Part shown: positions 1-64,000 of the stretch, in pieces | Numbering within the stretch: the stretch's first letter is position 1 | Layout of the letters: every line of letters begins with the position of its first letter | Origin: Williamsia herbipolensis | GTDB lineage: Bacteria > Actinomycetota > Actinomycetes > Mycobacteriales > Mycobacteriaceae | NCBI RefSeq assembly: GCF_000964005.1 | Contig: NZ_JXYP01000011.1 | Coordinates: forward strand, 186,001-250,000 | Direction: 5' to 3' | DNA: 64,000 nucleotides | Made by a program: the position numbers and the translations under genes | Notes under the pieces: model-generated | What the model was told of the DNA's origin: nothing | What the model saw: only the letters and a program-made list of their open reading frames with translations | The model's database searches: none

Positions 1-845
1 GCCTCGACCGTGTCGGTGTCGACGGCGTCGTCGGGTCGGTACAGCGGGACGATCACCGTGCCGCCGCGCGCCCCGAGTAGGCACAGTGCCCGATCACCGA
101 GGACGTCGGCGACCACCGTGCGCAGGCGTCGCCACGTGGGGGCATCGGCGTCGGCGACGAGGGCCAGCACCTGGTAGCGCTCGGCGGGCGCGACACCGAA
201 CTCCGCGGACTGGTGGACGTGCATCCGCCCGGCCAGCACCTCGGTGACGAACGATTCGCGCGGCGAGTCGGTGGGCGGCGTGAGTTCGTGGTCGGCCTCG
301 GCGACGAACGCCCTGGTCACGATGGAGATCACGCGTCCGCGGATGTCGATGAGCAGCGACAGGGCACGAAGCGTCTGCGCGCGGTCGACACCGTCGTCGG
401 AGGCTGCGTCCGGGGAGGGGGCGCCGTCCGGCTCGGTCACGGCGCGCACGACGGTGTCGAAGGCGCTGCCGACGACCGACAGGATCGCCGACAGGTCGAT
501 GCCGTCACGCGTCCACATGGCGACCGCGGAGGCGATCGTCTGCGCGATGTCGTCGTCGGCGACCGCGGGCTCGAACTCCTCGGCATCGGCGACGGCGGCC
601 ATCGCCGCGGCCGCGATAGCGGACTCGAGGTGACCCGGGGTGTGGGCGGGGGCAGGCGTGCGACGCGAACCGACCAACGTCATCGCGGCGCAGGAGATGC
701 GGACACCCAGGTGCTTGATGTCGGCGTCGATCCCGGTGGCACCGTTGCGGCCGCGCAACAGTTCTCGCACCGCGAAGCCGATCGCGGCCAGCGGACGTGC
801 GTCGGGCCGCGCGAACGCGGTCGTCGTGGGTGTGTGTGCGTACAT
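1..845 (-). CDS. PucR/CdaR-like transcriptional regulator, C-terminus beyond window
   Basis: An open frame of 281 codons begins at an ATG at 845 and runs off the left edge without a stop, so the C-terminus is missing. The purine-rich GGGAGGGG lies 7 nt upstream as a ribosome site, and TAGCGT at 894-889 could be the -10. Residues 1 to about 190 are Ala-rich and helical with no recognised sensor fold. From about residue 205 the sequence (ERYQVLALVAD, then LLGARGGTVIVPL) resembles the GGDEF-like middle domain of PucR/CdaR regulators, which normally precedes a C-terminal PucR helix-turn-helix; that part would lie left of base 1. The DNA-binding role is therefore inferred from the family, not seen. 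A dyad at 939-956 lies upstream of its promoter. Confidence 0.62.
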   Translation of the reverse strand, partial: MYAHTPTTTAFARPDARPLAAIGFAVRELLRGRNGATGIDADIKHLGVRISCAAMTLVGSRRTPAPAHTPGHLESAIAAAAMAAVADAEEFEPAVADDDIAQTIASAVAMWTRDGIDLSAILSVVGSAFDTVVRAVTEPDGAPSPDAASDDGVDRAQTLRALSLLIDIRGRVISIVTRAFVAEADHELTPPTDSPRESFVTEVLAGRMHVHQSAEFGVAPAERYQVLALVADADAPTWRRLRTVVADVLGDRALCLLGARGGTVIVPLYRPDDAVDTDTVE

Positions 846-938
846 GTGGCTGCCCCTCCCGCATCAGTGCCCTCCCCGGCACGGGGACACGCTAACGCAG
901 GACAGGTCGGCTCATGGCCGAATCGTCACATCGATTGT

Positions 939-956
939 TGACACGTTCACATGTCA
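939..956. promoter_or_regulatory. 18-bp dyad TGACA-N8-TGTCA, possible operator
   Basis: TGACACGTTCACATGTCA is an inverted repeat with one mismatched pair. It straddles the stop of the methyltransferase gene (947) and lies about 45 bp upstream of the probable -10 (894-889) of the PucR-like gene transcribed leftward. It could be the binding site of that regulator or of another factor. The link is positional only. Confidence 0.35.
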
Positions 957-1705
957 GATGGCTTGCGGGCGGTCACGAACTGGCCCTGGCCGGTGATCGT
1001 CTGCTCGATGTCGGTGAGGCCCGCCGCGGCGAGGCGGTCGGTGATCTCGTCGCGGTCGAAGATGCGGAACCCGGTCGCGCGGTTGAGCAGGCCGGTCCCG
1101 GGGACCGAGGTCAGACGCGTCCGCACGGTCGTGAACACGACGACCTCGCCGCCGGGCGCGACCACCCGCGCGAGCTCGTCGATCACGGCCATCGGGTCGG
1201 TGATCAGGTAGAGCGCGGCGAGGCAGGCGACGGTGTCGAAGGTGTTGTCGAAGAACGGCAGTGCGTGGGCGTCACCACGGACGTACGCCACCTGCGGACC
1301 GGTGTTGTCGAGTACGGCACGACCGAGCATCGGGGCCGAGAAGTCGAGCCCGACGGCGAGGCCCGCGCGGTCGAGGCCGGTGCCGAAACGCCGCGTGTAG
1401 TTGCCCGGGCCGCAGGCCACGTCGAGGATCATCCGGTCACCGGGACGGCTCAGCCGTGCGGTGAGCTGCTTGTCGAAGGCGGCGGTGGAGGTGCCGCCCA
1501 GGCTGAACAGACGCGTGAACACCGGTCGCCACGCGCGTTCGTACACCTCGGCGAACACCGGGTTCTGCATCATCCGCAGGCTCAGCGACTGGGCCGTCTC
1601 GGGTGGGGGCAGCACGTCGAGGTAGCCCGAGGACTCGTCGCGCACGGGCACCGTCAGCAGCGCGCGGACCCGGTCGGCGGCCGAACCGATCGGCCGAGGT
1701 GTCAT
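947..1705 (-). CDS. class I SAM-dependent methyltransferase
   Basis: A 252-residue protein with a Rossmann-type SAM fold: motif I DVACGPGNY at about residues 95-103, an acidic residue after the next strand (GLDFS), RGDAHALPF and a post-motif ALYLI region. This is the UbiE/Methyltransf_11 pattern. The substrate cannot be read from sequence. The ATG at 1705 was chosen because its ATGA overlaps the TGA of the carboxymuconolactone-decarboxylase gene by 4 nt; the frame stays open further upstream, but only as a shadow of that gene. The two are almost certainly co-transcribed and translationally coupled, so the methyltransferase may act on a product handled by its neighbour, but that is inference. 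Confidence 0.85.
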   Translation of the reverse strand: MTPRPIGSAADRVRALLTVPVRDESSGYLDVLPPPETAQSLSLRMMQNPVFAEVYERAWRPVFTRLFSLGGTSTAAFDKQLTARLSRPGDRMILDVACGPGNYTRRFGTGLDRAGLAVGLDFSAPMLGRAVLDNTGPQVAYVRGDAHALPFFDNTFDTVACLAALYLITDPMAVIDELARVVAPGGEVVVFTTVRTRLTSVPGTGLLNRATGFRIFDRDEITDRLAAAGLTDIEQTITGQGQFVTARKPSDM

Positions 1706-2232
1706 CGGTCGCGCTCGATGCGCAGGGTCCCGATCGTGGTGGCCAACGAGTCGTACTGGTTGACCAGCATGACCAGGCCGATCTGCTGTTTCGGCGTGAG
1801 GTGTCCCCGCAGCGCGTCCCAGTTGTGGTCGGAGATGTCGCGGTCGCCCACCAGTTCGTCGACGGCGGTGAGGATCGCGCGTTCGCGTTCGCCGAAGCCC
1901 GCGTCGGGACCCTCCATGATCCGTTCGGCCAGCGCGCGGTCGATGCCGGCACGCTTGCCCATGCGCAGATGGTGGTCGAGTTCGTAGGCGCACTGCCGGA
2001 GGTGGGCGGTGCGGATGATGACCATCTCGGTCTCCTTGCGCGACAGCGGCCCGAACGGCATGAGGCGACCGGAGTAGTGCAGCCATCCCCGGAACAGTCC
2101 GCCGGTGCGGCCGAGGGTGGAGAAGATGTGCATGTCGCTCACCCCCTGGGTGCGCGCCGCGGCGCGGCAGAACACCCAGTTGAACGGACCGAGTTGACGG
2201 AGATTGCCCGGGGCCACGCGAGGTTGGGTCAC
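1702..2232 (-). CDS. carboxymuconolactone decarboxylase (AhpD-like) family protein
   Basis: A 176-residue all-helical AhpD/CMD-family protein. The N-terminus (FNWVFCRAAARTQG, then LGRTGGLFRGWLHYSGRLMP) and the helix RQCAYELDHHLRMGKRAGI are typical of the actinobacterial branch. That helix carries Cys, Glu and His residues in place of the CXXC-H of AhpD, so peroxidase activity is not implied. The true reaction is unknown; relatives range from decarboxylases to hydroperoxidase-like proteins. Start GTG at 2232 has TAACCT at 2245-2240, 7 nt away, suggesting a leaderless transcript. It begins 18 nt after the ramB stop, which suggests its own promoter, and it overlaps the next gene by 4 nt. Confidence 0.82.
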   Translation of the reverse strand: MTQPRVAPGNLRQLGPFNWVFCRAAARTQGVSDMHIFSTLGRTGGLFRGWLHYSGRLMPFGPLSRKETEMVIIRTAHLRQCAYELDHHLRMGKRAGIDRALAERIMEGPDAGFGERERAILTAVDELVGDRDISDHNWDALRGHLTPKQQIGLVMLVNQYDSLATTIGTLRIERDR

Positions 2233-2250
2233 GCGTCCGAGGTTAGAGGG

Positions 2251-3714
2251 TCAGTCGATGAGATAGGGCGAGATGGTGCTGCGGTGCTCGTCGATCTGCA
2301 GGGTCGCGCCGAGTGCCGGGAATGCGCGCTGTGCGCAGTTCACGCGTTCGCACACCCGACAGCCCGCGCCGATCGGTGTCACCTGGGCCTGCGGACCGAT
2401 CTCGAGCCCGTCGGAGTACACGAGCCGACCCGCATGGCGCAGTTCGCATCCCAGTCCGATGGCGAAGGTCTTGCCGGGCTGGCCGTAGCGCGCGGCGCGT
2501 CGCTCCACCGTGCGGGCAACCCAGAGGTAGGTGCGGCCGTCGGGCATCTGGGCGATCTGCGTGAGGATCTTGCCGGGGGAGGCGAAGGTCTCGTAGACGT
2601 TCCACAGCGGGCACGTGCCTCCGCTGGAGGAGAAGTGGAAACCCGTCGCCGACTGCCGTTTGGACATGTTGCCCGCGCGGTCGACCCGCACGAACGAGAA
2701 CGGGATGCCGCGCAGGTTCGGCCGCTGCAGCGTCGACAGCCGGTGACAGATCGTCTCGTAGGACACCTGGTAGAACGCCGACAGTCGCTCGATGTCGTAG
2801 CGGAAATCCTCTGCTGCGCCGTGGAACTGGGAGTAGGGGAGCACAGCGGCGGCCGCGAAGTAGTTGGCCAGCCCCAGTCGGGCGAGGCTGCGGGCCTCGT
2901 CGTTGGTGAAGTTGCCCTCGTCGGCCAGCTTGTCGAGCAGGTCGCCGTACTCGAGGTAGGCCAGTTCGGCGGCGAGCTTGAACGTGCGCTGGCCACCGGA
3001 GAGGTGGCGGGAGATCTCGAGCCGTCGGGTGCGGGGGTCGAGGCGGTGCATGAGGGTGTCGCCCATGTCGACCCGCCGGACGATCTCGACGCCGTGCACC
3101 GTCTCGAGGCGGTTGTGGATCTCGCGGCGGACGTCGCCGGAGTGCATGCGCATCCGGGTGGCCATGTCCTCGGCCGCGACATCGAGCTCGTGCAGGTAGT
3201 TGTGGCGTTGGTAGAAGTAGTCGCGCACCTCCTCGTGGGGTGCGGTGATCGACCCGCGCATGCTGCCGTCGACGCGGTCGTCGGTGGCGGCGGCGAGTTG
3301 ATCGGTGGCGATCCGGTAGCGCCGGTGCAGGTTCACCATCGCGCGGGCGAGATCGGGATGCGATCGCACCATCTCCGCGACGTCGGCGGTGTCGGTGTCG
3401 GCATCGAGATCGGGGTCGCCGAGCACCTCACGCATCTCGGCGATCAGCCGCACGTTGTCCTGCGAGCTGAAGAACTCCGCGTCGACGCCGAACACCTCGG
3501 TGATGCGGGCCAGCACCGAGTCGGTCAGCGGGCGGACGTCGTGCTCGATCTGGTTCAGATACGACGGCGAGATCGACAGTGTCCCGGCGAGCGCCACCTG
3601 CGACAGTCCGCGTTGCGACCGCAGCGCGCGTAGTCGGGACCCCACGAAGGTCTTGCCCCCGCGGTCGGTGTCGCCGCTCCGGTCCGGATCGCGGCCGGCA
3701 GTGGATGTGATCAT
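2251..3714 (-). CDS. ramB: RamB-type regulator of acetate/glyoxylate metabolism
   Basis: A 487-residue protein. An N-terminal XRE helix-turn-helix (about residues 25-80, [17 protein letters not shown] then [10 protein letters not shown]) is followed by an IrrE/ImmA-like middle domain and a C-terminal domain with a cysteine cluster (CRVCERVNC) characteristic of the RamB/Rv0465c family. RamB controls isocitrate lyase and other acetate genes in Corynebacterium and Mycobacterium; its divergent placement from aceA here fits. I chose ATG 3714 because AGGAAGG lies 8 nt upstream; GTG codons at 3720 and 3723 are alternatives. A TTTGCAAA palindrome, the core of the known RamB site, sits at 3868-3875 in the shared intergenic region. 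Identity is based on architecture plus neighbourhood. Confidence 0.9.
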
Positions 3715-3806
3715 GGTCACCACCTTCCTCTCGTCGCGGCGACGACCGCCGACGGCGGCGTGCGCAGCCCGCCGTGTCGATCGGACCGGTCGTGCGACAA
3801 AAACGC

Positions 3807-3820
3807 AGTACGGGCGTACT
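3807..3820. promoter_or_regulatory. AGTACG-GG-CGTACT dyad
   Basis: Perfect 6-bp arms around GG. The left side is preceded by a short A-tract and the right side followed by TTTTT. It is closer to ramB than to aceA, so it may be a ramB operator or a short hairpin in the ramB leader. No known regulator is matched. Confidence 0.3.
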
Positions 3821-3867
3821 TTTTGCCCCGGGCGCCCGGCGGACTTCGCAGATCCATCTTCGCAGAG

Positions 3868-3875
3868 TTTGCAAA
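3868..3875. promoter_or_regulatory. RamB-like box TTTGCAAA
   Basis: A perfect 8-bp palindrome, TTTGCAAA. It matches the core of the RamB recognition sequence described in Corynebacterium glutamicum (ACTTTGCAAA-like). It lies between ramB and its expected target aceA, with two CTTCGCAGA copies immediately to the left that may be weaker half-sites. Confidence 0.6.
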
Positions 3876-4104
3876 TCTGTCACCTGTTGTGGCTCAGATT
3901 GGCACATCCAAGGTGTGGACCAGCACGTTTGGTGTGTGGCACCCTCGGTGCAGGCGGCGCCCTCGGGCGGCTCACCGGTTGCGAATCCGATCGGCGCAGA
4001 GCTGCACGAATCGCCGGGTACTCACACAGTCCCGGTGCCCCCGAACGGCGCACGGCGCCACCGGACAAGACCAAGTAGACGAAGTCGATGAAAGTGAAGT
4101 GGGC

Positions 4105-5400
4105 ATGAGCAACACCGGAAAGCCGAGGACCACCGCGGAGATCCAGCAGGATTGGGACACCAATCCCCGCTGGAAGGGCATCACCCGCGAGTACACCGCC
4201 GAGCAGGTTTCCGAGCTCCAGGGCTCGGTCGTCGAGCAGAACACCCTCGCCAAGCGTGGCGCCGAGATCCTCTGGGACGGCGTGAACGGCGTCAACGGCG
4301 ACGAGTACATCAACGCGCTCGGTGCACTCACCGGCAACATGGCCGTGCAGCAGGTGCGCGCCGGCCTCAAGGCCATCTACCTCTCGGGTTGGCAGGTCGC
4401 CGGTGACGCGAACCTGTCGGGCCACACCTACCCCGACCAGTCGCTCTACCCGGCCAACTCGGTGCCGTCGGTGGTCCGCCGCATCAACAACGCGATGCTG
4501 CGCGCCGACGAGATCGCCAAGGTCGAGGGCGACAACGCCGTCGACAACTGGGTCGTCCCGATCGTCGCCGACGGTGAGGCCGGCTTCGGTGGCGCGCTCA
4601 ACGTCTACGAGCTGCAGAAGGCCATGATCGCCGCGGGTGCCGCCGGCACCCACTGGGAGGATCAGCTCGCCTCGGAGAAGAAGTGCGGCCACCTCGGTGG
4701 CAAGGTGCTCATCCCCACCCAGCAGCACATCCGCACGCTGACCTCGGCGCGCCTCGCGGCCGACGTCTCCGACACCCCGACCGTCGTCATCGCGCGTACC
4801 GACGCCGAGGCCGCCACCCTCATCACCTCCGATGTGGACGACCGTGACAAGCCGTTCCTCGACGGCAGCCGCACGGCCGAGGGCTTCTACGGCGTGAAGA
4901 AGGGCATCGAGCCCTGCATCGCCCGTGCGAAGGCCTACGCCCCGTACTCCGACCTCATCTGGATGGAGACCGGCAAGCCCGACCTGGAGCTCGCGAAGAA
5001 GTTCGCCGAGGCCGTCAAGGCCGACTTCCCCGACCAGCTGCTGGCCTACAACTGCAGCCCGTCGTTCAACTGGAAGCAGCACCTCGACGACGAGACCATC
5101 GCCAAGTTCCAGAACGAGCTCGGCGCCATGGGCTTCAAGTTCCAGTTCATCACCCTGGCCGGCTTCCACGCCCTCAACTACTCGATGTTCGATCTGGCCC
5201 ACGGCTACGCCCGCAACCAGATGACCGCCTACGTCGAGCTGCAGGAGCGCGAGTTCGCCGCCGAGGAGCGCGGTTACACCGCCACCAAGCACCAGCGTGA
5301 GGTCGGTGCCGGTTACTTCGACCGCATCGCCACCACCGTCGACCCCAACACGTCGACCGCTGCGCTGAAGGGCTCCACCGAAGAGGGCCAGTTCCACTGA
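4105..5400 (+). CDS. aceA: isocitrate lyase
   Basis: A 431-residue protein, the expected length for the short actinobacterial isocitrate lyase (Icl1 type). It cleaves isocitrate to glyoxylate and succinate, the first step of the glyoxylate shunt, in the cytosol. The catalytic signature KKCGH is at about residues 192-196 with the active-site Cys at 194; NCSPSFNW and the C-terminal [15 protein letters not shown] helix are also family hallmarks. The ATG at 4105 starts [10 protein letters not shown]; the frame is open 115 codons upstream, but those residues are intergenic DNA. It is divergent from ramB and followed by a strong hairpin terminator at 5441, so it is probably monocistronic and acetate-regulated. 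Confidence 0.97.
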
Positions 5401-5440
5401 GCTAGCCCGCCACTCCGGAACTTCTCGCGACCAGTCAGGC

Positions 5441-5476
5441 GGCCCGCAGCGTCAGCTGCGGGCCGTCTGTCTTTCT
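5441..5476 (+). terminator. intrinsic terminator after aceA
   Basis: A ten-base-pair perfect stem (GGCCCGCAGC with GCTGCGGGCC) and a GTCA loop, followed by the T-rich GTCTGTCTTTCT. It lies 41 nt after the aceA stop and 85 nt before fadB2, so the two genes are likely separate transcription units. Confidence 0.85.
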
Positions 5477-5560
5477 GGTGATCAAGTTCAACCGTCCCCG
5501 AGCAGAGTTACCCCCATCTCGCCAATTCTCGTGTTGCGCGGGTCAACCACAGGAGTCACG

Positions 5561-6439
5561 GTGAGTGAGCCAGTGTCGCGGATCGGTGTCATCGGTTCGG
5601 GTCAGATGGGGGCCGGTATCGCCGAGGTGTGCGCCCGCGCCGGCACCGACGTCCTCGTGCACGACACCACCCGCGACCGCGTCGTCGGCGGTCGCACGCG
5701 CATCCTCGAATCCCTCGACCGCGGCGTGAGCAGCGGTGCGCTGACCGAACGCGAGCGCGAACAGGCCTGCGGCCGGCTGCGATTCACCACCGATCTCGAC
5801 GAGTTCGCCGATCGTCAGATGGTGTGCGAGGCCGTCGTGGAGGACGAGTCGGTGAAGTCGGCGCTGTTCACCGCGCTCGACGCGATCGTCACCGACCCCG
5901 ACGCCGTGCTCGCCTCGACGACCTCGTCGATCCCCATCACACGACTGGGCGCGGCGACCACCGACGGCCACCGTGTGATCGGCCTGCACTTCTTCCACCC
6001 CGTGTCGGTGCTGCCGCTGGTGGAGCTCGTCACCACCTCGAGCACGGCCGACGTGATCGCAGCGCGAGCCGAGCTGTTCGCCTCGGATGTGTTGGGCAAG
6101 CAGGTCATCCGTTCCGAGGACCGCTCCGGCTTCGTGGTCAACGCGCTGCTCGTCCCGTACCTCCTCTCGGCGATCCGCATGGTGGAGAACGGGCTCGTGA
6201 CGGCCGAGGACGTGGACCGGGCGATGATGCTCGGCTGCGCGCACCCGATGGGCCCGATCAAACTGGCCGACCTCGTGGGCCTCGACACCGTGAAGGCCAT
6301 CGCCGACACCCTCTTCGCCGAGTACGCCGAACCGCTCTACGCGCCGCCACCGCTGCTGCTGAGCATGGTCGACGCCGGCCGCCTCGGCCAGAAGTCCGGA
6401 CGCGGCTTCTACCGCTACCCCGCAACCGCACAGGCGTAG
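5561..6439 (+). CDS. fadB2: 3-hydroxybutyryl-CoA dehydrogenase
   Basis: A 292-residue NAD(P)-dependent 3-hydroxyacyl-CoA dehydrogenase. It has an N-terminal Rossmann motif GSGQMGAG (about residues 11-18), the LHFFHPV catalytic-His segment, and a C-terminal 3HCDH domain ending GRLGQKSGRGFYRY. It interconverts acetoacetyl-CoA and 3-hydroxybutyryl-CoA in beta-oxidation or butyrate metabolism. GTG 5561 is preceded by AGGAG with a 5-nt gap, better than the upstream GTG at 5531. A fadB2 next to icl1 is the arrangement I recall from M. tuberculosis (Rv0467-Rv0468). The stop codon lies inside a long palindrome at 6438-6470. Confidence 0.92.
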   Translation: MSEPVSRIGVIGSGQMGAGIAEVCARAGTDVLVHDTTRDRVVGGRTRILESLDRGVSSGALTEREREQACGRLRFTTDLDEFADRQMVCEAVVEDESVKSALFTALDAIVTDPDAVLASTTSSIPITRLGAATTDGHRVIGLHFFHPVSVLPLVELVTTSSTADVIAARAELFASDVLGKQVIRSEDRSGFVVNALLVPYLLSAIRMVENGLVTAEDVDRAMMLGCAHPMGPIKLADLVGLDTVKAIADTLFAEYAEPLYAPPPLLLSMVDAGRLGQKSGRGFYRYPATAQA

Positions 6440-6470
6440 CAGTTCGTCCCGCTGAGCGGGACGAACTGCT
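6438..6470. repeat. 33-bp perfect palindrome over the fadB2 stop
   Basis: Two 16-bp arms (AGCAGTTCGTCCCGCT and its reverse complement) surround a single G. The left arm begins inside the TAG stop of fadB2. No T-run follows, so it is a poor classical terminator in this direction. It could be a stem-only terminator, an mRNA-stabilising hairpin or a copy of a REP-like dispersed palindrome. Confidence 0.7.
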
Positions 6471-6545
6471 ACCGATGCCCTGCTTGCAGCCGACTCACAG
6501 GGTGCGTCCAGGCTCGACGACGGTGTCGCGGCCAGGGTGGACGAC

Positions 6546-7355
6546 ATGATGATGCGACGGATGGTCGACATCCTGCGCTCGGCGCTGGTGTCGGTGACCT
6601 GGCTGGCGTTGCTGCTGGTGACCACGGTGCTGCAGCGGACCGCCGCCCCGGAGCGGGTCGCGGCGTGGCTGGCCGCGTCGTCGACCGACATCTCCCACCT
6701 GGTGTCCGATCCGGTCGCGGTGCTCCTCTCCAGCCTGACGTGGCTCGACGGCGCCTACTGGCTGCCCTACGCCGTGATGTTCGCGGTCGTCGTGATCGCG
6801 ATGGAACGCCGACTGGGCGTCCGACGCTGGGCCGCACTGGGTCTCGCCGGACACATCGTCGGCACCGGCGTGAGTCAGGGCGCGCTGTGGGTGGCGATCG
6901 CGGTCGGCGCGACGTCCTCGTCGCAGATGTCGATGCGCGACATCGGGGTCAGCTACGCGATCTTCGCGTTCGTCGGCGGCGCGGCGCAGTTCGTCGAACC
7001 GCAGTGGCGACGGGCGTTCGCGACGACCGTCGTGGCGCTGGCGGGGGTCACCCTCGTCGTCGACCCCTCGGTGACGACGCTCGGGCACCTCGTGGCGATC
7101 ACCACCGGGCTGCTGCTCGGTCCGGTGATCGTCGGTCCGCAGGTGGTCGGTCCGGGTGGTGCGGGCGCTCAGGTCTGCGCGAGCCGCTTCTTCTCGTGCT
7201 CGACGTCGAAATCGGGGGCGGGCCACTCGAGGTCGAGGCGCTCGAGGGCCTCGATCATCAGCTCCGTGACAGCAAGGCGCGCATACCATTTACGGTCGGC
7301 GGGCACGATGTGCCAGGGCGCGGTGTCGACATCGGTCTCGTCGAACACCACCTGA
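6546..7355 (+). CDS. rhomboid-like multi-spanning membrane protein
   Basis: A 269-codon frame with about five to six hydrophobic segments between residues 8 and 205 (for example WLALLLVTTVLQ, YAVMFAVVVIAME, LGHLVAITTGLLLG), resembling the actinobacterial rhomboid-like family. I do not see a convincing GxSG serine, so proteolysis should not be assumed. ATG 6546 has AGGG 8 nt upstream; GTG 6537 is an alternative. The last 62 codons (7169-7355) run antisense through the 3' end of the convergent ppk2 gene and read as low-complexity Ser/Arg sequence. The functional protein probably ends near 7168 in relatives; a lost stop or a sequence error may explain the extension. Confidence 0.68.
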   Translation: MMMRRMVDILRSALVSVTWLALLLVTTVLQRTAAPERVAAWLAASSTDISHLVSDPVAVLLSSLTWLDGAYWLPYAVMFAVVVIAMERRLGVRRWAALGLAGHIVGTGVSQGALWVAIAVGATSSSQMSMRDIGVSYAIFAFVGGAAQFVEPQWRRAFATTVVALAGVTLVVDPSVTTLGHLVAITTGLLLGPVIVGPQVVGPGGAGAQVCASRFFSCSTSKSGAGHSRSRRSRASIISSVTARRAYHLRSAGTMCQGAVSTSVSSNTT

Positions 7356-8041
7356 TACGCCTCCTGGTACGCCGGCCAGTACTGGCGTTCGTCGATGTCG
7401 CCGGGGTTGTACTTCCAGTACTTGTCGGGCCGGTCGAGGCGCTCGGCCAGCCGCTCGCGCTGGGCGTCGGTCGAGATGTGCAGCATCACCTTGACGACGG
7501 TGGTGCCGGCCGCGACGAGGTCGGCCTCGAAGTCGTTGATGATCGCGTAGCGGGTGGACCACTCGGATTCCGGGACGAGATCGTGCACACGGACGGCCAG
7601 CACGTCCTCGTAGTGCGAGCGGTCGAACACGCCGATCCGGCCCGCCGCAGGCAGTTTGGCGCGGATCCGCCAGAGGAAATCGTGGGCGAGTTCCTCATCG
7701 GTGGGCTTGCCGAACGACGCGTGCGACACCCCCTGCGGGTCGACCATGCCCATGACGTGTTTGACGATGCCGCCCTTGCCCGCGGTGTCCATCCCCTGAA
7801 GCACCAACAGGATCGATCGCGGGTCGCCGCTGCGTCCGTGCGCGTAGAGCCGCTCCTGCAGCCCGGCGAGAAGCGCGCCACGGGCTTTCAGCGCCGCCTT
7901 GCCCGCGGATTTGTCGCCGTCGAACCCCGGCGTCGAGCGCTGGTCGATGCCGCTCAGCGGTCCCTGCGCGCGGGCGCGCAGGAGGGTGGGCGCCGAGGCG
8001 ATGGCGGGATGGCCCGAGCCGGACTCGTCAGAAGGGGACAC
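7169..8041 (-). CDS. ppk2: polyphosphate kinase 2 family protein
   Basis: A 290-residue PPK2-family P-loop kinase, which transfers phosphate between polyphosphate and nucleotides in the cytosol. Visible motifs are Walker A GMDTAGKGG (residues 83-91), Walker B FDRSHYEDVL (Asp140) and the lid segment RLDRPDKYWKYNPGD. The sequence suits the class I/III branch; nucleotide preference (ADP or AMP) cannot be decided by eye. GTG 8041 lies 4 nt after the SDR stop, so it is the last gene of a TetR-DUF4873-SDR-PPK2 run. Its 3' end overlaps the convergent rhomboid-like frame by 187 bp. Confidence 0.92.
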   Translation of the reverse strand: MSPSDESGSGHPAIASAPTLLRARAQGPLSGIDQRSTPGFDGDKSAGKAALKARGALLAGLQERLYAHGRSGDPRSILLVLQGMDTAGKGGIVKHVMGMVDPQGVSHASFGKPTDEELAHDFLWRIRAKLPAAGRIGVFDRSHYEDVLAVRVHDLVPESEWSTRYAIINDFEADLVAAGTTVVKVMLHISTDAQRERLAERLDRPDKYWKYNPGDIDERQYWPAYQEAYQVVFDETDVDTAPWHIVPADRKWYARLAVTELMIEALERLDLEWPAPDFDVEHEKKRLAQT

Positions 8042-8045
8042 GGGG

Positions 8046-8882
8046 TCAACCTACCGGCCCGAACAGTCCGCCACCGCCGAATGCCGCACGGTGCGAGTCG
8101 GGTACGACGCCGTCGTCGTTGGCCAGCCCGTACTCGCGGCCGAGCTCGGCGGTCACCAGCGTCGCACCACTGCGCGCCGACAGGTCGGGGTCGCGGGCGA
8201 GGGCGTCGACGACACGGCCGACGAACGTGGGGTCCTCGGCGCGCTCGAGAGAGAACCCGGCGAAGTCGTTGACACCCAACGACATCAGCAGCTCGGTGCG
8301 GACCAGTCCCGGCCACAGGCTCACCGCGCTGACGCCGGTCCCGGTCAACTCGTGCGCCATGTCGGAGGTCATCTTGTCCAGACCGGTCTTGCTCATCCCG
8401 TAGAGCACCGAGTGCAGGTGCCCGCGCGACCCGAACGACGAGATACTCGCGATGAGACCCGAACCGGCGTCGACCATGCGCCGCGCCGCGTGCACCGAGG
8501 CGACATAGTGCGCACGGAGTCCGACCCCGATCAGGGTGTCCCAGTCGGAGATCGGGCGTTCGAAGAACTTCTCGGAGAAACCGCCGAAGCCACGCGGCGC
8601 CGCCCAGACGTTGTTGATCAACAGGTCGAGACGCCCGTGGTCACCGTCGATGCGCTCGAACAGTTCTGCCACCGCGTCGTCGTCGGTGTGGTCGCAGCTG
8701 ATCGCCTGTGCCGTCCCGCCGGCCGCGGTGATCTCGGCGGCCACACGACCGAGCCGGTCGTCGGGTCCGACACCGCCGCGGGCGGTGAGACACACCGTCC
8801 ACCCCGCCTCGCCGAGAGCCCGCGCGACACCACGACCCACGCCGCGGCTCGCGCCGGTCACCAGTGCGACCGGCGGCGTCAC
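8046..8882 (-). CDS. short-chain dehydrogenase/reductase
   Basis: A 278-residue SDR. The cofactor motif TGASRGVG is near residues 9-16, then NNVWA (in place of NNAG), a Ser (SISSF) and the catalytic YGMSK. An insert with GGFSEKFFE follows NNVWA, as in the DHRS1-like branch. It is probably an NAD(P)H-dependent reductase of unknown substrate. Start GTG 8882 overlaps the TGA of the DUF4873 gene by 4 nt (GTGA), showing coupling; the frame stays open upstream only as a shadow of that gene. Four nt separate its stop from ppk2. Confidence 0.88.
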   Translation of the reverse strand: MTPPVALVTGASRGVGRGVARALGEAGWTVCLTARGGVGPDDRLGRVAAEITAAGGTAQAISCDHTDDDAVAELFERIDGDHGRLDLLINNVWAAPRGFGGFSEKFFERPISDWDTLIGVGLRAHYVASVHAARRMVDAGSGLIASISSFGSRGHLHSVLYGMSKTGLDKMTSDMAHELTGTGVSAVSLWPGLVRTELLMSLGVNDFAGFSLERAEDPTFVGRVVDALARDPDLSARSGATLVTAELGREYGLANDDGVVPDSHRAAFGGGGLFGPVG

Positions 8883-9226
8883 CGGTCGACGTCGTCGGGG
8901 AGCTGCGCGAACGGTGGCGCGCTCACCCCGCGCACCACGTGCCCGCCGAAGGCGTCCTCCGCCGAGAGCGTGCCCTCGCCGGCGCCGTGCGGCGTGCTGA
9001 TGCGTACCTCGGTGCCCTCGGCGACCGGCGGATCGGCAGGATCCGACACCGCCGCCAGTCCGCGGATCCGTCCCTGCCACTGGTAGCGACCGGCGATGGG
9101 ATCGAAGTGGCCGATCAGTTGGACGTTCGTCTCCACCGGGCGCCGTCCGCCCACGGTGATCGTCGCCGGACCGGTGTAGCCACCCGCGTCGTCATCATGG
9201 CCGTCTGCGGGTTCGTGATCGCTCAT
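8879..9226 (-). CDS. DUF4873-like small protein
   Basis: A 115-residue soluble protein. After an acidic N-terminus it has a beta-rich core (GPATITVGGRRPVETNVQL, then HFDPIAGRYQWQGRI and GTEVRISTPHGAGEGTLS) resembling the DUF4873 domain, which occurs alone or attached to flavin monooxygenases in mycolic-acid bacteria. No catalytic residues are obvious. The start ATG at 9226 comes 17 nt after the TetR stop, and the 3' end overlaps the SDR start by 4 nt, placing it in the same operon. Function unknown. Confidence 0.72.
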   Translation of the reverse strand: MSDHEPADGHDDDAGGYTGPATITVGGRRPVETNVQLIGHFDPIAGRYQWQGRIRGLAAVSDPADPPVAEGTEVRISTPHGAGEGTLSAEDAFGGHVVRGVSAPPFAQLPDDVDR

Positions 9227-9243
9227 GGCGTCACTGTAGGGAG

Positions 9244-10041
9244 TCAGGTCGCGGTCGTCGACGGTGCGACGCCGAACTCCGGCAGCGGGTGCTCCCGGGA
9301 GTTGAACACCGCCGCCGACCCGCCGACCTCGGCGATGCCGACGAACGATGTCCACACCAGCATCGTGAGGTGGTCGATGAGCTGTTCCTGGCTCAGGGTG
9401 CGCTCGACCATCCACCAGTGGGTGGCGAGCTGCACGCCGCCGACGAGGGCGTACGCCCAGGTTTCGAAGCCGGAGGTGTCGAGACCTCGGTGGCTGAGCC
9501 GCTCGTTCATCGCGAACGCGACGACCTGCGCGATCAGCTTCTCCGAATCGGCGAGAACCGTGGGGCTGGAGAACTTCGAGCTGGTCACGAAGGTGTAGAT
9601 CTGGGTCTCGTCGGCGATGGTCTGCACGTAGATGGAGATCACCGCGCGCGTCATCGTGAACTCGTCGACGTCGTCGATCAGCGCCTCGGTGAGCCGCGGC
9701 AGCAGGGTCACCTCGATGAACCGCACCATCGCGGCGGTGTTCAGATCGTTCTTGTCGGTGAAGTACCGGTAGAGGACGGTCTTCGAGACGCCGATGTGCG
9801 AGGCGATCTCGTACTTGCCGATGTCGGCGCCGAGGGCGCGCACTGCGGTGAGGGTGCCGTCGACGAGCTCGGCGCGCCGCTCCTCCTTGTGCTGCTGCCA
9901 CCGCTGCTTGCGACCGTCGGGCTTGCCGTCGGGGATGTCGTCGGCGGCGCCCCGCAGCGCGGCCTCGAGCCCTTTCGTCGCGTTCGCGGCGGCCACGACG
10001 GCGGCACGGGCCGCCGCGGCGGTGGTCTGGCGAGCGGGCAT
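9244..10041 (-). CDS. TetR-family transcriptional regulator
   Basis: A 265-residue TetR regulator with a long basic Ala-rich N-terminal extension of about 45 residues. The helix-turn-helix follows (about 65-100: IGKYEIASHIGVSKTVLYRYF) and then a large helical ligand-binding domain. ATG 10041 has TACTGT at 10053-10048, a 6-nt gap, indicating a leaderless mRNA. It heads a minus-strand operon with DUF4873, SDR and PPK2 and is divergent from the DUF445 gene, an arrangement like M. tuberculosis Rv0472c/Rv0473 as I recall it. It likely autoregulates this operon; ligand unknown. Confidence 0.88.
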   Translation of the reverse strand: MPARQTTAAAARAAVVAAANATKGLEAALRGAADDIPDGKPDGRKQRWQQHKEERRAELVDGTLTAVRALGADIGKYEIASHIGVSKTVLYRYFTDKNDLNTAAMVRFIEVTLLPRLTEALIDDVDEFTMTRAVISIYVQTIADETQIYTFVTSSKFSSPTVLADSEKLIAQVVAFAMNERLSHRGLDTSGFETWAYALVGGVQLATHWWMVERTLSQEQLIDHLTMLVWTSFVGIAEVGGSAAVFNSREHPLPEFGVAPSTTAT

Positions 10042-10139
10042 ACGCCCACAGTATCCCCGCCGGTGGGCGCCGGATCACCGCAGCTCGTCCGGCGCGGGCG
10101 CGGGAGTCGGAATCGGGTAAGACTGGTCAGGTGAATTCG

Positions 10140-11465
10140 ATGTCGACGGCGCAGCGCACCGATCCCGCGCCTGCCCCCAGCGCCGCCCCCACCGGTATGT
10201 CCGGCTTCGACGCCGCCGACGCCGACCGCAAGCGCGCCCTGCGCAAGATGAAAGTGGTCGCGACCGGGCTGCTGGTCTTCGCCGCCGGTGTGTACCTGCT
10301 GACCCGCTGGATCGAGAGCCGCGACGGCGCCGACGCCGCCGGCTGGGTCGCCTACGTGCGCGCGGCCTCGGAGGCGGGCATGGTGGGCGCGCTCGCCGAC
10401 TGGTTCGCCGTCACCGCACTGTTCCGCCAGCCACTGGGCCTGCCCATCCCACACACCGCCCTGATCCGCCGCAAGAAGGACCAGATCGGCGACCAGCTCG
10501 GCGGATTCGTCGAGCAGAACTTCATGACGCCCTCGGTGATCGAGGGACAGGTCGAGAAGATCCATCTGCCGCAGCGGGTCTCGCGATGGCTGGCCGATCC
10601 GCGCAACTCCGATCGCATCAGCGAGGAGGCGTCACGCGCCATCGGACTGGCGGGGGAGATGCTGGCCGACGAGGACGTCGAACAGTTCATCGTCGCGGGG
10701 ATGCGGTGGATGGCCGAACCGCAGTGGGGACCGCCCGCCGGTCGCGTGCTCGAGCAGCTGATCGAGGAGAACAGGCTCGCGCCGATCATCGCGATGCTGT
10801 GCGACCGCGCGCACGACTGGGCGCTCGACAGCCAGGGCCTCATCGATCGGGTGATCGACAAGGACGGCCCCGCCTGGGCGCCGAAGTTCCTCAACGCCGT
10901 TGTCGGTGAACGGATCCACCGCGAACTCGTCGACTTCACCAACAAGGTCCGCTCCGATCCCGACCACGAGGTGCGGCGGGCGATGAACCAGTTCCTGGAG
11001 AACTTCGCCCAGGATCTGCAGCACGACAAGGCCACCATCGAGCGGCTCGAGGAGATCAAGGCCGAGTTCATTGGTCGCGACGAGGTGGCCGGTGCGGCGT
11101 CGTCGGCGTGGAAGGCCGCGAAAGCCGTTCTCGAACAGGCGCTCGACGATCCCGACAGCACGTTGCGCGCGACGCTCGCCGACGCGGTCATCAAGGTCGC
11201 CACGCGCGTCAGCAACGACGAGGCGTTGCAGGCCAAGATGAACTTCTGGACCGTGCGGGTCGCACGCCACGTCGCGGCCAATTACGCGACCGAGATCGTC
11301 TCGGTGATCACCGAGACCGTGCGCGGGTGGGACGCCGAGGAAACCAGCCGCAAGATCGAGCTCCAGGTGGGTCGCGATCTGCAGTTCATCCGCATCAACG
11401 GCACTGTCGTCGGCTCGCTCGCCGGCCTCGCGATCTACTCGATCTCGGTGCTGCTCTTCGGCTGA
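10140..11465 (+). CDS. DUF445 membrane-associated protein
   Basis: A 441-residue DUF445 protein. It has an N-terminal hydrophobic segment (about residues 37-55, VVATGLLVFAAGVYLLT), the family signature EAGMVGALADWFAVTALFRQ, a long charged helical region (about 110-400) and a C-terminal membrane helix (VGSLAGLAIYSISVLLF). DUF445 proteins are uncharacterised; a role at the cell surface is often supposed. ATG 10140 has AGGTGA 5 nt upstream; GTG 10131, with TAAGAC 7 nt upstream, is a leaderless alternative giving three more residues. It precedes the HTH-HBHA genes, as Rv0473 does in M. tuberculosis. Confidence 0.87.
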   Translation: MSTAQRTDPAPAPSAAPTGMSGFDAADADRKRALRKMKVVATGLLVFAAGVYLLTRWIESRDGADAAGWVAYVRAASEAGMVGALADWFAVTALFRQPLGLPIPHTALIRRKKDQIGDQLGGFVEQNFMTPSVIEGQVEKIHLPQRVSRWLADPRNSDRISEEASRAIGLAGEMLADEDVEQFIVAGMRWMAEPQWGPPAGRVLEQLIEENRLAPIIAMLCDRAHDWALDSQGLIDRVIDKDGPAWAPKFLNAVVGERIHRELVDFTNKVRSDPDHEVRRAMNQFLENFAQDLQHDKATIERLEEIKAEFIGRDEVAGAASSAWKAAKAVLEQALDDPDSTLRATLADAVIKVATRVSNDEALQAKMNFWTVRVARHVAANYATEIVSVITETVRGWDAEETSRKIELQVGRDLQFIRINGTVVGSLAGLAIYSISVLLFG

Positions 11466-11525
11466 CGCCCCCGGCACACCCTCTCTCCGTGTGGTATCGG
11501 CCACTATCGGGGCCAAAAATTAGCT

Positions 11526-11549
11526 GAGTGCTTGCATTTGCTAGCACTC
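11526..11549. promoter_or_regulatory. 24-bp near-perfect palindrome and promoter of the HTH gene
   Basis: GAGTGCTTGCA and TGCTAGCACTC form 11-bp arms with one mismatched pair around TT. Inside it, TTGCAT (11532-11537) is a plausible -35, with GAATAC (11555-11560) as -10 at a 17-bp spacing. The palindrome thus covers the -35 element of the gene starting at 11589, the geometry of a repressor operator. The adjacent HTH protein is the obvious candidate to bind it. Confidence 0.72.
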
Positions 11550-11588
11550 GGTGCGAATACTGGTTTACGGAGACTCAAGGAGGTACCG

Positions 11589-12023
11589 ATGAACTCTGAA
11601 TCGGTCGATCCACCGGAGAACACAACGCCTCTCGTGGATGCCGAGGACGCAGCGACTCGAGCAGTCGAGAACGTTGTGAACGCCGCACAGGACATCGGTG
11701 CGTTCATCAGGTCTCAGCGGGTTGCTGCGGAAGTCTCGGTTCGGCAGTTGGCCGAACGGGCCGGAGTCAGCAATCCGTATCTGAGCCAGATCGAACGAGG
11801 ACTGCGCAAACCGTCGGCAGATGTGTTGGCGCAGATCGCGAAAGGTCTGCGTGTGTCGGCGGAAGTGCTGTACGTCCGCGCAGGCATTCTCGAAGAACGT
11901 GCGGCCAGCCCGGTACGCGACGCGCTGCTGGCCGACTCACAGATCAGCGAGCGACAGAAACAGATGTTGCTCGAGATCTACGAGTCGTTCCGCAAGGAGA
12001 ACGGCGTCCCAGCCGCTCCGTAG
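11589..12023 (+). CDS. XRE-family HTH regulator (Rv0474-like)
   Basis: A 144-residue regulator: about 35 flexible residues, an XRE helix-turn-helix (about 40-95: RSQRVAAEVSVRQLAERAG, SNPYLSQIERGLRKPSADVL) and a helical C-terminus of 45 residues. ATG 11589 follows AAGGAGG with a 5-nt spacer; earlier in-frame codons lie within the promoter. The gene order DUF445-HTH-HBHA matches Rv0473-Rv0475, and I recall that Rv0474 has been described as copper-responsive. A near-perfect palindrome over its own -35 suggests autorepression. Low GC usage at the promoter contrasts with the flanks. Confidence 0.88.
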   Translation: MNSESVDPPENTTPLVDAEDAATRAVENVVNAAQDIGAFIRSQRVAAEVSVRQLAERAGVSNPYLSQIERGLRKPSADVLAQIAKGLRVSAEVLYVRAGILEERAASPVRDALLADSQISERQKQMLLEIYESFRKENGVPAAP

Positions 12024-12082
12024 TCCCAGTTGCTCGACAGTCGCGTCGGTTCACCATCGCATCACCCATGAAGGAGACACCA

Positions 12083-12781
12083 ATGAGCAAGAACGACAAG
12101 CTTTTCTCGACCCCGATCTACGCCGCGGTCGGCGTGGGCGACCTTGCCCTCCAGCAGGTGAACGAGGTCCTCACCCAGCTCCGTGAGCGCACCGAGGCCG
12201 CCACCGAGACCGCCCAGGCGCGCATCGAGGAGACCCGCGAGCGCCTCACCGAGACCCGCGAGCGCATCAACGCACTCCCCGAGGAGGTGCCTGCCGGTAT
12301 CGACGACCTGCGCACCCGTTTCACCCCCGAAGAGCTCCGCAAGGTCGCCGAGGCCTACATCGAGGTCGCGACCGGCATCTACAACTCGCTCGCCGAGCGC
12401 GGCGAGGAGACCGTCGAGCGTCTGCGCACCCAGCCCGAGTTCCAGGAGAACGTCTCGAAGGCCGAGAAGGTCTACAACGACGCCGTCGACCTGACCGAGG
12501 ACGCCCTGGGCACCATCTCCTCGCAGACCCGGGCCGTGGGTGAGCGCGCCGCGAAGCTCGCCAACCTCGCCTCGGGCAAGGCCGCCGGTGCCGCCGGCAC
12601 CGTCGAGGCCAAGGCGCGTGGCCGCAAGGACTCGCCCGCCAAGGTCCTCGAGGAGCTGAAGGAGCCGGCCGCGAAGCCCGCCGCCAAGAAGGCCCCGGCC
12701 AAGAAGGCCCCCGCGAAGAAGGCCCCGGCCAAGAAGGCCCCCGCGAAGAAGGCTCCCGCCAAGAAGGCCGCCTCGAAGTAA
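12083..12781 (+). CDS. hbhA: heparin-binding hemagglutinin-like protein
   Basis: A 232-residue HBHA-type surface protein. After a short hydrophobic start (PIYAAVGVGDLALQQ) there is a long Glu/Arg-rich coiled coil (about 30-80, repeated RIEETRERLTETRERI) and a helical middle. The basic tail of about 45 residues is built on PAKKA repeats, the part that binds heparan sulfate in M. tuberculosis, where it is methylated. HBHA is also tied to lipid inclusions and cell-envelope growth. ATG 12083 follows AAGGAG with a 6-nt gap. It sits 59 nt behind the HTH gene and ends at a strong terminator. The tail is longer and more regular than I recall for mycobacterial HBHA. Confidence 0.93.
   Translation: MSKNDKLFSTPIYAAVGVGDLALQQVNEVLTQLRERTEAATETAQARIEETRERLTETRERINALPEEVPAGIDDLRTRFTPEELRKVAEAYIEVATGIYNSLAERGEETVERLRTQPEFQENVSKAEKVYNDAVDLTEDALGTISSQTRAVGERAAKLANLASGKAAGAAGTVEAKARGRKDSPAKVLEELKEPAAKPAAKKAPAKKAPAKKAPAKKAPAKKAPAKKAASK
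12691..12750 (+). repeat. two identical 30-bp tandem units in the hbhA tail
   Basis: Bases 12691-12720 and 12721-12750 are identical; each encodes two PAKKA-type pentads with alternating synonymous codons. A third, degenerate unit follows to 12778. Exact duplication in a coding tail could expand or contract by slippage in steps of 10 residues. Confidence 0.9.
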
Positions 12782-12801
12782 GGCCCTCCACCGCCAGACC
12801 C

Positions 12802-12839
12802 GGACGCCCCCGACGGACCACGGTTCGTCGGGGGCGTCC
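12802..12839 (+). terminator. intrinsic terminator after hbhA
   Basis: GGACGCCCCCGACG pairs perfectly over 14 bp with CGTCGGGGGCGTCC around a 10-nt loop. It begins 20 nt after the hbhA stop. No U-tract follows, common in high-GC actinobacteria. Confidence 0.8.
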
Positions 12840-12892
12840 GTGCGTTCGCGGGCCGCGACCGGTGTCGGTGATGCCCGGATAGGATCGGGGCC

Positions 12893-13195
12893 ATGAGCAT
12901 CCTCGCCTACGGACAGAGCCTCATCGTCCTGATCCTCACGATCGTCGGCGGAGCCGCCGCGATCGTCGCACTCGTCCACGCCGCGATCCAGCGTCCCGAC
13001 GCCTTCCCGGCCGTCGATCGGCAGTCGAAGGTGATCTGGGTCGGCATCCTGGTGCTCGCGAGCCTGTTCATCTGGTTCTTCGGGCTGCTGGGTCTGTTCG
13101 GCATCATCGGCATCGTCGCGGTGCTGGTCTACCTCGTCGACGTCCGGCCCCGCGTCGACGCGATCCAGAACAAGCGCTGGTTCCGCAAGGTCTGA
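12893..13195 (+). CDS. small membrane protein, DUF2516 (Rv0476-like)
   Basis: A 100-residue protein. An N-terminal hydrophobic segment (residues 7-31) and two closely spaced ones (about 45-80, VIWVGILVLASLFIWFFGLL then FGIIGIVAVLVYLVDV) suggest three membrane helices with a short basic C-terminus. It matches the DUF2516 family by architecture and by position after hbhA. Start ATG 12893 has TAGGAT at 12880-12885, 7 nt away, so the mRNA is probably leaderless and independent of hbhA, which ends in a terminator. Function unknown; a link to HBHA is only positional. Confidence 0.87.
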   Translation: MSILAYGQSLIVLILTIVGGAAAIVALVHAAIQRPDAFPAVDRQSKVIWVGILVLASLFIWFFGLLGLFGIIGIVAVLVYLVDVRPRVDAIQNKRWFRKV

Positions 13196-13231
13196 TCCCG
13201 TCCGGCGCCCGTTGGTGCCATCGCGTGGCGT

Positions 13232-13310
13232 GACAATATTCGTTGTCTCAATACCTTGACAACGGTAGGTGTCATATCGCATCGTTGATTGACAAGGACT
13301 TTGTCGTCAA
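13232..13310. promoter_or_regulatory. cluster of GACAA/TTGTC half-sites upstream of the AurF-like gene
   Basis: GACAA (13232-13236) faces TTGTC (13243-13247), TTGACAA lies at 13256-13262, and GACAA (13291-13295) faces TTGTC (13301-13305) inside TTGAC...GTCAA. This 149-bp gap is markedly AT-richer than its surroundings. The TTGACA elements could double as -35 boxes. The clustered dyads suggest a dedicated regulator, most simply the MerR-type protein encoded next door. Confidence 0.55.
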
Positions 13311-13344
13311 CCGAGGGCAGAACCGCCTTCGACAGGAGCCCACG

Positions 13345-14265
13345 ATGACCATCGCAGCCGAGCCCCTCACCCGATTCGATCGCGTGCAGGACCGCCAGGA
13401 CACCGCGCGGAGACTCTTGGCCTCGTCGGCGCGGAAGTCCTACGACCCGCTGATCGAGGTCGACTGGGACGCCCCGATCGACCACGAGAGCTTCTACGGC
13501 ATGACCCCCGAGTGGTGCAGCCTCTACGGCACCGAGATGTGGGATCAGATGACCGAGGCCCAGCGCATCACGCTCACCGAGCACGAGGCCGCGAGCATCA
13601 GCGCGACCGGAATCTGGTTCGAGATCATCCTCATGCAGATGCTCATCCGCGACGCCTACAAGCAGGATCCGGCGTCGCCGCACTTCCAGTTCGCGCTCAC
13701 CGAGATCGCCGACGAGTGCCGGCACTCGACGATGTTCGCCAAGGCCGCCGAGCACTTCGGCATCCCGAACTACGAGCGCCCGAAGTGGATCAACTTCCTG
13801 TCGCGCCCGTTCAAGGCGCTGGCGTCGGGATCGCTGGCCTTCGGTGGGACCCTGGCCGCCGAGGAGATCCTCGACATGATGCAGCGGGACTTCATGAAGG
13901 ACCCGCGCGTGCAGCCGGTCACCCGCACCGTCAGCAAGATCCACGTGCTCGAAGAGGCCCGCCACATCCGCTTCGCCCGCGAGGAGACGGTGCGCATCGC
14001 GGCCGACATGAGCCCGATCCGCCGCCACCTGACGCGCCTCATGCTCGCGATCACCGTCTACATGGTGGTGTTCTGCCTCGTGAACCCGAAGGTCTACGAG
14101 GCTGCAGGCCTCGACAAGAAGGCCGCGAAGAAGGCCGCCCGCACCAACACCTACTACAACGACCGAAAGCGCAACGGATGCGCCAAGACGGTGTCGTTCC
14201 TCGACGAGTGCGGTCTCATCGGCGGACCCGGGAAGTACCTGCTGCGCCGCGGCGCGATCATCTAG
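13345..14265 (+). CDS. AurF-like di-iron oxygenase
   Basis: A 306-residue helical protein of the p-aminobenzoate N-oxygenase AurF family. Ligand-type motifs are EHEAASISATGIWFE, EIADECRHSTMF and EEARHIRFAREE, supplying the Glu and His residues of a ferritin-like di-iron site. A hydrophobic stretch (LMLAITVYMVVFCLV, about 230-245) and a Lys-rich segment follow. Family members oxidise amines or alkyl substrates with O2; the substrate here is unknown. ATG 13345 follows CAGGAG by 6 nt. Upstream is a dense cluster of dyads; downstream are a MerR regulator and a membrane-anchored hydrolase on the same strand, suggesting an inducible small-molecule or lipid oxidation unit. Confidence 0.85.
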   Translation: MTIAAEPLTRFDRVQDRQDTARRLLASSARKSYDPLIEVDWDAPIDHESFYGMTPEWCSLYGTEMWDQMTEAQRITLTEHEAASISATGIWFEIILMQMLIRDAYKQDPASPHFQFALTEIADECRHSTMFAKAAEHFGIPNYERPKWINFLSRPFKALASGSLAFGGTLAAEEILDMMQRDFMKDPRVQPVTRTVSKIHVLEEARHIRFAREETVRIAADMSPIRRHLTRLMLAITVYMVVFCLVNPKVYEAAGLDKKAAKKAARTNTYYNDRKRNGCAKTVSFLDECGLIGGPGKYLLRRGAII

Positions 14266-14310
14266 CACGACCGACGAGGTACGGGAACACTGCGCGGATA
14301 GACTCGCCGC

Positions 14311-15072
14311 GTGGCTGAATACCGGATCAACGAGCTCGCCGAGGTGTCGGGTGTCAGCGTGCGCAACATCCGGGTCTACCAGGATCGCGGGTTGTTGCCG
14401 TCGCCGAAGATCAAGGGGCGCACAGGGTGGTACTCGCAGGAGCACCTCGTCCGGTTGAACCTGATCTCGCGACTGCTCGAACGCGGCTACACCTTCGCGA
14501 CGATCAGCGAGCTGCTGCAGGCGGCGCACTACGGGATGAAGGTGGAGCACGTGCTCCACGGCACCCCGAAGTCGGGCCGGTGGCGCACCTTCAAACGCGC
14601 GGCCACCATCACGCTGACCGAACTGCGCCGGACACTCGGTGCCGACGAACGCACGATCGCGATGAGTCAGAAGCTGGGTCTGCTCGCCAAGGAGGGGGCG
14701 CAGTACGCGATCAAGAGCCCCGAGCTGCTCGAGGGTGCCGAGGTGCTGGTGAAGGCCGGCATCGACCTGGAGTCGTTGCTCCGCAAGTGGGAACGCGTCC
14801 AGAACGACATCGACGACATCGCCGACAACTTCGTCGCGATCATCACCGACAAGTACTTCGGCGACGACGGCCGCCTGCTCGACATGGAGGAGACCGACGT
14901 CGCCAAGGTCGCCCATCTGATCGGTGCGGTCCGCCCGATGGCCCACGAGATCGTGGAGTCCGCGTTCCGGCGCTCACTCGACGTGAAGATCTCGCAGGCA
15001 CTCGGCGAGGCCTCGGAGATCTTCGACAACGACCGCGGTCTGGACACCGATCCGCTCAGCGGGTCCGCCTGA
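14311..15072 (+). CDS. MerR-family transcriptional regulator
   Basis: A 253-residue MerR regulator. The winged helix-turn-helix at residues 1-70 (YRINELAEVSGVSVRNIRVY, RGLLPSPKI, LNLISRLLERGYTFATI) is followed by a long helical domain of 180 residues with no metal-binding cysteines, so a metal sensor is unlikely. GTG 14311 has TAGACT at 14299-14304, 6 nt away, pointing to a leaderless transcript of its own. It is 45 nt behind the AurF-like gene whose upstream region carries repeated dyads, so it is the prime candidate regulator of that gene. Confidence 0.88.
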   Translation: MAEYRINELAEVSGVSVRNIRVYQDRGLLPSPKIKGRTGWYSQEHLVRLNLISRLLERGYTFATISELLQAAHYGMKVEHVLHGTPKSGRWRTFKRAATITLTELRRTLGADERTIAMSQKLGLLAKEGAQYAIKSPELLEGAEVLVKAGIDLESLLRKWERVQNDIDDIADNFVAIITDKYFGDDGRLLDMEETDVAKVAHLIGAVRPMAHEIVESAFRRSLDVKISQALGEASEIFDNDRGLDTDPLSGSA

Positions 15073-15130
15073 GCGCCACCCCCAGCCCGACCGATGGCCG
15101 TTCGGGCACGCATCGGAGAGGTTCACACAC

Positions 15131-16231
15131 ATGACGAGGACGCATCGGCCGATACGCGAGGTGGCCCGATCGCATCGAGTGCTCACCGGGTCCGCCATCG
15201 CCGGCGGTGTCGCGGTCGGTGGGGCCGGGCTCGCGGTGGGGACCATCCTGGGCGCTCTGGTGCGCACCGCCCTGACCGGGCCCGCGCCGATCGACGACGG
15301 CCCCGACGCGCTGCTCGCCGAACCGGCCATGACGCCCGAGCGCATCGACGTCCGCGCCTCCGACGGTAACCCGATCAACGTGCTCGCCTACGGTCCGCCC
15401 GACGGCGACCTGCTCGTGATGGCCCACGGATGGACCTGCAACACGCGGCACTGGTACGCCCAGATCAACGCCTTCGCCGCCGACCACCGCGTGGTGGTCT
15501 ACGACCAACGCGGCCACGGCAAGACCCCGCTCGGTCGCACCAAGCTCAGCACCGCGTTGCTCGGGTCGGACCTCGAAGCGGTGCTGCGCGCGGTGGTCCC
15601 CGACGGGCGTCGTGCGCTGATCGCCGGGCACAGCATGGGCGGGATGTCGGTGCTGGCGTGGGCGAAACACCACCCGGCGAGCGTCGACCGTTTCGCGCGC
15701 GTCGTGGTGCTGACCTCCACCGCCGCGGTCGAGGTGGTGCAGAACCTCGCGGTGGTGCCCGAAGGCCTGCCGCGGTTCACGCGCCCGTTCGAGCACGCCG
15801 TCGGCCGGCTCGTCGCCACCACGCCCGCGCCGCTGCCGCACACCACTGCCTCACCCAAGGTCGCGCAGTACATCGCGCTCAACACCCAGGCGAAGCTCTC
15901 GCACGTCGAGTTCTGCGACCACATGATCAGCGAGTGCCCGGCCCGTGCGCGTGCGCGCTGGGGTTCGGCGCTGCTCGACCTCGACGTCTGGCAGGGCGTC
16001 ATCAACCTCACGGTGCCGACCGCGGTGGTCGTGGGCACCGACGACCGCCTCACCCCGCGCAAGCACTCCGACGCCATCGCGTCCACGCTCAAGGCCGCCG
16101 GGCATCTGCAGGAGTACCTGGTGCTCGACCACACCGGGCACATGAGCAACATCGAGGAACACGACCGCTACAACGACCTGCTCACCGAACTGCTCACCGC
16201 GACCCGCGACCGCGTCGCGTACACCCCCTGA
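15131..16231 (+). CDS. membrane-anchored alpha/beta-fold hydrolase
   Basis: A 366-residue hydrolase. A basic N-terminus and one hydrophobic segment (about residues 20-48, Gly/Ala/Val-rich) act as anchor or signal. The alpha/beta-hydrolase core has the oxyanion HGWTC segment, the nucleophile elbow GHSMGG (Ser168), a late acidic residue (GTDDRLTP) and the catalytic His in LDHTGHM. It is probably an esterase or lipase of unknown substrate acting at the membrane. ATG 15131 has GAGAGG about 10 nt upstream. It lies 58 nt behind the MerR gene and converges with deoC 4 nt away. Confidence 0.88.
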   Translation: MTRTHRPIREVARSHRVLTGSAIAGGVAVGGAGLAVGTILGALVRTALTGPAPIDDGPDALLAEPAMTPERIDVRASDGNPINVLAYGPPDGDLLVMAHGWTCNTRHWYAQINAFAADHRVVVYDQRGHGKTPLGRTKLSTALLGSDLEAVLRAVVPDGRRALIAGHSMGGMSVLAWAKHHPASVDRFARVVVLTSTAAVEVVQNLAVVPEGLPRFTRPFEHAVGRLVATTPAPLPHTTASPKVAQYIALNTQAKLSHVEFCDHMISECPARARARWGSALLDLDVWQGVINLTVPTAVVVGTDDRLTPRKHSDAIASTLKAAGHLQEYLVLDHTGHMSNIEEHDRYNDLLTELLTATRDRVAYTP

Positions 16232-16235
16232 CCGG

Positions 16236-16925
16236 TCAGGCGTCGGCGAAGCCGTCGAGTACCGCGCGTGATCCCGACAGGCCGAGGCGGGTGGCGCCGG
16301 CGGCGATGAGCTCGGCGGCGAACTCCGCGGTGCGGATGCCGCCCGAGGCCTTGATGCCGACCGATGCCGGTACCGCGGCCCGCATCAGCTCGACGGCCGC
16401 CACGCTCGCGCCGCCGCTGGGGTGGAAGCCGGTCGACGTCTTCACCAGCGAGGCACCTCCCTGCGCCGCTCGTCGCGACACCTCCGTGACCGCGTCGGGT
16501 CCGGCGAACTCGAGCAGGGCCGCCGACTCGATGATCACCTTGAGCACGGCGTCGGGTCCGATGGCCTCGCGGACGGTGAGCACGTCGGCGAACACCTCGT
16601 CGTAGAGCCCGGCGACCGCTGCGCCGACGTCGATCACCATGTCGATCTCGTCGGCGCCGGTGTCGATGGCGAGTCGCGCCTCCGACGCCTTGACGAGCGA
16701 ATGATGTTTGCCCGAGGGGAATCCCGCCACCACACAGGTGCGCTGCGACCCGGTGTCGATGGGCAGCATCGACGGTGACAGGCACACCGCGAGTACCCCG
16801 AGATCGGCGGCCTCGGCGACACAGGCCAGTGCGTCGTCGCGTGATGCCTCGGGCTTGAGCAGGGTGTGGTCGACCATCGCGGCCACGCGTCGTCGGGTGA
16901 TGGTTCCGGTCGAGGCAGAAGTCAT
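16236..16925 (-). CDS. deoC: deoxyribose-phosphate aldolase
   Basis: A 229-residue TIM-barrel class I aldolase that cleaves 2-deoxyribose-5-phosphate to acetaldehyde and glyceraldehyde-3-phosphate in deoxynucleoside catabolism. Signatures are DHTLLKPEA (residues 19-27), [13 protein letters not shown] with the conserved Asp, LKVIIES, the Schiff-base Lys in SLVKTSTGF (about 160) and KASGGIRT. Length is typical. ATG 16925 opens MTSASTG; no clear ribosome site precedes it. It converges with the hydrolase with only 4 nt between stops. The short tandem repeat at 16993 lies just upstream. Confidence 0.96.
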
Positions 16926-16992
16926 GTCGTCGAGCGTGGCACACCGACGACGGGTGCGGTCACCCGAATGGGGCGGAACGGGGGACGTGCAC

Positions 16993-17063
16993 GATCGATG
17001 GCGTCATCTACCCGATCGACGCGGTCATCTGCCTGATCGACGCGGTCATCTGCCCGATCGACG
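16993..17063 (+). repeat. 21-bp tandem repeat, three units
   Basis: Units start at 16993, 17014 and 17035 (core GATCGACGCGGTCATCTGCC), with a partial fourth. Units 2 and 3 differ at one base. On the minus strand each unit carries a TGA in the same frame, so the small membrane gene ending at 17046 is followed by further in-frame stops at 17025 and 17004. Confidence 0.88.
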
Positions 17064-17318
17064 GCGGACGTCGGTGAGCAGCACGTGCACGCCGACGAGG
17101 AGGACTGCCATGACACCGGCCGCTGCGCCGCCGGCGATGAACCAGTGGTGCAGGGGGTAGGTGTAGGCGGATCGGCCGTCGCCGATGGCGGTCGAGGCGA
17201 ACAGCGTCACCGCGAAGACGGCGACCGCCGCCCAGACGACACCGGCGTAGCTGACCAGCGTCAAAGCCAACGGATTGCGGGCGATCGGGCTGTGCGCTGC
17301 CTTCGTACGTCCTCGCAT
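17046..17318 (-). CDS. small two-helix membrane protein
   Basis: A 90-residue protein with two predicted membrane helices (about 20-40 YAGVVWAAVAVFAVTLF, and 55-80 FIAGGAAAGVMAVLLVGVHV) and basic termini. I do not recognise a family. The ATG at 17318 was preferred over upstream in-frame starts because GAGGTG precedes it by 9 nt and TACGAT (17365-17360) fits as the -10. It lies between the photolyase and deoC genes. The 3' end and stop fall in a 21-bp tandem repeat, so the last residues derive from repeat DNA. Confidence 0.6.
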   Translation of the reverse strand: MRGRTKAAHSPIARNPLALTLVSYAGVVWAAVAVFAVTLFASTAIGDGRSAYTYPLHHWFIAGGAAAGVMAVLLVGVHVLLTDVRRRSGR

Positions 17319-17424
17319 GGTGGATGCCACCTCACATCGGTCGATCGGTCGGTTCGCCCATCGTACCGCCCTGAACTGAGCCGCCGCTGTGGACTTCGCA
17401 GAGATTCTCAGGTTCGTCATCGGT

Positions 17425-18912
17425 TCAGAAATGCTCGCGCGCGGACTCCTGTTCGAGCAGCTCGTCGAGGTCTTTCAGACGGTTCATCGTCGCCACCGAC
17501 CGCGCCGTGCGATTGTTCTTGCGCAGCATCTCCTCGTGACGATGGGTGAACGCCCAGTAGCCCGCGGTGAAGGGGCAGGCGTCGTCGCCGACACGCTTTT
17601 TCGGGTTGAACGCACAGGGCTTGCAATGGTCGGACATCTTGTCGATGTAGGCCCCACCGGAGGTGTAGGGCTTCGTCGCCATCAGCCCGCCGTCGGCGTG
17701 TTGGCTCATCCCGATCACGTTGACCGGCATCACCCAGTCGAACCCGTCGATGAAGTTGGCGCGGAACCACTCGGAGAGCTCGGCCGGGTCGTATCCGCGT
17801 TGCAGCGCATGGCTTCCCAGCAGCATCAGGCGCGGGATGTGGTGCACCCACCCGCGATCGCGCACACCGCGCAACGCCTCCGACAGGCACCGCGCGGTGA
17901 CCGCGTCGGCGTCGAGGTCGCGGAACCAGTCCGGCAGCGGCACGTGGGCGTCGAGGCCGTTGTTCTCCATGTACTCGGGCCCGTAGTGCCAGTAGAGGTG
18001 CCAGATGAACTCGCGCCACCCGATGATCTGCCGGATGAACCCCTCACCGGCGGAGATGTCGACCGACCCGTCCCGGACCGCGGCCTCGGCCGCGTGCACA
18101 ACATCCAGCGGATCTAGCAGCGACAGGTTCAGCGGCACCGACAACAGCGAGTGCGACATGGGCCAGTCGGCGTCCATCATGGCGTCCTCCCACCGACCGA
18201 ACGTCGCCAGACGCTGGTCGATGAAGGTGCGCAGGGCCTCGTCGGCCTCGTCGGAGGTGACCGCGAACAGGCGTGGCCCGTCGACGCCGGTGAACGCGAC
18301 ACCGTCGGCGACCATGGCGTCGAGATCGGCGCGGACCTCCTCGTCGATCTGGTCCTCGGTGGGCCACCACGGCGGGTCGACACCGAGGGTGTCGCGCTTG
18401 GGGGGTGAGTCGCGATTGTCGTGGTCGTAGTTCCAGCTGCCGCCCGACGGCTTGTCACCGTCCATGAGGATGTCGAACCGCACCCGCTGGTCGCGGTAGA
18501 AGTTCTCCATGCGGAAATTCTTCCCGTCGCCGGCCCACTCGCCGAACTCCTTGCGCGACAACGCGAACGACGGGTTGGGGAGAATCTCCGAGACCAGCCC
18601 CTCCTCGGCGAGGCGGGCGACGAACGCCGACGCGGCGTGCGACGTCGGCTCGTGCACCACGACCGGCCGCCCGAGCTCGACGAGCGCGTCGCGATACCCC
18701 GACGCCTGCCAGAACTGCGCGCGGTCACCGAGGTCGGCCGCCAGATGCCGGATCCCGGAGAGGACGAGGTGCGCCTTCTGTCGGTGCCCGCCACGGCGCG
18801 CGATGGCCGCCGACGACTCGACGAGGACGACCTCGCGGTCGGCGTGCTGCGACGACGAGTGGATGTGACGGCCGAGCTGATCGCCGAAGAGCCACAGCGG
18901 ATCCGGGCTCAC
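17425..18912 (-). CDS. FeS-BCP-type photolyase / cryptochrome-like protein
   Basis: A 495-residue member of the deoxyribodipyrimidine-photolyase-related family (bacterial 6-4 photolyases such as PhrB). The N-terminal Rossmann half (LWLFGDQLGR) precedes a helical FAD-binding half with GWREFIWHLYWHY and PRLMLLGSHALQRG. Near the C-terminus HCKPCAFNP and DDACPF, with an earlier Cys, can supply the four ligands of the [4Fe-4S] cluster. It repairs UV (6-4) photoproducts using light. GTG 18912 gives a 4-nt GTGA overlap with the DUF2993 gene; GTG 18924 would add four residues. Coupling to a lipid-binding-type membrane gene is unexpected. Confidence 0.9.
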   Translation of the reverse strand: MSPDPLWLFGDQLGRHIHSSSQHADREVVLVESSAAIARRGGHRQKAHLVLSGIRHLAADLGDRAQFWQASGYRDALVELGRPVVVHEPTSHAASAFVARLAEEGLVSEILPNPSFALSRKEFGEWAGDGKNFRMENFYRDQRVRFDILMDGDKPSGGSWNYDHDNRDSPPKRDTLGVDPPWWPTEDQIDEEVRADLDAMVADGVAFTGVDGPRLFAVTSDEADEALRTFIDQRLATFGRWEDAMMDADWPMSHSLLSVPLNLSLLDPLDVVHAAEAAVRDGSVDISAGEGFIRQIIGWREFIWHLYWHYGPEYMENNGLDAHVPLPDWFRDLDADAVTARCLSEALRGVRDRGWVHHIPRLMLLGSHALQRGYDPAELSEWFRANFIDGFDWVMPVNVIGMSQHADGGLMATKPYTSGGAYIDKMSDHCKPCAFNPKKRVGDDACPFTAGYWAFTHRHEEMLRKNNRTARSVATMNRLKDLDELLEQESAREHF

Positions 18913-19916
18913 AGGATGGTGCACGCGTCGTTGGTCGAGCTCTGTTGCGCCGGTGTCGACCCGAGGGTGTCCTGATTCAGCGGGACGTCGGTGCCGGTGA
19001 CCCGGAAATCGACCCCGGTGGAGGTGACCGACAGCTGCTGGAAGTCGAGCTGGTTGAACAGCGGCGGGAACAGCGACTTCGACACGCCGTCGACGAGGGT
19101 CTGGGCGAATCCCGACGGCACGCCGAACACCAGCGCGCTGGCCTTGACGACCTGGAACTCGATCTTGCCGCCGGTGACGGTCGGCTTGAGCTCCACGCTC
19201 ACCGGGATCGGGAAGATCGCGACCGTGAGCGTCGCGTCGAGCGACATGGTGCCGGTCGACTGGTTGCCGGTGACGCTGTTCAACGTGAAACCACCGAACA
19301 GTCCGGACAGACCGCTCTGCGTGGAATCGGCGCCGCCGGTGTTCTGATCGGCCGGATTCTGATCGGTTGCGGTCTGGGCCGACTGCTTGCTCAGTTCGAC
19401 GATGCGCGAGAACGGCACCGATCCGTTGGCCGACAACGAGCCCAGCGTGGACCCGTCCGACCGCGCGATGATGTCGTCGGCGCGGCCGTGCAGTTCGATG
19501 GCGGATCCGTTGTCCCCGCCGGCGTCGATCTGGACATACGGCACCTTCTTGGTGGCGTACTGCAGCAGCATCGGCTTCTTGCTCAACGACACCGACGCCG
19601 ACGAGCCGGTGACGTCGCTGAACGACTTCTCCAGGCAGTCCTTGGTGGCGTTGCGCAGGTACAGCTCGCTCCCCACCCCGGCGATCACCAGGACGAGCAC
19701 CACCACGAGCGCACTGATCGTCACGATCACGCCGGTGCGCCGCTTCGGTCGGGTCGGCGTGGGTGCCGGCTCGGCGGCCGCCACCTGCTGTGTCTGTGGC
19801 TCGGCGTCGAAGGGGCGTGTCTGCGAATACGCCTGCCCACCGACCGGGAACTGCTCGGTCGGCGGTGTGGGGCCGGGCTGCTGCGGACTGTTGTCGGGTC
19901 GCTCGGGCTCATTCAT
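18909..19916 (-). CDS. DUF2993 membrane-anchored protein (Rv0479c-like)
   Basis: A 335-residue protein with a Pro/Gln-rich cytoplasmic N-terminus of about 60 residues and one membrane helix (GVIVTISALVVVLVLVIAGV). The extracytoplasmic DUF2993 domain contains a Gln/Asn/Gly-rich insert (DQNPADQNTGGADSTQSG). DUF2993 has been related to lipid-binding tubular folds, but function is not established. ATG 19916 lies only 2 nt after GGAGG, too close for ideal initiation; TTG 19967 would add 17 residues. It shares a 4-nt overlap with the photolyase gene downstream. Gene order with the nitrilase matches Rv0479c-Rv0480c. Confidence 0.83.
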   Translation of the reverse strand: MNEPERPDNSPQQPGPTPPTEQFPVGGQAYSQTRPFDAEPQTQQVAAAEPAPTPTRPKRRTGVIVTISALVVVLVLVIAGVGSELYLRNATKDCLEKSFSDVTGSSASVSLSKKPMLLQYATKKVPYVQIDAGGDNGSAIELHGRADDIIARSDGSTLGSLSANGSVPFSRIVELSKQSAQTATDQNPADQNTGGADSTQSGLSGLFGGFTLNSVTGNQSTGTMSLDATLTVAIFPIPVSVELKPTVTGGKIEFQVVKASALVFGVPSGFAQTLVDGVSKSLFPPLFNQLDFQQLSVTSTGVDFRVTGTDVPLNQDTLGSTPAQQSSTNDACTIL

Positions 19917-20022
19917 CACCTCCGATTCTGCCTGCCGATTGTGAGGCGATCGTGAGAGTTCCCGCAAAAAACGGTGGCGGTCGGTGACCGACGGACGTCG
20001 GCGGTCGGGTGGGGGCTGCCGA

Positions 20023-20856
20023 TCAGGCGGTCACGACACCCGCGCGGGCGGGTGCCAGACGTCGGTTCGCCAGCACGCCGATCGCCGACCGCGCCGCATC
20101 GACGCGCTCGAGGTCGACGTCGTGGACGCCCAGGTGCTCGTGTTCGCCGTACTCGGCCACCAGCTCGCCGAAGGGGTCGACCAGTACCGAGTTACCGATC
20201 CCGGTGGGGGCCGACGACTCCGCCACGGCGGGATCGTCGGGGATGGCCTGCCCGACCGCGGCGACGACGGTGGAGCTGTCGAGCGCGCGGGCCTGGGCCA
20301 ACACCCGCCACTGACGCCGCTTGCCTGGCCCCGCACCCCACGAGGCGGGAACCACGATGAGCTCGGCGCCGTCGTCGGCGAGTGCGGTGAACAGTTCGGG
20401 GAAGCGGATGTCGTAGCAGGTCGCGAGGCCGACGGTGTGCCCGGCGACGGAGATGGTGGTCGGTGCCGAGCCGGCGGCGACGGTGTCGGACTCGCGGAAC
20501 CCGTAGGCGTCGTAGAGGTGGATCTTGTCGTACGAGGTCGCCGATCCGTCGGGGCCGGCGACGAGCAATGTGTTCCGCACCCGGGCGCGCCCGTTCGCGG
20601 CGTCGGCGGGGGTGAACATGCCGACGACGACGGTGGTGGCCGCCTCGGCGGCGATCGCGCACACCGATGTGGCCCACGGCCCGTCGAGTGGTTCGGCGAC
20701 CGGGGCGAGCGGCACCCCGAAACGACACATCGTGGCCTCGGGGAACACCACCAACTCGGCGCTCGATTCCACGGCCTGCCGGGTGCGGGCGGCGACGATG
20801 TCGAGATTGGCGTGCGGATCGGTGCCGGTCGACACCTGGGCCATCGCGATACGCAT
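20023..20856 (-). CDS. carbon-nitrogen hydrolase (nitrilase superfamily)
   Basis: A 277-residue nitrilase-superfamily amidase. The Glu-Lys-Cys triad is visible as FPEATM (about residue 40), YDKIHLYDAYGFRES (about 111) and GLATCYDIRFPEL (about 147). The KIHLYDA and CYDIRFPE motifs resemble the Nit1/Nit2 (deaminated-glutathione or omega-amidase) branch, so metabolite repair is plausible. ATG 20856 has TACCGT at 20869-20864, a 7-nt gap, indicating a leaderless start; the GTG three codons earlier is less likely. It is the Rv0480c position equivalent, followed after 106 bp by the DUF2993 gene. Confidence 0.93.
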   Translation of the reverse strand: MRIAMAQVSTGTDPHANLDIVAARTRQAVESSAELVVFPEATMCRFGVPLAPVAEPLDGPWATSVCAIAAEAATTVVVGMFTPADAANGRARVRNTLLVAGPDGSATSYDKIHLYDAYGFRESDTVAAGSAPTTISVAGHTVGLATCYDIRFPELFTALADDGAELIVVPASWGAGPGKRRQWRVLAQARALDSSTVVAAVGQAIPDDPAVAESSAPTGIGNSVLVDPFGELVAEYGEHEHLGVHDVDLERVDAARSAIGVLANRRLAPARAGVVTA

Positions 20857-20895
20857 GGAGGACACGGTACGGCGCTGTCGCCGACGATGGGACGG

Positions 20896-21597
20896 CTAGC
20901 GGCTCGGTGCGACGAACGACCACGGCACGGTGAGGGTGTTGTCGCGCAGGCGGCGTCGCGGTATCTCGCACGGCACGCCGCTCGCCGCGAGCGCCCGCCG
21001 GGCGTGTGACCACCGCACCCGCGGACCGTAGGGGGCATACGGCGCGGCGACGTCCCAACACCGGTCGGCCGCGGTGAGCAGGTCGTGGATCGGGCTCCCG
21101 GGACGGTTGTGGTGGATCAGCGCCTTGGGCAGGCGGGCCGCGATCGCCGAGGGGTGGTCGGTGTGTCGCGGCGCCCACGACAGCGTCAGCGAGCGCGGGC
21201 CGTCGGCGTCGAGGAGGATCCAGGCGCAGCGTCGGCCGATCTCGTCACACGTGCCCTCCACGATGAGCCCGCTCGGTGCGAGCGCATCTTGCATCCGGCG
21301 CCAGTGGCCGACGACCTGGTCCTCGTCGTACTGCCGCAGCACGTTGTAGGCCCGCACCAGATGTGGTCGCAGACCGGCGAGTTCGAAACCGCCGCGGGCG
21401 AATCGGACACCGTCGTGGTCGGCGACCACCCGGCCGGGGTCGATCTCGAGGCCCACGAGCGAGAGGTCGGCGACGACGTGACGCAGGCGTCGGTACATCT
21501 CGACGGCGGTGTCGGGGCGGTCGCCGTAACCGAGATCGACGGCGAGGGGATGCTCGGCGGCACGCAGCACGTCGACGATCTCGGGACGTGAGGCCAT
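20896..21597 (-). CDS. SAM-methyltransferase-like protein, start codon unclear
   Basis: From ATG 21597 there are 233 residues. DLGYGDRP (about 20-27) resembles a degenerate SAM motif I, followed by GLEIDP, RAYNVLRQYDE and EGTCDEIGRR, so a class I methyltransferase fold is likely, but the substrate is unknown. The open frame extends upstream, and the segment GTTNINRLRRVDRW just before this ATG looks like real protein (basic, TRGTTN-type start). Yet no ATG, GTG or TTG occurs in that frame between 21680 and 21597; the expected position reads GTC ATC. The true N-terminus may use an unusual start or carry a changed base. It follows the DUF2505 gene by 79 nt. Confidence 0.72.
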   Translation of the reverse strand: MASRPEIVDVLRAAEHPLAVDLGYGDRPDTAVEMYRRLRHVVADLSLVGLEIDPGRVVADHDGVRFARGGFELAGLRPHLVRAYNVLRQYDEDQVVGHWRRMQDALAPSGLIVEGTCDEIGRRCAWILLDADGPRSLTLSWAPRHTDHPSAIAARLPKALIHHNRPGSPIHDLLTAADRCWDVAAPYAPYGPRVRWSHARRALAASGVPCEIPRRRLRDNTLTVPWSFVAPSR

Positions 21598-21676
21598 CCA
21601 CCGGTCGACCCGGCGGAGGCGGTTGATGTTGGTGGTGCCGCGGGTGATGACCCCGTCGGGGTGGTGCCGCGACGGC

Positions 21677-22186
21677 TCAGCCGTTGGCCTTGATCCAGTC
21701 CGCGGTGAACTCCGCCTCGCCGCGGAACAGGTCGACCAGGTTGACCAGGATGAGCTGCTCGAGCTTGCCGTTGACGAACGGGACGTAGACCTTGACCTCG
21801 GTCGTGCGCCGCAGCGTGCAGCCCGATTCGGTGGGAAAGAGCTCCTGCACACCGGTGAGGCTCCCGGGGCCGGCCGGGATGCCCGCGCTGTAGGTGCCCT
21901 CGGTCTTCTCCGGGTGGAACGGTCCGAGGAACTCCTTGCGCGTGATGATCATGTCCTTCTTGATCACCGCGTTGGCGATGGCGGGGAGGTCGGATTTCGG
22001 CAGCGTCTGCACCAGCACGATGTCGATGCCGTTCTCGTCGACCACGAACTTCTCGACATCGGACTGGGGGGTCAGCTTCCGGAACTCCACCATCTGGGCA
22101 TCCCAGAAGTCCCGGCTCGACAGAGCCGAATAGACCTTCTCGGTGGGGTGCTCGTAGCGGGCTGAGTAGCTGAGACGTCGCGCCAT
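21677..22186 (-). CDS. DUF2505 family protein (first copy)
   Basis: A 169-residue protein of the DUF2505 (START-like) family, beginning RRLSYSARYEHPTEKVYSALS and ending with a helix (LFRGEAEFTADWIKANG). Such proteins are taken to have a lipid- or polyketide-binding helix-grip fold; no enzymatic residue is evident. ATG 22186 has TACGGT at 22198-22193, 6 nt away, implying a leaderless transcript. A related gene lies 24 nt upstream (22211-22711), giving a tandem pair; I recall a single DUF2505 gene next to murB in M. tuberculosis (Rv0481c). Confidence 0.85.
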   Translation of the reverse strand: MARRLSYSARYEHPTEKVYSALSSRDFWDAQMVEFRKLTPQSDVEKFVVDENGIDIVLVQTLPKSDLPAIANAVIKKDMIITRKEFLGPFHPEKTEGTYSAGIPAGPGSLTGVQELFPTESGCTLRRTTEVKVYVPFVNGKLEQLILVNLVDLFRGEAEFTADWIKANG

Positions 22187-22210
22187 GGGGTTACCGTACC
22201 CGCCGCCTGG

Positions 22211-22711
22211 TCACGGGTGCTCGTCGTGCCAGGCAATCGTGAAATCGCGCTCGGCCTCGAACAGCGTGCGCATGTTCTCGGCGATCATCTTCTCGATCTT
22301 CCCGCCGATCAAGGGGATTCGAACGGTCACCTCACCGGCGAACGCGATGGAGCACTTCTCGGAACCGGTGGCCTCGATGGTGCCCGAGGTGGTGGCCGGT
22401 GCGCCGTTGACTGTCGCGTCGAAGGTGCCGGCCGACCGGTCGTCGGAGGTGAACTCGATCGACACCGTCCGGTGGATGGCGAGGTCGCCGGGGATCATCG
22501 AGGTGACCGCCGAGGGCAGCTTGTCGGCGGGGATCTTCTGGATGAGCGCGATCTTCGCCCCGGTGTCGGTGATGTCGGCCGATTCGAGCTCGCCCGGCGC
22601 CTTGTCCGAACCCACCGCCAGGGTCGACCAGTACTCGGGGTCGGAGATGGCCTTCCGATAGGCCGCCATGCCGAACGGGAACTCGATGGTGTGCTGCAGC
22701 TTCGTCGCCAT
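22211..22711 (-). CDS. DUF2505 family protein (second copy)
   Basis: A 166-residue paralogue of the following gene, with the same layout: LQHTIEFPFGMAAYRKAISD at the start, a central beta-sheet region, and RIPLIGGKIEKMIAENMRTL leading to a C-terminal helix ending FTIAWHDEHP. The copies are diverged but alignable at both ends. Likely a lipid-binding START-like protein; ligand unknown. ATG 22711 is divergent from murB, and the two -10 elements overlap in 22721-22730. It may be co-transcribed with the first copy, although that one also has its own leaderless-type promoter. Confidence 0.85.
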   Translation of the reverse strand: MATKLQHTIEFPFGMAAYRKAISDPEYWSTLAVGSDKAPGELESADITDTGAKIALIQKIPADKLPSAVTSMIPGDLAIHRTVSIEFTSDDRSAGTFDATVNGAPATTSGTIEATGSEKCSIAFAGEVTVRIPLIGGKIEKMIAENMRTLFEAERDFTIAWHDEHP

Positions 22712-22720
22712 GACCTGCAG

Positions 22721-22730
22721 ACGTTACCGT
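22721..22730. promoter_or_regulatory. overlapping divergent -10 boxes, DUF2505 and murB
   Basis: ACGTTACCGT reads TACCGT on the plus strand (22725-22730), 6 nt before the murB GTG, and TAACGT on the minus strand (22726-22721), 9 nt before the DUF2505 ATG. Two polymerases could not occupy both at once, so expression would be mutually exclusive. Confidence 0.5.
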
Positions 22731-22736
22731 TGGCCC

Positions 22737-23831
22737 GTGGGATCCCGTGACGCGAACGACCTCGACGCCGGCGGCGGTGTGTCGTTGGCCGACCTGACCA
22801 CCCTGCGCCTGGGCGGTCGTGCACGTGGCCTCGTCCGGGCCACCGACGTCGACGAGCTCATCGCCGCCCTGGACCGTCTCGACCGTGCGGGCGAGCCGGT
22901 GCTCATCGTCGGCGGCGGGTCGAATCTCGTTGTCTCCGACGACGGTTTCCCCGGGACCGTGGTGCAGATGGCGCAGGACGGCATCCGGGTCGGCGAGGTC
23001 GACCCGGCGCGCGACACCGTCGTGGTCGTCGCCGGTGCGGGGGTCGACTGGGACCGTCTGGTCGCCGACACCGTGTCCCGTGATCTCGGTGGCCTCGAAT
23101 GTCTGTCGGGCATCCCGGGTGCGACCGGTGCCACGCCCGTGCAGAACGTCGGTGCCTATGGTGTCGAGATCGCCGACGTCCTCGACGAGGTGCAGGTCCT
23201 CGACCGTGCGACCGGTGCCGTCGAGTGGGTGTCGCCGGCGTCGCTGCAGCTCGGCTACCGGACCAGCGCGCTGAAACACCGGTCGGACCGGGTGGTCACG
23301 GCGGTGGCGTTCGCGCTGACCCACGACGGTCTGAGCGCTCCGATCCGCTATCGCGAGCTCGCCGGCGTCCTGGGGGTGGAGCCGGGCGCGCGCGTGCCCG
23401 TCGGTGAGGCCCGTGAGGCGGTCCTGCAGCTGCGCCGCGGCAAGGGCATGGTGCTCGACGCCGACGACCACGACACCTGGAGCGCGGGGTCGTTCTTCAC
23501 CAATCCCGTTGTCGGTGAGCATGATCTGCCTCACATCCTCGAACGGATCGTCGCCCGGGTCGGGGACGTCCCGATCCCGCGCTATCCGGCGCAGGACGGC
23601 GTGAAGTTGTCGGCCGGCTGGCTCATCGAGAGGGCCGGGTTCGGTCGCGGCCATCCGTCGGCGGATGCGCCGGCGCGCCTGTCGACCAAGCACACCCTGG
23701 CGCTGACCAACCGCGGCGCCGCCCGGACCGAGGACCTGTTGGCGCTCGCGCGCGAGGTGCGCGACGGTGTGGCCGCGGCCTTCGGGGTGGTCCTCGAGCC
23801 CGAACCGGTGCTCGTGGGATGCCGTCTGTAG
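22737..23831 (+). CDS. murB: UDP-N-acetylenolpyruvoylglucosamine reductase
   Basis: A 364-residue MurB, the NADPH- and FAD-dependent reductase making UDP-MurNAc for peptidoglycan. FAD-binding signatures are TTLRLGGRA, GGGSNLVV and SGIPGATGATPVQNVGAYG; catalytic features include the Ser in AGSFFTNP and the late Glu (LEPEPVLVG). GTG 22737 was chosen because the proposed -10 TACCGT ends 7 nt before it (leaderless) and the upstream frame would run through the divergent gene's promoter. Neighbours (L,D-transpeptidase, SDR) match Rv0482-Rv0484c. Confidence 0.96.
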   Translation: MGSRDANDLDAGGGVSLADLTTLRLGGRARGLVRATDVDELIAALDRLDRAGEPVLIVGGGSNLVVSDDGFPGTVVQMAQDGIRVGEVDPARDTVVVVAGAGVDWDRLVADTVSRDLGGLECLSGIPGATGATPVQNVGAYGVEIADVLDEVQVLDRATGAVEWVSPASLQLGYRTSALKHRSDRVVTAVAFALTHDGLSAPIRYRELAGVLGVEPGARVPVGEAREAVLQLRRGKGMVLDADDHDTWSAGSFFTNPVVGEHDLPHILERIVARVGDVPIPRYPAQDGVKLSAGWLIERAGFGRGHPSADAPARLSTKHTLALTNRGAARTEDLLALAREVRDGVAAAFGVVLEPEPVLVGCRL

Positions 23832-23913
23832 GCCCTGCGACACCCGGTGTGACCGGATGGACGTTCTCCGCGTCGTCCGGAGCACTCCCCGCCTGCAGGT
23901 ATCGTCGGTGTAC

Positions 23914-25230
23914 ATGACCGTTTCTCGTGGCCATTCCCCGATGACCAGGCGGACGGCGCTCGGCGCGATCGCCATCGGCGCCGTCGGCGTCACCGCCGCA
24001 GCCTGCAGCACCGGCTCGTCCGGCGACACCGCGTCCGGAGCCGCCGCGTCGAAGAGCGCGGAGCCCTCGGCCGGCATCACCTTCTCCCCGGCGCTCGACG
24101 CGAACGCCAACCCCAGCCCCACCGCGGCGTTCTCGGTGAAGGTGAGCAAGGGCCAGCTCAACCCCGACGTGAAGCTGACCAACTCGCGCGGCACCGTGGT
24201 GACCGGCGCGCTGTCGGAGGACCGCACGACCTACACGATCGGTGAGCCCCTCGGCTACGGCAACACCTACACCTGGTCGGGTACGGCGATCGGCGACGAC
24301 CGCAAGACCGTGCCGATCCAGGGCACCTTCACGACGTTGACCCCGCAGGAGCAGGCCAATGTCGTCATCAACATCGCCGACGGCCAGGAGGTCGGCATCG
24401 CCGCACCCCTGATCCTCAAGTTCGACTCCACCGTCACCGACAAGAAGGCCGTCGAGAAGGCGCTGACCGTCACGACCACACCCGAGACCGAGGGCAGCTG
24501 GGCCTGGCTGCCCGAGGACAACGGTTCGCGGGCGCACTGGCGCAGCAAGGAGTACTTCGCGCCGGGCACCAAGGTGTCGATGGTCGGCAAGCTCTACGGC
24601 CTCGACCACGGCGACGGCGTCTACGGCGCCGCCGACGTCACCAGCGACTTCGTCATCGGTCGCTCCCAGATCGTGAAGGCCGACGCCACGTCGTTCAAGA
24701 TCGACGTGATGCGCGGCAGCGATGTGCTGATGACCCTGCCCTGCAGCTACGGCAGCGGTGACCTCGACCGCAACGTCACTCGCTCGGGCATCCACGTGGT
24801 GAGCGAGAAGCACGAGGACTTCTACATGTCGAACCCGGCGGCCGGGTACTTCAACGTGCGCGAGCGTTTCGCCGTCCGCATCTCCAACAACGGCGAGTTC
24901 ATCCACGCCAACCCCGAGACCACCGGTGTGCAGGGCTCGTCGAACGTCACCAACGGCTGCATCAACCTGTCCCTCGACAACGCGCAGCAGTACTTCAACG
25001 TCGCGATCTACGGCGACCCCGTCGAGGTCACCAACACGCGGATCCCGCTGTCGGAGGCCGACGGCGACATCTACGACTGGACGTTCAGCTGGGACGACTG
25101 GAAGTCGATGTCGGCGCTCAAGGGCGAGGTCACCAGCTCCTCGGCGCCGGCCACGCCGTCGAACGCGCCGCAGCTGTCGGGGATCTCGACCACCCCGCCG
25201 ACCCCGGCACGCCAGGGGCCGACAGGCTGA
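23914..25230 (+). CDS. lprQ: L,D-transpeptidase lipoprotein (LprQ/LdtE-like)
   Basis: A 438-residue exported protein. A twin-Arg-like start (MTRRTALGAIAIGAVG) precedes the lipobox AAAC (about Cys30). Immunoglobulin-like domains occupy about 55-260 and the YkuD catalytic domain about 260-385, with the His in IHVVSEKH and the nucleophile Cys in TNGCINLS. It makes 3-3 cross-links in peptidoglycan. A Ser/Pro-rich tail ends the protein. ATG 23914 has TATCGT at 23900-23905, 8 nt away (leaderless). It follows murB as in M. tuberculosis Rv0482-Rv0483, joining precursor synthesis and cross-linking. Confidence 0.93.
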   Translation: MTVSRGHSPMTRRTALGAIAIGAVGVTAAACSTGSSGDTASGAAASKSAEPSAGITFSPALDANANPSPTAAFSVKVSKGQLNPDVKLTNSRGTVVTGALSEDRTTYTIGEPLGYGNTYTWSGTAIGDDRKTVPIQGTFTTLTPQEQANVVINIADGQEVGIAAPLILKFDSTVTDKKAVEKALTVTTTPETEGSWAWLPEDNGSRAHWRSKEYFAPGTKVSMVGKLYGLDHGDGVYGAADVTSDFVIGRSQIVKADATSFKIDVMRGSDVLMTLPCSYGSGDLDRNVTRSGIHVVSEKHEDFYMSNPAAGYFNVRERFAVRISNNGEFIHANPETTGVQGSSNVTNGCINLSLDNAQQYFNVAIYGDPVEVTNTRIPLSEADGDIYDWTFSWDDWKSMSALKGEVTSSSAPATPSNAPQLSGISTTPPTPARQGPTG

Positions 25231-25238
25231 TCCGGGTC

Positions 25239-25997
25239 CTATCCGGTCTTGACGTTGCGGCGGGCGCTGGCCTGGTCGCGCGGCTTGAGCACGATCTGAT
25301 CCAGGTTCACGTGCGGCGGCCGTGACGCCACGAAGCCGACGACCTCGGCGACATCGCCCGCGGTCAACGGGGTCAGGCCGTCGTAGACCGCCGCGGCCTT
25401 CTCGGCGTCGCCGTCGAAACGCACCAGCGAGAACTCCGTCTCCACCATGCCGGGCAGGATCTCGGTGAGCCGCACGGGCTTCCCGATCAACTCTGGACGC
25501 AGCGTGCGGTGCAGCACGGCCTGTGCGTGCTTGGCCGAGGTGTAGCCCGAGCCGTTGTCGTAGGTCTCGATCGCCGCGATCGAGGTGATCGTGACGATCA
25601 GGCCGTCACCGGAGTCGACGAGCGCGGGCAACAGCGCCTTCGTCATCCGCAGCGTGCCGAGCACGTTGGTCTCCCACATCCATCGCCACTGTTCGAGATC
25701 GGCGTCGGCCACCGTCGCCAGGCCCTGCGCGCCGCCGGCGTTGTTCACCAGGACGTCGACGCGGTCGAGCTGAGCGCAGAAGTCGGTCACCGAGGCGTCG
25801 TCGGTCACGTCGAGCGCGATCGCCCGGCCGCCGATCTCCTGCGCGAGGGTCTGCAACCGATCGAGCCGCCGCGCACCGACGACGACCTCATACCCCTGTG
25901 CGGCAAGCGTTCTCGCGGTGGCCTCGCCGATCCCGGAGCTCGCTCCGGTGACGACGGCGACGCGGCGGGATGACGAGGGGGTGGCGGGAGTGGTCAT
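25239..25997 (-). CDS. short-chain dehydrogenase/reductase (Rv0484c-like)
   Basis: A 252-residue classical SDR (YdfG-like). TGASSGIG is at about 17-24, NNAGG at about 88, the Ser in TITSIAA and the catalytic YTSAK at about 152-156. The C-terminal VNLDQIVLKPRDQA resembles the NADP-dependent 3-hydroxy acid/serine dehydrogenase group. The substrate is not determinable. ATG 25997 has TAAACT at 26009-26004, a 6-nt gap, so likely leaderless. It converges with the transpeptidase gene with 8 nt between stops and is divergent from the transglutaminase-like gene. Confidence 0.93.
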   Translation of the reverse strand: MTTPATPSSSRRVAVVTGASSGIGEATARTLAAQGYEVVVGARRLDRLQTLAQEIGGRAIALDVTDDASVTDFCAQLDRVDVLVNNAGGAQGLATVADADLEQWRWMWETNVLGTLRMTKALLPALVDSGDGLIVTITSIAAIETYDNGSGYTSAKHAQAVLHRTLRPELIGKPVRLTEILPGMVETEFSLVRFDGDAEKAAAVYDGLTPLTAGDVAEVVGFVASRPPHVNLDQIVLKPRDQASARRNVKTG

Positions 25998-26112
25998 GGC
26001 ACGAGTTTACGGTGGCGCCGCGGGCGGCTTAGGCTGAGCCCGGCGCCGTGCAGAATCAGTCGGGGACCGCCATCGCATGTCCGAACACACTGCAGGGTAG
26101 GGGCAACCGACC

Positions 26113-26925
26113 ATGGGCACGATCAAACGCGACGTCTCGTCGATGATGGACATCTGGGTGGGGGCCGCCACCGAGCTCGAGGTGCAGGTCACCGTGGCGA
26201 AACTGCCCGGGATGGACCTCGTGGAGACCCTGACGGTGTCGGTGAACGGGAACTCGGTCACCCCGGAGGAGATCGTCGGCGAGTGCGGTACCCGCATCCA
26301 TCGCTTCGCGGTCGACCACGGCAACGTGCTCGTGCAGTACTCGGCGTCGGTGAACACCCCGGCCGATCCGCTCACCGAACAGGTGGGGGAGCGGTCGATC
26401 TACCTGAGGCCCAGCCGGTACGCCGAGGCCGACAAGTTCTTCGGTTACGTCACAGCGGAATTCGATCTCAGCAAGCCGCCGATCGAGCTGCTGTTCGAGG
26501 TGTCGAAGTTCGTCGCCGACCGCCTCAACTACATTCCGGGCGCCAGCGATCCCATCGACGGCGCCGAGGACACCCTGCTCGCCAACGCCGGGGTCTGCCG
26601 CGACTTCGCCCACCTCGTGGTGGCATTGCTGCGCGCGCTGAACATCCCGGCCCGCCTCGTCGCGGTGTACGCGCCCGGCTGCGTGCCGATGGACTTCCAC
26701 GCCGTCGCCGAGGCCCTCATAGACGGCACCTGGCTCGTGGTCGACGCGACCGGCCTCGCGCCGCGTCAGGCCCTGGTGCGGATCGCCACCGGTCGCGACG
26801 CCGCCGACACCGCGTTCCTCGACAACCACTCCGGCAACATCACGCTCAACAACTACGAGGTCATCGCCACCGTCGCAGGCGAACTCCCCGTCGACAACGG
26901 CTCCGACCACATCAGCATCGGCTGA
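26113..26925 (+). CDS. transglutaminase-like protease-fold protein
   Basis: A 270-residue protein with an N-terminal beta domain (about 1-100) and a transglutaminase-like core. The Cys-His-Asp triad is visible as AGVCRDFAHL, MDFHAVAEA and LVVDATGLAP. Bacterial members of this family are usually peptidases or amidases rather than cross-linking enzymes. No signal peptide is seen, so it is probably cytosolic. ATG 26113 begins MGTIKRDVSS; GGTAGGGG lies about 9 nt upstream. The gene stands alone and ends at a perfect 32-bp palindrome shared with the convergent trehalose locus. Confidence 0.88.
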   Translation: MGTIKRDVSSMMDIWVGAATELEVQVTVAKLPGMDLVETLTVSVNGNSVTPEEIVGECGTRIHRFAVDHGNVLVQYSASVNTPADPLTEQVGERSIYLRPSRYAEADKFFGYVTAEFDLSKPPIELLFEVSKFVADRLNYIPGASDPIDGAEDTLLANAGVCRDFAHLVVALLRALNIPARLVAVYAPGCVPMDFHAVAEALIDGTWLVVDATGLAPRQALVRIATGRDAADTAFLDNHSGNITLNNYEVIATVAGELPVDNGSDHISIG

Positions 26926-26950
26926 TCGCGCCTCGCCCCGCCTCGAACTG

Positions 26951-26982
26951 ACGAACCCGCCTCGTGCACGAGGCGGGTTCGT
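26951..26982. terminator. bidirectional terminator, 32-bp perfect palindrome
   Basis: ACGAACCCGCCTCGTG and its exact reverse complement meet without a loop. It lies between the convergent transglutaminase-like gene (stop 26925) and the OtsB-GH15 gene (stop 27018) and can serve both strands. Confidence 0.83.
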
Positions 26983-27017
26983 TGGTTCGCGGCGGTTGCG
27001 TGCCGTTGGTGCGGGGC

Positions 27018-29576
27018 TCAGCCGGCGAGCAGGGCCGCGCAGCGGAGGAGACCGATGTGGCTGTAGGCCTGCGGGTGGTTGCCCAGTGAGCGCTCGGCGA
27101 CCGGGTCGTACTCCTCGGACAGCAACCCGGTGGGGCCGGCGGCTTTCACGAGTTGGTCGAAGAGCGCCTCGGCGTCGGTGCGTCGACCGATGAGCAGGTA
27201 GGCCTCCACCAGCCACGCCGCGCACAGGTGGAACCCGCCCTCGCCGCCGGGCAGACCGTCGTCGTGGTGATAGCGGTACACCGTTGCACCACTGCGCAAC
27301 TCGGCCTCGGTGGCCTCGACGGTCTGGGTGAAGCGCGGATCGGCGGGATCGATCATCCCGGCCAACCCGATGTGCAGGGTGGCGGCGTCGAGGTCGGTGC
27401 CCTCGTACGCCGCGGTGAACGACCGCACCTCGGCGTTCCAGCCCTGATCGATGACCTGCCCGGCGATCACGTCACGCAGCACCGACCACCCCGGCTCCAC
27501 CTCGCGACCGAACCGTTCGCCGATCTTCAGCGCACGATCGACGGTCATCCAACACATCACCTTCGAGTACACGTGGTGACGCGGGTTGCCGCGGATCTCC
27601 CAGATGCCGTGATCGGGCTCGAACCAGCGGCGCTCGACCGCCCACACCATGTTCGCGACCAGGTCCCAGTCGGCGTCGGTGAGCGGTGTGGCGTCATCGG
27701 TGGCCGCGCGGGCGTCGGCGAGGTGGCCGATGAGTTCGACGATCGGGCCGAACACGTCGAGCTGCACCTGCTGGTTGGCGGCGTTGCCGACGCGGACCGG
27801 TCGCGAGCCGGCGTATCCGGGGAGCGAGTCGATGATGGCCTCGGGCGGCAGACCGCCACCGGCGAGCGTGTACAGCGGGTGCAGCCACTCGGGGCCGTTC
27901 ACGGTGCCGAGCACGCGGTACAGCCAGGTGAGGTAGCCCTCGGCCTCGGCGTGCGACCCCACCGACACCAGCGCCGACGCGGTCAGCGCGGCGTCACGCA
28001 GCCAGCAGTAGCGGTAGTCCCAGTTGCGGACACCGCCGATCTCCTCGGGCAGCGACGTGGTCGCCGCGGCCATGATCGACCCGGTGTCGGCGTGGACCAG
28101 TCCCTTGAGGGTGAGCGCCGACCGCTTCATGAGGTCGGGCTTGATGACGGGCAGGGCCAGACCGGCCGACCAGTCGCTCCAATAGCTCTGGGCGAGCTCG
28201 CGACGCTGGGTCTCGGTCCGTTCCTCCTCGCCGATGTAATCGGTGCCGCAGCGCAATTCGAGCACCACGGGGCCGTTCGAGGCGTCGACGACGGCGGTCG
28301 CGCGCTGGTAGAAGCGCTCGGTGTCGATGCGCCAGGTGACGCCCGGTGCGCGCAGGACGATCGGCTCGTTCGAGCCGTAGACGCGCAACCCGTCCTCGAC
28401 GGCCTCGATCTGCACGCTGGCCTGACCGAACTCCGGTCGTGGCGCGAACTCGACCATCGCCGGCACCGACCCGGTGATGACGCGGACGAGGTCGGTCCTG
28501 CCCGGCGCGACGTCGTGCGGCAGGTAGTCGACGACCTCGAGTCCGGCCCAGCGGGTGGCGATGGTCATGGTGCCGTCGACGTAGCGCTGGCTCTGCGGCA
28601 GTGGTGCGCGACGGTCGCCGTCGACGTGGGGACGGACGCCGAACTCGCCGGCGTCGACGGTGCCGAGCAGGCTCGCGAACACCGCCGCCGAATCGGGTTC
28701 GGGGTGACACATCCAGCACACCTTGGCATCCGGCGTCATCAAGGCGACGGTGCGCGGCGAGGCCAGCATGGACAACCGTTCGATGGGGGCGGCGTTCTCG
28801 CCACGCAGCCAGGCGCGACGCTCCTCGTAGAGGAACGCCAACGCCAGCGCGACCTGATCGGTGTCGGTCACGCGGTAGGTGGCGAGGGTGTCGCCGTCGC
28901 CGACCTTGACGCCGAAATCGGGTCCGTGGAGGCGACGGAAGGCCTTCTCGTCGGTGACGTCGTCGCCGAAGAAGATCGCCGCGCCGGCCCCGGCCTGATG
29001 GCGCAGGATGTCGAGCGCCTGCCCCTTGTCGGTGCGGATCACGGCGAGCTCGATCACCGACTTGCCCTCGGTGACCTGCACACCGTCCCAGGTCGCCGGT
29101 CCCACCCGCACGCGGTGCAGGGCCGAGTCGGAGTCGGTGTCGGAGGCGTTGCGCACGTGCAGGGCGGTGCTGGCGGGTTTGGTCTCCACCGTCACGCCCT
29201 CGTAGTCGACCGCGATGGCCCGCAGCTCGGTGACGACGGTGTCGAGGAGTTCGGTTGCCGCGGCACTGATCTCGTGTACGAAGCCGATGTCGAACTCGCT
29301 GCCGTGGCTGCCCACGAGGTGGACCTCGGCGGGCAACCGCGACAGGGTCGCGAGGTCACGCAGCGCGCGGCCGGAGATGACCGCCGCGGTGGTGGAGTCG
29401 AGGTCGGCGATGGCCCGCATCGCGCGGACCGAGTCGGGGTTGGGCCGCGCGTCCTCGGGGCGGGACACGATCGGCGCCATGCAACCGTCGTAGTCCGAGG
29501 CGACGAGCAGACGCGGGGTGCGCGCGATGTCCTTCAACGCGCGGCGCAGCTCCGGGGACAGATCTTGGGCACTCAC
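27018..29576 (-). CDS. otsB: trehalose-6-phosphate phosphatase fused to GH15 glucoamylase/trehalase-like domain
   Basis: An 852-residue two-domain protein. Residues 1 to about 260 are a HAD-type OtsB phosphatase: nucleophile motif SDYDGCMAP (Asp28, Asp30), SGR, and FFGDDVTDEKAF at about 200-210. Residues about 270-852 are a glycoside hydrolase family 15 (alpha/alpha)6 barrel with NWDYRYCWLRDAAL (about 517) and a late GEGGFHLCAAWLVE region carrying acidic residues. The fusion could dephosphorylate trehalose-6-phosphate and cleave trehalose or an alpha-glucan. GTG 29576 has TAGACT at 29588-29583, 6 nt away, giving it its own leaderless promoter 76 nt behind otsA. In M. tuberculosis I recall OtsB1 being fused to a GH65 domain instead. 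Confidence 0.93.
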   Translation of the reverse strand: MSAQDLSPELRRALKDIARTPRLLVASDYDGCMAPIVSRPEDARPNPDSVRAMRAIADLDSTTAAVISGRALRDLATLSRLPAEVHLVGSHGSEFDIGFVHEISAAATELLDTVVTELRAIAVDYEGVTVETKPASTALHVRNASDTDSDSALHRVRVGPATWDGVQVTEGKSVIELAVIRTDKGQALDILRHQAGAGAAIFFGDDVTDEKAFRRLHGPDFGVKVGDGDTLATYRVTDTDQVALALAFLYEERRAWLRGENAAPIERLSMLASPRTVALMTPDAKVCWMCHPEPDSAAVFASLLGTVDAGEFGVRPHVDGDRRAPLPQSQRYVDGTMTIATRWAGLEVVDYLPHDVAPGRTDLVRVITGSVPAMVEFAPRPEFGQASVQIEAVEDGLRVYGSNEPIVLRAPGVTWRIDTERFYQRATAVVDASNGPVVLELRCGTDYIGEEERTETQRRELAQSYWSDWSAGLALPVIKPDLMKRSALTLKGLVHADTGSIMAAATTSLPEEIGGVRNWDYRYCWLRDAALTASALVSVGSHAEAEGYLTWLYRVLGTVNGPEWLHPLYTLAGGGLPPEAIIDSLPGYAGSRPVRVGNAANQQVQLDVFGPIVELIGHLADARAATDDATPLTDADWDLVANMVWAVERRWFEPDHGIWEIRGNPRHHVYSKVMCWMTVDRALKIGERFGREVEPGWSVLRDVIAGQVIDQGWNAEVRSFTAAYEGTDLDAATLHIGLAGMIDPADPRFTQTVEATEAELRSGATVYRYHHDDGLPGGEGGFHLCAAWLVEAYLLIGRRTDAEALFDQLVKAAGPTGLLSEEYDPVAERSLGNHPQAYSHIGLLRCAALLAG

Positions 29577-29652
29577 TCGGTGAGTCTAGAACCCCCGGGC
29601 GAGGGGGCTCCAATCGAGAAACCCCGACGTGTGCCGCGCGGCGGCGACGCGG

Positions 29653-31191
29653 TCACTGACCGTTGTCGTCGTCGGCGCCGTCCTCGACCAGATCGACACC
29701 GCGGTTGCCGCTCGGCGTGGTCTCGCTGGTGTTGGCGAGCACCCCGAGAAAGCTCTGGGCCCAGCGGCTCACGTCGTGGGCCAGCACCTGCCTGCGCAGC
29801 GAGCGCATGCGTTTGCGTCCGTCCTCGGGGGCCTGCTCGACGGCGGCGACGATGGCGTCCTTCACCCCGTCGAGGTCGTACGGGTTGGCCTGGTAGGCCG
29901 ACCGGAGTTCGGCCGCGGCACCGGTGAACTCGCTGAGCACCAGCGCGCCACCGAGATCGCTGCGGCACGCGACGTACTCCTTCGCGACGAGGTTCATCCC
30001 GTCGCGCAGCGGCGTCACCAGCATGACGTCTGCGGCGACGAAGAACGCGATCAGCTCGTCGCGCTCGACCGGTCGGTGCAGGTACTGCACGACCTGGTGG
30101 GCGACCTCGCCGTACATGCCGTTGATGTTGCCCACGAGCTGCTCGATGCCCGCACGCATCTGGATGTAGCTGTCGACGCGTTCGCGGCTGGGCGTCGCCA
30201 GCTGGATCATCACCATGTCCTGCGGATCGATCCGTTTCTCGGCGAGCAGCTCGCTCAGCGCCTGCAACCGGACGTCGATGCCCTTGGTGTAGTCGAGGCG
30301 GTCGACGCCGAGCATGATCGTCGACGGGTTGCCCAACTCCTCCCGGATGCGTGCGGCGCGGTCACGGATCTTCTTCGACCGCGAGGTCTGGTCGAGCGCA
30401 CCGGAATCGATGGAGATCGGGAACGCACCCACCCGGACGTTGCGGAAACCGACCTGCACCACGCCGAATTTCGACCGGACACCGACCGACCCCTTCGACG
30501 TGGCCTGACCGGCCAGCCGTCGGGCGAGGTACAGGAAGTTCTGCGCGCCACCGGGGAGGTGGAAACCGATGAGATCGGCGCCGAGCAGACCCTCGACGAT
30601 CTCGGTGCGCCACGGGAGCTGCATGAACAGCTCGACCGGGGGGAAGGGGATGTGGAGGAAGAAGCCGATCTTCAGATCGGGCCGCAGCATCCGCAGCATC
30701 TTCGGCACCAGCTGCAGCTGGTAGTCCTGCACCCACACCATCGCGCCCTCGGACGCCGCGTCGGAGGCGGCCTCGGCGAAACGGCGGTTCACCTCGACGT
30801 AGGTGTTCCACCACTCGCGGTGGTACTCGGGCTTGACCAGCACGTCGTGATAGAGCGGCCAGAGGGTCGCGTTGGAGAAACCCTCGTAGTACTCGTTGAT
30901 CTCGGTCGCCGAGAGCGGCACGGCACGCAGCTGCAGACCGTCGACCACGGGGTGCTCGCTGGAGTCGGGGACACCCGACCATCCGACCCAGGCCCCGGTC
31001 TGTGACCGCAGGATGGGTTCGAGCGCGGTCACCAGGCCGCCGGGGCTCCGCTTCCAGCGGACGCTGCCGTCGGGCAGGGTCTCCTTGTCGACCGGGAGAC
31101 GATTGGCCACCACGACGAAATCGGCGGCATGGAAATCGGTGTCGACGCGATCAGGGACGAGCCCCTCGGGATCGGTGACGTTGGTCGGCAC
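29653..31191 (-). CDS. otsA: alpha,alpha-trehalose-phosphate synthase
   Basis: A 512-residue GT20 retaining glycosyltransferase that makes trehalose-6-phosphate from a nucleotide-glucose and glucose-6-phosphate. Hallmarks are VVVANRLPV near residue 25, [41 protein letters not shown] and [14 protein letters not shown]. The C-terminal 25 residues are acidic. GTG 31191 was chosen because it directly follows the small upstream gene (stop at 31194), indicating coupling; further upstream the frame is not protein-like. With the OtsB fusion downstream it forms the OtsAB route to trehalose, an osmoprotectant and mycolate carrier precursor. Confidence 0.95.
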
Positions 31192-31193
31192 GC

Positions 31194-31361
31194 TCAGACG
31201 ACGTCGGGGCTGATCCCGAGCATGGACAGCAGCATCCGGCACTCGTCGGCATCGGTGGCGTAGGCGGCGACCACGCGTCGTGCGGACTTGGCGGTCTCGG
31301 CGGCGACCGTCGCGATGTCGTCCTCGGCAATCTCGGCGGTGTCGCTGGTCTTGGCAGGCAT
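31194..31361 (-). CDS. 55-residue conserved protein upstream of otsA (Rv3489-like)
   Basis: A 55-residue acidic protein ([15 protein letters not shown]..., ending [12 protein letters not shown]) with one predicted helix and no known domain. It is easily missed because a long spurious frame runs through it. Support: ATG 31361 has TAAACT at 31374-31369, 7 nt away, a leaderless signal; the stop lies 2 nt from the otsA GTG; and from memory a small gene of similar size precedes otsA in M. tuberculosis (Rv3489). Function unknown; the coupling suggests a role with or in the expression of OtsA. Confidence 0.78.
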
Positions 31362-31401
31362 GACGATCAGTTTACCCCGCGTCATCATCGGCCCTGACCT
31401 C

Positions 31402-31470
31402 GGCCTTTGGTCGCCGTCCGGCTCGGGCCTGTGGTCGCCGTCCGGCTCGGGCCTGTGGTCGCCGCTCGGC
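31402..31470 (+). repeat. 24-bp tandem repeat, three units
   Basis: Units begin at 31402, 31426 and 31450 (core GGTCGCCGTCCGGCTCGGGC); the first two differ at one base and the third degenerates at its end. It fills the gap between the stop of the ThrE-like gene (31484) and the promoter of the 55-residue gene. It is not coding in any annotated gene. Confidence 0.85.
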
Positions 31471-31483
31471 CCGGTCGTTCTGC

Positions 31484-33046
31484 TCATCGGTCGGCCCGGG
31501 CGGTGAGGTCGTCGGCGGTGATCCGCGCGAACGACCCCGAGTCGGCGCGCAGCGCACGCATCGGTTCGGTGACGGCGACGTCGTCGGGCACGGGTGGCGG
31601 GTCGTCGGCGTCGCGGGTGAACCGCTTCGGGCGCAACGCCGACCGCGCAGTCAGCAGAGCCCGCGTGGGACGGGTCGGGATGCGGGGTCGACGCAGCGTA
31701 CGGGCGAGGAACTCGCCCAGCGTGACGCCGGCGGCGAGCGCCGCCCCGATGCCCAACGCCGAGGCGAGGGCGGTGAAACCGTCGAGCGTCTGCACGTTGA
31801 GGAACCCGTAGAGCCCGCGGTATACCGCGAGACCGGGGAGCAGCGGCGTGATGCCGGCGACCGCGACGACCAGCGGCGGCGTCAACGCCCGGCGGGCGAG
31901 GAGACCACCCACGAAACCGACGGTGACCGCGGCCAGACCGCCGGCGATGACGGCGCCGATGTCGATGAGTGCCGCCGCGGCCGACACCATCGCCCCGATG
32001 AGACCGCCGGCGAAGGCCACCGTGAGCGCCCGTGTCTCGGCGTAGCTGCCGAGGGCGAACGCGGCAGCCGCGACACCGCCACCGATGATCTGCGCGGGTG
32101 CGTCGGTGAGTCCCAGGGTGGTGGTGCTGGTGATGGTCGGCAGGTAGGTGCCGGTGCCCTCGAGCAGGCGCAGCGCGACGCTGACGCCGGAGATGATGCC
32201 GCCGGTGAGGATCAGCAGTTCGAAGAACCGTGCGACCCCGGTGATGGGTGCGCCGGTGATCGCATCCTGCACCGAACCCACCAACGACAACCCCGACAGC
32301 AGCACGATCACCCCCGCCGCGATGACCAGCGACGGGGAGATCGCGACCCCCAGTGCCTCCTGATAGCGGAACACCAGAGCCGCCGGGATCACCGCGATGA
32401 AGCCGCCGGCCACCTGCTGGAAGAACTGCGGTGTGCCCCACCGGTTGAGGACGCGGTTCATGCGGTCGATGAACGCCGTGGTGAGGAACGCGACGACGGC
32501 GACGAGCCACCCGCCACCGAGGGTCACCGACAGTGCCGCGGCCATCGTCGACCACGCCAGCGTCGCGATCCAGCGCGCATAGGGATGCGGTGACGAGATG
32601 ATGTCGTCGATCACCTCGTGGGCCTCGCCCGGCGTCACCGCGAGACTGCGGATCTTGCGGATCAGTCGGTCGACCTGCGCGAGGCGCGTGAAGTCGAGGG
32701 AGCGGTAGTGCACGGTGCGCATCGCGGTGACCGGGGGCATCGACGATCCGCGCCGTGCGCTCACCATGATCGTGTTGTAGGTCACGTCGACATCGGCGCG
32801 CTCGACGCCGAACATGCCTGCCACGAAACGGATCTGGGTCTGGGTGTCGATGGCGCCGGTGCCCGAGTCGAGGAGCACCGAGCCGACCTTGATCGCCAGA
32901 TCGAGGACCTCGGTGACCGCGGCGTCGTCGGTGAGGTCGACGGGCTGGCGCGGCGACAGCGGCGAGGTCAGCGGCTCGATCGTGTCGATCGTCGCGCGAC
33001 GGGAGCCGGCCAGGGGGCGCAGCATCCTGCGGATATACTCGGCCAC
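31484..33046 (-). CDS. ThrE-type threonine/serine exporter family membrane protein
   Basis: A 520-residue protein. A cytoplasmic N-terminal domain of about 150 residues (TEVLDLAIKVGSVLLDSGTGAIDTQ, then FTRLAQVDRLIRKI) is followed by about ten membrane helices (160-455) and a charged C-terminal tail. This is the single-chain ThrE layout (ThrE plus ThrE_2 domains) known to export Thr and Ser in Corynebacterium. GTG 33046 opens MAEYIRRM; ATG 33025 is an alternative. The upstream AAGGAGG lies inside the divergent tRNA-Thr gene. The pairing of a threonine exporter with tRNA-Thr is curious but may be chance. Confidence 0.9.
   Translation of the reverse strand: MAEYIRRMLRPLAGSRRATIDTIEPLTSPLSPRQPVDLTDDAAVTEVLDLAIKVGSVLLDSGTGAIDTQTQIRFVAGMFGVERADVDVTYNTIMVSARRGSSMPPVTAMRTVHYRSLDFTRLAQVDRLIRKIRSLAVTPGEAHEVIDDIISSPHPYARWIATLAWSTMAAALSVTLGGGWLVAVVAFLTTAFIDRMNRVLNRWGTPQFFQQVAGGFIAVIPAALVFRYQEALGVAISPSLVIAAGVIVLLSGLSLVGSVQDAITGAPITGVARFFELLILTGGIISGVSVALRLLEGTGTYLPTITSTTTLGLTDAPAQIIGGGVAAAAFALGSYAETRALTVAFAGGLIGAMVSAAAALIDIGAVIAGGLAAVTVGFVGGLLARRALTPPLVVAVAGITPLLPGLAVYRGLYGFLNVQTLDGFTALASALGIGAALAAGVTLGEFLARTLRRPRIPTRPTRALLTARSALRPKRFTRDADDPPPVPDDVAVTEPMRALRADSGSFARITADDLTARADR
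33034..33039 (+). promoter_or_regulatory. -10 box of tRNA-Thr
   Basis: TATACT is the best -10 match near the tRNA, 16 nt before its first base. It lies inside the first codons of the divergent ThrE-like gene when GTG 33046 is used. I did not find a convincing -35. Confidence 0.45.
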
Positions 33047-33055
33047 GCTGTATTC

Positions 33056-33130
33056 GCCTCCTTAGCTCAGTGGTAGAGCACTCGCCTTGTAAGCGAAAGG
33101 TCGTCGGTTCAATCCCGACAGGGGGCTCCA
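33056..33130 (+). tRNA. tRNA-Thr (anticodon TGT)
   Basis: The cloverleaf folds: acceptor GCCTCCT (33056-33062) with AGGGGGC (33120-33126), D stem GCTC/GAGC, anticodon loop CTTGTAA with TGT at 33088-33090, and T arm GTCGG-TTCAATC-CCGAC. Discriminator T and an encoded CCA (33128-33130) follow. The outer pair of the anticodon stem is C-A (33081/33097), a mismatch. It reads ACA and, by wobble, other Thr codons. Confidence 0.95.
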
Positions 33131-33281
33131 CCGCGGGCGATCGCCACACCGCGCATCGCCACCGCAGACTACCCACGCACGGCGGCGCGAACACCCCCGG
33201 AAACCGCTCGTGTCCGACGTCCCTGGGCACAGCGTTCGCGCCCCGGTTGCCGCGCCCGGTCGGGGCGACGACGATGACGTG

Positions 33282-34352
33282 ATGCGCGAGGTCCTCGATG
33301 AACTGTGCGCCGCCGCCGCTCGGGGTCCGGTCGCGCTCGCGCGGATCATCGCCGCCCACGGATCCTCGCCCCGGCCGGTCGGTTCGGCAATGGTCCTCAC
33401 CTCCGACGGCACGATCGTCGGCTCGGTCTCCGCCGGCTGCGTGGAGGCCGCGGTGCTCGCCGCCGCGCGCGACGTCCTCGCGACCGGCGCCGCCGTCGTC
33501 GAGCGGTACGGCCCCGATGCGACCGATGCGCTCGGACTGGAGGTCGGGCTCACCTGCGGCGGCGAGATCGAGGTGCTCGTCGAGCGGGTCGACGACGCCT
33601 CGGTCCTCGGCGACCTCGCGGGCCGTCTCGCGGCGGGCGAGGCCTGCGCGCTGCTGACCACCGTCGGGACCGACACCCGGCGCACGCTCATGCCGGCCGC
33701 CGGATCGACCGAAACCACGTGGGATCGGGTCGATGCCGACGCCCGGGCCATGGTCGCCGCGGGGTCGTCGGGAGTGGTCGGCGGGGAGGTCGCCGGCGAC
33801 CGCACGCCGGTGTTCGTGCACGTCTTCGGCACCCGGCCGCGCATGGTGGTGGCCGGCGCCAACGACTTCGTGCGCGCACTGGCCGAGGTCGCCTGTCTGC
33901 TCGGGTACCGCGTGACCGTGGTCGATGCGCGGGCCACCTTCGCCGTCGCCCACCGATTCCCCGCAGCGCACGAGGTGGTGGTCGACCGCCCCGATCGCTA
34001 TCTGCGCGCCGAGTACGAGGCAGGGCGACTCGATCACCGCACCGTGGTGTGCGTGATGACCCACGACGACGCGTTCGACGTCCCGGCGATCGCGGCGGCG
34101 CTCACCCTCGACCATTTCGCCTTCGTGGGGGCGCTCGGCTCGCGCCGCACCCACACCGAACGCTTCGCCCGACTCGTCGACGCCGGCGTGCCGGCGACCG
34201 ACCTGGCGCGTCTGCACAGTCCCGTCGGCCTGGACCTCGGGGCGCACACCGTGCACGAGACCGCGGTGTCCATCGCGGCCGCGATCGTCGCCGCCCGCAG
34301 CGGCGGATCGGGCCGTCCGCTGGCCGAGCTGGACGGGCCGATACACCGCTGA
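33282..34352 (+). CDS. XdhC/CoxI-family protein
   Basis: A 356-residue XdhC-type protein, a family that binds or inserts the molybdenum cofactor of xanthine/CO dehydrogenases and related hydroxylases. The N-terminal XdhC_CoxI motif (AHGSSPRPVGSAMV, then GSVSAGCVEAAV) is near residues 25-60, and a C-terminal Rossmann domain (about 195-340) carries VVAGANDFVRAL and GALGSRRTH. ATG 33282 opens MREVLDELC; GTG 33279 and GTG 33210 are alternatives. No molybdenum hydroxylase subunit lies nearby in this window, so its partner enzyme must be encoded elsewhere. Confidence 0.87.
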   Translation: MREVLDELCAAAARGPVALARIIAAHGSSPRPVGSAMVLTSDGTIVGSVSAGCVEAAVLAAARDVLATGAAVVERYGPDATDALGLEVGLTCGGEIEVLVERVDDASVLGDLAGRLAAGEACALLTTVGTDTRRTLMPAAGSTETTWDRVDADARAMVAAGSSGVVGGEVAGDRTPVFVHVFGTRPRMVVAGANDFVRALAEVACLLGYRVTVVDARATFAVAHRFPAAHEVVVDRPDRYLRAEYEAGRLDHRTVVCVMTHDDAFDVPAIAAALTLDHFAFVGALGSRRTHTERFARLVDAGVPATDLARLHSPVGLDLGAHTVHETAVSIAAAIVAARSGGSGRPLAELDGPIHR

Positions 34353-34473
34353 CCTGCGCGTTCAGGACGTGTGTCGACCGTCACACCCGTGGCCGAGTGC
34401 AAACCTCGGAGCCCGCCCGACTCCACTCCTGACACCGCGACACCCCGTTGCGGCACCGAGAAGAGGAGTCATC

Positions 34474-34644
34474 ATGGGAATCGTCGACAAGGCCAAGAAC
34501 GCCGCCGAAGATGCGATCGGCAAGGCCAAGGAGGTCGTCGGTGACGTCACCGACAACAAGGATCTCGAGGCCGAGGGCAAGAAGGACCAGGGTTCGGCCG
34601 GCGTGAAGAAGGTCGGCGAGAACATCAAGGACAAGCTCTCCTGA
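34474..34644 (+). CDS. CsbD family stress protein
   Basis: A 56-residue hydrophilic Lys/Asp/Glu-rich protein (KAKNAAEDAIGKAKEVVGDV then DLEAEGKKDQ) with the CsbD repeat of general-stress proteins. Predicted amphipathic helices, no membrane segment. ATG 34474 has AAGAGGAG 5 nt upstream. It is followed by a hairpin at 34684 and by the LapA-like gene, so it is probably a monocistronic, stress-induced gene; its biochemical role is not known in any organism. Confidence 0.92.
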   Translation: MGIVDKAKNAAEDAIGKAKEVVGDVTDNKDLEAEGKKDQGSAGVKKVGENIKDKLS

Positions 34645-34683
34645 TCTGTTCGTGACCGATCAGTCAGTGCATGACAGCCCCAC

Positions 34684-34716
34684 GGTGGGCCGCCCCCGGA
34701 TCGGCGGCGACCCACC
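34684..34716 (+). terminator. hairpin after the CsbD gene
   Basis: GGTGGGCCGCC pairs with GGCGG and CCCACC through a 3-nt internal bulge. It lies 40 nt behind the stop and has no U-tract. It probably ends the CsbD transcript. Confidence 0.55.
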
Positions 34717-34789
34717 GGGTCGGGTTGTGAGCGCACACCGCGTACCACCCTGACCACCACCACTTTTCCCACCGAGAGAAGGCAACGCC

Positions 34790-35068
34790 ATGACCGCCAC
34801 CACCACCCGCACCCCGTCGACCACCACCGAGCGCCCCGCCCGTCGCGGATTCGGCGCCGCATCGAAGATGCTGCTCGCCGTCGCGACCGTCCTCGTCGCC
34901 GCGCTCGTCGTGTTCGTCCTGCAGAACACGGTGCACACCACCATCTCGTTCGTCGCGTGGGACTTCGACCTCGGTGTCGGTGTGGCGCTGCTCGGTTCGG
35001 CCGTCGTCGGTGCCGTGGTGGCACTGACCGTCAGTGGAGCGATTCGCGCCCGTCGCGCGCTGCGCTGA
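34790..35068 (+). CDS. LapA-domain (DUF1049) small membrane protein
   Basis: A 92-residue protein. A Thr-rich N-terminus of about 23 residues precedes two membrane helices (about 27-46 LLAVATVLVAALVVFVLQNT and 60-82 VALLGSAVVGAVVALTVSG) and an Arg-rich end. The QNT...FVAWDF spacing between helices is the LapA/DUF1049 pattern. Named for lipopolysaccharide assembly in Gram-negatives, it must do something else here. ATG 34790 has GAGAGAAGG 6 nt upstream. It ends at a bidirectional terminator shared with the FNT gene. Confidence 0.85.
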   Translation: MTATTTRTPSTTTERPARRGFGAASKMLLAVATVLVAALVVFVLQNTVHTTISFVAWDFDLGVGVALLGSAVVGAVVALTVSGAIRARRALR

Positions 35069-35087
35069 CCGAACCCTCTCGATCAGC

Positions 35088-35129
35088 CCGAAACCCCGGC
35101 CAGGACATGGTGTCCCGCCGGGGTTTCGG
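35088..35129. terminator. bidirectional terminator, 13-bp stem
   Basis: CCGAAACCCCGGC and GCCGGGGTTTCGG pair perfectly around a 16-nt loop. It lies between the convergent LapA-like (stop 35068) and FNT (stop 35141) genes. Confidence 0.82.
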
Positions 35130-35140
35130 CGTTCTCAGGG

Positions 35141-35998
35141 TCAGCCGTCCGCCGGTGACGGGTCGTCGCGTTCGGCGTTCACCAACTCCTTCGTGCGGAG
35201 CAGGCGCAGGGTCGTGACGAGGACGATCCCGCCGATGATGTTGAACGCGGTGGTGTACCAGAACCAGTTCAGCCAGTCGACGTAGGTGACGCCGCCGCCG
35301 GTCGTGATGGCGCCGAAGATGATGAGCGAGTCCAGCACCGAGTGGAACAGCTGGAGGCCGGCGAGGAGGAACGCCGCCCCGACCGCCGCGACGATCTTCG
35401 CCACGTCGGAGGTGGTGCCCTGCTGCATGCGGGTGAGCAGCGTCATCGTGGCCCCGCCGAGCACGGCGAGACAGATCGACTGCAGCGACAGCGGCGCGTC
35501 GACGAAATGATGGGCCGACTCGGCGAGAACGGTGTCCCATTCCGGGAAGGCCCGGGTGACGATCCACATCATCACCCAGCCGCCGACCAGGTTCGCCAGC
35601 AGCGTGCCGACCCACAACCGCGCGAGCTGCAGCACCGACCCGTTGCGGGTGACGACCGCGGCCACCGGCATGAGGAAGTCCTCGGTGAACAGTTCGCTGT
35701 GCGCGAGGAAGATCGCGATCAGTCCGATCGAGAACGCCAACCCCGCCAGCAGGTGGTCGCCCGTCTCGTGGAGCACCGCGAGCATCGCCATGATGCCCAG
35801 CGACACCTCGATGCCACCGAAGAACCCGGTGATCACCACGGTGCGGACGGTGCGGTGCAGGCGTTCGGCGCCCTCGGTCACCACGGTGACGAAGCTGTCC
35901 TCGAGTTCGCTCTCGAGCGGTCCGTCGTTGCGGCCGATCTCGCGTCGTTCGTCCTCGCGACGTCGTTTCGGGCTGCGCTGTTCGTCGTGTCCGGCCAT
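35141..35998 (-). CDS. formate/nitrite transporter (FNT) family channel
   Basis: A 285-residue membrane protein with about 50 hydrophilic, Arg/Glu-rich N-terminal residues followed by six membrane helices. GFFGGIEVSLGIMAML, FLAHSELFTEDFLMPV and LWVGTLLANLVGGWVMMW match the FNT fold, the aquaporin-like pentameric channels for formate, nitrite or hydrosulfide. The branch (with the ELFTEDF motif) resembles YfdC-type FNTs of unknown substrate rather than FocA. ATG 35998 opens MAGHDEQRS; the frame is open further upstream but without a better start. Confidence 0.87.
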   Translation of the reverse strand: MAGHDEQRSPKRRREDERREIGRNDGPLESELEDSFVTVVTEGAERLHRTVRTVVITGFFGGIEVSLGIMAMLAVLHETGDHLLAGLAFSIGLIAIFLAHSELFTEDFLMPVAAVVTRNGSVLQLARLWVGTLLANLVGGWVMMWIVTRAFPEWDTVLAESAHHFVDAPLSLQSICLAVLGGATMTLLTRMQQGTTSDVAKIVAAVGAAFLLAGLQLFHSVLDSLIIFGAITTGGGVTYVDWLNWFWYTTAFNIIGGIVLVTTLRLLRTKELVNAERDDPSPADG

Positions 35999-36114
35999 CG
36001 TCGGTCCTGACGTCGGTGGGTGGGGTCGCGAAGGCGACACACCCCGACGGCTACAGGCGATCCGCCGACCCTACGCCGGGCCACGAGACCGACATCGTGG
36101 GGAGGCGGTCGGCG

Positions 36115-37611
36115 TCAGCCGAGTGTGAAGGGATCGCGGGTACCGCCGGTGAGCTCGATGTACACCGACTTGGTCTCGAGATACTCCTCCACCGCGCCCG
36201 AACCGTTCTCGCGCCCGATGCCGGAGAGGCCGTAGCCGCCGAAAGGCATGTTCGGGGCGACGACGCGGTAGGCGTTCACCCAGACCGTCCCGGCCTTGAT
36301 CGCGGCGACCATGCGGTGTGCGCGGTGGACGTCCTTGGTCCACACCGCACCCGCCAGCCCGTACGGGGTGTCGTTGGCCAGGCGGACGGCCTCGGCCTCG
36401 TCGCGGAACGTGTACGCGGTCAGAACCGGCCCGAAGACCTCTTCGCGGGCGATGGTCGCGTCGTGCTCGGCGACCACGACGGTCGGTCGCACGAAGAGTC
36501 CACCGAGGTCGGCGTTCGGCTCGCCGCCGGTGGCGATGGTCCAGCCCTCGTCGCGGGCGCCCTGCAGGTAGCCGAGCACCTTCTCGTACTGCGGGCGGTT
36601 GGCGACGGGCCCCATCTCGGTGTCGGCCTCGGTGGGGTCGCCCTGCAGGATCGTCTCGGCGCGCGCGACGACCTTGGCGACGAGCTCGTCGCGCACCGAC
36701 TCGTGGACGATGAGACGCGAACCGGCCATGCAGGTCTGGCCGGTCGCCGCGAACACCCCGGCCACGAGGCCGTTCGCGGCGGCATCGAGATCGGCGTCGG
36801 CGAACACGACCTGGGGTGACTTGCCGCCGAGCTCCAGCGTGACGCGGTTGATGTTCGCGACCGCGGCCGCCGCGACCTTCGCGCCGGTGGCGGTGGAGCC
36901 GGTGAACGCGACCTTGTCGATGCCGGTGTGCGACGCCAGCGCCTCGCCCGTCGAGCGGTCCCACCCGGTGACGACGTTGAGGACGCCCGCGGGCAGCCCC
37001 GCCTCGTGCAGCACCTCCGCGAAGGCGACGGTGGACGCGGGCGCGTGCTCCGACGGCTTCACCACGCACGTGCAGCCGGCGGCCAGCAGCGGCGCGAGTT
37101 TGAACGTCAGAAGGAGCAGCGGGCTGTTCCAAGGTGTGATCGCCCCGACCACACCGACCGGTTCGCGCAACGTGTAGCCCATGTACGTCTGCGGGGCGAG
37201 CTGCGGCACGGTACGACCCTCGAGCTTGTCGGCGAGCCCCGAGAAGTACGAGTACCAGGCGCCGAGGCCGGTCAACTGCCCGCGCATCTCACGCAGCAGC
37301 TTGCCGGAGTCGTTGACCTCCAGCACGGCGAGCCGTTCGGCGTTGTCGGTGATCGCGTCGGCCAACCGGCGCATCACCTTCGCCCGTCCGAAGCCGCCCA
37401 GCTCACGCCATTCGCCGTCGAACGCGGCCCGCGACGAGGCGACCGCACGGTCGACGTCCTCGGGACCGCCGTCGGCGATGGTGGCCCACGGCGCACCCGC
37501 GTAGGGGTTCTGCGACTCGAAGGTGCGCCCGGAGAGGGCGTCGACCTGCCGCCCGTCGATGAACATCCCGAAGTGCTGGAGGTCGGTGGCGGTGTCCGGC
37601 GAGATCGTCAT
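36115..37611 (-). CDS. aldehyde dehydrogenase
   Basis: A 498-residue NAD(P)-dependent aldehyde dehydrogenase. Conserved features are ITPWNSPLLLLTFKLAPLL, KPSEHAP, GSTATG, the general base Glu in LELGGKSP (about 260), the catalytic Cys in GQTCMAGS (about 294) and EEVFGPVL. Overall similarity is to betaine-aldehyde/aryl-aldehyde types; substrate not assignable. ATG 37611 has TAGCGT at 37624-37619, a 7-nt gap (leaderless). It precedes no other gene in its direction within 70 nt, and the AraC gene upstream on the same strand is a candidate regulator. Confidence 0.93.
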   Translation of the reverse strand: MTISPDTATDLQHFGMFIDGRQVDALSGRTFESQNPYAGAPWATIADGGPEDVDRAVASSRAAFDGEWRELGGFGRAKVMRRLADAITDNAERLAVLEVNDSGKLLREMRGQLTGLGAWYSYFSGLADKLEGRTVPQLAPQTYMGYTLREPVGVVGAITPWNSPLLLLTFKLAPLLAAGCTCVVKPSEHAPASTVAFAEVLHEAGLPAGVLNVVTGWDRSTGEALASHTGIDKVAFTGSTATGAKVAAAAVANINRVTLELGGKSPQVVFADADLDAAANGLVAGVFAATGQTCMAGSRLIVHESVRDELVAKVVARAETILQGDPTEADTEMGPVANRPQYEKVLGYLQGARDEGWTIATGGEPNADLGGLFVRPTVVVAEHDATIAREEVFGPVLTAYTFRDEAEAVRLANDTPYGLAGAVWTKDVHRAHRMVAAIKAGTVWVNAYRVVAPNMPFGGYGLSGIGRENGSGAVEEYLETKSVYIELTGGTRDPFTLG

Positions 37612-37684
37612 CCCTGAGACGCTACGAGCGCGTTCGCGCCGGCTCTATCCGCTCGCTGCCCGGCGACGTCCGCATCCCGCAGGC

Positions 37685-38659
37685 TCAGCGGTGCAGGGTG
37701 ACGCTCGGCAGCTCCCCGAACTGCTCGCGATACTGCTGTGCGAAGCGGCTCTGATGGAAGAAGCCCCACCGCATGGCGACGTCGGTGACGCGGATGCGCT
37801 GCGCGTCGGCGTGCAGGAGGTCCGAGCGCACGCGGCCCAACCGGATGCGGCGCACGTAGGCCATCGGTGTCTCGCCGAGCTGCTCGGCGAACGCGGCGTG
37901 CAGCGTGCGGACACTCACACAGGCGATGCGCGCCAACGATTCCGGCGTCAGCTCGCTGTCGGCGTGGTCCTCGATGTGTCGGATGACCGGCGCGAGTCGC
38001 CCCAGACGCGCCGAGTCCTCGCGGCCGGTCAGCGCGTCGGTGTACTGATGCCGCCCGGCCTGTAGCAGCGACGTGAGCACGTAGGACTCCAGATGACGGC
38101 GGGCCAGCGGCTGATCGCGCACGCCGCCGGGACGTTCGAGCTCGACCGCCAGGAACTGCACCGACCGCAGCAGGCTCTGCCCCGCGGGGGTCGTGAGGTC
38201 GAGACCGAAGTCGAAGTCGACGACGTCGGTGACGGGCCGACCGAGCAGATCGGACAGATGCGATTCCAGTGCGCCGCGCGAGATCTTGAGGATCAGCTGC
38301 TCGGCGTCGGGTGACCACCGCACGGTGTTGGCCTGCTCGGGGTCGAGCACGAGTCCACGGACGCCGGCGGGGGTGTGTTCGGTGCGGCCGTCGCGACGCC
38401 GGGCCCAGGTCTCGCCGGTCATCTGCAGGTTCACGTGGTACCACTGCGCGGCGGCGGGCATCCGCAGTTCGGTCTCGGCCTGGTAGGTGAGGTAGCCGAG
38501 TGTGAGGACCTGATCGCTGACCGCGTTGAGGCGCATGTCGAGTGCCTCGGACTCACCCACGAGGTCGTGTGGCAGATACACGCGCGTGACGGCGTCGCGC
38601 GCGTCCTCGAGACTGCGCGTGGCCATGATCTGGTCCCCACCGAGGTACTCCCGTTGCAT
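37685..38659 (-). CDS. AraC-family transcriptional regulator
   Basis: A 324-residue regulator. The N-terminal domain (about 10-200) is of the AraC_binding_2 type (AEQLILKISRGALESHLSDLLG). The C-terminal double helix-turn-helix (about 225-324) has LARIACVSVRTLHAAFAEQL, then PMAYVRRIRLGRVRSDLL and WGFFHQSRFAQQYREQFGE. ATG 38659 has GGAGGGG 4 nt upstream. Such regulators often activate aromatic or aldehyde catabolism. The downstream aldehyde dehydrogenase and upstream CoA-transferase, all on one strand, are likely targets, though no operator is evident. Confidence 0.9.
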   Translation of the reverse strand: MQREYLGGDQIMATRSLEDARDAVTRVYLPHDLVGESEALDMRLNAVSDQVLTLGYLTYQAETELRMPAAAQWYHVNLQMTGETWARRRDGRTEHTPAGVRGLVLDPEQANTVRWSPDAEQLILKISRGALESHLSDLLGRPVTDVVDFDFGLDLTTPAGQSLLRSVQFLAVELERPGGVRDQPLARRHLESYVLTSLLQAGRHQYTDALTGREDSARLGRLAPVIRHIEDHADSELTPESLARIACVSVRTLHAAFAEQLGETPMAYVRRIRLGRVRSDLLHADAQRIRVTDVAMRWGFFHQSRFAQQYREQFGELPSVTLHR

Positions 38660-38737
38660 TCCGCCCCTCCGACGATCAGTGACCCTGATCACGCTACCGG
38701 GGCGGCGCGATGCGCCGTCGGGCGTTCGCCCAGACGG

Positions 38738-39967
38738 TCAGCCGCTGCCCAGTTCGGAACGAAGCCAGTCGTTGTCGGCGCCGAGGTCGGGGCCCGGATG
38801 GGTGAGGGGCAGCGAGGTGTCGCCGAGGAGCGGGACGATCCCCGGGAACGCGACGGTGCGTTCCTCACCGTCGATCTCGACGCGCATCTCCTGCACCATC
38901 GCGCGGGCCCGGTACTGCTCATCGGCGATGATGTCGTCGGCGCGGTAGATGGGCCCCGCGGGCACGCCCGCGTCGTCGAGAAGCCGCAATACCTCCGCGC
39001 GCGGCAGGGTGCGCGTCCAGCTCGCGATCGCGTCGTCGAGGTCGTCGCGACGGGCCCACCGGCCCGCGTTCCCTGCGAGATCCGGGTCCTCGGCGAGGTC
39101 GTCGCGCCCGATGGTGCGCATGAAGCGCACGAAGATCGAGTCGCCGTTGCCCGCGATGACCACCGACACGTCGTCGGCGCAGAGGTAGGCGTTCGACGGC
39201 GCGATGCCCTCCATCCGGCCGCCGGTGCGCTCGCGGAGCACATCGAAGGCGGAGAAATCGGGGACCAGCGACTCCATCATCGAGAACACCGCCTCGTGCA
39301 GCGCGACGTCGACGTGGCGGTCGCGCGGGGTGACCGGATCGGCGTCGGCTGCGCGCCGCCGTTCACGATCGAACAGCGACATGACGACGCCGAACGCCGC
39401 GTAGAGCCCGGCGATCGAGTCGCCGATCGACACGCCGACGCGTACCGGCGGTCGGTCGGGGTCGCCGACGAGTTCACGCATCCCGCCGAAACCCTCTGCG
39501 ACTGCCGCGAACCCGGGTCGCTGGGACATCGGTCCGGTCTGGCCGAACGCCGACACCCGTGCGACGACGAGCTCGGGATTGGCCTCGGCGAGGACCTCGC
39601 GCGTGAGACCCCAGCGGTCGAGTGTCCCGGGCCGGAAGTTCTCGAGGAGCGCGTCGGAGGTGCGCAGCAGCGCGAGGACGGTGTCGCGACCCTCGTCGGT
39701 CCGGAGGTCGATCTCCACCGAGCGTTTGCCGCGGTTGATGGTGCGGTAGAGCAGCGACGTGTCCCCTGCGTAGAGCCGCCAGGTGCGCAGTTCGTCGCCG
39801 GTGCGCGGTCGCTCGACCTTGATCACCTCGGCACCGAAGTCGGCGAGCAGCCGACCGGCCGTCGGCGCGGCGATGTAGTTGCCCAGCTCGACCACCCGCA
39901 GACCGGCCAGTGGGCGCAGGGGATCGAGAGGGGGAGGATCGCGATGTGGGGGATCGGTCGGGTGCAC
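38738..39967 (-). CDS. CaiB/BaiF family III CoA-transferase
   Basis: A 409-residue formyl-CoA-transferase-like enzyme that moves CoA between organic acids. Signatures: LAGLRVVELGNYIAAPTAGR, LADFGAEVIKVERP, the DLRTDEGR region, LLENFRPGT with the following RWG, and SAFGQTGP; the catalytic Asp is expected around residue 175. GTG 39967 opens MHPTDPPHRD before the conserved start; longer frames overlap the divergent gene. Acid specificity unknown; related enzymes work on carnitine, oxalate or methylacyl-CoA. Confidence 0.92.
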   Translation of the reverse strand: MHPTDPPHRDPPPLDPLRPLAGLRVVELGNYIAAPTAGRLLADFGAEVIKVERPRTGDELRTWRLYAGDTSLLYRTINRGKRSVEIDLRTDEGRDTVLALLRTSDALLENFRPGTLDRWGLTREVLAEANPELVVARVSAFGQTGPMSQRPGFAAVAEGFGGMRELVGDPDRPPVRVGVSIGDSIAGLYAAFGVVMSLFDRERRRAADADPVTPRDRHVDVALHEAVFSMMESLVPDFSAFDVLRERTGGRMEGIAPSNAYLCADDVSVVIAGNGDSIFVRFMRTIGRDDLAEDPDLAGNAGRWARRDDLDDAIASWTRTLPRAEVLRLLDDAGVPAGPIYRADDIIADEQYRARAMVQEMRVEIDGEERTVAFPGIVPLLGDTSLPLTHPGPDLGADNDWLRSELGSG

Positions 39968-40091
39968 ACCATCGAGGGTGCCGAAGGCGGATCGGGGTCC
40001 TGTAGCCGTCGGCTGCAGTGTCCTGACCGATCTCCGCAGACTCCGCGCGCGGCTCTGGTGTGCCCGGTCGCACCCGGGGCAGTGTGCTGGC

Positions 40092-41000
40092 ATGGATTAC
40101 GCCGAGGCCCAGGCCGCCTTCTTCACACCGCGCGAGGGGGAGGTGCGTGAACTCGGCTTCACCAGCCCCGCGCGCACCCTGCGTGACGCGCTCGAACCCG
40201 TCGCGACCGTCTGCTTCTGGAGCGAACCGGCCTACGACGCCTACGCGGCAGTGGGTCTCGACTTCCTCCAGGGGTACGTCTACAGCCGCGCCTGTGTGTT
40301 GGGCGACGCCGAACCGCCGGTCGCCGCGGCCGCGTTCGGTGTGTTCGAACCGGGGTTGATCAGCGGTGTGCTCGCCGACGCCCGCGGCGTCGCCGACCTC
40401 GCGCAGATCCGTGCCGCCAAGGAGTCGGGGGCGATCACGGCGCTGCGCGAGGTGCTCGGTGACGACGCCGACGCGCCGGAGGTGGCCGAGGTCGCCGCGA
40501 TCATGCGGCGGGGCTGCGACGCCGCCGATCCGACCGGGCGCGCGCTGCACGCCGGACTCACCGCGCTGGCGTGGCCGAGCGATCCGGTGGGTCAGGTGTG
40601 GCACGCGGCGACGATCCTGCGGGAACATCGTGGCGACGGCCATCTCGCAGCCCTGGTGGCCGCCGGTCTCGACGGTGTCGCCGCCAACCACCTCACCGAG
40701 CTGTGGGTCGGATGGGACCCGCTGGCCTACACCGCGTCGCGCGCATGGTCCGACGAGGCCATGGCCGGAGCGGGCGACCGGCTCACGGCCCGCGGCTGGC
40801 TCGCCGAGGGGCGACTCACCGAGGCGGGCGAGCAGGCGCGTCTCGCCCTCGAGGAGGCCACCGACCGCTCGGTGGAATCCGCGGTGACGGCCATCGGCGA
40901 CGACCTCGACCGTGTGGTCACCCTGCTCGAACCGTGGGGGGAGCGACTCGTCGCCCGCGGCTGGTTCCCGCCCGACCCCTACAAGCGCGCGGCCGGCTGA
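40092..41000 (+). CDS. SCO6745-family protein
   Basis: A 302-residue, mostly helical soluble protein widespread in actinobacteria (SCO6745-like) but without assigned function. Recognisable segments are LEPVATVCFWSEPAYDAYAAVGLDFLQGY, PVGQVWHAATILREHRGDGHLAAL and HLTELWVGWDP, all with conserved aromatic and His residues. The C-terminal third looks like a winged-helix. ATG 40092 opens MDYAEAQAAFF and is divergent from the CoA-transferase. It converges with the alcohol dehydrogenase with 18 nt between stops. Any activity is unknown to me. Confidence 0.83.
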   Translation: MDYAEAQAAFFTPREGEVRELGFTSPARTLRDALEPVATVCFWSEPAYDAYAAVGLDFLQGYVYSRACVLGDAEPPVAAAAFGVFEPGLISGVLADARGVADLAQIRAAKESGAITALREVLGDDADAPEVAEVAAIMRRGCDAADPTGRALHAGLTALAWPSDPVGQVWHAATILREHRGDGHLAALVAAGLDGVAANHLTELWVGWDPLAYTASRAWSDEAMAGAGDRLTARGWLAEGRLTEAGEQARLALEEATDRSVESAVTAIGDDLDRVVTLLEPWGERLVARGWFPPDPYKRAAG

Positions 41001-41018
41001 GTCGGGCGGGACCGGCGA

Positions 41019-42038
41019 TCAGGGGTTGACGATCACCTTGATCGCGCCGTCCTGCTTCGAGGCGGCGACACCGAACGCCTCGGCCACGTCGTCGAGCGAG
41101 AACCGGTGGGTCACCATCGGCTCGAGGTCCAGGCGTCCGGTGCGCACGAGTTCGAGTGCGCGCTCGTACTGGCCGCGACCACCGTTGCCGCCGACGCCGA
41201 ACACGGTGAGCGTCTTGGCCATGATCGGGATCACCGGCAGCGGCGGCAGGTCGTTGGCCCAGCCGATGTGCGCGACCTTGCCCTCCTTGCGCACCAGATC
41301 GAGCACCATCTCGCACGACGCCGGGAACCCCGACGTCTCGATGACGATGTCCGCGCCGACGCCTCCGGTGAGTTCGAGGATCCGCTCCCTCGCGTCGACC
41401 TTCGTGACGTCGAGGCAGTCGCTGGCGCCGTAGGCCCGCGACACCGCGAACGGCGCCTCCCGGGCGTCGGTCACGATGAGCCGTCCCGCGCCCGAGAGCG
41501 CGCAGAGCCGCGTCAGCGCCAGGCCGATCGGGCCCTGACCGAGCACGACGACGGTCTCGCCCAACAGGATCCGCAGCCGGTCGACGGTGTTCAGTCCCAC
41601 GGCGATCGGCTCCAGCAGCGACGCCTGCCAGGCCTGCACCTCGTCGGGACGGGGGATGAGGTTGACCACCGGTACGGCGATGCGTTCGGTGAGGCACCCG
41701 TCCGACCACAGGCCGATCAGCTTCTTCTTCTTGCAGTCGAACGGCTTGTCCTGCGCACACTCGAGGCAGTCGCCGCACGGCAGCGATGGCTTCACCGCCA
41801 CCGCCTGATCGATCCAGGTCGGGTCGACGCCGTCGCCGATCGCGACGACCCGGCCGGAGAAGTCGTGGCCGGGCACCCGCGGGAACGGGGTGTCGATGCG
41901 GCCGTCGTACTGGTGGGAGTCGGTGCCGCACAACGACGCCGACTCCACCTGCACCACGGCCCATCCGGGCCGGGTCTCCGGTTCGGGGCGTTCCTGCAGT
42001 TCGACCTGCTCGATGCCGACGAGCACCGCCGCCTTCAC
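41019..42038 (-). CDS. zinc-dependent medium-chain alcohol dehydrogenase
   Basis: A 339-residue MDR enzyme. Catalytic zinc ligands are the Cys in SLCGTDSH (about 38) and the His in PGHDFSG; the structural zinc site is CGDCLECAQDKPFDC (about 90-104). The Rossmann motif is VLGQGPIGLALTRL. Asp replaces the usual Glu after the catalytic His (GHD instead of GHE), as in some sorbitol/threonine-dehydrogenase relatives. GTG 42038 overlaps the stop of the DinB-like gene by 4 nt (GTGA), so the two are coupled. Polyol or secondary alcohol oxidation is likely; substrate unknown. Confidence 0.92.
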   Translation of the reverse strand: MKAAVLVGIEQVELQERPEPETRPGWAVVQVESASLCGTDSHQYDGRIDTPFPRVPGHDFSGRVVAIGDGVDPTWIDQAVAVKPSLPCGDCLECAQDKPFDCKKKKLIGLWSDGCLTERIAVPVVNLIPRPDEVQAWQASLLEPIAVGLNTVDRLRILLGETVVVLGQGPIGLALTRLCALSGAGRLIVTDAREAPFAVSRAYGASDCLDVTKVDARERILELTGGVGADIVIETSGFPASCEMVLDLVRKEGKVAHIGWANDLPPLPVIPIMAKTLTVFGVGGNGGRGQYERALELVRTGRLDLEPMVTHRFSLDDVAEAFGVAASKQDGAIKVIVNP

Positions 42039-42538
42039 GCGACCACTCCGACGGCCAGTTCGCGGTCGCGCATGATCTCGAAGGCCTGGTCGGTGTGACC
42101 GGCGGCGTGGCCGATGATCAGCGGCGACCACTCCTCGATGGTCATCGTGCCGAGGTCGGGGATGGTGACGGTGCGCGCGAGCACCTCGGGGGCGACGGCG
42201 CCGGCGGCGGTGGCCATGGTGCGGCGCGTGCTGGCGAGCTGGCGGCGGGCCAGCTCGACGGTCGGCTGCGGGTAGCCGAGCAGGTCGTGGCCGACCTCCT
42301 CCCGGAAGATGAAGTCGAGGTCGGGGTCGTTCTCCACCCGCTTGAGGTCGCCGAGCCACAGGATCGTGCACATCGAGATGTGCGAGACCACCTGCGCCAC
42401 CGTCCAGCCGCCGTCACGGTGCGCGCGGTGCAGGTCGCCGTCGCTCAGCGCGGCCAGCGCCTCGTCCAGTTGCCCGAATCTCTCGTCGGCCTCGGTCAAC
42501 GCCGTGGCGATCGCCTCCGGCACCTGTTGCTCACTCAT
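42035..42538 (-). CDS. DinB / mycothiol-dependent isomerase-like protein
   Basis: A 167-residue four-helix DinB-superfamily protein. Likely metal ligands are the His in VVSHISMCTILWLGD (about 52) and two in IIGHAAGHTDQAFEIM (about 143-147), the H...HxxxH pattern of thiol-dependent S-transferases (mycothiol or bacillithiol). Mycothiol is the expected thiol in this group of bacteria. ATG 42538 has GGAG about 9 nt upstream. The gene is coupled to the alcohol dehydrogenase by a 4-nt overlap, suggesting detoxification of an electrophile or alcohol/aldehyde. Confidence 0.83.
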   Translation of the reverse strand: MSEQQVPEAIATALTEADERFGQLDEALAALSDGDLHRAHRDGGWTVAQVVSHISMCTILWLGDLKRVENDPDLDFIFREEVGHDLLGYPQPTVELARRQLASTRRTMATAAGAVAPEVLARTVTIPDLGTMTIEEWSPLIIGHAAGHTDQAFEIMRDRELAVGVVA

Positions 42539-42694
42539 CCCTTGCGCTCCTTCGCGTGTCACATGCGTATCCCGACAGTGCTGGCCGTCGCAGCGCAGCG
42601 CTATCCCGCGGCTGCGAGGTGGTGTCCGATCCGCGCGAGGTCGTCGGACGCGGGTTCCCGGTCGGGCCGTGTCGGTCCGCCGTACGATCGGCCC

Positions 42695-43096
42695 ATGTCG
42701 CAGATACGCGTGAACGGTTCCGATGCCCTCCACGACGGTGGGTTCTCCTACAGCGCGGTCGCAGCCCCGGGGTCGACGGTGTTCACGGCCGGGATCGCAC
42801 CGCTCGACGCCGACGGCGCCACCATCGCGCCCGGCGACGTCCAGGCGCAGGCGCGTGCGTGCGTGGACAACCTGACCACCGTGTTGACCGAGGCCGGTGC
42901 GTCGCTCGCCGACGTGGCGAAGGTGACCGTCTTCGTCGCCGAGGGACTGCAGGCCGACCTCTCGGTCGCGTGGGACGCCGTCGTCGCGGCGTTCGGTGAC
43001 CACAAGCCGGCCGCCTCGCTGCTCGGCGTCACCGTCCTCGCCCACGACGACCAGCTCGTCGAGATCGAGGCCGTCGCGGTCGTCGCCGCACACTGA
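42695..43096 (+). CDS. RidA/YjgF-family protein
   Basis: A 133-residue Rid-family protein with the fold hallmarks FTAGIAPLDADGATIAPGD, ACVDNLTTVLTEAGASLADV and LGVTVLAHDDQLVEIEAVA. The Arg of true RidA imine deaminases (IPTR/RxxV region) is not evident, so it may be one of the other Rid subgroups. ATG 42695 has TACGAT at 42683-42688, a 6-nt gap, making a leaderless start. It is divergent from the DinB gene and 19 nt before the winged-helix gene. Confidence 0.88.
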   Translation: MSQIRVNGSDALHDGGFSYSAVAAPGSTVFTAGIAPLDADGATIAPGDVQAQARACVDNLTTVLTEAGASLADVAKVTVFVAEGLQADLSVAWDAVVAAFGDHKPAASLLGVTVLAHDDQLVEIEAVAVVAAH

Positions 43097-43115
43097 CGTC
43101 GTCGCCGATCGACCG

Positions 43116-44303
43116 ATGAGCGCCCGGCCCCGCATCGACGACGCGCAGCGTCGCGCCCGCCTGCAGCGGCGCCACCTGCTCACCGACGATGTGCCACAGG
43201 CGTTCTCGGTGACCGATGCGGTCTCGTCGATCGTCGGGTTGCACGCCACGTGCCCGCCCACGATGTACCTGTCGCTGTGGGCCCGCCTCCCGGGTTTCGT
43301 GCGCGAGCAGCTCGACACCGCGCTCTATGACGAGCGTTCGCTGGTCAAACAGCTCGCGATGCGGCGGACCATGTTCGTCCTCGACCGCGCCGGCCTCGCC
43401 GACGCCGTCGGTGCGGTGGGTCCGCGCGTCGCCGCGTCCGAACGCACCAACATGCTGCGGGACCTCCGACGCAGCAACGACTTCGACGACCCCGAGGGGT
43501 GGATCGACACCGCGCGGGCCGCCGTCGTCGACGCGCTGGCCGATGGTTCGGTGGCGTCATCGACCGAGCTGCGCAAGCGACTGCCCGAACTCGACGGACA
43601 CGTGCAGATCGCCCCCGACCGGTCGTGGGGCGGTACCGCGCCGATGGGTCCGCGCGTGCTGAACATGATGAGCGCGGCCGGCGACATCGTCCGCGGCCCC
43701 AACGCCGCGGGGTGGCATCTGTCCCGTCCGCAGTGGTCGTCGATGCAGCGTTGGCTCGGCGAGGCCCTCCCGCAGCTGTCGGTCGCAGAGGGCCACCGGG
43801 CGATGGTCGCGCGATGGCTGCGCACCTTCGGGCCGGGCACCGAGACCGACATCGTGTGGTGGCTCGGGTCGACGAAGGCGTCGGTGCGGGCCGCGCTGGC
43901 CGATCTCGCCGCCGTGGAGGTCGATCTCGACGGGGGAGGTGTCGGGTACGTACTCCCCGACGATCTCGACGATGTCGAACCCGTGGCGCCGCGCGGATTC
44001 CTGCTCCCCGAGCTCGACCCGGCGACGATGGGGTGGAAGGACCGTGGCTGGTATCTCGGCGACCACGGCGAGCACATGTTCGACCGCAACGGCAACGGGG
44101 GACAGACGATCTGGTGGGACGGCCGCATCGTCGGCGGATGGTTCCACCGACCCGACGGCAGCGTCGGACTGCACCCGCTGGAGAAGCTTCCGCGCGCCGC
44201 GACGACCCAGTTGTCGGCCCGCGCCGACGAGCTCTCCGCCTGGCTCGGCGACGCACGCCCGAAACCGGGGTACCCGGCGCCGTTCATGAAGGCCGTGCGG
44301 TGA
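43116..44303 (+). CDS. winged-helix DNA-binding (HTH_42) protein
   Basis: A 395-residue member of the HTH_42 (AlkZ/YcaQ-like) superfamily, relatives of which are DNA glycosylases for alkylated or cross-linked bases. Typical segments are RARLQRRHLL, SSIVGLHATCPPTMYLSLWARL, KQLAMRRTMFVL, TDIVWWLGSTKASVRAAL and LPELDPATMGWKDRGWYL. The QxQ motif needed for AlkZ activity was not seen; the WKDR motif is present. ATG 43116 opens MSARPRIDD. Its stop overlaps the start of the methylguanine methyltransferase gene by 4 nt (GTGA), which strengthens a role in alkylation repair. Confidence 0.86.
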   Translation: MSARPRIDDAQRRARLQRRHLLTDDVPQAFSVTDAVSSIVGLHATCPPTMYLSLWARLPGFVREQLDTALYDERSLVKQLAMRRTMFVLDRAGLADAVGAVGPRVAASERTNMLRDLRRSNDFDDPEGWIDTARAAVVDALADGSVASSTELRKRLPELDGHVQIAPDRSWGGTAPMGPRVLNMMSAAGDIVRGPNAAGWHLSRPQWSSMQRWLGEALPQLSVAEGHRAMVARWLRTFGPGTETDIVWWLGSTKASVRAALADLAAVEVDLDGGGVGYVLPDDLDDVEPVAPRGFLLPELDPATMGWKDRGWYLGDHGEHMFDRNGNGGQTIWWDGRIVGGWFHRPDGSVGLHPLEKLPRAATTQLSARADELSAWLGDARPKPGYPAPFMKAVR

Positions 44304-44839
44304 CCTCGACGCGGCGGTTCGCGTTGTTCGACACCGCACTCGGGGTGTGCGGGGTGTGCTGGGACCCCGCCGGCGCCATCGTCGCGGTGGCACTCCCGGA
44401 GGACGACCGAGCCGACATCGAGCGATATCTCGCCTCGTTCGACGCCGCGCCCGGAGACCCCGATCCCGATGTGGCCGACACGATCGAGCTGATCCGGGGA
44501 TTGATGGCCGGCGACGACGTCGACCTGTCGGCGGTGGCCGTCGACATCGACGCCCTGCCCGACTTCGACCGCCGCGTCTACGCGATCACCCGCGACATCC
44601 CCCGCGGCCGGGTCCTGACCTACGGAGCGGTCGCATCCCGACTCGGTCAACCCGGCGCCGCGCAGGCGGTCGGCCGCGCACTGGGCCGCAACCCGATCCC
44701 GGTGATCATCCCGTGCCACCGCGTCGTCGGCGCCGGAACCGAGGTGGGTGGGTTCTCCGCGCCCGGCGGTGCGGCCACGAAGAGTCGTATCCTCGCGGCG
44801 GAGAGGGTGGCGGGGTTCGGCGAACCCACCCTGTTCTGA
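44300..44839 (+). CDS. ogt: methylated-DNA-[protein]-cysteine S-methyltransferase
   Basis: A 179-residue O6-alkylguanine-DNA alkyltransferase. The acceptor Cys sits in IIPCHRVVGAG; the recognition helix region is RVLTYGAVASRLGQPGAAQAVGRALGRNP, and FDRRVYAITRDIPRG is also typical. It irreversibly takes alkyl groups from O6-alkylguanine. GTG 44300 overlaps the TGA of the HTH_42 gene, so both are co-translated in an alkylation-repair pair. Length is normal for the single-domain Ogt form. Confidence 0.95.
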   Translation: MTSTRRFALFDTALGVCGVCWDPAGAIVAVALPEDDRADIERYLASFDAAPGDPDPDVADTIELIRGLMAGDDVDLSAVAVDIDALPDFDRRVYAITRDIPRGRVLTYGAVASRLGQPGAAQAVGRALGRNPIPVIIPCHRVVGAGTEVGGFSAPGGAATKSRILAAERVAGFGEPTLF

Positions 44840-44893
44840 CCGCTCGCGCCGTTGCGACCTGCGACGATCCCCGTCGTGAGAGGGTGGGATCGG

Positions 44894-44923
44894 CTCACAG
44901 GAACCTGCCAGGGTTCTGCCAGC
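44894..44923. promoter_or_regulatory. three 8-bp direct repeats at 11-bp period upstream of the response regulator
   Basis: CTCACAGG (44894-44901), CTGCCAGG (44905-44912) and CTGCCAGC (44916-44923) are in the same phase, one helical turn apart, 34 nt before the response-regulator ATG. This is the usual layout of OmpR/PhoB-family sites. A close copy lies at 48522-48540 before the glycosyltransferase operon, so this is probably the autoregulatory site of the system. Confidence 0.75.
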
Positions 44924-44956
44924 CCCATGTCAGCGCGTACACGGAAGGTGGGCACC

Positions 44957-45655
44957 ATGACTGATCCCGGTGCCCGCGTGCTCGTCGTCGACGACGAGCC
45001 GAACATCCTCGAACTGTTGTCGGTGTCGCTGAAGTTCCAGAACTTCGACGTCGCGACGGCCGCCAACGGTCCCGCCGCCCTCGACAAGGCACGCACCTTC
45101 CGCCCCGACGCCCTCGTGCTCGACGTGATGATGCCCGGCATGGACGGCTTCGGACTGCTGCGTCGGCTGCGCGCCGACGGGATCGAGGCCCCCGCACTGT
45201 TCCTCACCGCGCGGGATTCGATGGAGGACAAGATCAACGGGCTCACCATCGGCGGCGACGACTACGTCACCAAGCCGTTCAGCCTCGAGGAGGTCGTCGC
45301 CCGACTGCGGGTGATCCTGCGTCGTAACGGCTTCGGGGAGAAGCCCGCCGAGCCGACGCGGATCTCGTTCGCCGACATCGAACTCGACGACGACACCCAC
45401 GAGGTGTGGAAGGACGGCGAGCTGGTGTCGCTGTCGCCCACCGAGTTCACCCTGCTGCGCTACTTCATGATCAACGCGGGGACCGTGCTGTCGAAGCCGC
45501 GGATCCTCGACCACGTGTGGAACTACGACTTCGGTGGTGAGGTCAACGTCGTCGAGTCCTACGTGTCGTATCTGCGTCGCAAGGTCGACACCGGCGACAA
45601 ACGCCTCATCCACACCCTGCGGGGCGTCGGGTACGTGATGCGCGAACCTCGATGA
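44957..45655 (+). CDS. OmpR-family response regulator (TrcR/MprA-like)
   Basis: A 232-residue response regulator. The receiver domain has the acidic pair VVDDEPN (Asp12, Asp13), phospho-acceptor Asp56 (LVLDVMMPGMDG), Thr84 and Lys106 (VTKPF). The C-terminal winged helix (about 135-232) has LSPTEFTLLRYFM and VVESYVSYLRRKVD and ends with TLRGVGYVMRE. ATG 44957 has GGAAGG about 9 nt upstream. Its stop overlaps the histidine kinase start (ATGA). The upstream direct repeats suggest positive or negative autoregulation. It is close to TrcR, but the precise orthologue needs a tree. Confidence 0.93.
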   Translation: MTDPGARVLVVDDEPNILELLSVSLKFQNFDVATAANGPAALDKARTFRPDALVLDVMMPGMDGFGLLRRLRADGIEAPALFLTARDSMEDKINGLTIGGDDYVTKPFSLEEVVARLRVILRRNGFGEKPAEPTRISFADIELDDDTHEVWKDGELVSLSPTEFTLLRYFMINAGTVLSKPRILDHVWNYDFGGEVNVVESYVSYLRRKVDTGDKRLIHTLRGVGYVMREPR

Positions 45656-47169
45656 CCGCCCCCGCGCCGGAGGCGCCCCGTCCTACAACCCCGCCGGTCG
45701 CGCCCGAGTCGCCGATCCCGCGCCGTAAACGCGGTGTCCCGCTCCGGGTCTCGCTGGTCGGGCTGATGCTGGTGCTGGTCGCGCTCGGCCTCGTGGTGTC
45801 GGGGGTGTCGGTCACGTCGGCGTTGGAGAACCGCCTGATCGACCGCACCGACAACGGTCTGCGCGGTGCCGCCGAGGGGTGGGCCCGTCCGCGTGACGGC
45901 GACGACCGCGGGCCGTTCGGTCCCTTCGGCCAGAGCGGACAGAGCGGCAGCCCTACCACCGAACGTCGGCCGCCCTCGCCCTACTACGTGATGCTGATCC
46001 GTTCCGACGGGACGACGTTCACCGTCAACGACGTCGGCGGCAGCCCCGACCTGTCCGACCTCTCACGCTTCTCCACCGACCCGGTCACCGTCGACAGCGC
46101 GACCGGATCCGACGTGCGCTGGCGCGTGGTGAAGGTGACCGCGACCAATCCGTCGGGCGTGTCCATCACCTCGGTCGTCGCGATCAAGCTCAACGACGTC
46201 GACGACACCGTCACCCGCCTCATCTGGCTGCAACTCGGTGTCGGGCTCGGTGTGGTGGTCGTCGTGGGCGGCCTCGGGTACCTCCTGGTGCGGACCAGTC
46301 TGCGACCCCTGCGGCGCGTCGAGGAGACCGCGGAGAAGATCGCCGGCGGGGACCTCGACCAGCGCGTCCCGACGTCGCCGCCGAACACCGAGGTCGGCAG
46401 GCTCGCCACCTCACTGAACGTGATGCTGCACCAGATCCAGAACGCCTTCGCCGCCACGGCCGCGTCGGAGGAGCAGGCGCGCAGCTCCGAGGACAAGATG
46501 CGGCGCTTCATCGCCGACGCGAGCCACGAACTGCGCACCCCGCTGACCTCGATCCGCGGGTTCTCCGAGCTCTACCGCCAGGGCGCGATGACCGACACCG
46601 GGCAGTTGATGGCGCGGATCGAGACCGAGGCCGGCCGGATGGGACTGCTCGTGGAGGAGCTGTTGATGCTCGCGCGGCTCGACGCCCAGCGGCCCCTCGA
46701 GCGCGCACAGGTCGACCTGTTGTCGCTGGCGTCGGACTCGGTGCACAGCGCCCGCGCGATGGCGCCCGAGCGGGAGATCGCGCTGCAGGTACTCGACGGC
46801 CCCGGCATCCCCGCGGTTATGGGCGACGCGGCGCGGTTGTCGCAGGTGCTGAGCAACCTGATCACCAACGCGATCCGACACACCCCCGACGACGCGACGA
46901 TCACCGTGCAGATCGGCACCGACGACCGCGACGCGATCATCTCCGTCGTCGACACCGGTCCCGGCCTGGCCCCGGCCGACCGCGCCCGCGTCTTCGAGCG
47001 TTTCTTCCGCGGAGACTCGTCACGACACCGGGACGGCGGCGTCGGGGGCAGTGGTCTCGGGTTGTCGATCGTGGCCGCGCTGGTCGACGCCCACGGCGGC
47101 ACCGTCGGCGTCGACGACACCCCCGGCGGCGGCGCCACCTTCCGCGTCCGCATCCCCCGCGCGGAGTAG
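45652..47169 (+). CDS. sensor histidine kinase
   Basis: A 505-residue membrane kinase: Pro-rich cytoplasmic start, TM1 (about 32-52), an extracytoplasmic sensor of about 150 residues with a Gly/Pro/Gln-rich stretch (FGPFGQSGQSGS), TM2 (about 193-218), HAMP (218-270), HisKA with His292 (ASHELRTPLTSIRG) and HATPase_c (about 395-505: NLITNAIRHTPDD, DTGPGLAP, GGSGLGLSIV). It phosphorylates the response regulator encoded just upstream and overlapping by 4 nt. The signal is not known; the sensor lacks a recognised ligand-binding fold. Confidence 0.94.
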   Translation: MTAPAPEAPRPTTPPVAPESPIPRRKRGVPLRVSLVGLMLVLVALGLVVSGVSVTSALENRLIDRTDNGLRGAAEGWARPRDGDDRGPFGPFGQSGQSGSPTTERRPPSPYYVMLIRSDGTTFTVNDVGGSPDLSDLSRFSTDPVTVDSATGSDVRWRVVKVTATNPSGVSITSVVAIKLNDVDDTVTRLIWLQLGVGLGVVVVVGGLGYLLVRTSLRPLRRVEETAEKIAGGDLDQRVPTSPPNTEVGRLATSLNVMLHQIQNAFAATAASEEQARSSEDKMRRFIADASHELRTPLTSIRGFSELYRQGAMTDTGQLMARIETEAGRMGLLVEELLMLARLDAQRPLERAQVDLLSLASDSVHSARAMAPEREIALQVLDGPGIPAVMGDAARLSQVLSNLITNAIRHTPDDATITVQIGTDDRDAIISVVDTGPGLAPADRARVFERFFRGDSSRHRDGGVGGSGLGLSIVAALVDAHGGTVGVDDTPGGGATFRVRIPRAE

Positions 47170-47272
47170 CTGCCGAGATCGTCCCCGTGACGGGTGTCCG
47201 ACGGCGATCTGCCCTCGGGTGGCGCCCAGGGGGACGATCTCAGCAGCCGATGGCCGGGCCTACGATCGAGCC

Positions 47273-47698
47273 ATGGCAACCGTGTTCAGCATGATCATCA
47301 ACGGCGACATCCCCGGACGCTTCGTCTGGAAGGACGACACGGCCGTCGCGTTCCTCACCATCAACCCCGTCACCCCGGGCCACGTGCTGGTGGTGCCGCG
47401 GGAGGAGATCGACCACTGGGAGCAGGTCGATCCGAGTGTGTTCGCGCATCTCACGGCGGTGTCGCAGACCATCGGCACGGCCACCCGCGACGCGTTCGAC
47501 GCCCCGCGCATGGGTCTGCTGATCGCCGGCCTCGAGGTGCCGCACCTGCACATCCATGTCTTCCCCGCGCACTCACTCGAGACCTTCGATCTCGCGCTGG
47601 CCGAGAAGGACCCCGATCCGGCCGCCCTCGACGACGCCGCGGCGAGGATCCGTGCCGCGCTGCGGTCGGCGGGGCACACCGAGCACGTCGCCGACTGA
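47273..47698 (+). CDS. HIT-family protein
   Basis: A 141-residue histidine-triad nucleotide hydrolase/transferase. The triad is HLHIHVFP (about 89-96); FVWKDDTAVAFLTINPVTPGH is the usual N-terminal signature. Likely an AMP-ester or dinucleotide hydrolase in the cytosol. ATG 47273 has TACGAT at 47261-47266 with a 6-nt gap, giving a leaderless mRNA separate from the kinase gene 103 nt upstream. The next gene starts 1 nt after its stop. Confidence 0.93.
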   Translation: MATVFSMIINGDIPGRFVWKDDTAVAFLTINPVTPGHVLVVPREEIDHWEQVDPSVFAHLTAVSQTIGTATRDAFDAPRMGLLIAGLEVPHLHIHVFPAHSLETFDLALAEKDPDPAALDDAAARIRAALRSAGHTEHVAD

Positions 47699-47699
47699 C

Positions 47700-48506
47700 G
47701 TGGCGCACGCGGTCGACGCCAGGCGTCGCGGAGCCGGCGGCTCGGCCCCGATGTGGGCGGCCGTCGCGGCAGCGGCGGGTGTGGGTTTCGTCGTCGCCCC
47801 GAGCATCGTGGTGGGCGACCCGTATGGCGCCGGGATCACCGGTGGGCGCCGGCTCGCGGTCGCGGCGACCGGTGCTGTCGACGGGTTCCTCGGGCGCCAC
47901 GCGGCGACCGTGTCCGGCCCGCTCGCGGACCTCACCGACTACTGGTCGCAGTACCACTGGGTGAAGGTCGTCTTCGCGATCGCCGCGGTTGTGGCTCTGG
48001 TGGCGCTGGGCCGCCGACTCGTCGCCACGGCCGCACCCACCTCGACCCGTGCCGCACGAGTGTGGTGGGCGGTGGTCGGCGGGGCGCTCAGCCTCGCCGT
48101 GGTCGCCGCCTCGTTGCTCGCCGTCGCCAACGTGCAGGGCGCTCTCGCACCGCTGTCCTCGGCACTGAGCCTGCTGCCCGACGAGTCGACCCGAGCCGCT
48201 GCCGGCGGTGTGATGTCGCGCGGGGCCACCGATCCCGCGGTGGCGACCCTCATCAGCGACTTCGGTCGGTACCACGCGGTTCTCGCGGTGAGCCTCGGTG
48301 TGGTGGTCGCCGCGTTCGCGGCGGTCGCCGTCGTGGCCACCCGACGCGCCCGGAGGGCCGACCGCGGCGGACGGCGGCGTCCGATGGTGGGCGCGTCGGC
48401 CGTGGTGTTCGCGGTGGCCACACTCGCACTCGGTGTGGTGGTCGCGGCCAACATCGGAACCGCGGTGGACCCCGAACCGGCGTTGCGCCTGTTCTTCACC
48501 GGCTGA
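47700..48506 (+). CDS. multi-spanning membrane protein, unknown function
   Basis: A 268-residue protein with about five hydrophobic segments (residues ~17-35, 83-104, 115-140, 190-215, 228-250) separated by charged loops, one containing DEST and a long Ala/Val-rich helix. I do not recognise a family; it may be a small actinobacterial integral membrane protein. GTG 47700 comes one base after the HIT stop, indicating coupling. It ends 15 nt before the direct-repeat element of the glycosyltransferase operon, so that element lies between two genes of the same strand and likely defines a new transcription unit. Confidence 0.65.
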   Translation: MAHAVDARRRGAGGSAPMWAAVAAAAGVGFVVAPSIVVGDPYGAGITGGRRLAVAATGAVDGFLGRHAATVSGPLADLTDYWSQYHWVKVVFAIAAVVALVALGRRLVATAAPTSTRAARVWWAVVGGALSLAVVAASLLAVANVQGALAPLSSALSLLPDESTRAAAGGVMSRGATDPAVATLISDFGRYHAVLAVSLGVVVAAFAAVAVVATRRARRADRGGRRRPMVGASAVVFAVATLALGVVVAANIGTAVDPEPALRLFFTG

Positions 48507-48521
48507 TCGGGAAACCCCTCG

Positions 48522-48540
48522 CTCACAGGAAGCTGACAGG
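48522..48540. promoter_or_regulatory. direct repeats matching the response-regulator site
   Basis: CTCACAGG (48522-48529) and CTGACAGG (48533-48540) repeat the 44894 element with the same 11-bp period; over 20 nt (48521-48540 against 44893-44912) 18 positions agree. It lies 45 nt before the GT2-GtrA start. A degenerate third copy may follow at 48544. Confidence 0.75.
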
Positions 48541-48584
48541 TCGGCCGCAGAATCGAGCCAGCCGACTCGATCAGAGTCTCCTGT

Positions 48585-49889
48585 ATGACAGCAGACACCA
48601 TCGATCGGTCGGGCGACGCGACGTCTCCCGAGCCGACTCGCGCTCCCGAGATGACCGTCGTGGTCGACCGGACCCACCCGACCCCCGAGCTCGACGTGGT
48701 GGTGCCGGTCTACAACGAGGAAGCCGACCTCGAGACCTGCATCGTGCGGCTCGCCGAGCACCTGCGGACCCGGGTGCCGTACTCCGCGCGGATCACGATC
48801 GCCGACAACGCCAGCACCGACTCGACCCTGGCCGTCGGTGTGGAGCTCGCGCAGACGATGGAGAACGTCCGGATCGTCCACCTCGACGCGAAGGGGCGCG
48901 GCCGGGCACTGAACGCGGTGTGGAGCGAGAGCGACGCGGCCGTCGTCGCCTACTGCGACGTCGACCTGTCGACCGACCTCAACGCGCTGATGCCGTTGGT
49001 GGCGCCACTGCTGTCGGGTCATTCCGACGTCGCCATCGGGTCACGGCTGTCGCGGTCGTCGCGGGTGGTCCGCGGCGCGAAGCGCGAGTTCATCTCGCGC
49101 AGTTACAACCTCATCCTGCGGACCACCATGGGCGCGAAGTTCTCCGACGCCCAGTGCGGGTTCAAGGCCATGCGGGCCGACGTCGCGCGGGCGGTCCTGC
49201 CCTACGTCGCCGACACCGGCTGGTTCTTCGACACCGAGCTGCTGGTGCTGGCCGAGCGCATCGGGCTCCGCATCGCCGAGGTGCCCGTCGACTGGATCGA
49301 CGACCCCAACTCGAAGGTCGACATCGTCAAGACCGCGACCGAGGACCTCAAGGGTTGCTGGCGGGTCGGTCGCGCGCTGGCGAACGGTGATCTGCCGGTG
49401 GTCGAGCTCCGACGCAGTCTGGGGCGCAACCGTTTCGACGACCCGCAGGTGACCGGTGTGCCGCGAGGCATGGTCGGTCAGTTGGTCCGCTTCGCGGTGA
49501 TCGGCGTGATCTCGACCGTCGCCTACGCCGTTCTGTATCTCATGCTGCACTCGCTGATCGGCGCACAGGCGGCCAACTTCACCGCCCTGCTGATCACCGC
49601 GGTGTTCAACACCGCCGCCAATCGCGCGTTCACCTTCGGCATCAAGGGACGCGACGGCGCCGCACGACACCACATGCAGGGCATCGCGGTGTTCGTGTTC
49701 GGGTGGGCACTCACCGCCGGATCGCTGTGGGCGCTGCACGCGTTCGCCCCCGACGCCGGCAAGCACATCGAGTTGCTCGTCCTCATCGTCGCCAATCTCG
49801 TTGCCACCCTGACCCGTTTCGTCGCGTTGCGCTGGGTGTTCCGCTCCGCGCACCCGACCACCGAACTCGAGAGTGCAGCCACCGCATGA
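48585..49889 (+). CDS. bifunctional family 2 glycosyltransferase / GtrA-like protein
   Basis: A 434-residue fusion. Residues about 35-270 form a GT2 domain with VVVPVYNEEADL, DNASTDSTL, CDVDLSTDL and GSRLS, similar to dolichol-phosphate mannose/polyprenyl-phosphate glycosyltransferases. Residues about 300-425 form a GtrA domain with four membrane helices thought to flip lipid-linked sugars. The pair can make and flip a polyprenyl-phosphate sugar for the ArnT-like enzyme encoded immediately after (4-nt ATGA overlap). The start ATG 48585 is 45 nt after the direct repeats shared with the two-component system, suggesting envelope-stress control. Confidence 0.93.
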   Translation: MTADTIDRSGDATSPEPTRAPEMTVVVDRTHPTPELDVVVPVYNEEADLETCIVRLAEHLRTRVPYSARITIADNASTDSTLAVGVELAQTMENVRIVHLDAKGRGRALNAVWSESDAAVVAYCDVDLSTDLNALMPLVAPLLSGHSDVAIGSRLSRSSRVVRGAKREFISRSYNLILRTTMGAKFSDAQCGFKAMRADVARAVLPYVADTGWFFDTELLVLAERIGLRIAEVPVDWIDDPNSKVDIVKTATEDLKGCWRVGRALANGDLPVVELRRSLGRNRFDDPQVTGVPRGMVGQLVRFAVIGVISTVAYAVLYLMLHSLIGAQAANFTALLITAVFNTAANRAFTFGIKGRDGAARHHMQGIAVFVFGWALTAGSLWALHAFAPDAGKHIELLVLIVANLVATLTRFVALRWVFRSAHPTTELESAATA

Positions 49890-52051
49890 GCACACTGTCC
49901 GACATCCCCTCGGCCCACGCCGACGACGTCACCGACGCCCCCCGCACCGACGGGGGGCGTCGGCCCACGTCGGTGGTGCGCGACCGTATCGGTCTCGCCG
50001 TACTGCTCGTCGGCACGGCCGTGCTGTACCTGTCGAACCTGGCCGCCAACGGCTACGCCAACTCCTTCTACTCCGCCGCCATCCAGGCCGGGTCGGTGTC
50101 GTGGAAGGCGTGGTTCTTCGGGTCGTCCGACGCCGCGAACTCCATCACCGTCGACAAACCGCCCATGTCGCTGTGGATCCCGGGTATCGCGGTCCGGATC
50201 TTCGGCCTGAACTCGTGGTCCATCCTGGTGCCCGAGGTCCTCATGGGGGTGGCCTCGGTGGCCCTGCTGTACCTGATCGTGAAGAAATACGTGGGCGCCA
50301 CGGCCGGCCTCCTCGCCGGTGCCACCCTGGCGCTGACACCCGTTGCAGCCCTGATGTTCCGCTTCAACAACCCCGACGCACTTCTGGTGCTGCTGATGAT
50401 CGCCGCGGTGTGGGCGACGCTCAAGGCCATCGAGGACGGCCGCATCCGCTGGATGATCCTCACCGGTGTGTTCGTCGGATTCGGGTTCCTCACCAAGCAG
50501 CTGCAGGTGTTCCTGGTGATCCCGCCGCTGGCCCTGACCTACCTCGCGTTCGGACAGCACACGTGGATCAAGCGACTCGGCCACCTGGTCGCCGCACTGG
50601 CCGCAATGGCTGTCAGTGCCGGCTGGTGGGTTCTCGCGGTCACCCTGTGGCCGAAGGACTCGCGGCCCTACATCGGTGGCTCGCAACACAATTCGATCCT
50701 CGAGCTGACGTTCGGGTACAACGGCTTCGGCCGACTCACCGGCAACGAGACCGGCTCCACCGGCGGCGGCGGCGCACGGCGCGCGACGTCGGAGGCCGCC
50801 CAGGGTGCGTTCGGTGCCGGGTTCCCCGGCGGCGCGGGCGGCCCGGGTGGCCGCGGCGGCATCTGGGGCGAGACCGGGTTCTTCCGCATGTTCCAGCCCG
50901 AACAGGGTGGACAGATCGGGTGGCTGATCCCCACCGCGCTGATCCTCGGTGTCGCCGCCCTCGTGCTGGCGGGACGCGCGGCGCGCACGAACACCACGCG
51001 GGCCCTGGTGGCGGTCATGCTGCTCTGGCTGCTCACGACGGCGGTCACGTTCAGCTACATGTCGGGCATCTTCCACGCGTACTACACGGTCGCTCTGGCC
51101 CCGGCGATCGCCGGACTCATCGGCGCCGGGGGAGTGCTCTGCTGGCGTGAACGCGACCGACTCTGGGTGCGACTGGTGCTCGCGGCCGCACTCGTCGTCA
51201 CCGGCGTCATGTCCTTCGTCCTGCTCAACCGCTCGTCGGACTTCGTGCCGTGGCTCAAGGTCGTCGTGGTGGTTCTCGCGGTGCTCGCCGCGCTCGGGGT
51301 GCTCGTCACGCGCATCCCGCGGATCGCGGCGGTGGTCGCCGCGGTGGCGATCGTCATGGGTCTCGCGGGACCGACGGCGTACGCGATCGACACCGTCGCG
51401 ACCGCGAAGAGCGGCTCCATCATCAGTGCCGGCCCGCAGGTCAAGGGCGGGTTCGGGCCGGGCGGCATGGGCGGACGTCGCGGCGGCCAACGCGGCGCAT
51501 TCGGCCCCGGCGCCTTCGGTGGCTTCGGTGGTCAGGGCCAGGGCCCCGGCGGTCAGACTCCGGGAGGTCAGGTGCGGGGTGGTCAGACGCCGCCCGGCAT
51601 GACCCCCGGCGGGGCGAACCAGGGCGGCGGCACGGCCGCGCGCGCCGAGGCCTTCGGCGGCATGGGCATGGGCGGTCCCGGTGGCGGTCTGCTCGAGGGC
51701 TCGAAGCCGACGGCCGAGATGGTCGACCTGCTCGAGAACCACGCCTCGGACTACACCTGGGTCGCGGCGGCCATCGGGTCCAACTCCGCGTCGGGGTATC
51801 AGCTCGCCACGCAGAAGCCTGTCATGCCGATCGGCGGGTTCAACGGCAGCGATCCGTCGCCCACGCTCGCGCAGTTCCAGCAGTACGTGCGCGACGGGAA
51901 GATCCACTACTTCATCGGTGGTGGCCGGATGGGTGGCGGCATGAACGCCGAGGGGACGGCCACGGCCATCAGCGAGTGGGTCACCGCGCACTACACCGCG
52001 AAGACGGTCGGCTCGGTGACGCTCTACGACCTCACCGCACCGAAGGGCTGA
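49886..52051 (+). CDS. ArnT-like GT39/GT83 membrane glycosyltransferase
   Basis: A 721-residue polytopic membrane protein of the PMT/ArnT (GT-C) type. About eleven to twelve helices occupy residues 30-510; the conserved first-loop signature YSAAIQAGSVSWKAWFFGS and the segment ITVDKPPMSLW with its Asp-Lys follow the family. An extracytoplasmic loop and the C-terminal half contain unusual Gly/Gln/Pro-rich tracts (around 290-330 and 530-610), then a globular end with IGGFNGSDPSPT. It likely transfers a polyprenyl-phosphate sugar onto an envelope acceptor. ATG 49886 overlaps the GT2 stop by 4 nt. Confidence 0.92.
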   Translation: MSTLSDIPSAHADDVTDAPRTDGGRRPTSVVRDRIGLAVLLVGTAVLYLSNLAANGYANSFYSAAIQAGSVSWKAWFFGSSDAANSITVDKPPMSLWIPGIAVRIFGLNSWSILVPEVLMGVASVALLYLIVKKYVGATAGLLAGATLALTPVAALMFRFNNPDALLVLLMIAAVWATLKAIEDGRIRWMILTGVFVGFGFLTKQLQVFLVIPPLALTYLAFGQHTWIKRLGHLVAALAAMAVSAGWWVLAVTLWPKDSRPYIGGSQHNSILELTFGYNGFGRLTGNETGSTGGGGARRATSEAAQGAFGAGFPGGAGGPGGRGGIWGETGFFRMFQPEQGGQIGWLIPTALILGVAALVLAGRAARTNTTRALVAVMLLWLLTTAVTFSYMSGIFHAYYTVALAPAIAGLIGAGGVLCWRERDRLWVRLVLAAALVVTGVMSFVLLNRSSDFVPWLKVVVVVLAVLAALGVLVTRIPRIAAVVAAVAIVMGLAGPTAYAIDTVATAKSGSIISAGPQVKGGFGPGGMGGRRGGQRGAFGPGAFGGFGGQGQGPGGQTPGGQVRGGQTPPGMTPGGANQGGGTAARAEAFGGMGMGGPGGGLLEGSKPTAEMVDLLENHASDYTWVAAAIGSNSASGYQLATQKPVMPIGGFNGSDPSPTLAQFQQYVRDGKIHYFIGGGRMGGGMNAEGTATAISEWVTAHYTAKTVGSVTLYDLTAPKG

Positions 52052-52179
52052 CCAGTGTCGAACGCGGGTCGAGCAGGCCGACGCGGGTGCCCCGGCACCT
52101 GCGTCCGCCCACTCGGCCCGCGTCGGCGGTACCGAAATCCCGTTGCCCGGTCGTCGGGCCTCGCATACGGTGCCTCTCC

Positions 52180-52668
52180 GTGGAACCCGTGACCGACTCC
52201 GACATCCGTGCCTCGTTCGTCAACGCGACGAAGGGCGAGATGAAGCGGATCGTGCTGCCCCGCGATCTGTCCGAGACCCGCTGGGATGACATCGATTTCC
52301 TCGGCTGGGTCGATCCGACGTACGTCGGACGCTCGTATGTGGTGACCCCCGGCGACGACGGCCTGGTCGGGGTGGCGCTGCGGTACGAGACCGGGGGCTC
52401 GCGCAAGGCGCAGATGTGCAAGATATGCCTGACCACCCATCCCTCGGGTGGGGTGTCGCTGATGACCGCGCGCAAGGCCGGCGAGGCCGGACGCAAGGGC
52501 AACACCGTGGGCACCTACATCTGCAGCGACCTCGACTGCTCGCTCTACGCGCGCGGCAAGAAGACGCCGGCACTGGGTAAGCAGTACCGCGAGGATCTCG
52601 ACGTCGAGTCGAAGATCGACCGCGTCCGTCAGAACCTGGCGGCGTTCGTGGCGCGCGTCTCCGACTGA
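52180..52668 (+). CDS. FBP-domain (EF-G-binding-type) zinc-finger protein
   Basis: A 162-residue protein of the FBP family related to FusB/EF-G-binding proteins. The treble-clef zinc site is visible as MCKICLTTH (about 76-84) and YICSDLDCSLYARG (about 113-126). The N-terminal half (IRASFVNATKGEMKRIVLP, then WDDIDFLGWVDP) is the usual FBP start. FusB rescues EF-G from fusidic acid; whether this branch does so is unknown. GTG 52180 has TACGGT at 52166-52171, 8 nt away (leaderless); GTG 52189 is an alternative. It is convergent with the peptidase gene. Confidence 0.86.
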   Translation: MEPVTDSDIRASFVNATKGEMKRIVLPRDLSETRWDDIDFLGWVDPTYVGRSYVVTPGDDGLVGVALRYETGGSRKAQMCKICLTTHPSGGVSLMTARKAGEAGRKGNTVGTYICSDLDCSLYARGKKTPALGKQYREDLDVESKIDRVRQNLAAFVARVSD

Positions 52669-52681
52669 GCCGCGCCCGACC

Positions 52682-53653
52682 TCACATCGAGGCGAACCGG
52701 TCGAGCGCCTCCACGAGGTGTCGGCCCAACTGCTCCGAGCCGGTGTGGCCGCCGTCGTCGACGACGTGCAGCACGCATCCCGGCCACGCCGCGGCGAGGT
52801 CGTAGGCGGTGTCGACGGGGCTCCCCAGATCGTGACGGCCGTGCACCAGCACGCCGGGGATCCCGGCGAGCTTCCCGGCGTCACGGATCAGGGCACCCTC
52901 GGCCAGCCAGCCGTAGTGGGAGAAGAAATGCGCGCAGATCCGCACCAGAGCGATCCGGGCATCCGACGGCCTGCCGCGGAACCGATTGCCGGAGCTGTTC
53001 GGTTCGAGTGAGAGGACGGTGTCCTCCCAGCGACACCATGCGTCGACGGCCGCGAGGCGCACGCTCTCGTCGGGGTCGTTGACGAGGCGGGCGTAGATCG
53101 GGACGAGATCGGCTCGCGCGGTGCCGGGTTCGCGTGCCGGCCCCCCCGCCGACGCGCGGAAGCGATCCCATTCCTCGGGGAAATAGCGCGCGACACCGCC
53201 GTAGAGCCAGTCGATCTCGCGCTTGCGGGTGGTCGTGACCGCCGGGATCACGATCTGCGTGACGCGATCGGGATGGGTCTGCGCGTACGCGAGGATCAGC
53301 GTCGACCCCCACGATCCGCCGTGCAGCAGCCACCGTTCGATACCGAGATGCACACGCACGCGCTCCATGTCGGCGACCAGATGCCAGGTGGTGTTGGTCT
53401 CCAACGACGTCGACGGGTCGCTCGCGTGCGGCCGACTCCGGCCGCAGCCGCGCTGATCGACGTTGATGATCCGGTACCTCGACGGGTCGAGACTGCGCCC
53501 GGCCCCCGGTGCGGAGCCCGACCCCGGCCCACCGTGGACCGTCAGCGCCGGCTTGCCGTCGGGGTTGCCGCAGCTCTCCCAGTAGACGAGCTGGCCGTCG
53601 CCGACGTCGAGCATGCCGTGGTCGTGGGGAACGGTCGGCGGGTACGCAGGCAT
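52682..53653 (-). CDS. pip: prolyl aminopeptidase (proline iminopeptidase)
   Basis: A 323-residue alpha/beta hydrolase of peptidase family S33. The HGGPGSG oxyanion loop is at about 40-46, DQRGCGRSRPH at about 66, the nucleophile GGSWGSTL at about 111-118 and the late catalytic His in DDGGHTGSE. WCRWEDTV is typical of proline iminopeptidases. It releases N-terminal proline. ATG 53653 has TAGGTT at 53666-53661, 7 nt away (leaderless). A much longer upstream frame is a shadow of the divergent LtrA gene. Confidence 0.93.
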   Translation of the reverse strand: MPAYPPTVPHDHGMLDVGDGQLVYWESCGNPDGKPALTVHGGPGSGSAPGAGRSLDPSRYRIINVDQRGCGRSRPHASDPSTSLETNTTWHLVADMERVRVHLGIERWLLHGGSWGSTLILAYAQTHPDRVTQIVIPAVTTTRKREIDWLYGGVARYFPEEWDRFRASAGGPAREPGTARADLVPIYARLVNDPDESVRLAAVDAWCRWEDTVLSLEPNSSGNRFRGRPSDARIALVRICAHFFSHYGWLAEGALIRDAGKLAGIPGVLVHGRHDLGSPVDTAYDLAAAWPGCVLHVVDDGGHTGSEQLGRHLVEALDRFASM

Positions 53654-53749
53654 GAAAGCCAACCTAACGGTCCCTCGACGTCGCGCACGGCGAATGGCCG
53701 GTACGTACCATTCCACCCGTCTCGTCCCCGATCGCGCGAAGAGGTCGCC

Positions 53750-55030
53750 ATGACTGCCACCGACGCGGGCTCGTCCGCGCGCAACCCGCTGGCCCATCGG
53801 GTCACGCGCATGACCGGCCGCTCCCACGACGAGGAAGGCCGCACCGCCACCAACCTCGAGCTGTTCTTCGACCTCACGTTCGTCGTCGCGTTCTCGCTGG
53901 CCGGCACCGAACTTGCCCACTATCTCGCCGAGGGCGACTACACGACCGCCCTCATCGGATTCCTGTTCGCGACCTTCGCCAGCATCTGGGCGTGGATCAA
54001 CTTCACCTGGTTCGCCTCGGCCTTCGACACCGACGACTGGGTGTTCCGCGTGGTCACGATGCTGCAGATGGGTGGCGTCCTCATCCTCGCCCTCGGCATC
54101 GAGCCGGTGTTCACCTCGGTCGCCGAGGGGCGGACCATCGACAACCGGGTGGCCGTCCTCGGCTATGTCGTGATGCGCGTCGCCATGATGTTCCAGTGGG
54201 TCCGGGCGGCGCTGCAGAGCCCGCAGTACCGGCGGACATGCCTCACCTACGCCGCGGCGATCCTCATCGCGCAGATCGGTTGGGTGCTGGTGATCGTGCT
54301 CGAGATGACCCTGGTCCCGACGCTGATCGCCACCGTGGGCCTCGTCGCCCTGGAACTCGCGGGGCCGTTCGTCGCCGAGACCCGCAACTCCGAGCCGGCC
54401 ACCCCGTGGCACCCCCACCACATCGCCGAGCGTTACGGCCTGCTGGCGATCATCACCCTCGGCGAGGGCATCGTCGGCACGGTCGTCGCGCTGCAGGCGG
54501 TGGTCCACGCGCACGGCTGGGATGTCGAGACCGCGGTGCTCGGTCTGGCCGGTGTCGCCACCACCTTCGCCATGTGGTGGATCTACTTCGTGGTGCCGAC
54601 CGGGGACGCGCTGGAACTGCGGCGCAGCAAGTGTTTCGGCTGGGGCTACTCGCACATCGTCGTCTTCATGGCCATCGCGGCCGTCGGCGCCGGTCTGCAC
54701 GTGGCGGCGCTCTATCTCGAACACGAGGCCACCGTGTCGGCCGCCGTCGTGGTCGCGTGCGTGGCGGTCCCGCTGGGTGTCTACCTCGCGGGCATCGCCG
54801 CCACGTACTCCTATCTCGTCGAGTTCGACGTCCTCAACGTGCTGCTCGCGATCGGGGCGGTCGCGGTCCTCGGAGGCTCGGTCGCGCTGGCCGCGGCCGG
54901 TGTCGAGGTGGTCTACGCACTGATCGTCACCGCGATCGCCCCGGTGGGCGTGGTCGTGCTCGACGAGCTGATCGGCACCCGCCATCGTGCGGAGGCCCTC
55001 GACCGGCTGCGTGCCCGCCTGGCCGGGTGA
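53750..55030 (+). CDS. ltrA: low temperature requirement protein A (LtrA)
   Basis: A 426-residue membrane protein of the LtrA family, first noted in Listeria for growth at low temperature. After about 35 hydrophilic residues the signature [23 protein letters not shown] opens a run of about eleven membrane helices to residue 410; the mid-protein [20 protein letters not shown] motif is also conserved. Function unknown, possibly a transporter. ATG 53750 has GAAGAGG 6 nt upstream. The promoter region is shared with the divergent peptidase gene. Confidence 0.92.
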
Positions 55031-55091
55031 GCGCGTACCGGACGCGTCGGCCCGGGGCCCTGCCGCGGTGCGGCCGGTAGAGTCACCGCTC

Positions 55092-56351
55092 GTGCGAGTA
55101 CTGGTGATCGGATCCGGCGGCCGCGAACACGCGCTTCTGGTGGGACTCTCGGCCGACCCGTCGGTGACGTCGTTGCACGTGGCACCCGGTAACGCCGGGA
55201 CCGCGGCACTCGCCACCAACCACGCGGTCGATGTCGCCTCGAGCGAGGCCGTGGTCTCCCTCGCCGCGGAGGTCGACGCCGAACTGGTGGTCATCGGACC
55301 CGAGGTGCCGCTGGTCATGGGGGTCGCCGATGCGCTGCGTACCGCCGGCTTCGCGACGTTCGGTCCCTCGGCTGCCGCCGCGCAGATCGAGGGCTCGAAG
55401 GCGTTCGCGAAGGACGTCATGGCGGCGGCCGGGGTACGCACCGCCTACAGCGAGATCGTCGACACCCCCGCCCACCTCGATGCCGCGCTCGACCGCTTCG
55501 GTCCCACCTGGGTGGTCAAGGACGACGGTCTCGCCGCCGGCAAGGGCGTCGTCGTCTCGCCCGACCGCGATGCCGCCCGCGCCCACGCCGCCGATCTCCT
55601 CGAACTCGGCCACCCGGTGCTGCTCGAATCGTTCCTCGACGGCCCCGAGGTGTCGCTGTTCTGTCTCGTCGACGGCACCGACGTGGTGCCGCTGCTGCCC
55701 GCGCAGGACCACAAGCGCGTCGGCGACGGCGACCGCGGCCCCAACACCGGGGGGATGGGTGCCTACACCCCGCTGCCGTGGTTGCCCGACGGCGTGGTGG
55801 AGCAGATCGTCGACGAGGTGGTCCGGCCTGTGGCGGCCGAGATGGCCACGCGGGGAACGCCGTTCAGCGGGCTGCTCTACGCGGGCCTCGCGATCGGGCC
55901 CGACGGTCCCGCCGTCGTCGAGTTCAACTGTCGCTTCGGCGATCCCGAGACCCAGGCCGTCCTCGCGCTGCTCGATTCGCCGCTGGGTGAGGCCCTGCAC
56001 GCGACCGCGACGGGTGCGCTGGCCTCACTCGCGCCCCTGGGGTGGCGCGACGGTGCGGCGGTGACCGTGGTCGTCGCCGCCGAGCACTACCCTGCGTCGC
56101 CGCGCACCGGCGACCCGATCACCGGCAGCGACGCCGAAGGAGTCCTCCACGCGGGCACCGCGTTCGGCGCCGACGGTGCGGTGATCTCCAGCGGCGGACG
56201 TGTGCTGAGCGTGGTGGGCACCGGCGCCGACCTCGGTGAGGCGCGCAAGCAGGCCTATGAACGACTCGCGGGTGTGAAACTGGCCGGGGCACATCACCGT
56301 TCCGACATCGGGCTGGCGGCGCTCGAGGGTCGCATCACCATCCCCACCTGA
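55092..56351 (+). CDS. purD: phosphoribosylamine-glycine ligase
   Basis: A 419-residue ATP-grasp GARS enzyme, the second step of de novo purine synthesis. Visible are [15 protein letters not shown] at the N-terminus, [12 protein letters not shown], the ATP-grasp Lys in [38 protein letters not shown] and [15 protein letters not shown] 55092 has TAGAGT at 55078-55083, an 8-nt gap (leaderless). The neighbourhood (purD, esterase, TetR, purB) recalls the Rv0772-Rv0777 interval of M. tuberculosis. Confidence 0.96.
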
Positions 56352-56362
56352 ACCTCCGGGGA

Positions 56363-57286
56363 TCAGGCCGCGAGGTTGCGGCCGAGGAACGCCAACTGGT
56401 CGGGGAGGACACTGCGCCAGAAGCGATTGTTGTGCCCGCCGGGCGCGGTGGTGAACGCCGCAGGCGGGTGGAGGCCGGCCATCCACTGGCGTGTGTAGAG
56501 GTAGAACTGGTCGCTCGCGCCGATGTCGATGAGCAACGGGATCTTCGCGAACGCGTTCTGCGCACCGAACATCGAGTTCGCCTGGTAGTCCTGCGGGCTG
56601 TCGAACGCACGTGGCGGGAACGTGCGCGGATCACCCCACAGCGCAGGCGAACTCGCGGCGATCGCGGCCACCCGCTGCGGGCCGAGGATGGCGCCGATCC
56701 GCAGTGCGCCGTAGCCACCCATCGACCATCCGTAGAGGCCGATCCGGTCGGTGCGCAGGCCCAGCGAGGTGTCGGAGGTGAGCATCGGGAGGAACTCGTC
56801 GATGATCATCGCCGCGGAATCGGCCCCGTCGAGGCGAGGGTGGTAGTAGTTGCGCCCGGTGTCGGGAGCGGCCAGCGCGAACGGCGCCGTCCCCGCCGCC
56901 ACCGACTGCGCGAGATAGCGGTGCATCTGCAGACTCGAGTCGAACGCGGTGCGCTCGTCGGTGTTGAGCGCGTGCAGCACCAGCACCACCGGCAACAGAC
57001 CGGTGACGCCGGGCGGCCGCGCCACCACCCAGCGCGTGTCGCGGCCGGCCATCTTCACCGACCGGAAACTGCCGGTGATCAGCGTCGGATCGTTCGGGGC
57101 GACCGATGTCGGCACCGTCGACTCCGGTGAGACCTCGTCCTCCCGTTGCGGTTGGGCCGCGCGACGCGGGTCCATCCGGCCACGGTCGTCGTCGGCGCAG
57201 GCCGCGAGCACCGGAGCACCACCGACGGCCAACGCCGACATCCCCAGCGCGGCACGCAGCACCGTACGACGATCGAGTGCGGTCAT
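56363..57286 (-). CDS. exported esterase lipoprotein (esterase D / antigen 85-like fold)
   Basis: A 307-residue secreted alpha/beta hydrolase. A signal with twin Arg (DRRTVLRAALGMSALAVGG) ends at a lipobox-like LAAC (about Cys30). The catalytic core has LPVVLVLHALNTDE, the nucleophile GWSMGGYGAL (about 187-196), an Asp and a C-terminal His in APGGHNNRFW. This resembles the esterase/mycolyltransferase-like proteins of mycolic-acid bacteria; substrate unknown. ATG 57286 begins MTALDRRT. It converges with purD, 11 nt between stops. A much longer upstream frame is spurious. Confidence 0.9.
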   Translation of the reverse strand: MTALDRRTVLRAALGMSALAVGGAPVLAACADDDRGRMDPRRAAQPQREDEVSPESTVPTSVAPNDPTLITGSFRSVKMAGRDTRWVVARPPGVTGLLPVVLVLHALNTDERTAFDSSLQMHRYLAQSVAAGTAPFALAAPDTGRNYYHPRLDGADSAAMIIDEFLPMLTSDTSLGLRTDRIGLYGWSMGGYGALRIGAILGPQRVAAIAASSPALWGDPRTFPPRAFDSPQDYQANSMFGAQNAFAKIPLLIDIGASDQFYLYTRQWMAGLHPPAAFTTAPGGHNNRFWRSVLPDQLAFLGRNLAA

Positions 57287-57406
57287 GAACCCGGTCGTCC
57301 CCTTCTGCTCTACCTCTGGTCTGTCTCGGCCCCCGCGCCGACATCGTGGTGTCGGCGAACGACTCCACAGGCTACCGGTGAACCCGCGCGACGTTAGTGT
57401 CGAGCC

Positions 57407-58615
57407 ATGTCCGCACCAGGCAGTTCTCGAGCGGGGAGTGCGCGAGCCGGGGGTTCGCAGCGCTCCGACATCGCCATGTTCCACGTGATGGACGTCCTCG
57501 CCGCCAGCGCCGCCCGTCGCGCGGCAGGACTCGAGGTGGTGTCGCTGGCGGCAGGACAGCCGTCCACACCCGCCCCCGCGCCGGTGCTGCGGGCGGTGCG
57601 CTCGGCGCTGGCCACCGACGTGCTCGGCTACACCGAGTCGGCCGGCATCGCGCCGCTGCGCACCGCCATCGCCGGGCACTACCGGACGAGGTACGGCCTC
57701 GAGGTCGACCCGGCCGACGTCGTCGTCACCACCGGCTCGTCGGGTGCCTTCACGCTGATCTTCCTGGCCGCGTTCGATGTCGGGGACCGCGTCGCGATGG
57801 CCCGCCCGGGATACCCGGCCTACCGCAACACCCTGCGGGCGCTCGGGTGCGAGGTCGTCGAACTCGACTGCGGTGCCGCGACCGGATTCGTGCCCACCGT
57901 CGAGATGCTCGACGCCCTCGACTCCCCACCTGCGGGACTCATCGTGGCCAGCCCCGCCAACCCGACCGGCACCGTCATCACCCCGCACGATCTGGCCGCG
58001 CTGGCCACCTGGTGCGCCGACCACGGCACCCTGCTGATCTCCGACGAGATCTATCACGGCATCGAGTACGCCGGCCCCACGTCCTGCGCCTGGACCACGT
58101 CGCGGGAGTCGGTGGTGATGGGGTCGGTGTCGAAGTACTTCTCGATGACCGGATGGCGCCTGGGGTGGATGCTGGTGCCGCAGCGCTATCGACGCGGGGT
58201 CGAACGCCTCACCGCGAACCTCACCATCTGCCCGCCGGCGGTGTCGCAGGCGGCGGCCGTCGCCGCCTTCGACCCGGAGTCGATCGCCGAATGCGACTCG
58301 CACGTCGAGAGATACGCCGCCAACCGTGCGGTCCTGCTCGACGGTCTCGCCACCCTCGGCGTCACCGACATCGCCCCACCCGACGGCGCGTTCTACGTCT
58401 ACGCCGACATCGGCGACGTCACCGACGACTCCCTGTCGTGGTGCGCGCGGGTGCTCGCCGACACCGGCGTCGCGATGGCGCCCGGCGCCGACTTCGACAC
58501 CCGCTCGGGCAACCGGACGGTGCGGCTGAGCTTCGCCGGCACCACCGCCGAGATCGAACGTGGCCTGGAGTTGCTCACCCCGGTGTTCGAGACCTCGCGC
58601 CTGCACGCGGGCTGA
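57407..58615 (+). CDS. class I/II pyridoxal-phosphate aminotransferase
   Basis: A 402-residue fold-type I aminotransferase. Visible are SLAAGQPSTPAPAPV, YTESAGIAPLRTAIA, GSSGAFTL, ARPGYPAYRNTL, ASPANPTGT and DEIYHGIEY. The PLP Lys is in MGSVSKYFSMTGWRLGW (about 247), and an Arg late in the sequence (RLSFAG) binds the carboxylate. Aspartate/valine-pyruvate-like specificity is possible but not decided. ATG 57407 has TAGTGT at 57395-57400, 6 nt away (leaderless). It is divergent from the esterase gene and followed by a TetR gene. Confidence 0.93.
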   Translation: MSAPGSSRAGSARAGGSQRSDIAMFHVMDVLAASAARRAAGLEVVSLAAGQPSTPAPAPVLRAVRSALATDVLGYTESAGIAPLRTAIAGHYRTRYGLEVDPADVVVTTGSSGAFTLIFLAAFDVGDRVAMARPGYPAYRNTLRALGCEVVELDCGAATGFVPTVEMLDALDSPPAGLIVASPANPTGTVITPHDLAALATWCADHGTLLISDEIYHGIEYAGPTSCAWTTSRESVVMGSVSKYFSMTGWRLGWMLVPQRYRRGVERLTANLTICPPAVSQAAAVAAFDPESIAECDSHVERYAANRAVLLDGLATLGVTDIAPPDGAFYVYADIGDVTDDSLSWCARVLADTGVAMAPGADFDTRSGNRTVRLSFAGTTAEIERGLELLTPVFETSRLHAG

Positions 58616-58637
58616 TCGCAGCACCGCCCGGGGGTAG

Positions 58638-58654
58638 GGCCGTTTCGGCCAAAA
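58638..58654. promoter_or_regulatory. GGCCG-TTT-CGGCC dyad, probable TetR operator
   Basis: GGCCG (58638-58642) and CGGCC (58646-58650) are perfect arms; an overlapping TTT-C-GGCC-A-AAA dyad extends to 58654. It lies 39 nt before the TetR start, in an AT-richer promoter region, and is a plausible autoregulatory site. Confidence 0.5.
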
Positions 58655-58692
58655 CACGGTGACGTGCACCACACATTTGGCAGCATGATCGG

Positions 58693-59313
58693 ATGACGTC
58701 GGCAGCCACGCCCAAGGGAATGCGACGGCGTGCCCGATTGATCTCCGCCGCAGCAGAACTCCTGCTCGAGGGCGGCTTCGACGCGGTGCGCCATCGCGCC
58801 GTCGCCGACCGTGCGGGGCTGCCGCTGGCGTCGACGACGTACTACTTCGAGTCCCTCGAAGACCTCATCGTGGAGGCCGTCACGTTCGCCTGTCACCACG
58901 ACGAGGAGGCGATCCGGCTGCGGTCGGAGATGCTGACCCGCCGCCGGCGCGGACACGAGGCGACCGCCGAGGCGCTGGCCGACGTGTTCGTCGGCGACGG
59001 CACCACCCGCGACGAGCTGACGACGCGATACGAGATGATCGTGCTCTGCGCGCGGTTCCCGCGGCTGCGGCCGGTGCTCGCCAACCGCCGCAAACTCCTC
59101 GCCGGCCTGCACTGCGAGGTGCTCGAGAAGTCCGGCCGGGTGGGCAGTCCCGAGCGGGTCCACCAGCTGATGGCCGTGGTCGACGGCGCCGTCGTGGGGG
59201 CGCTCGCCGATTCGGTCGACGACGTCATGGAGGTCACGCGCATCGCGCTGTGCGACGTCGTCGACGTGTTGGCGCCGGTCCACGCCGACGACCGTCGACT
59301 GAACAGTCGGTGA
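58693..59313 (+). CDS. TetR-family transcriptional regulator
   Basis: A 206-residue TetR protein. The N-terminal helix-turn-helix spans about 10-55 (RARLISAAAELLLEGGFDAV, VADRAGLPLASTTYYFESLE), followed by a helical ligand domain with Cys residues (ALCDVVD, LHCEVL). It resembles the Rv0775 position by order (between purD/esterase and purB), from memory. ATG 58693 opens MTSAATPKG. An inverted repeat at 58638-58654 upstream suggests autoregulation. Ligand and targets unknown; the flanking aminotransferase and phosphodiesterase genes are candidates. Confidence 0.9.
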   Translation: MTSAATPKGMRRRARLISAAAELLLEGGFDAVRHRAVADRAGLPLASTTYYFESLEDLIVEAVTFACHHDEEAIRLRSEMLTRRRRGHEATAEALADVFVGDGTTRDELTTRYEMIVLCARFPRLRPVLANRRKLLAGLHCEVLEKSGRVGSPERVHQLMAVVDGAVVGALADSVDDVMEVTRIALCDVVDVLAPVHADDRRLNSR

Positions 59314-59367
59314 ACACGACCCCCGCCGTTCGGTGAACGCCGCCGGCCGGCCCTACCGTGAGGTCCC

Positions 59368-60444
59368 GTGATGACCTCTCGACGCCGCAGACTGCGCCCC
59401 CTCGCCGCCGCCCTCGCCCTCGCTGCCGTCGCCGCGGTCGGTCTGGCCGGGTGCGGGTCGGATTCCCCCGACGCCTCGTCGGCGTCGTCGTCATCGGCCT
59501 CGAGTGCCGCGCGGACGGTCGACCTGCAGGCACATCGGGGTGGTCGCGGCGAGCACACCGAGGAGTCGCTGTACGGCTTCGAGCAGTCGATCAAGCTCGG
59601 TGTGACCACCCTCGAGCTCGACATCGTCCTCACCAAGGACCTCGCGCCGATCATCTGGCACGACCCCACCATCGACGCCACCAAGTGTTCGGACACGGCG
59701 CCGGTGACCGCGGGCGACGCGCAGTTCCCCTATGTCGGGAAGGTCGTCCACGATCTCACCTACGCCCAGATCGAGACGCTCGACTGCGGCAAGAAGCTGG
59801 CTGCCTACCCCGACGCGAAGGTGGTCGAGGGCAATAAGATCGCCACGCTGCCACAGCTGTTCGCACTCGCCGACAAGTACGGCGCCGGTGTCCGCTACAA
59901 CGTGGAGACCAAGATCGAGGGCGAGAAGCGCACCGAGTCGGCCACCCCGCAGCAGTACGTGGACGTGATCCTCGGCGCGGTGAAGGCGGCGAACAAGACC
60001 GACAAGGTCGAGATCCAGAGCTTCGACTGGCGCACCCTGCCGCTGGTGAAGCAGGCCGCACCGTCGATCCCGCTGGTCGCGTTGTGGGACGAGACGACCT
60101 GGAAGCCGAACTCGATGTGGACCGGATCGGTCGACTACGCCTCGGTGGGCGGTGACGTGATCGCCGGCGCGCAGAAGCTGGGTGTGCAGGTGCTCTCGCC
60201 GGGCTACTCGGTGCCCTACGGCCAGACCACGAAGGACAAGGACTTCGCGTTGGTCGCCGACAAGGCATTCGTGGAGCGCGCGCACGCGATGGGCTTCACG
60301 GTGGTGCCGTGGACTATCGACGACGTCGACGTGATGAACGCCCAGATCGACGCCGGCGCCGACGGCATCATCACCGACTACCCGACGCGGTTGCGCCAGG
60401 TCCTCGCCGACCGCGGCCTGCCGCTGCCGAAGGCCTACTCCTGA
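59368..60444 (+). CDS. glycerophosphodiester phosphodiesterase lipoprotein
   Basis: A 358-residue exported GDPD. A basic signal (MMTSRRRRLRPLAAALAL...) ends at the lipobox LAGC (about Cys32) and a Ser-rich linker. The TIM-barrel active site starts with LQAHRGGRGEHTEES (catalytic His, Arg and Glu), then ELDIVLTKD and a second His in IIWHDPTID. It hydrolyses glycerophosphodiesters outside the membrane to release glycerol-3-phosphate. GTG 59368 has TACCGT at 59354-59359, 8 nt away (leaderless); ATG 59371 gives one residue less. A tandem repeat follows its stop. Confidence 0.93.
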   Translation: MMTSRRRRLRPLAAALALAAVAAVGLAGCGSDSPDASSASSSSASSAARTVDLQAHRGGRGEHTEESLYGFEQSIKLGVTTLELDIVLTKDLAPIIWHDPTIDATKCSDTAPVTAGDAQFPYVGKVVHDLTYAQIETLDCGKKLAAYPDAKVVEGNKIATLPQLFALADKYGAGVRYNVETKIEGEKRTESATPQQYVDVILGAVKAANKTDKVEIQSFDWRTLPLVKQAAPSIPLVALWDETTWKPNSMWTGSVDYASVGGDVIAGAQKLGVQVLSPGYSVPYGQTTKDKDFALVADKAFVERAHAMGFTVVPWTIDDVDVMNAQIDAGADGIITDYPTRLRQVLADRGLPLPKAYS

Positions 60445-60456
60445 CCCCACCCGCTG

Positions 60457-60561
60457 ACGCCCGCAGTTGGGCACGTAACGCCCGCAGTTGGGCAGGTAAC
60501 GCCCGCAGTTGGGCAGGTGACGACCGCAGTTGGGCAGGTGACGACCGCGGTTGGGCGGCCA
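60457..60561 (+). repeat. 21-bp tandem repeat, five units, between GDPD and purB
   Basis: Units start at 60457, 60478, 60499, 60520 and 60541 (consensus ACGCCCGCAGTTGGGCAGGT plus one base). Units 1-3 each contain GCCC-GCAGTT-GGGC, a small 4-bp hairpin; in units 4-5 a C-to-A change breaks it. It begins 13 nt after the GDPD stop and ends 17 nt before purB. Confidence 0.92.
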
Positions 60562-60577
60562 CGCCGGTCAGGGCACA

Positions 60578-62017
60578 ATGAGCGCCGTGTCGGAAAAGCC
60601 TCGGATCTCCAATGTCCTCGCCGGTCGGTACGCATCGGCCGATCTGGTGGCGCTGTGGTCGCCGGAACACAAGATCGCCCTCGAGCGGCAACTGTGGATC
60701 GCGGTCCTCTCGTCGCAGCGTGATCTGGGTGTCGACGTCCCCGACGGCGTCATCGACGACTACACCCGCGTGATCGACCGGATCGACCTGTCGTCCATAG
60801 CCGATCGCGAGCGCGTCACCCGTCACGACGTGAAGGCCCGCATCGAGGAGTTCAACGCCCTCGCCGGCCACGAGCACATCCACAAGGGGATGACGAGCCG
60901 CGATCTCACCGAGAACGTCGAGCAGCTGCAGATCCTGCGTTCGCTCCAGCACGTGCACGCCCACGGGGTCGCGGTCGCGGCACGGCTGGCCGATCGCGCC
61001 GCGGAGTACTCGTCGATCGTGATGGCCGGGCGCAGCCACAACGTCGCCGCGCAGGCCACCACGCTGGGCAAGCGATTCGCCTCGGCCGCAGACGAACTCC
61101 TCGTGGCGTTGACCCGACTGCGGGAGCTGATCGACCGATACCCGTTGCGCGGCATCAAAGGCCCGATGGGCACCTCGCAGGACATGCTCGACCTCCTCGG
61201 CGGCGACGCCGCCAAGCTCTCCGAGCTGGAGTCGAAGATCGCTGCACACCTGGGTTTCTCGCACTCACTCACTTCGGTCGGCCAGGTGTACCCGCGGTCA
61301 CTCGACCACGACGTCGTCTCCGCGCTGGTGCAGGTGGCGGCCGGCCCGTCGTCGCTGGCGCACACCATCCGACTGATGGCGGGCCACGAACTGGTGACCG
61401 AGGGCTTCCAACCTGGCCAGGTCGGTAGTTCGGCGATGCCGCACAAGATGAACACCCGCAGCTGCGAACGGGTCAACGGGCTCACCGTGATCCTGCGGGG
61501 ATACGGATCGATGGCCGCCGAGCTCGCAGGCGCGCAATGGAACGAGGGCGACGTGTTCTGTTCGGTGGTGCGCCGCGTCGCGCTGCCGGACGCGTTTTTC
61601 GCCATCGACGGTCTGATGGAGACCTTCCTGACCGTGCTCGCCGAGTTCGGCGCGTACCCGGCGGTGATCGAGAAGGAACTCGCTCGCTATCTGCCGTTCC
61701 TCGCGACGACGAAGGTCCTTATCGCCGCCGTGCGTGCGGGCGTCGGACGCGAGACCGCTCACGCGGCGATCAAGGAGAACGCGGTCGCCGTCGCACTGGC
61801 CATGCGCGAGGAGGGCCGCGAACCCGACCTGCTCGACCGCCTCGCCGCCGACGACCGTCTTCCGCTCGACCGTGCGGCGCTCGACGCCGCCCTCGCCGAC
61901 AAGCACGCGTTCATCGGCGCCGCCGAGGCACAGGTCGCCGTCGTCGTCGCCGCGGTCGGCCGTCTCGTCGAGCAGTACCCCGACGCCGCCGCGTACGCGC
62001 CGGCGCCGATCCTCTGA
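60578..62017 (+). CDS. purB: adenylosuccinate lyase
   Basis: A 479-residue fumarase-superfamily lyase acting twice in purine synthesis (SAICAR to AICAR, adenylosuccinate to AMP). Signatures: SNVLAGRYASADLVALWSPEHK at the start, the HxxKGMTSRDLTENVEQ loop, and GSSAMPHKMNTRSCERV with the catalytic Ser. ATG 60578 opens MSAVSEKPRIS; GTG 60587 would start at the conserved segment. No classical ribosome site is evident. The five-unit tandem repeat fills the upstream gap, so transcription from GDPD into purB or a promoter within the repeat are both possible. Confidence 0.96.
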   Translation: MSAVSEKPRISNVLAGRYASADLVALWSPEHKIALERQLWIAVLSSQRDLGVDVPDGVIDDYTRVIDRIDLSSIADRERVTRHDVKARIEEFNALAGHEHIHKGMTSRDLTENVEQLQILRSLQHVHAHGVAVAARLADRAAEYSSIVMAGRSHNVAAQATTLGKRFASAADELLVALTRLRELIDRYPLRGIKGPMGTSQDMLDLLGGDAAKLSELESKIAAHLGFSHSLTSVGQVYPRSLDHDVVSALVQVAAGPSSLAHTIRLMAGHELVTEGFQPGQVGSSAMPHKMNTRSCERVNGLTVILRGYGSMAAELAGAQWNEGDVFCSVVRRVALPDAFFAIDGLMETFLTVLAEFGAYPAVIEKELARYLPFLATTKVLIAAVRAGVGRETAHAAIKENAVAVALAMREEGREPDLLDRLAADDRLPLDRAALDAALADKHAFIGAAEAQVAVVVAAVGRLVEQYPDAAAYAPAPIL

Positions 62018-62035
62018 CCGACTGCCGACCGCCGC

Positions 62036-63669
62036 TCAGCCGCCGGAGGCGATGACGGCCTCGATGTTGCGCTCGGCGAGGGCGGTGATCGTCAACGACG
62101 GGTTCGCCGTCCCGGTGGAACCCGGGATGAGCGCGCCGTCGACGACGTACAGGTCGCGATAGCCGTCGACACGACCATGGGTGTCGGTGGCGCGGCCGAG
62201 CACGACACCGCCGAGCGGGTGGGCGGTGAAGCGGGTGTTCACGTCCTTCGCCAACGGCCCTGCGCCGACACCGATCCCGCTGCGTTCGGCGATGCGGGAG
62301 TGCACCGCACGCAACGCGTTCTCGACGTCGCGGTTGCCACCCCGCGGCCACCGCAGGTCGACCTGTCCCGTGGAGCGGTCGAGCACGAATCGCCCACGGG
62401 TGCCGTCGAGCACCATGCCGAGTGAGCCGATCAGCGACAGGTCGACCGGGTTCCCGGGTACGTACCAGTTCTCCAGCGACACAGCGGTTCCGGTGGATTC
62501 GTCGACGATCCGCGTGGCCGACGGTGACGCCTGGACGAGACCGTTCGCGCGGAGATCGGGCCCGCGCACCAGGGCGGCGTCGCCGTTGGTGCCCCAGCCC
62601 TCGCCGACCGCGCCGCTCAGGTCCGGCAGGGTGCCGGTGTCGCGGGCGCGGACCAGAAGGGCCGAGGTCCCCATCGATCCGGCGCCGAGGAACTGGCGCC
62701 GACAGCCGATGGTGCGGTGACGGATCACGGTGCCGTCGGGTGCGAGTTCGGCGACGGTGATGACGAATCCGGTTGCGTCGCGACCGATGTCGATGGCCTC
62801 GTGGCGGGGGTGGATGCGTACCCGTCCGGTGGCCTCGGCCTGTCGGAGGTAGGTCGATCGGAGGTCGTTCTTGCTGCCGTCGGCGTTGCCGAGGTTCGAT
62901 TCACCGATGATCGCCGAAGGCCGCACGGCGCCGCGGAGTTCGGCGCGCACGATGTCCCAGTTCCAGATGCCGTCGATGCGCTGCAGAGCGTGTCCGGCGC
63001 GACGGGCCTCGGCGTCCCACACCCGCGCGTGTGTGAAGGGTCCCGATGCCAGCACGTCGCCGGGCATCGGCGATCCGCCCAGACCTCGAAGCGCCCGGGC
63101 GTAGTACGGGGTCATCGCGTCGTGATCCAGGGTGGAGCCGAACACCGCCTCGAAGAAGCGACGTTCCGGGCGTACGAGGGCGCCGGTGAACACGAGTGAT
63201 CCGCCGCCGACGCCCGCACCCCGCCACACCTCGAGGTCGCCGTGCTCGGTGGCCTCGAGCACTCCGCCGAAGGAGTCGACGGGGACCTGGGGCAGTCCGG
63301 TGAGCGGGACGGGGTTGACGGTGCGGCGCCAGTAGCCGCGCCCGTCGGGCAGCACGTCGTTGGCGAAGATCGCGCGGTGCGGGTCGATCGGCCAGCGGGA
63401 GCCGCGTTCCAGCACGGTGACGTCGAGTCCGGCCTGTCCCAGACGTGATGCGGTGACGGCGGCCCCGAACCCGGTGCCCACCACGATGGTGTCGCTGAAC
63501 GCGGGCGCCGGCGGCACCCGGCGGTAGATCTCGGGGACCAGCGCACGGTAGGCGGGCTCGCCGATGGGCGAGGCGACGGCTCGGGCAGCCACCGAACCCA
63601 CGGCTGCGGTGGCAGCGACACCGGCGGCGGCCCGCGTCGCCCCGTGATGAACGCACGTCTGTCGAGCAC
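62036..63669 (-). CDS. cholesterol-oxidase-like GMC oxidoreductase, Tat signal out of frame
   Basis: A FAD-dependent GMC enzyme resembling class I cholesterol oxidases: FAD motif VVGTGFGAAVTASRLGQAG, GAGVGGGSLVF, the active-site HPLGGVVLG and TANPSLTITALAERN near the C-terminus. In the main frame (open to GTG 63745) the N-terminus is not signal-like. In the next frame GTG 63669 begins MLDRRAFITG, a good twin-arginine start preceded by a G-run. Joining the two needs one extra G in the GGGG tract at 63640-63643; the result reads RRAFITGATRAAAGVAATAA, a complete Tat signal. I give the range from 63669 as the probable original gene. It is either a recent frameshift or a sequencing slip. Confidence 0.85.
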
Positions 63670-63881
63670 TGATGGACCCCCCGGCCGCTGATGGGTGCGG
63701 CGGTTCCGCACTCGTGTCCGCGGCCGCCACGGCGGGGCTCGTCACCTCCGGTGTGACCGCGTGGACACATCCTCACCATGAATCTGACATGCCGCCAATT
63801 CAGATGGGTCGAAGTGACGAGTCGGTGGTCGGGGCGCGGATGTGACGCCGGTCGGTCGGCATCGGTGAGTGTGGTCGGCGT

Positions 63882-64000
63882 CTACCCCGCGACCCCAGCG
63901 CGATCGGCGACGCCGGCGATGAACTGGGCCTGTCCGATGTGCAGCGTGATGTCGTTGACGACGCTCACCAGTCGGACCCCGGCGGTGACCGGCGGGTCCC
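63882..64000 (-). CDS. C-terminal fragment of a DinB-like protein, 5' part beyond window
   Basis: An open minus-strand frame enters from the right edge and ends at TAG 63882-63884. The visible 38 residues (VRLVSVVNDITLHIGQAQFI, then AGVADRAGVAG) match the last helix of DinB/DUF664-type thiol transferases, where the His in HIGQA is a metal ligand. Too little is present to say more. It is 137 nt from the GMC gene. Confidence 0.55.
   Translation of the reverse strand, partial: DPPVTAGVRLVSVVNDITLHIGQAQFIAGVADRAGVAG

Follow-up and report, generated by a model that had tools for sequence, protein, structure and literature searches.

Within the 64,000-nucleotide stretch of Williamsia herbipolensis DNA analysed here (the window), a direct repeat precedes both a two-component system and a glycosyltransferase operon, which raises the question of whether a single regulator acts at both places and, if so, which one. 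The original prediction placed an OmpR-family operator at the two sites and assigned it to a TrcR/MprA-like system that would control itself and the lipid-linked sugar operon downstream. The features concerned are as follows.

44895..44934, + strand: predicted operator of the phoP promoter, with half-sites TCACAGG (44895), TGCCAGG (44906), TGCCAGC (44917) and TGTCAGC (44928)
44944..44949, + strand: putative -10-like element of the phoP promoter, GAAGGT, which keeps the conserved A and T, 7 bp upstream of the ATG
44957..45655, + strand: phoP, an OmpR/PhoB-family response regulator, by sequence the M. tuberculosis PhoP orthologue; ATG start
45652..47169, + strand: phoR, a sensor histidine kinase (HAMP, HisKA, HATPase_c) overlapping the phoP stop
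47267..47698, + strand: HIT-domain protein, adjoining phoPR in many relatives
47691..48506, + strand: membrane protein with no Pfam match; start codon approximate
48523..48562, + strand: predicted operator of the GT2 promoter, with half-sites TCACAGG (48523), TGACAGG (48534), CCGCAGA (48545) and AGCCAGC (48556)
48572..48577, + strand: putative -10-like element of the GT2 promoter, CAGAGT, 7 bp upstream of the ATG
48585..49889, + strand: GT2 glycosyltransferase fused to a GtrA/DPMS membrane domain, of the polyprenyl-phosphate sugar synthase type
49886..52051, + strand: YkcB-type GT-C glycosyltransferase (PMT_2 and YkcB_C), its start overlapping the GT2 stop

A Pfam scan places the GT2, GtrA and GT-C (PMT_2 and YkcB_C) parts in adjoining genes, the make-up of a YkcBC-type system, and the solved relatives of these proteins are DPMS, ArnC-type enzymes, ArnT and sll0501, which we take to be a GtrB. 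The membrane protein at 47691..48506 has tblastn matches in three of the eight loci of the genus Williamsia (L126-L133).

The identity of the regulator is best approached through its solved relatives. The best PDB matches are to M. tuberculosis PhoP (E 1e-123 over 231 residues), the best match to a regulator other than PhoP is PrrA (E 2e-51), and the genome itself holds one PhoP match at E 1e-95. The DNA-contact residues of helix 8 and the wing, as named in the parts of PMC4832192 drawn on here, are identical to those of M. tuberculosis PhoP when counted by hand. These sequence comparisons identify the response regulator as orthologous to M. tuberculosis PhoP. The TrcR/MprA-like label finds no support in this comparison with solved proteins and was rejected; a separate MprA-like gene, recognised by eye (G000:C4 / L248), carries a repeat of its own. 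This repeat, TCTCAGC, has the same period and stands directly upstream of that gene.

In the same parts of PMC4832192, the PhoP box consists of directly repeated TCACAGC units that are always 4 bp apart, and binding to it is cooperative and can be extended to tetramers. A 7-bp direct repeat with a 4-bp spacer stands ahead of phoP (44895-44934), and, judged by its letters, the direct repeat here is the published PhoP box, a comparison that bears out the expectation of an OmpR/PhoB-family operator. The repeat reads CTCACAGG-AAC-CTGCCAGG upstream of phoP (44894-44912) and CTCACAGG-AAG-CTGACAGG upstream of the GT2-GtrA gene (48522-48540). It is present at both places as reported, with 17 of 19 positions identical between the sites; the agreement of 18 of 20 given originally is recovered once the preceding G is included, and the third repeat, reaching 44923 ahead of phoP, is there as well. 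What had been missed is that each promoter carries four half-sites that recur exactly every 11 bp, with CAG at 44898, 44909, 44920 and 44931 in the phoP promoter and at 48526, 48537, 48548 and 48559 in the GT2 promoter. An operator of just two or three repeats is ruled out by the alignment profile, which has four half-sites; the promoter-distal pair is near the published PhoP consensus, and the proximal pair is degenerate.

It is the full promoter layout that is diagnostic; the repeat alone is not. Within the 4.74-Mb genome the pattern CTNNCAGGNNNCTNNCAGG is found at two places, exactly the phoP and GT2 promoters (backward pattern, one), and it is found 7 times forward versus 4 backward in eight genomes of the genus. 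A looser two-half-site pattern was not enriched in the same genome (15 versus 25 backward) or in the eight genomes summed (44 versus 53 backward; own genome 6 versus 2), so the bare two-half-site motif, with no excess over the backward pattern, was dropped as a genome-wide predictor. What stands above chance is placement before the same genes across species, not motif count. The findings named as speaking against a shared operator included random genomic frequency and lack of conservation: the loose motif does occur at random frequency, whereas the repeat is conserved in relatives.

This conservation was measured at the family level with the published consensus alone, in a manner independent of the layout score devised later. 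The region from -250 to +90 of 100 GT2-GtrA genes (from 112 places) was scanned on the coding strand for at least 11 of 14 matches at periods of 8–14, with 10 shuffles. At period 11, 62 of the 100 genes are positive, as compared with 2–7 at periods 8–10 and 12–14, 0–3 on the other strand and a mean of 2.4 (maximum 5) in the shuffles. The laxer threshold of 10/14 is noisier, giving 77 of 100 at period 11, 13–40 at other periods and a shuffle mean of 18. By the same consensus, phoP promoters reach 11/14 in 25 of 59 named loci (window included), and at most 7 do so at other periods.

A score for the four-half-site layout was set after the alignments had been viewed, so that the family, class, paralogue and window counts are not independent of it. 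A score of at least 14 is reached by 89 of 100 GT2 promoters (86 of these with A50 and T54, and 86 with ATG or GTG at 61–63) and by 51 of the 52 phoP promoters of the same loci (48 with A50 and T54, 51 with a start codon at 61–63); the controls gave 0/100 for shuffled GT2 promoters, 5/100 for their reverse strand and 1/52 for the reverse strand of phoP. Of the phoP promoters at the 59 named loci, that of the window among them, 48 reach the score and just 31 have A50 and T54. The GT2 gene is distant from phoP in 22 of the 89 positive cases, 8 of them at 0.6 Mb or more and 14 merely by lying on another contig (3 of these near a contig end); this set leaves out 6 GT2 genes with phoR at the stretch edge and 6 within 16 kb of phoP. 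Over 1.2 Mb of loci and both strands, 135 sites scoring at least 16 fall at phoP or GT2 promoters versus 4 elsewhere, and the sole two 18/18 sites in the 64-kb window are those of phoP and GT2, each having the -10 pair as well as a start codon at +62. The operator proposed to be shared by the two promoters is conserved in relatives across genera.

At the class level, the array is found in 28 of 40 GT2 promoters (reverse, 2) and in 27 of 31 promoters of a nearby PhoP-like regulator (reverse, 2); 31 of the 40 loci have such a regulator within the stretch that carries GT2. Two further YkcB paralogue groups of the genus have the box in 7/8 and 7/7 cases; the eighth paralogue has a site about 1.8 kb upstream of the YkcB_C match, about where the gene is expected to start. 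The genus also has a second GT2-YkcB pair, represented by 6 loci (G000:C8 in this genome), and this pair lacks the four-half-site array. PhoP at E 1e-95 is found in 94 of 95 family genomes with GT2 versus 33 of 56 without it. At E 1e-60, a GT2-GtrA match is absent from 10 of 24 named genomes, M. colombiense included, and from all 3 corynebacterial genomes searched.

The layout also bears on how the operator might work. Both ATG codons, of phoP and of GT2-GtrA, lie 62 bp past the first half-site in the same geometry, and the array ends 9 bp before the -10-like element, a gap similar to that of E. coli pho boxes in their activator layout. Half-sites 3 and 4 cover the -35/spacer region, no -35 consensus is apparent beside them, and the -10-like elements are without the first T of TANNNT. 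Of 49 non-redundant promoters with four half-sites, 44 have A50 and T54, 35 have the ATG at +62 and 8 at +61. The combination of four half-sites, a -10-like element and a start 62 bp on leads us to predict activator-dependent, leaderless transcription. For type-B YkcB a leader is expected.

Several other accounts of these repeats can be envisioned. Operators of the OmpR family look alike, and the MprA-like gene of this genome has a repeat of the same period, so another family member (MprA, MtrA, RegX3 or PrrA) might use the repeats, their closeness to phoP being incidental. However, the half-sites match the solved PhoP motif as given in the available part of PMC4832192, the array also stands before phoP itself, whose product is nearest PhoP, and most of the class-level loci with a PhoP-like regulator near GT2 bear the array; we regard this account as quite improbable. 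That the repeats are local duplicates or a chance likeness without function is hardly credible: bare two-half-site matches do occur at background frequency, but conservation contradicts chance, with 135 sites versus the 4 of the background and with the 11-bp period and the fixed start-codon distance kept across genera even where GT2 lies apart from phoP.

A different issue is the sign of regulation. With the -35 and spacer region covered by half-sites 3 and 4, PhoP might be a repressor that, from proximal half-sites overlapping the core promoter, keeps RNA polymerase out. This is unlikely given that a -35 consensus is not apparent next to the half-sites and that the 9-bp gap looks like that of an activator, and, in the portion of PMC10715180 used here, a reporter shows 1.5-fold activation of the M. 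massiliense phoP promoter by PhoP.

We give a probability of roughly 85% to the reading in which PhoP acts through this operator both on its own gene and as direct activator of the GT2-GtrA/ykcB operon, with predicted binding, activation and leaderless start; it is comparison that supports this autoregulation and control of the downstream operon. Phosphorylated PhoP would bind the four 7-bp half-sites, spaced by 11 bp, at both promoters, and the degenerate proximal pair, at the -35 position, would let PhoP replace the -35 contact. An array over the -35 place that ends 9 bp before the -10-like element, with the start at the codon, argues for PhoP as activator, and transcription would begin at the start codon. 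GT2 would then make a polyprenyl-phosphate sugar, the GtrA part would carry or flip it, and YkcB would transfer the sugar to an envelope acceptor outside the membrane. The operon is most likely a conserved PhoP target serving transmembrane glycosylation.

PhoPR has been studied extensively as a regulator of virulence in mycobacteria, and the PhoP box and PhoP autoregulation are already known; what the present analysis adds is the GT2-GtrA/YkcB operon as a conserved predicted target. A target with the regulator's own promoter plan across genera, often adjoining phoPR, would make envelope glycosylation a core output, while the layout provides a sharp signature for finding more PhoP targets in actinobacteria, and the function of the YkcB family becomes testable through the PhoP regulator. 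It is possible, though we propose the idea only tentatively, that the PhoP branch of Actinomycetes had the regulation of surface glycosylation as its original core, that regulator and operon have retained a common four-half-site, leaderless promoter plan throughout the class, and that the known virulence regulon came later, in lineages without the operon. Among the named genomes compared, M. colombiense has no GT2 match.

The closest known systems are the PhoPR pairs of M. tuberculosis and M. abscessus/massiliense, in which an orthologous regulator with matching DNA-contact residues autoregulates through its own promoter, as is predicted here (PMC4832192, PMC10715180), and M. tuberculosis PhoP likewise uses a direct repeat with a 4-bp spacer (PMC4832192). 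In the sections of these two papers drawn on, the PhoPR-dependent genes named are redox, whiB3, ESX and fatty-acid genes, and the GT2-GtrA/YkcB operon is not described as a target; among the matches listed in the open-access literature, no paper on actinobacteria connects a GT2-GtrA or YkcB operon with PhoP. Two glycosyltransferase genes of M. massiliense, MAB_0926/0927, which may or may not correspond to this pair, rise with phoP in phoR mutants but do not figure in the table, as printed, of genes with reduced expression in the phoPR knock-out at pH 5.7 (PMC10715180, same sections). Williamsia differs from these mycobacterial descriptions in having four half-sites at a fixed distance to a predicted leaderless start.

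Further afield, C. glutamicum PhoR, according to the part of PMC3353115 available here, binds CCTGTGAAaatCCTGTGAA, an 8-bp tandem repeat with a 3-bp linker that, when reverse-complemented, gives a repeat of the kind described here; PhoRS has an OmpR-type regulator and positive autoregulation but, unlike the present system, controls phosphate-starvation genes. In B. subtilis, similarly, the two-component regulators YrkP and YclJ act on ykcBC, that is, YkcC (GT2) and YkcB (GT-C), in the accounts taken from PMC5836110 and PMC10128005, although both regulators are distant from the PhoP here. The multi-component transmembrane glycosylation systems and ArnC/ArnT have the same parts as this operon: a GT2 lipid-linked sugar synthase, a GtrA part and a PMT_2 GT-C. 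The portion of PMC8035078 on the multi-component systems gives the flippase of YkcC and the acceptor of YkcBC as unknown and describes no GtrA fusion; in the Williamsia operon, unlike the systems compared, GtrA is fused to the GT2.

The two direct repeats that the original prediction placed before a response regulator gene and a glycosyltransferase operon lie at those positions when the sequence is re-read, and the features concerned are as follows:

44895-44934, forward strand: operator of the phoP promoter
44957-45655: phoP, encoding a receiver plus Trans_reg_C protein (Pfam domains)
48523-48562, forward strand: operator of the GT2 promoter
48585-49889: GT2-GtrA gene
49886-52051: YkcB-type GT-C gene

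The regulator had been labelled TrcR/MprA-like, an identity that has to be rejected: the closest solved relatives of the 44957-45655 protein are M. tuberculosis PhoP (E 1e-123), with PrrA (2e-51), MtrA and RegX3 far behind, and a separate gene on contig C4 of the same genome, 49% identical to PhoP, is recognised by eye as the MprA-like regulator. The window protein is therefore PhoP. It is 94% identical to PhoP of Williamsia deligens, the DNA-contact residues named in the PMC4832192 excerpt are identical in it (counted on an alignment with M. tuberculosis PhoP), and phoR lies 3′ of it with a HIT gene nearby, an arrangement seen in many relatives. Immediately 5′ of the MprA-like gene is a repeat of its own, TCTCAGC-N4-TCTCAGC at G000:C4:26638-26655 (L248), which is probably the autoregulatory site of that regulator.

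According to the same excerpt, PhoP recognises TCACAGC in direct repeat, the copies strictly 4 bp apart, and binds cooperatively in assemblies that can grow to trimers and tetramers (PMC4832192). This published half-site alone was used for an independent test on the region from -250 to +90 of 100 GT2-GtrA genes of the family (100 of the 112 places found). At a period of 11 on the coding strand, 62 of the 100 genes had a repeat matching at least 11 of 14 positions, compared with 2-7 at periods of 8-10 and 12-14, 0-3 on the opposite strand and a mean of 2.4 (maximum 5) in ten shuffles. When the half-site letters were permuted the mean of 200 samples was 3.0, and the single permutation that reached 62 is taken to be the consensus itself. 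A laxer threshold of 10/14 gave a weaker contrast (77 at period 11 versus 13-40 at other periods and 18 in shuffles). The repeat also lay 5′ of phoP in 25 of 59 named phoP loci, window included, at 11/14 or better, with at most 7 at any other period.

Within the 4.74-Mb genome, CTNNCAGGNNNCTNNCAGG occurs twice, precisely at the two window promoters, and its backward pattern once; across eight genomes of the genus the counts are 7 forward and 4 backward. Looser versions of the repeat show no overall enrichment, either in the genome itself (15 versus 25 backward) or in the eight genomes (44 versus 53), and the argument therefore draws on where the repeat lies and on its conservation instead of on how rare the bare motif is.

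When 49 non-redundant promoters were aligned on the repeat, four half-sites emerged with a period of 11 bp, the last two of them keeping mainly AG. Further along, 44 of the promoters have both A at +50 and T at +54, and the ATG stands at +62 in 35 and at +61 in 8. A score that counts half-sites only (maximum 18, pass at 14 or more) was devised after this profile, so its counts illustrate specificity and are not independent. GT2 promoters passed in 89 of 100 cases, 86 of these having the A50/T54 pair and 86 an ATG or GTG at 61-63 (71 with ATG at 62 and 11 with it at 61); phoP promoters of the GT2 loci passed in 51 of 52, with the pair in 48 and the start codon at 61-63 in 51/51. The controls passed in 0/100 GT2 shuffles, 5/100 GT2 reverse strands and 1/52 phoP reverse strands. 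Among the 59 named phoP promoters, which extend beyond the family and include the window, 48 passed and only 31 had the pair. Over 1.2 Mb of these loci, read on both strands, there were 135 sites scoring at least 16 at GT2 or phoP promoters against 4 in other places, and the -10 pair plus start codon accompanied 120/135 and 1/4 of them, respectively. Both window promoters score 18/18 with the start codon exactly 62 bp after the first half-site. Because only 7 bp lie between the -10 element and the start codon, with no room for a leader, leaderless transcripts are predicted at these promoters; in M. tuberculosis such transcripts are common, with a TANNNT -10 and no -35 motif found there, as the excerpt of PMC3898074 has it.

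A shared operator might simply reflect linkage of GT2 to phoP, and at 55 of the 89 positive GT2 loci a phoP with 70% identity or more does lie within the fetched stretch. It is absent from the other 34, of which 6 have phoR at the edge and 28 have neither gene; for these 28, phoP is 9-16 kb away in 6, shares the contig at a distance of 0.6 Mb or more in 8 and is on another contig in 14, 3 of which have the GT2 gene close to the end of its contig. Judged by gene placement, linkage alone does not explain the shared operator. Six of the 11 negative loci represent Williamsia's second GT2-GtrA/YkcB pair (G000:C8:82562-85719, L141, and L136-L140), all six scoring below 14; this pair, without the PhoP layout, is a natural negative control. 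Of the 95 genomes in the family that have a GT2 match, 94 have PhoP at E 1e-95, compared with 33 of the 56 that lack one, and the single exception among the 95, G061, has an 82% PhoP match within its locus.

At the level of the class, 40 loci from other families were sampled (40/69 genomes with a match), and their GT2 promoters passed in 28 (reverse strand 2), 26 of the 28 with A50 and T54. A PhoP-like regulator lay in the same stretch in 31 of the 40, 53-60% identical in 27 of them; its promoter region passed in 27/31 (reverse 2), with the slightly different half-sites GCACAGC and TCTCAGG. In mycobacteria-type genomes there is a second GT2-GtrA clade (57-64% identical; L224, L225, L260-L266) whose repeats are often of the CATAGC type. 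Two of these loci, L224 and L225, have a PhoP-like regulator (54%) close by and may hold a parallel pairing of regulator and glycosylation genes. Among 22 Firmicutes loci (L061-L082), 9 (L063, L064, L067, L068, L070-L072, L077 and L082) have a regulator of 44-49% identity no more than about 10 kb from a YkcB homologue.

Two more YkcB groups of the genus, apart from phoP, carry the box, and their members in the Williamsia herbipolensis genome are PMT_2 + YkcB_C proteins. Type B has it in 7/8 by the four-half-site score; for the eighth, a site is listed at G006:C3:205891, roughly 1.8 kb 5′ of the YkcB_C match. Type B genes start at an ATG that follows the first half-site by about 104-107 bp and has GGAGG in front, and so are not leaderless. 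Type C has the box in 7/7, with GTG at +61 to +63. A PhoP-box-like repeat also lies at G000:C47:176510-176528 (L246), 5′ of an Acyl_transf_3 membrane acyltransferase (Pfam), a possible further envelope target; genes similar by eye, with such a repeat 5′, occur in three other Williamsia genomes (L285, L279, L280). In some Williamsia genomes, repeats of this kind were seen by eye near small, apparently secreted proteins (L270, L271, L275-L277) or a rho-like gene (L273, L274).

The GT2 protein, which carries a GtrA/DPMS membrane domain, is similar to synthases of polyprenyl-phosphate sugars (DPMS, ArnC-type, sll0501), and the YkcB-type GT-C has ArnT as its sole solved relative, at E 0.01. The pair resembles a transmembrane glycosylation system (cf. 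the excerpt of PMC8035078). In M. massiliense, two glycosyltransferase genes (MAB_0926/0927) that may correspond to this pair increase together with phoP when phoR is mutated, but they are absent from the printed list of genes whose expression falls in the phoPR knock-out at pH 5.7 (PMC10715180). The initial observation is confirmed and extended, and predicted PhoP control of this GT2-GtrA/ykcB operon is strongly supported by the comparison of genomes; a search of the open-licence literature found no published account of such a PhoP target, its promoter plan or its depth. In kind, the elements are known: the PhoP box, an autoregulated OmpR-family regulator and YkcBC-type glycosylation. In the excerpts of PMC5836110, PMC10128005 and PMC8035078, the B. 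subtilis ykcBC operon belongs to the YclJ and YrkP regulons, with its function not known, and C. glutamicum PhoR binds CCTGTGAAaatCCTGTGAA (excerpt of PMC3353115), the same kind of repeat as in the window, on the opposite strand.
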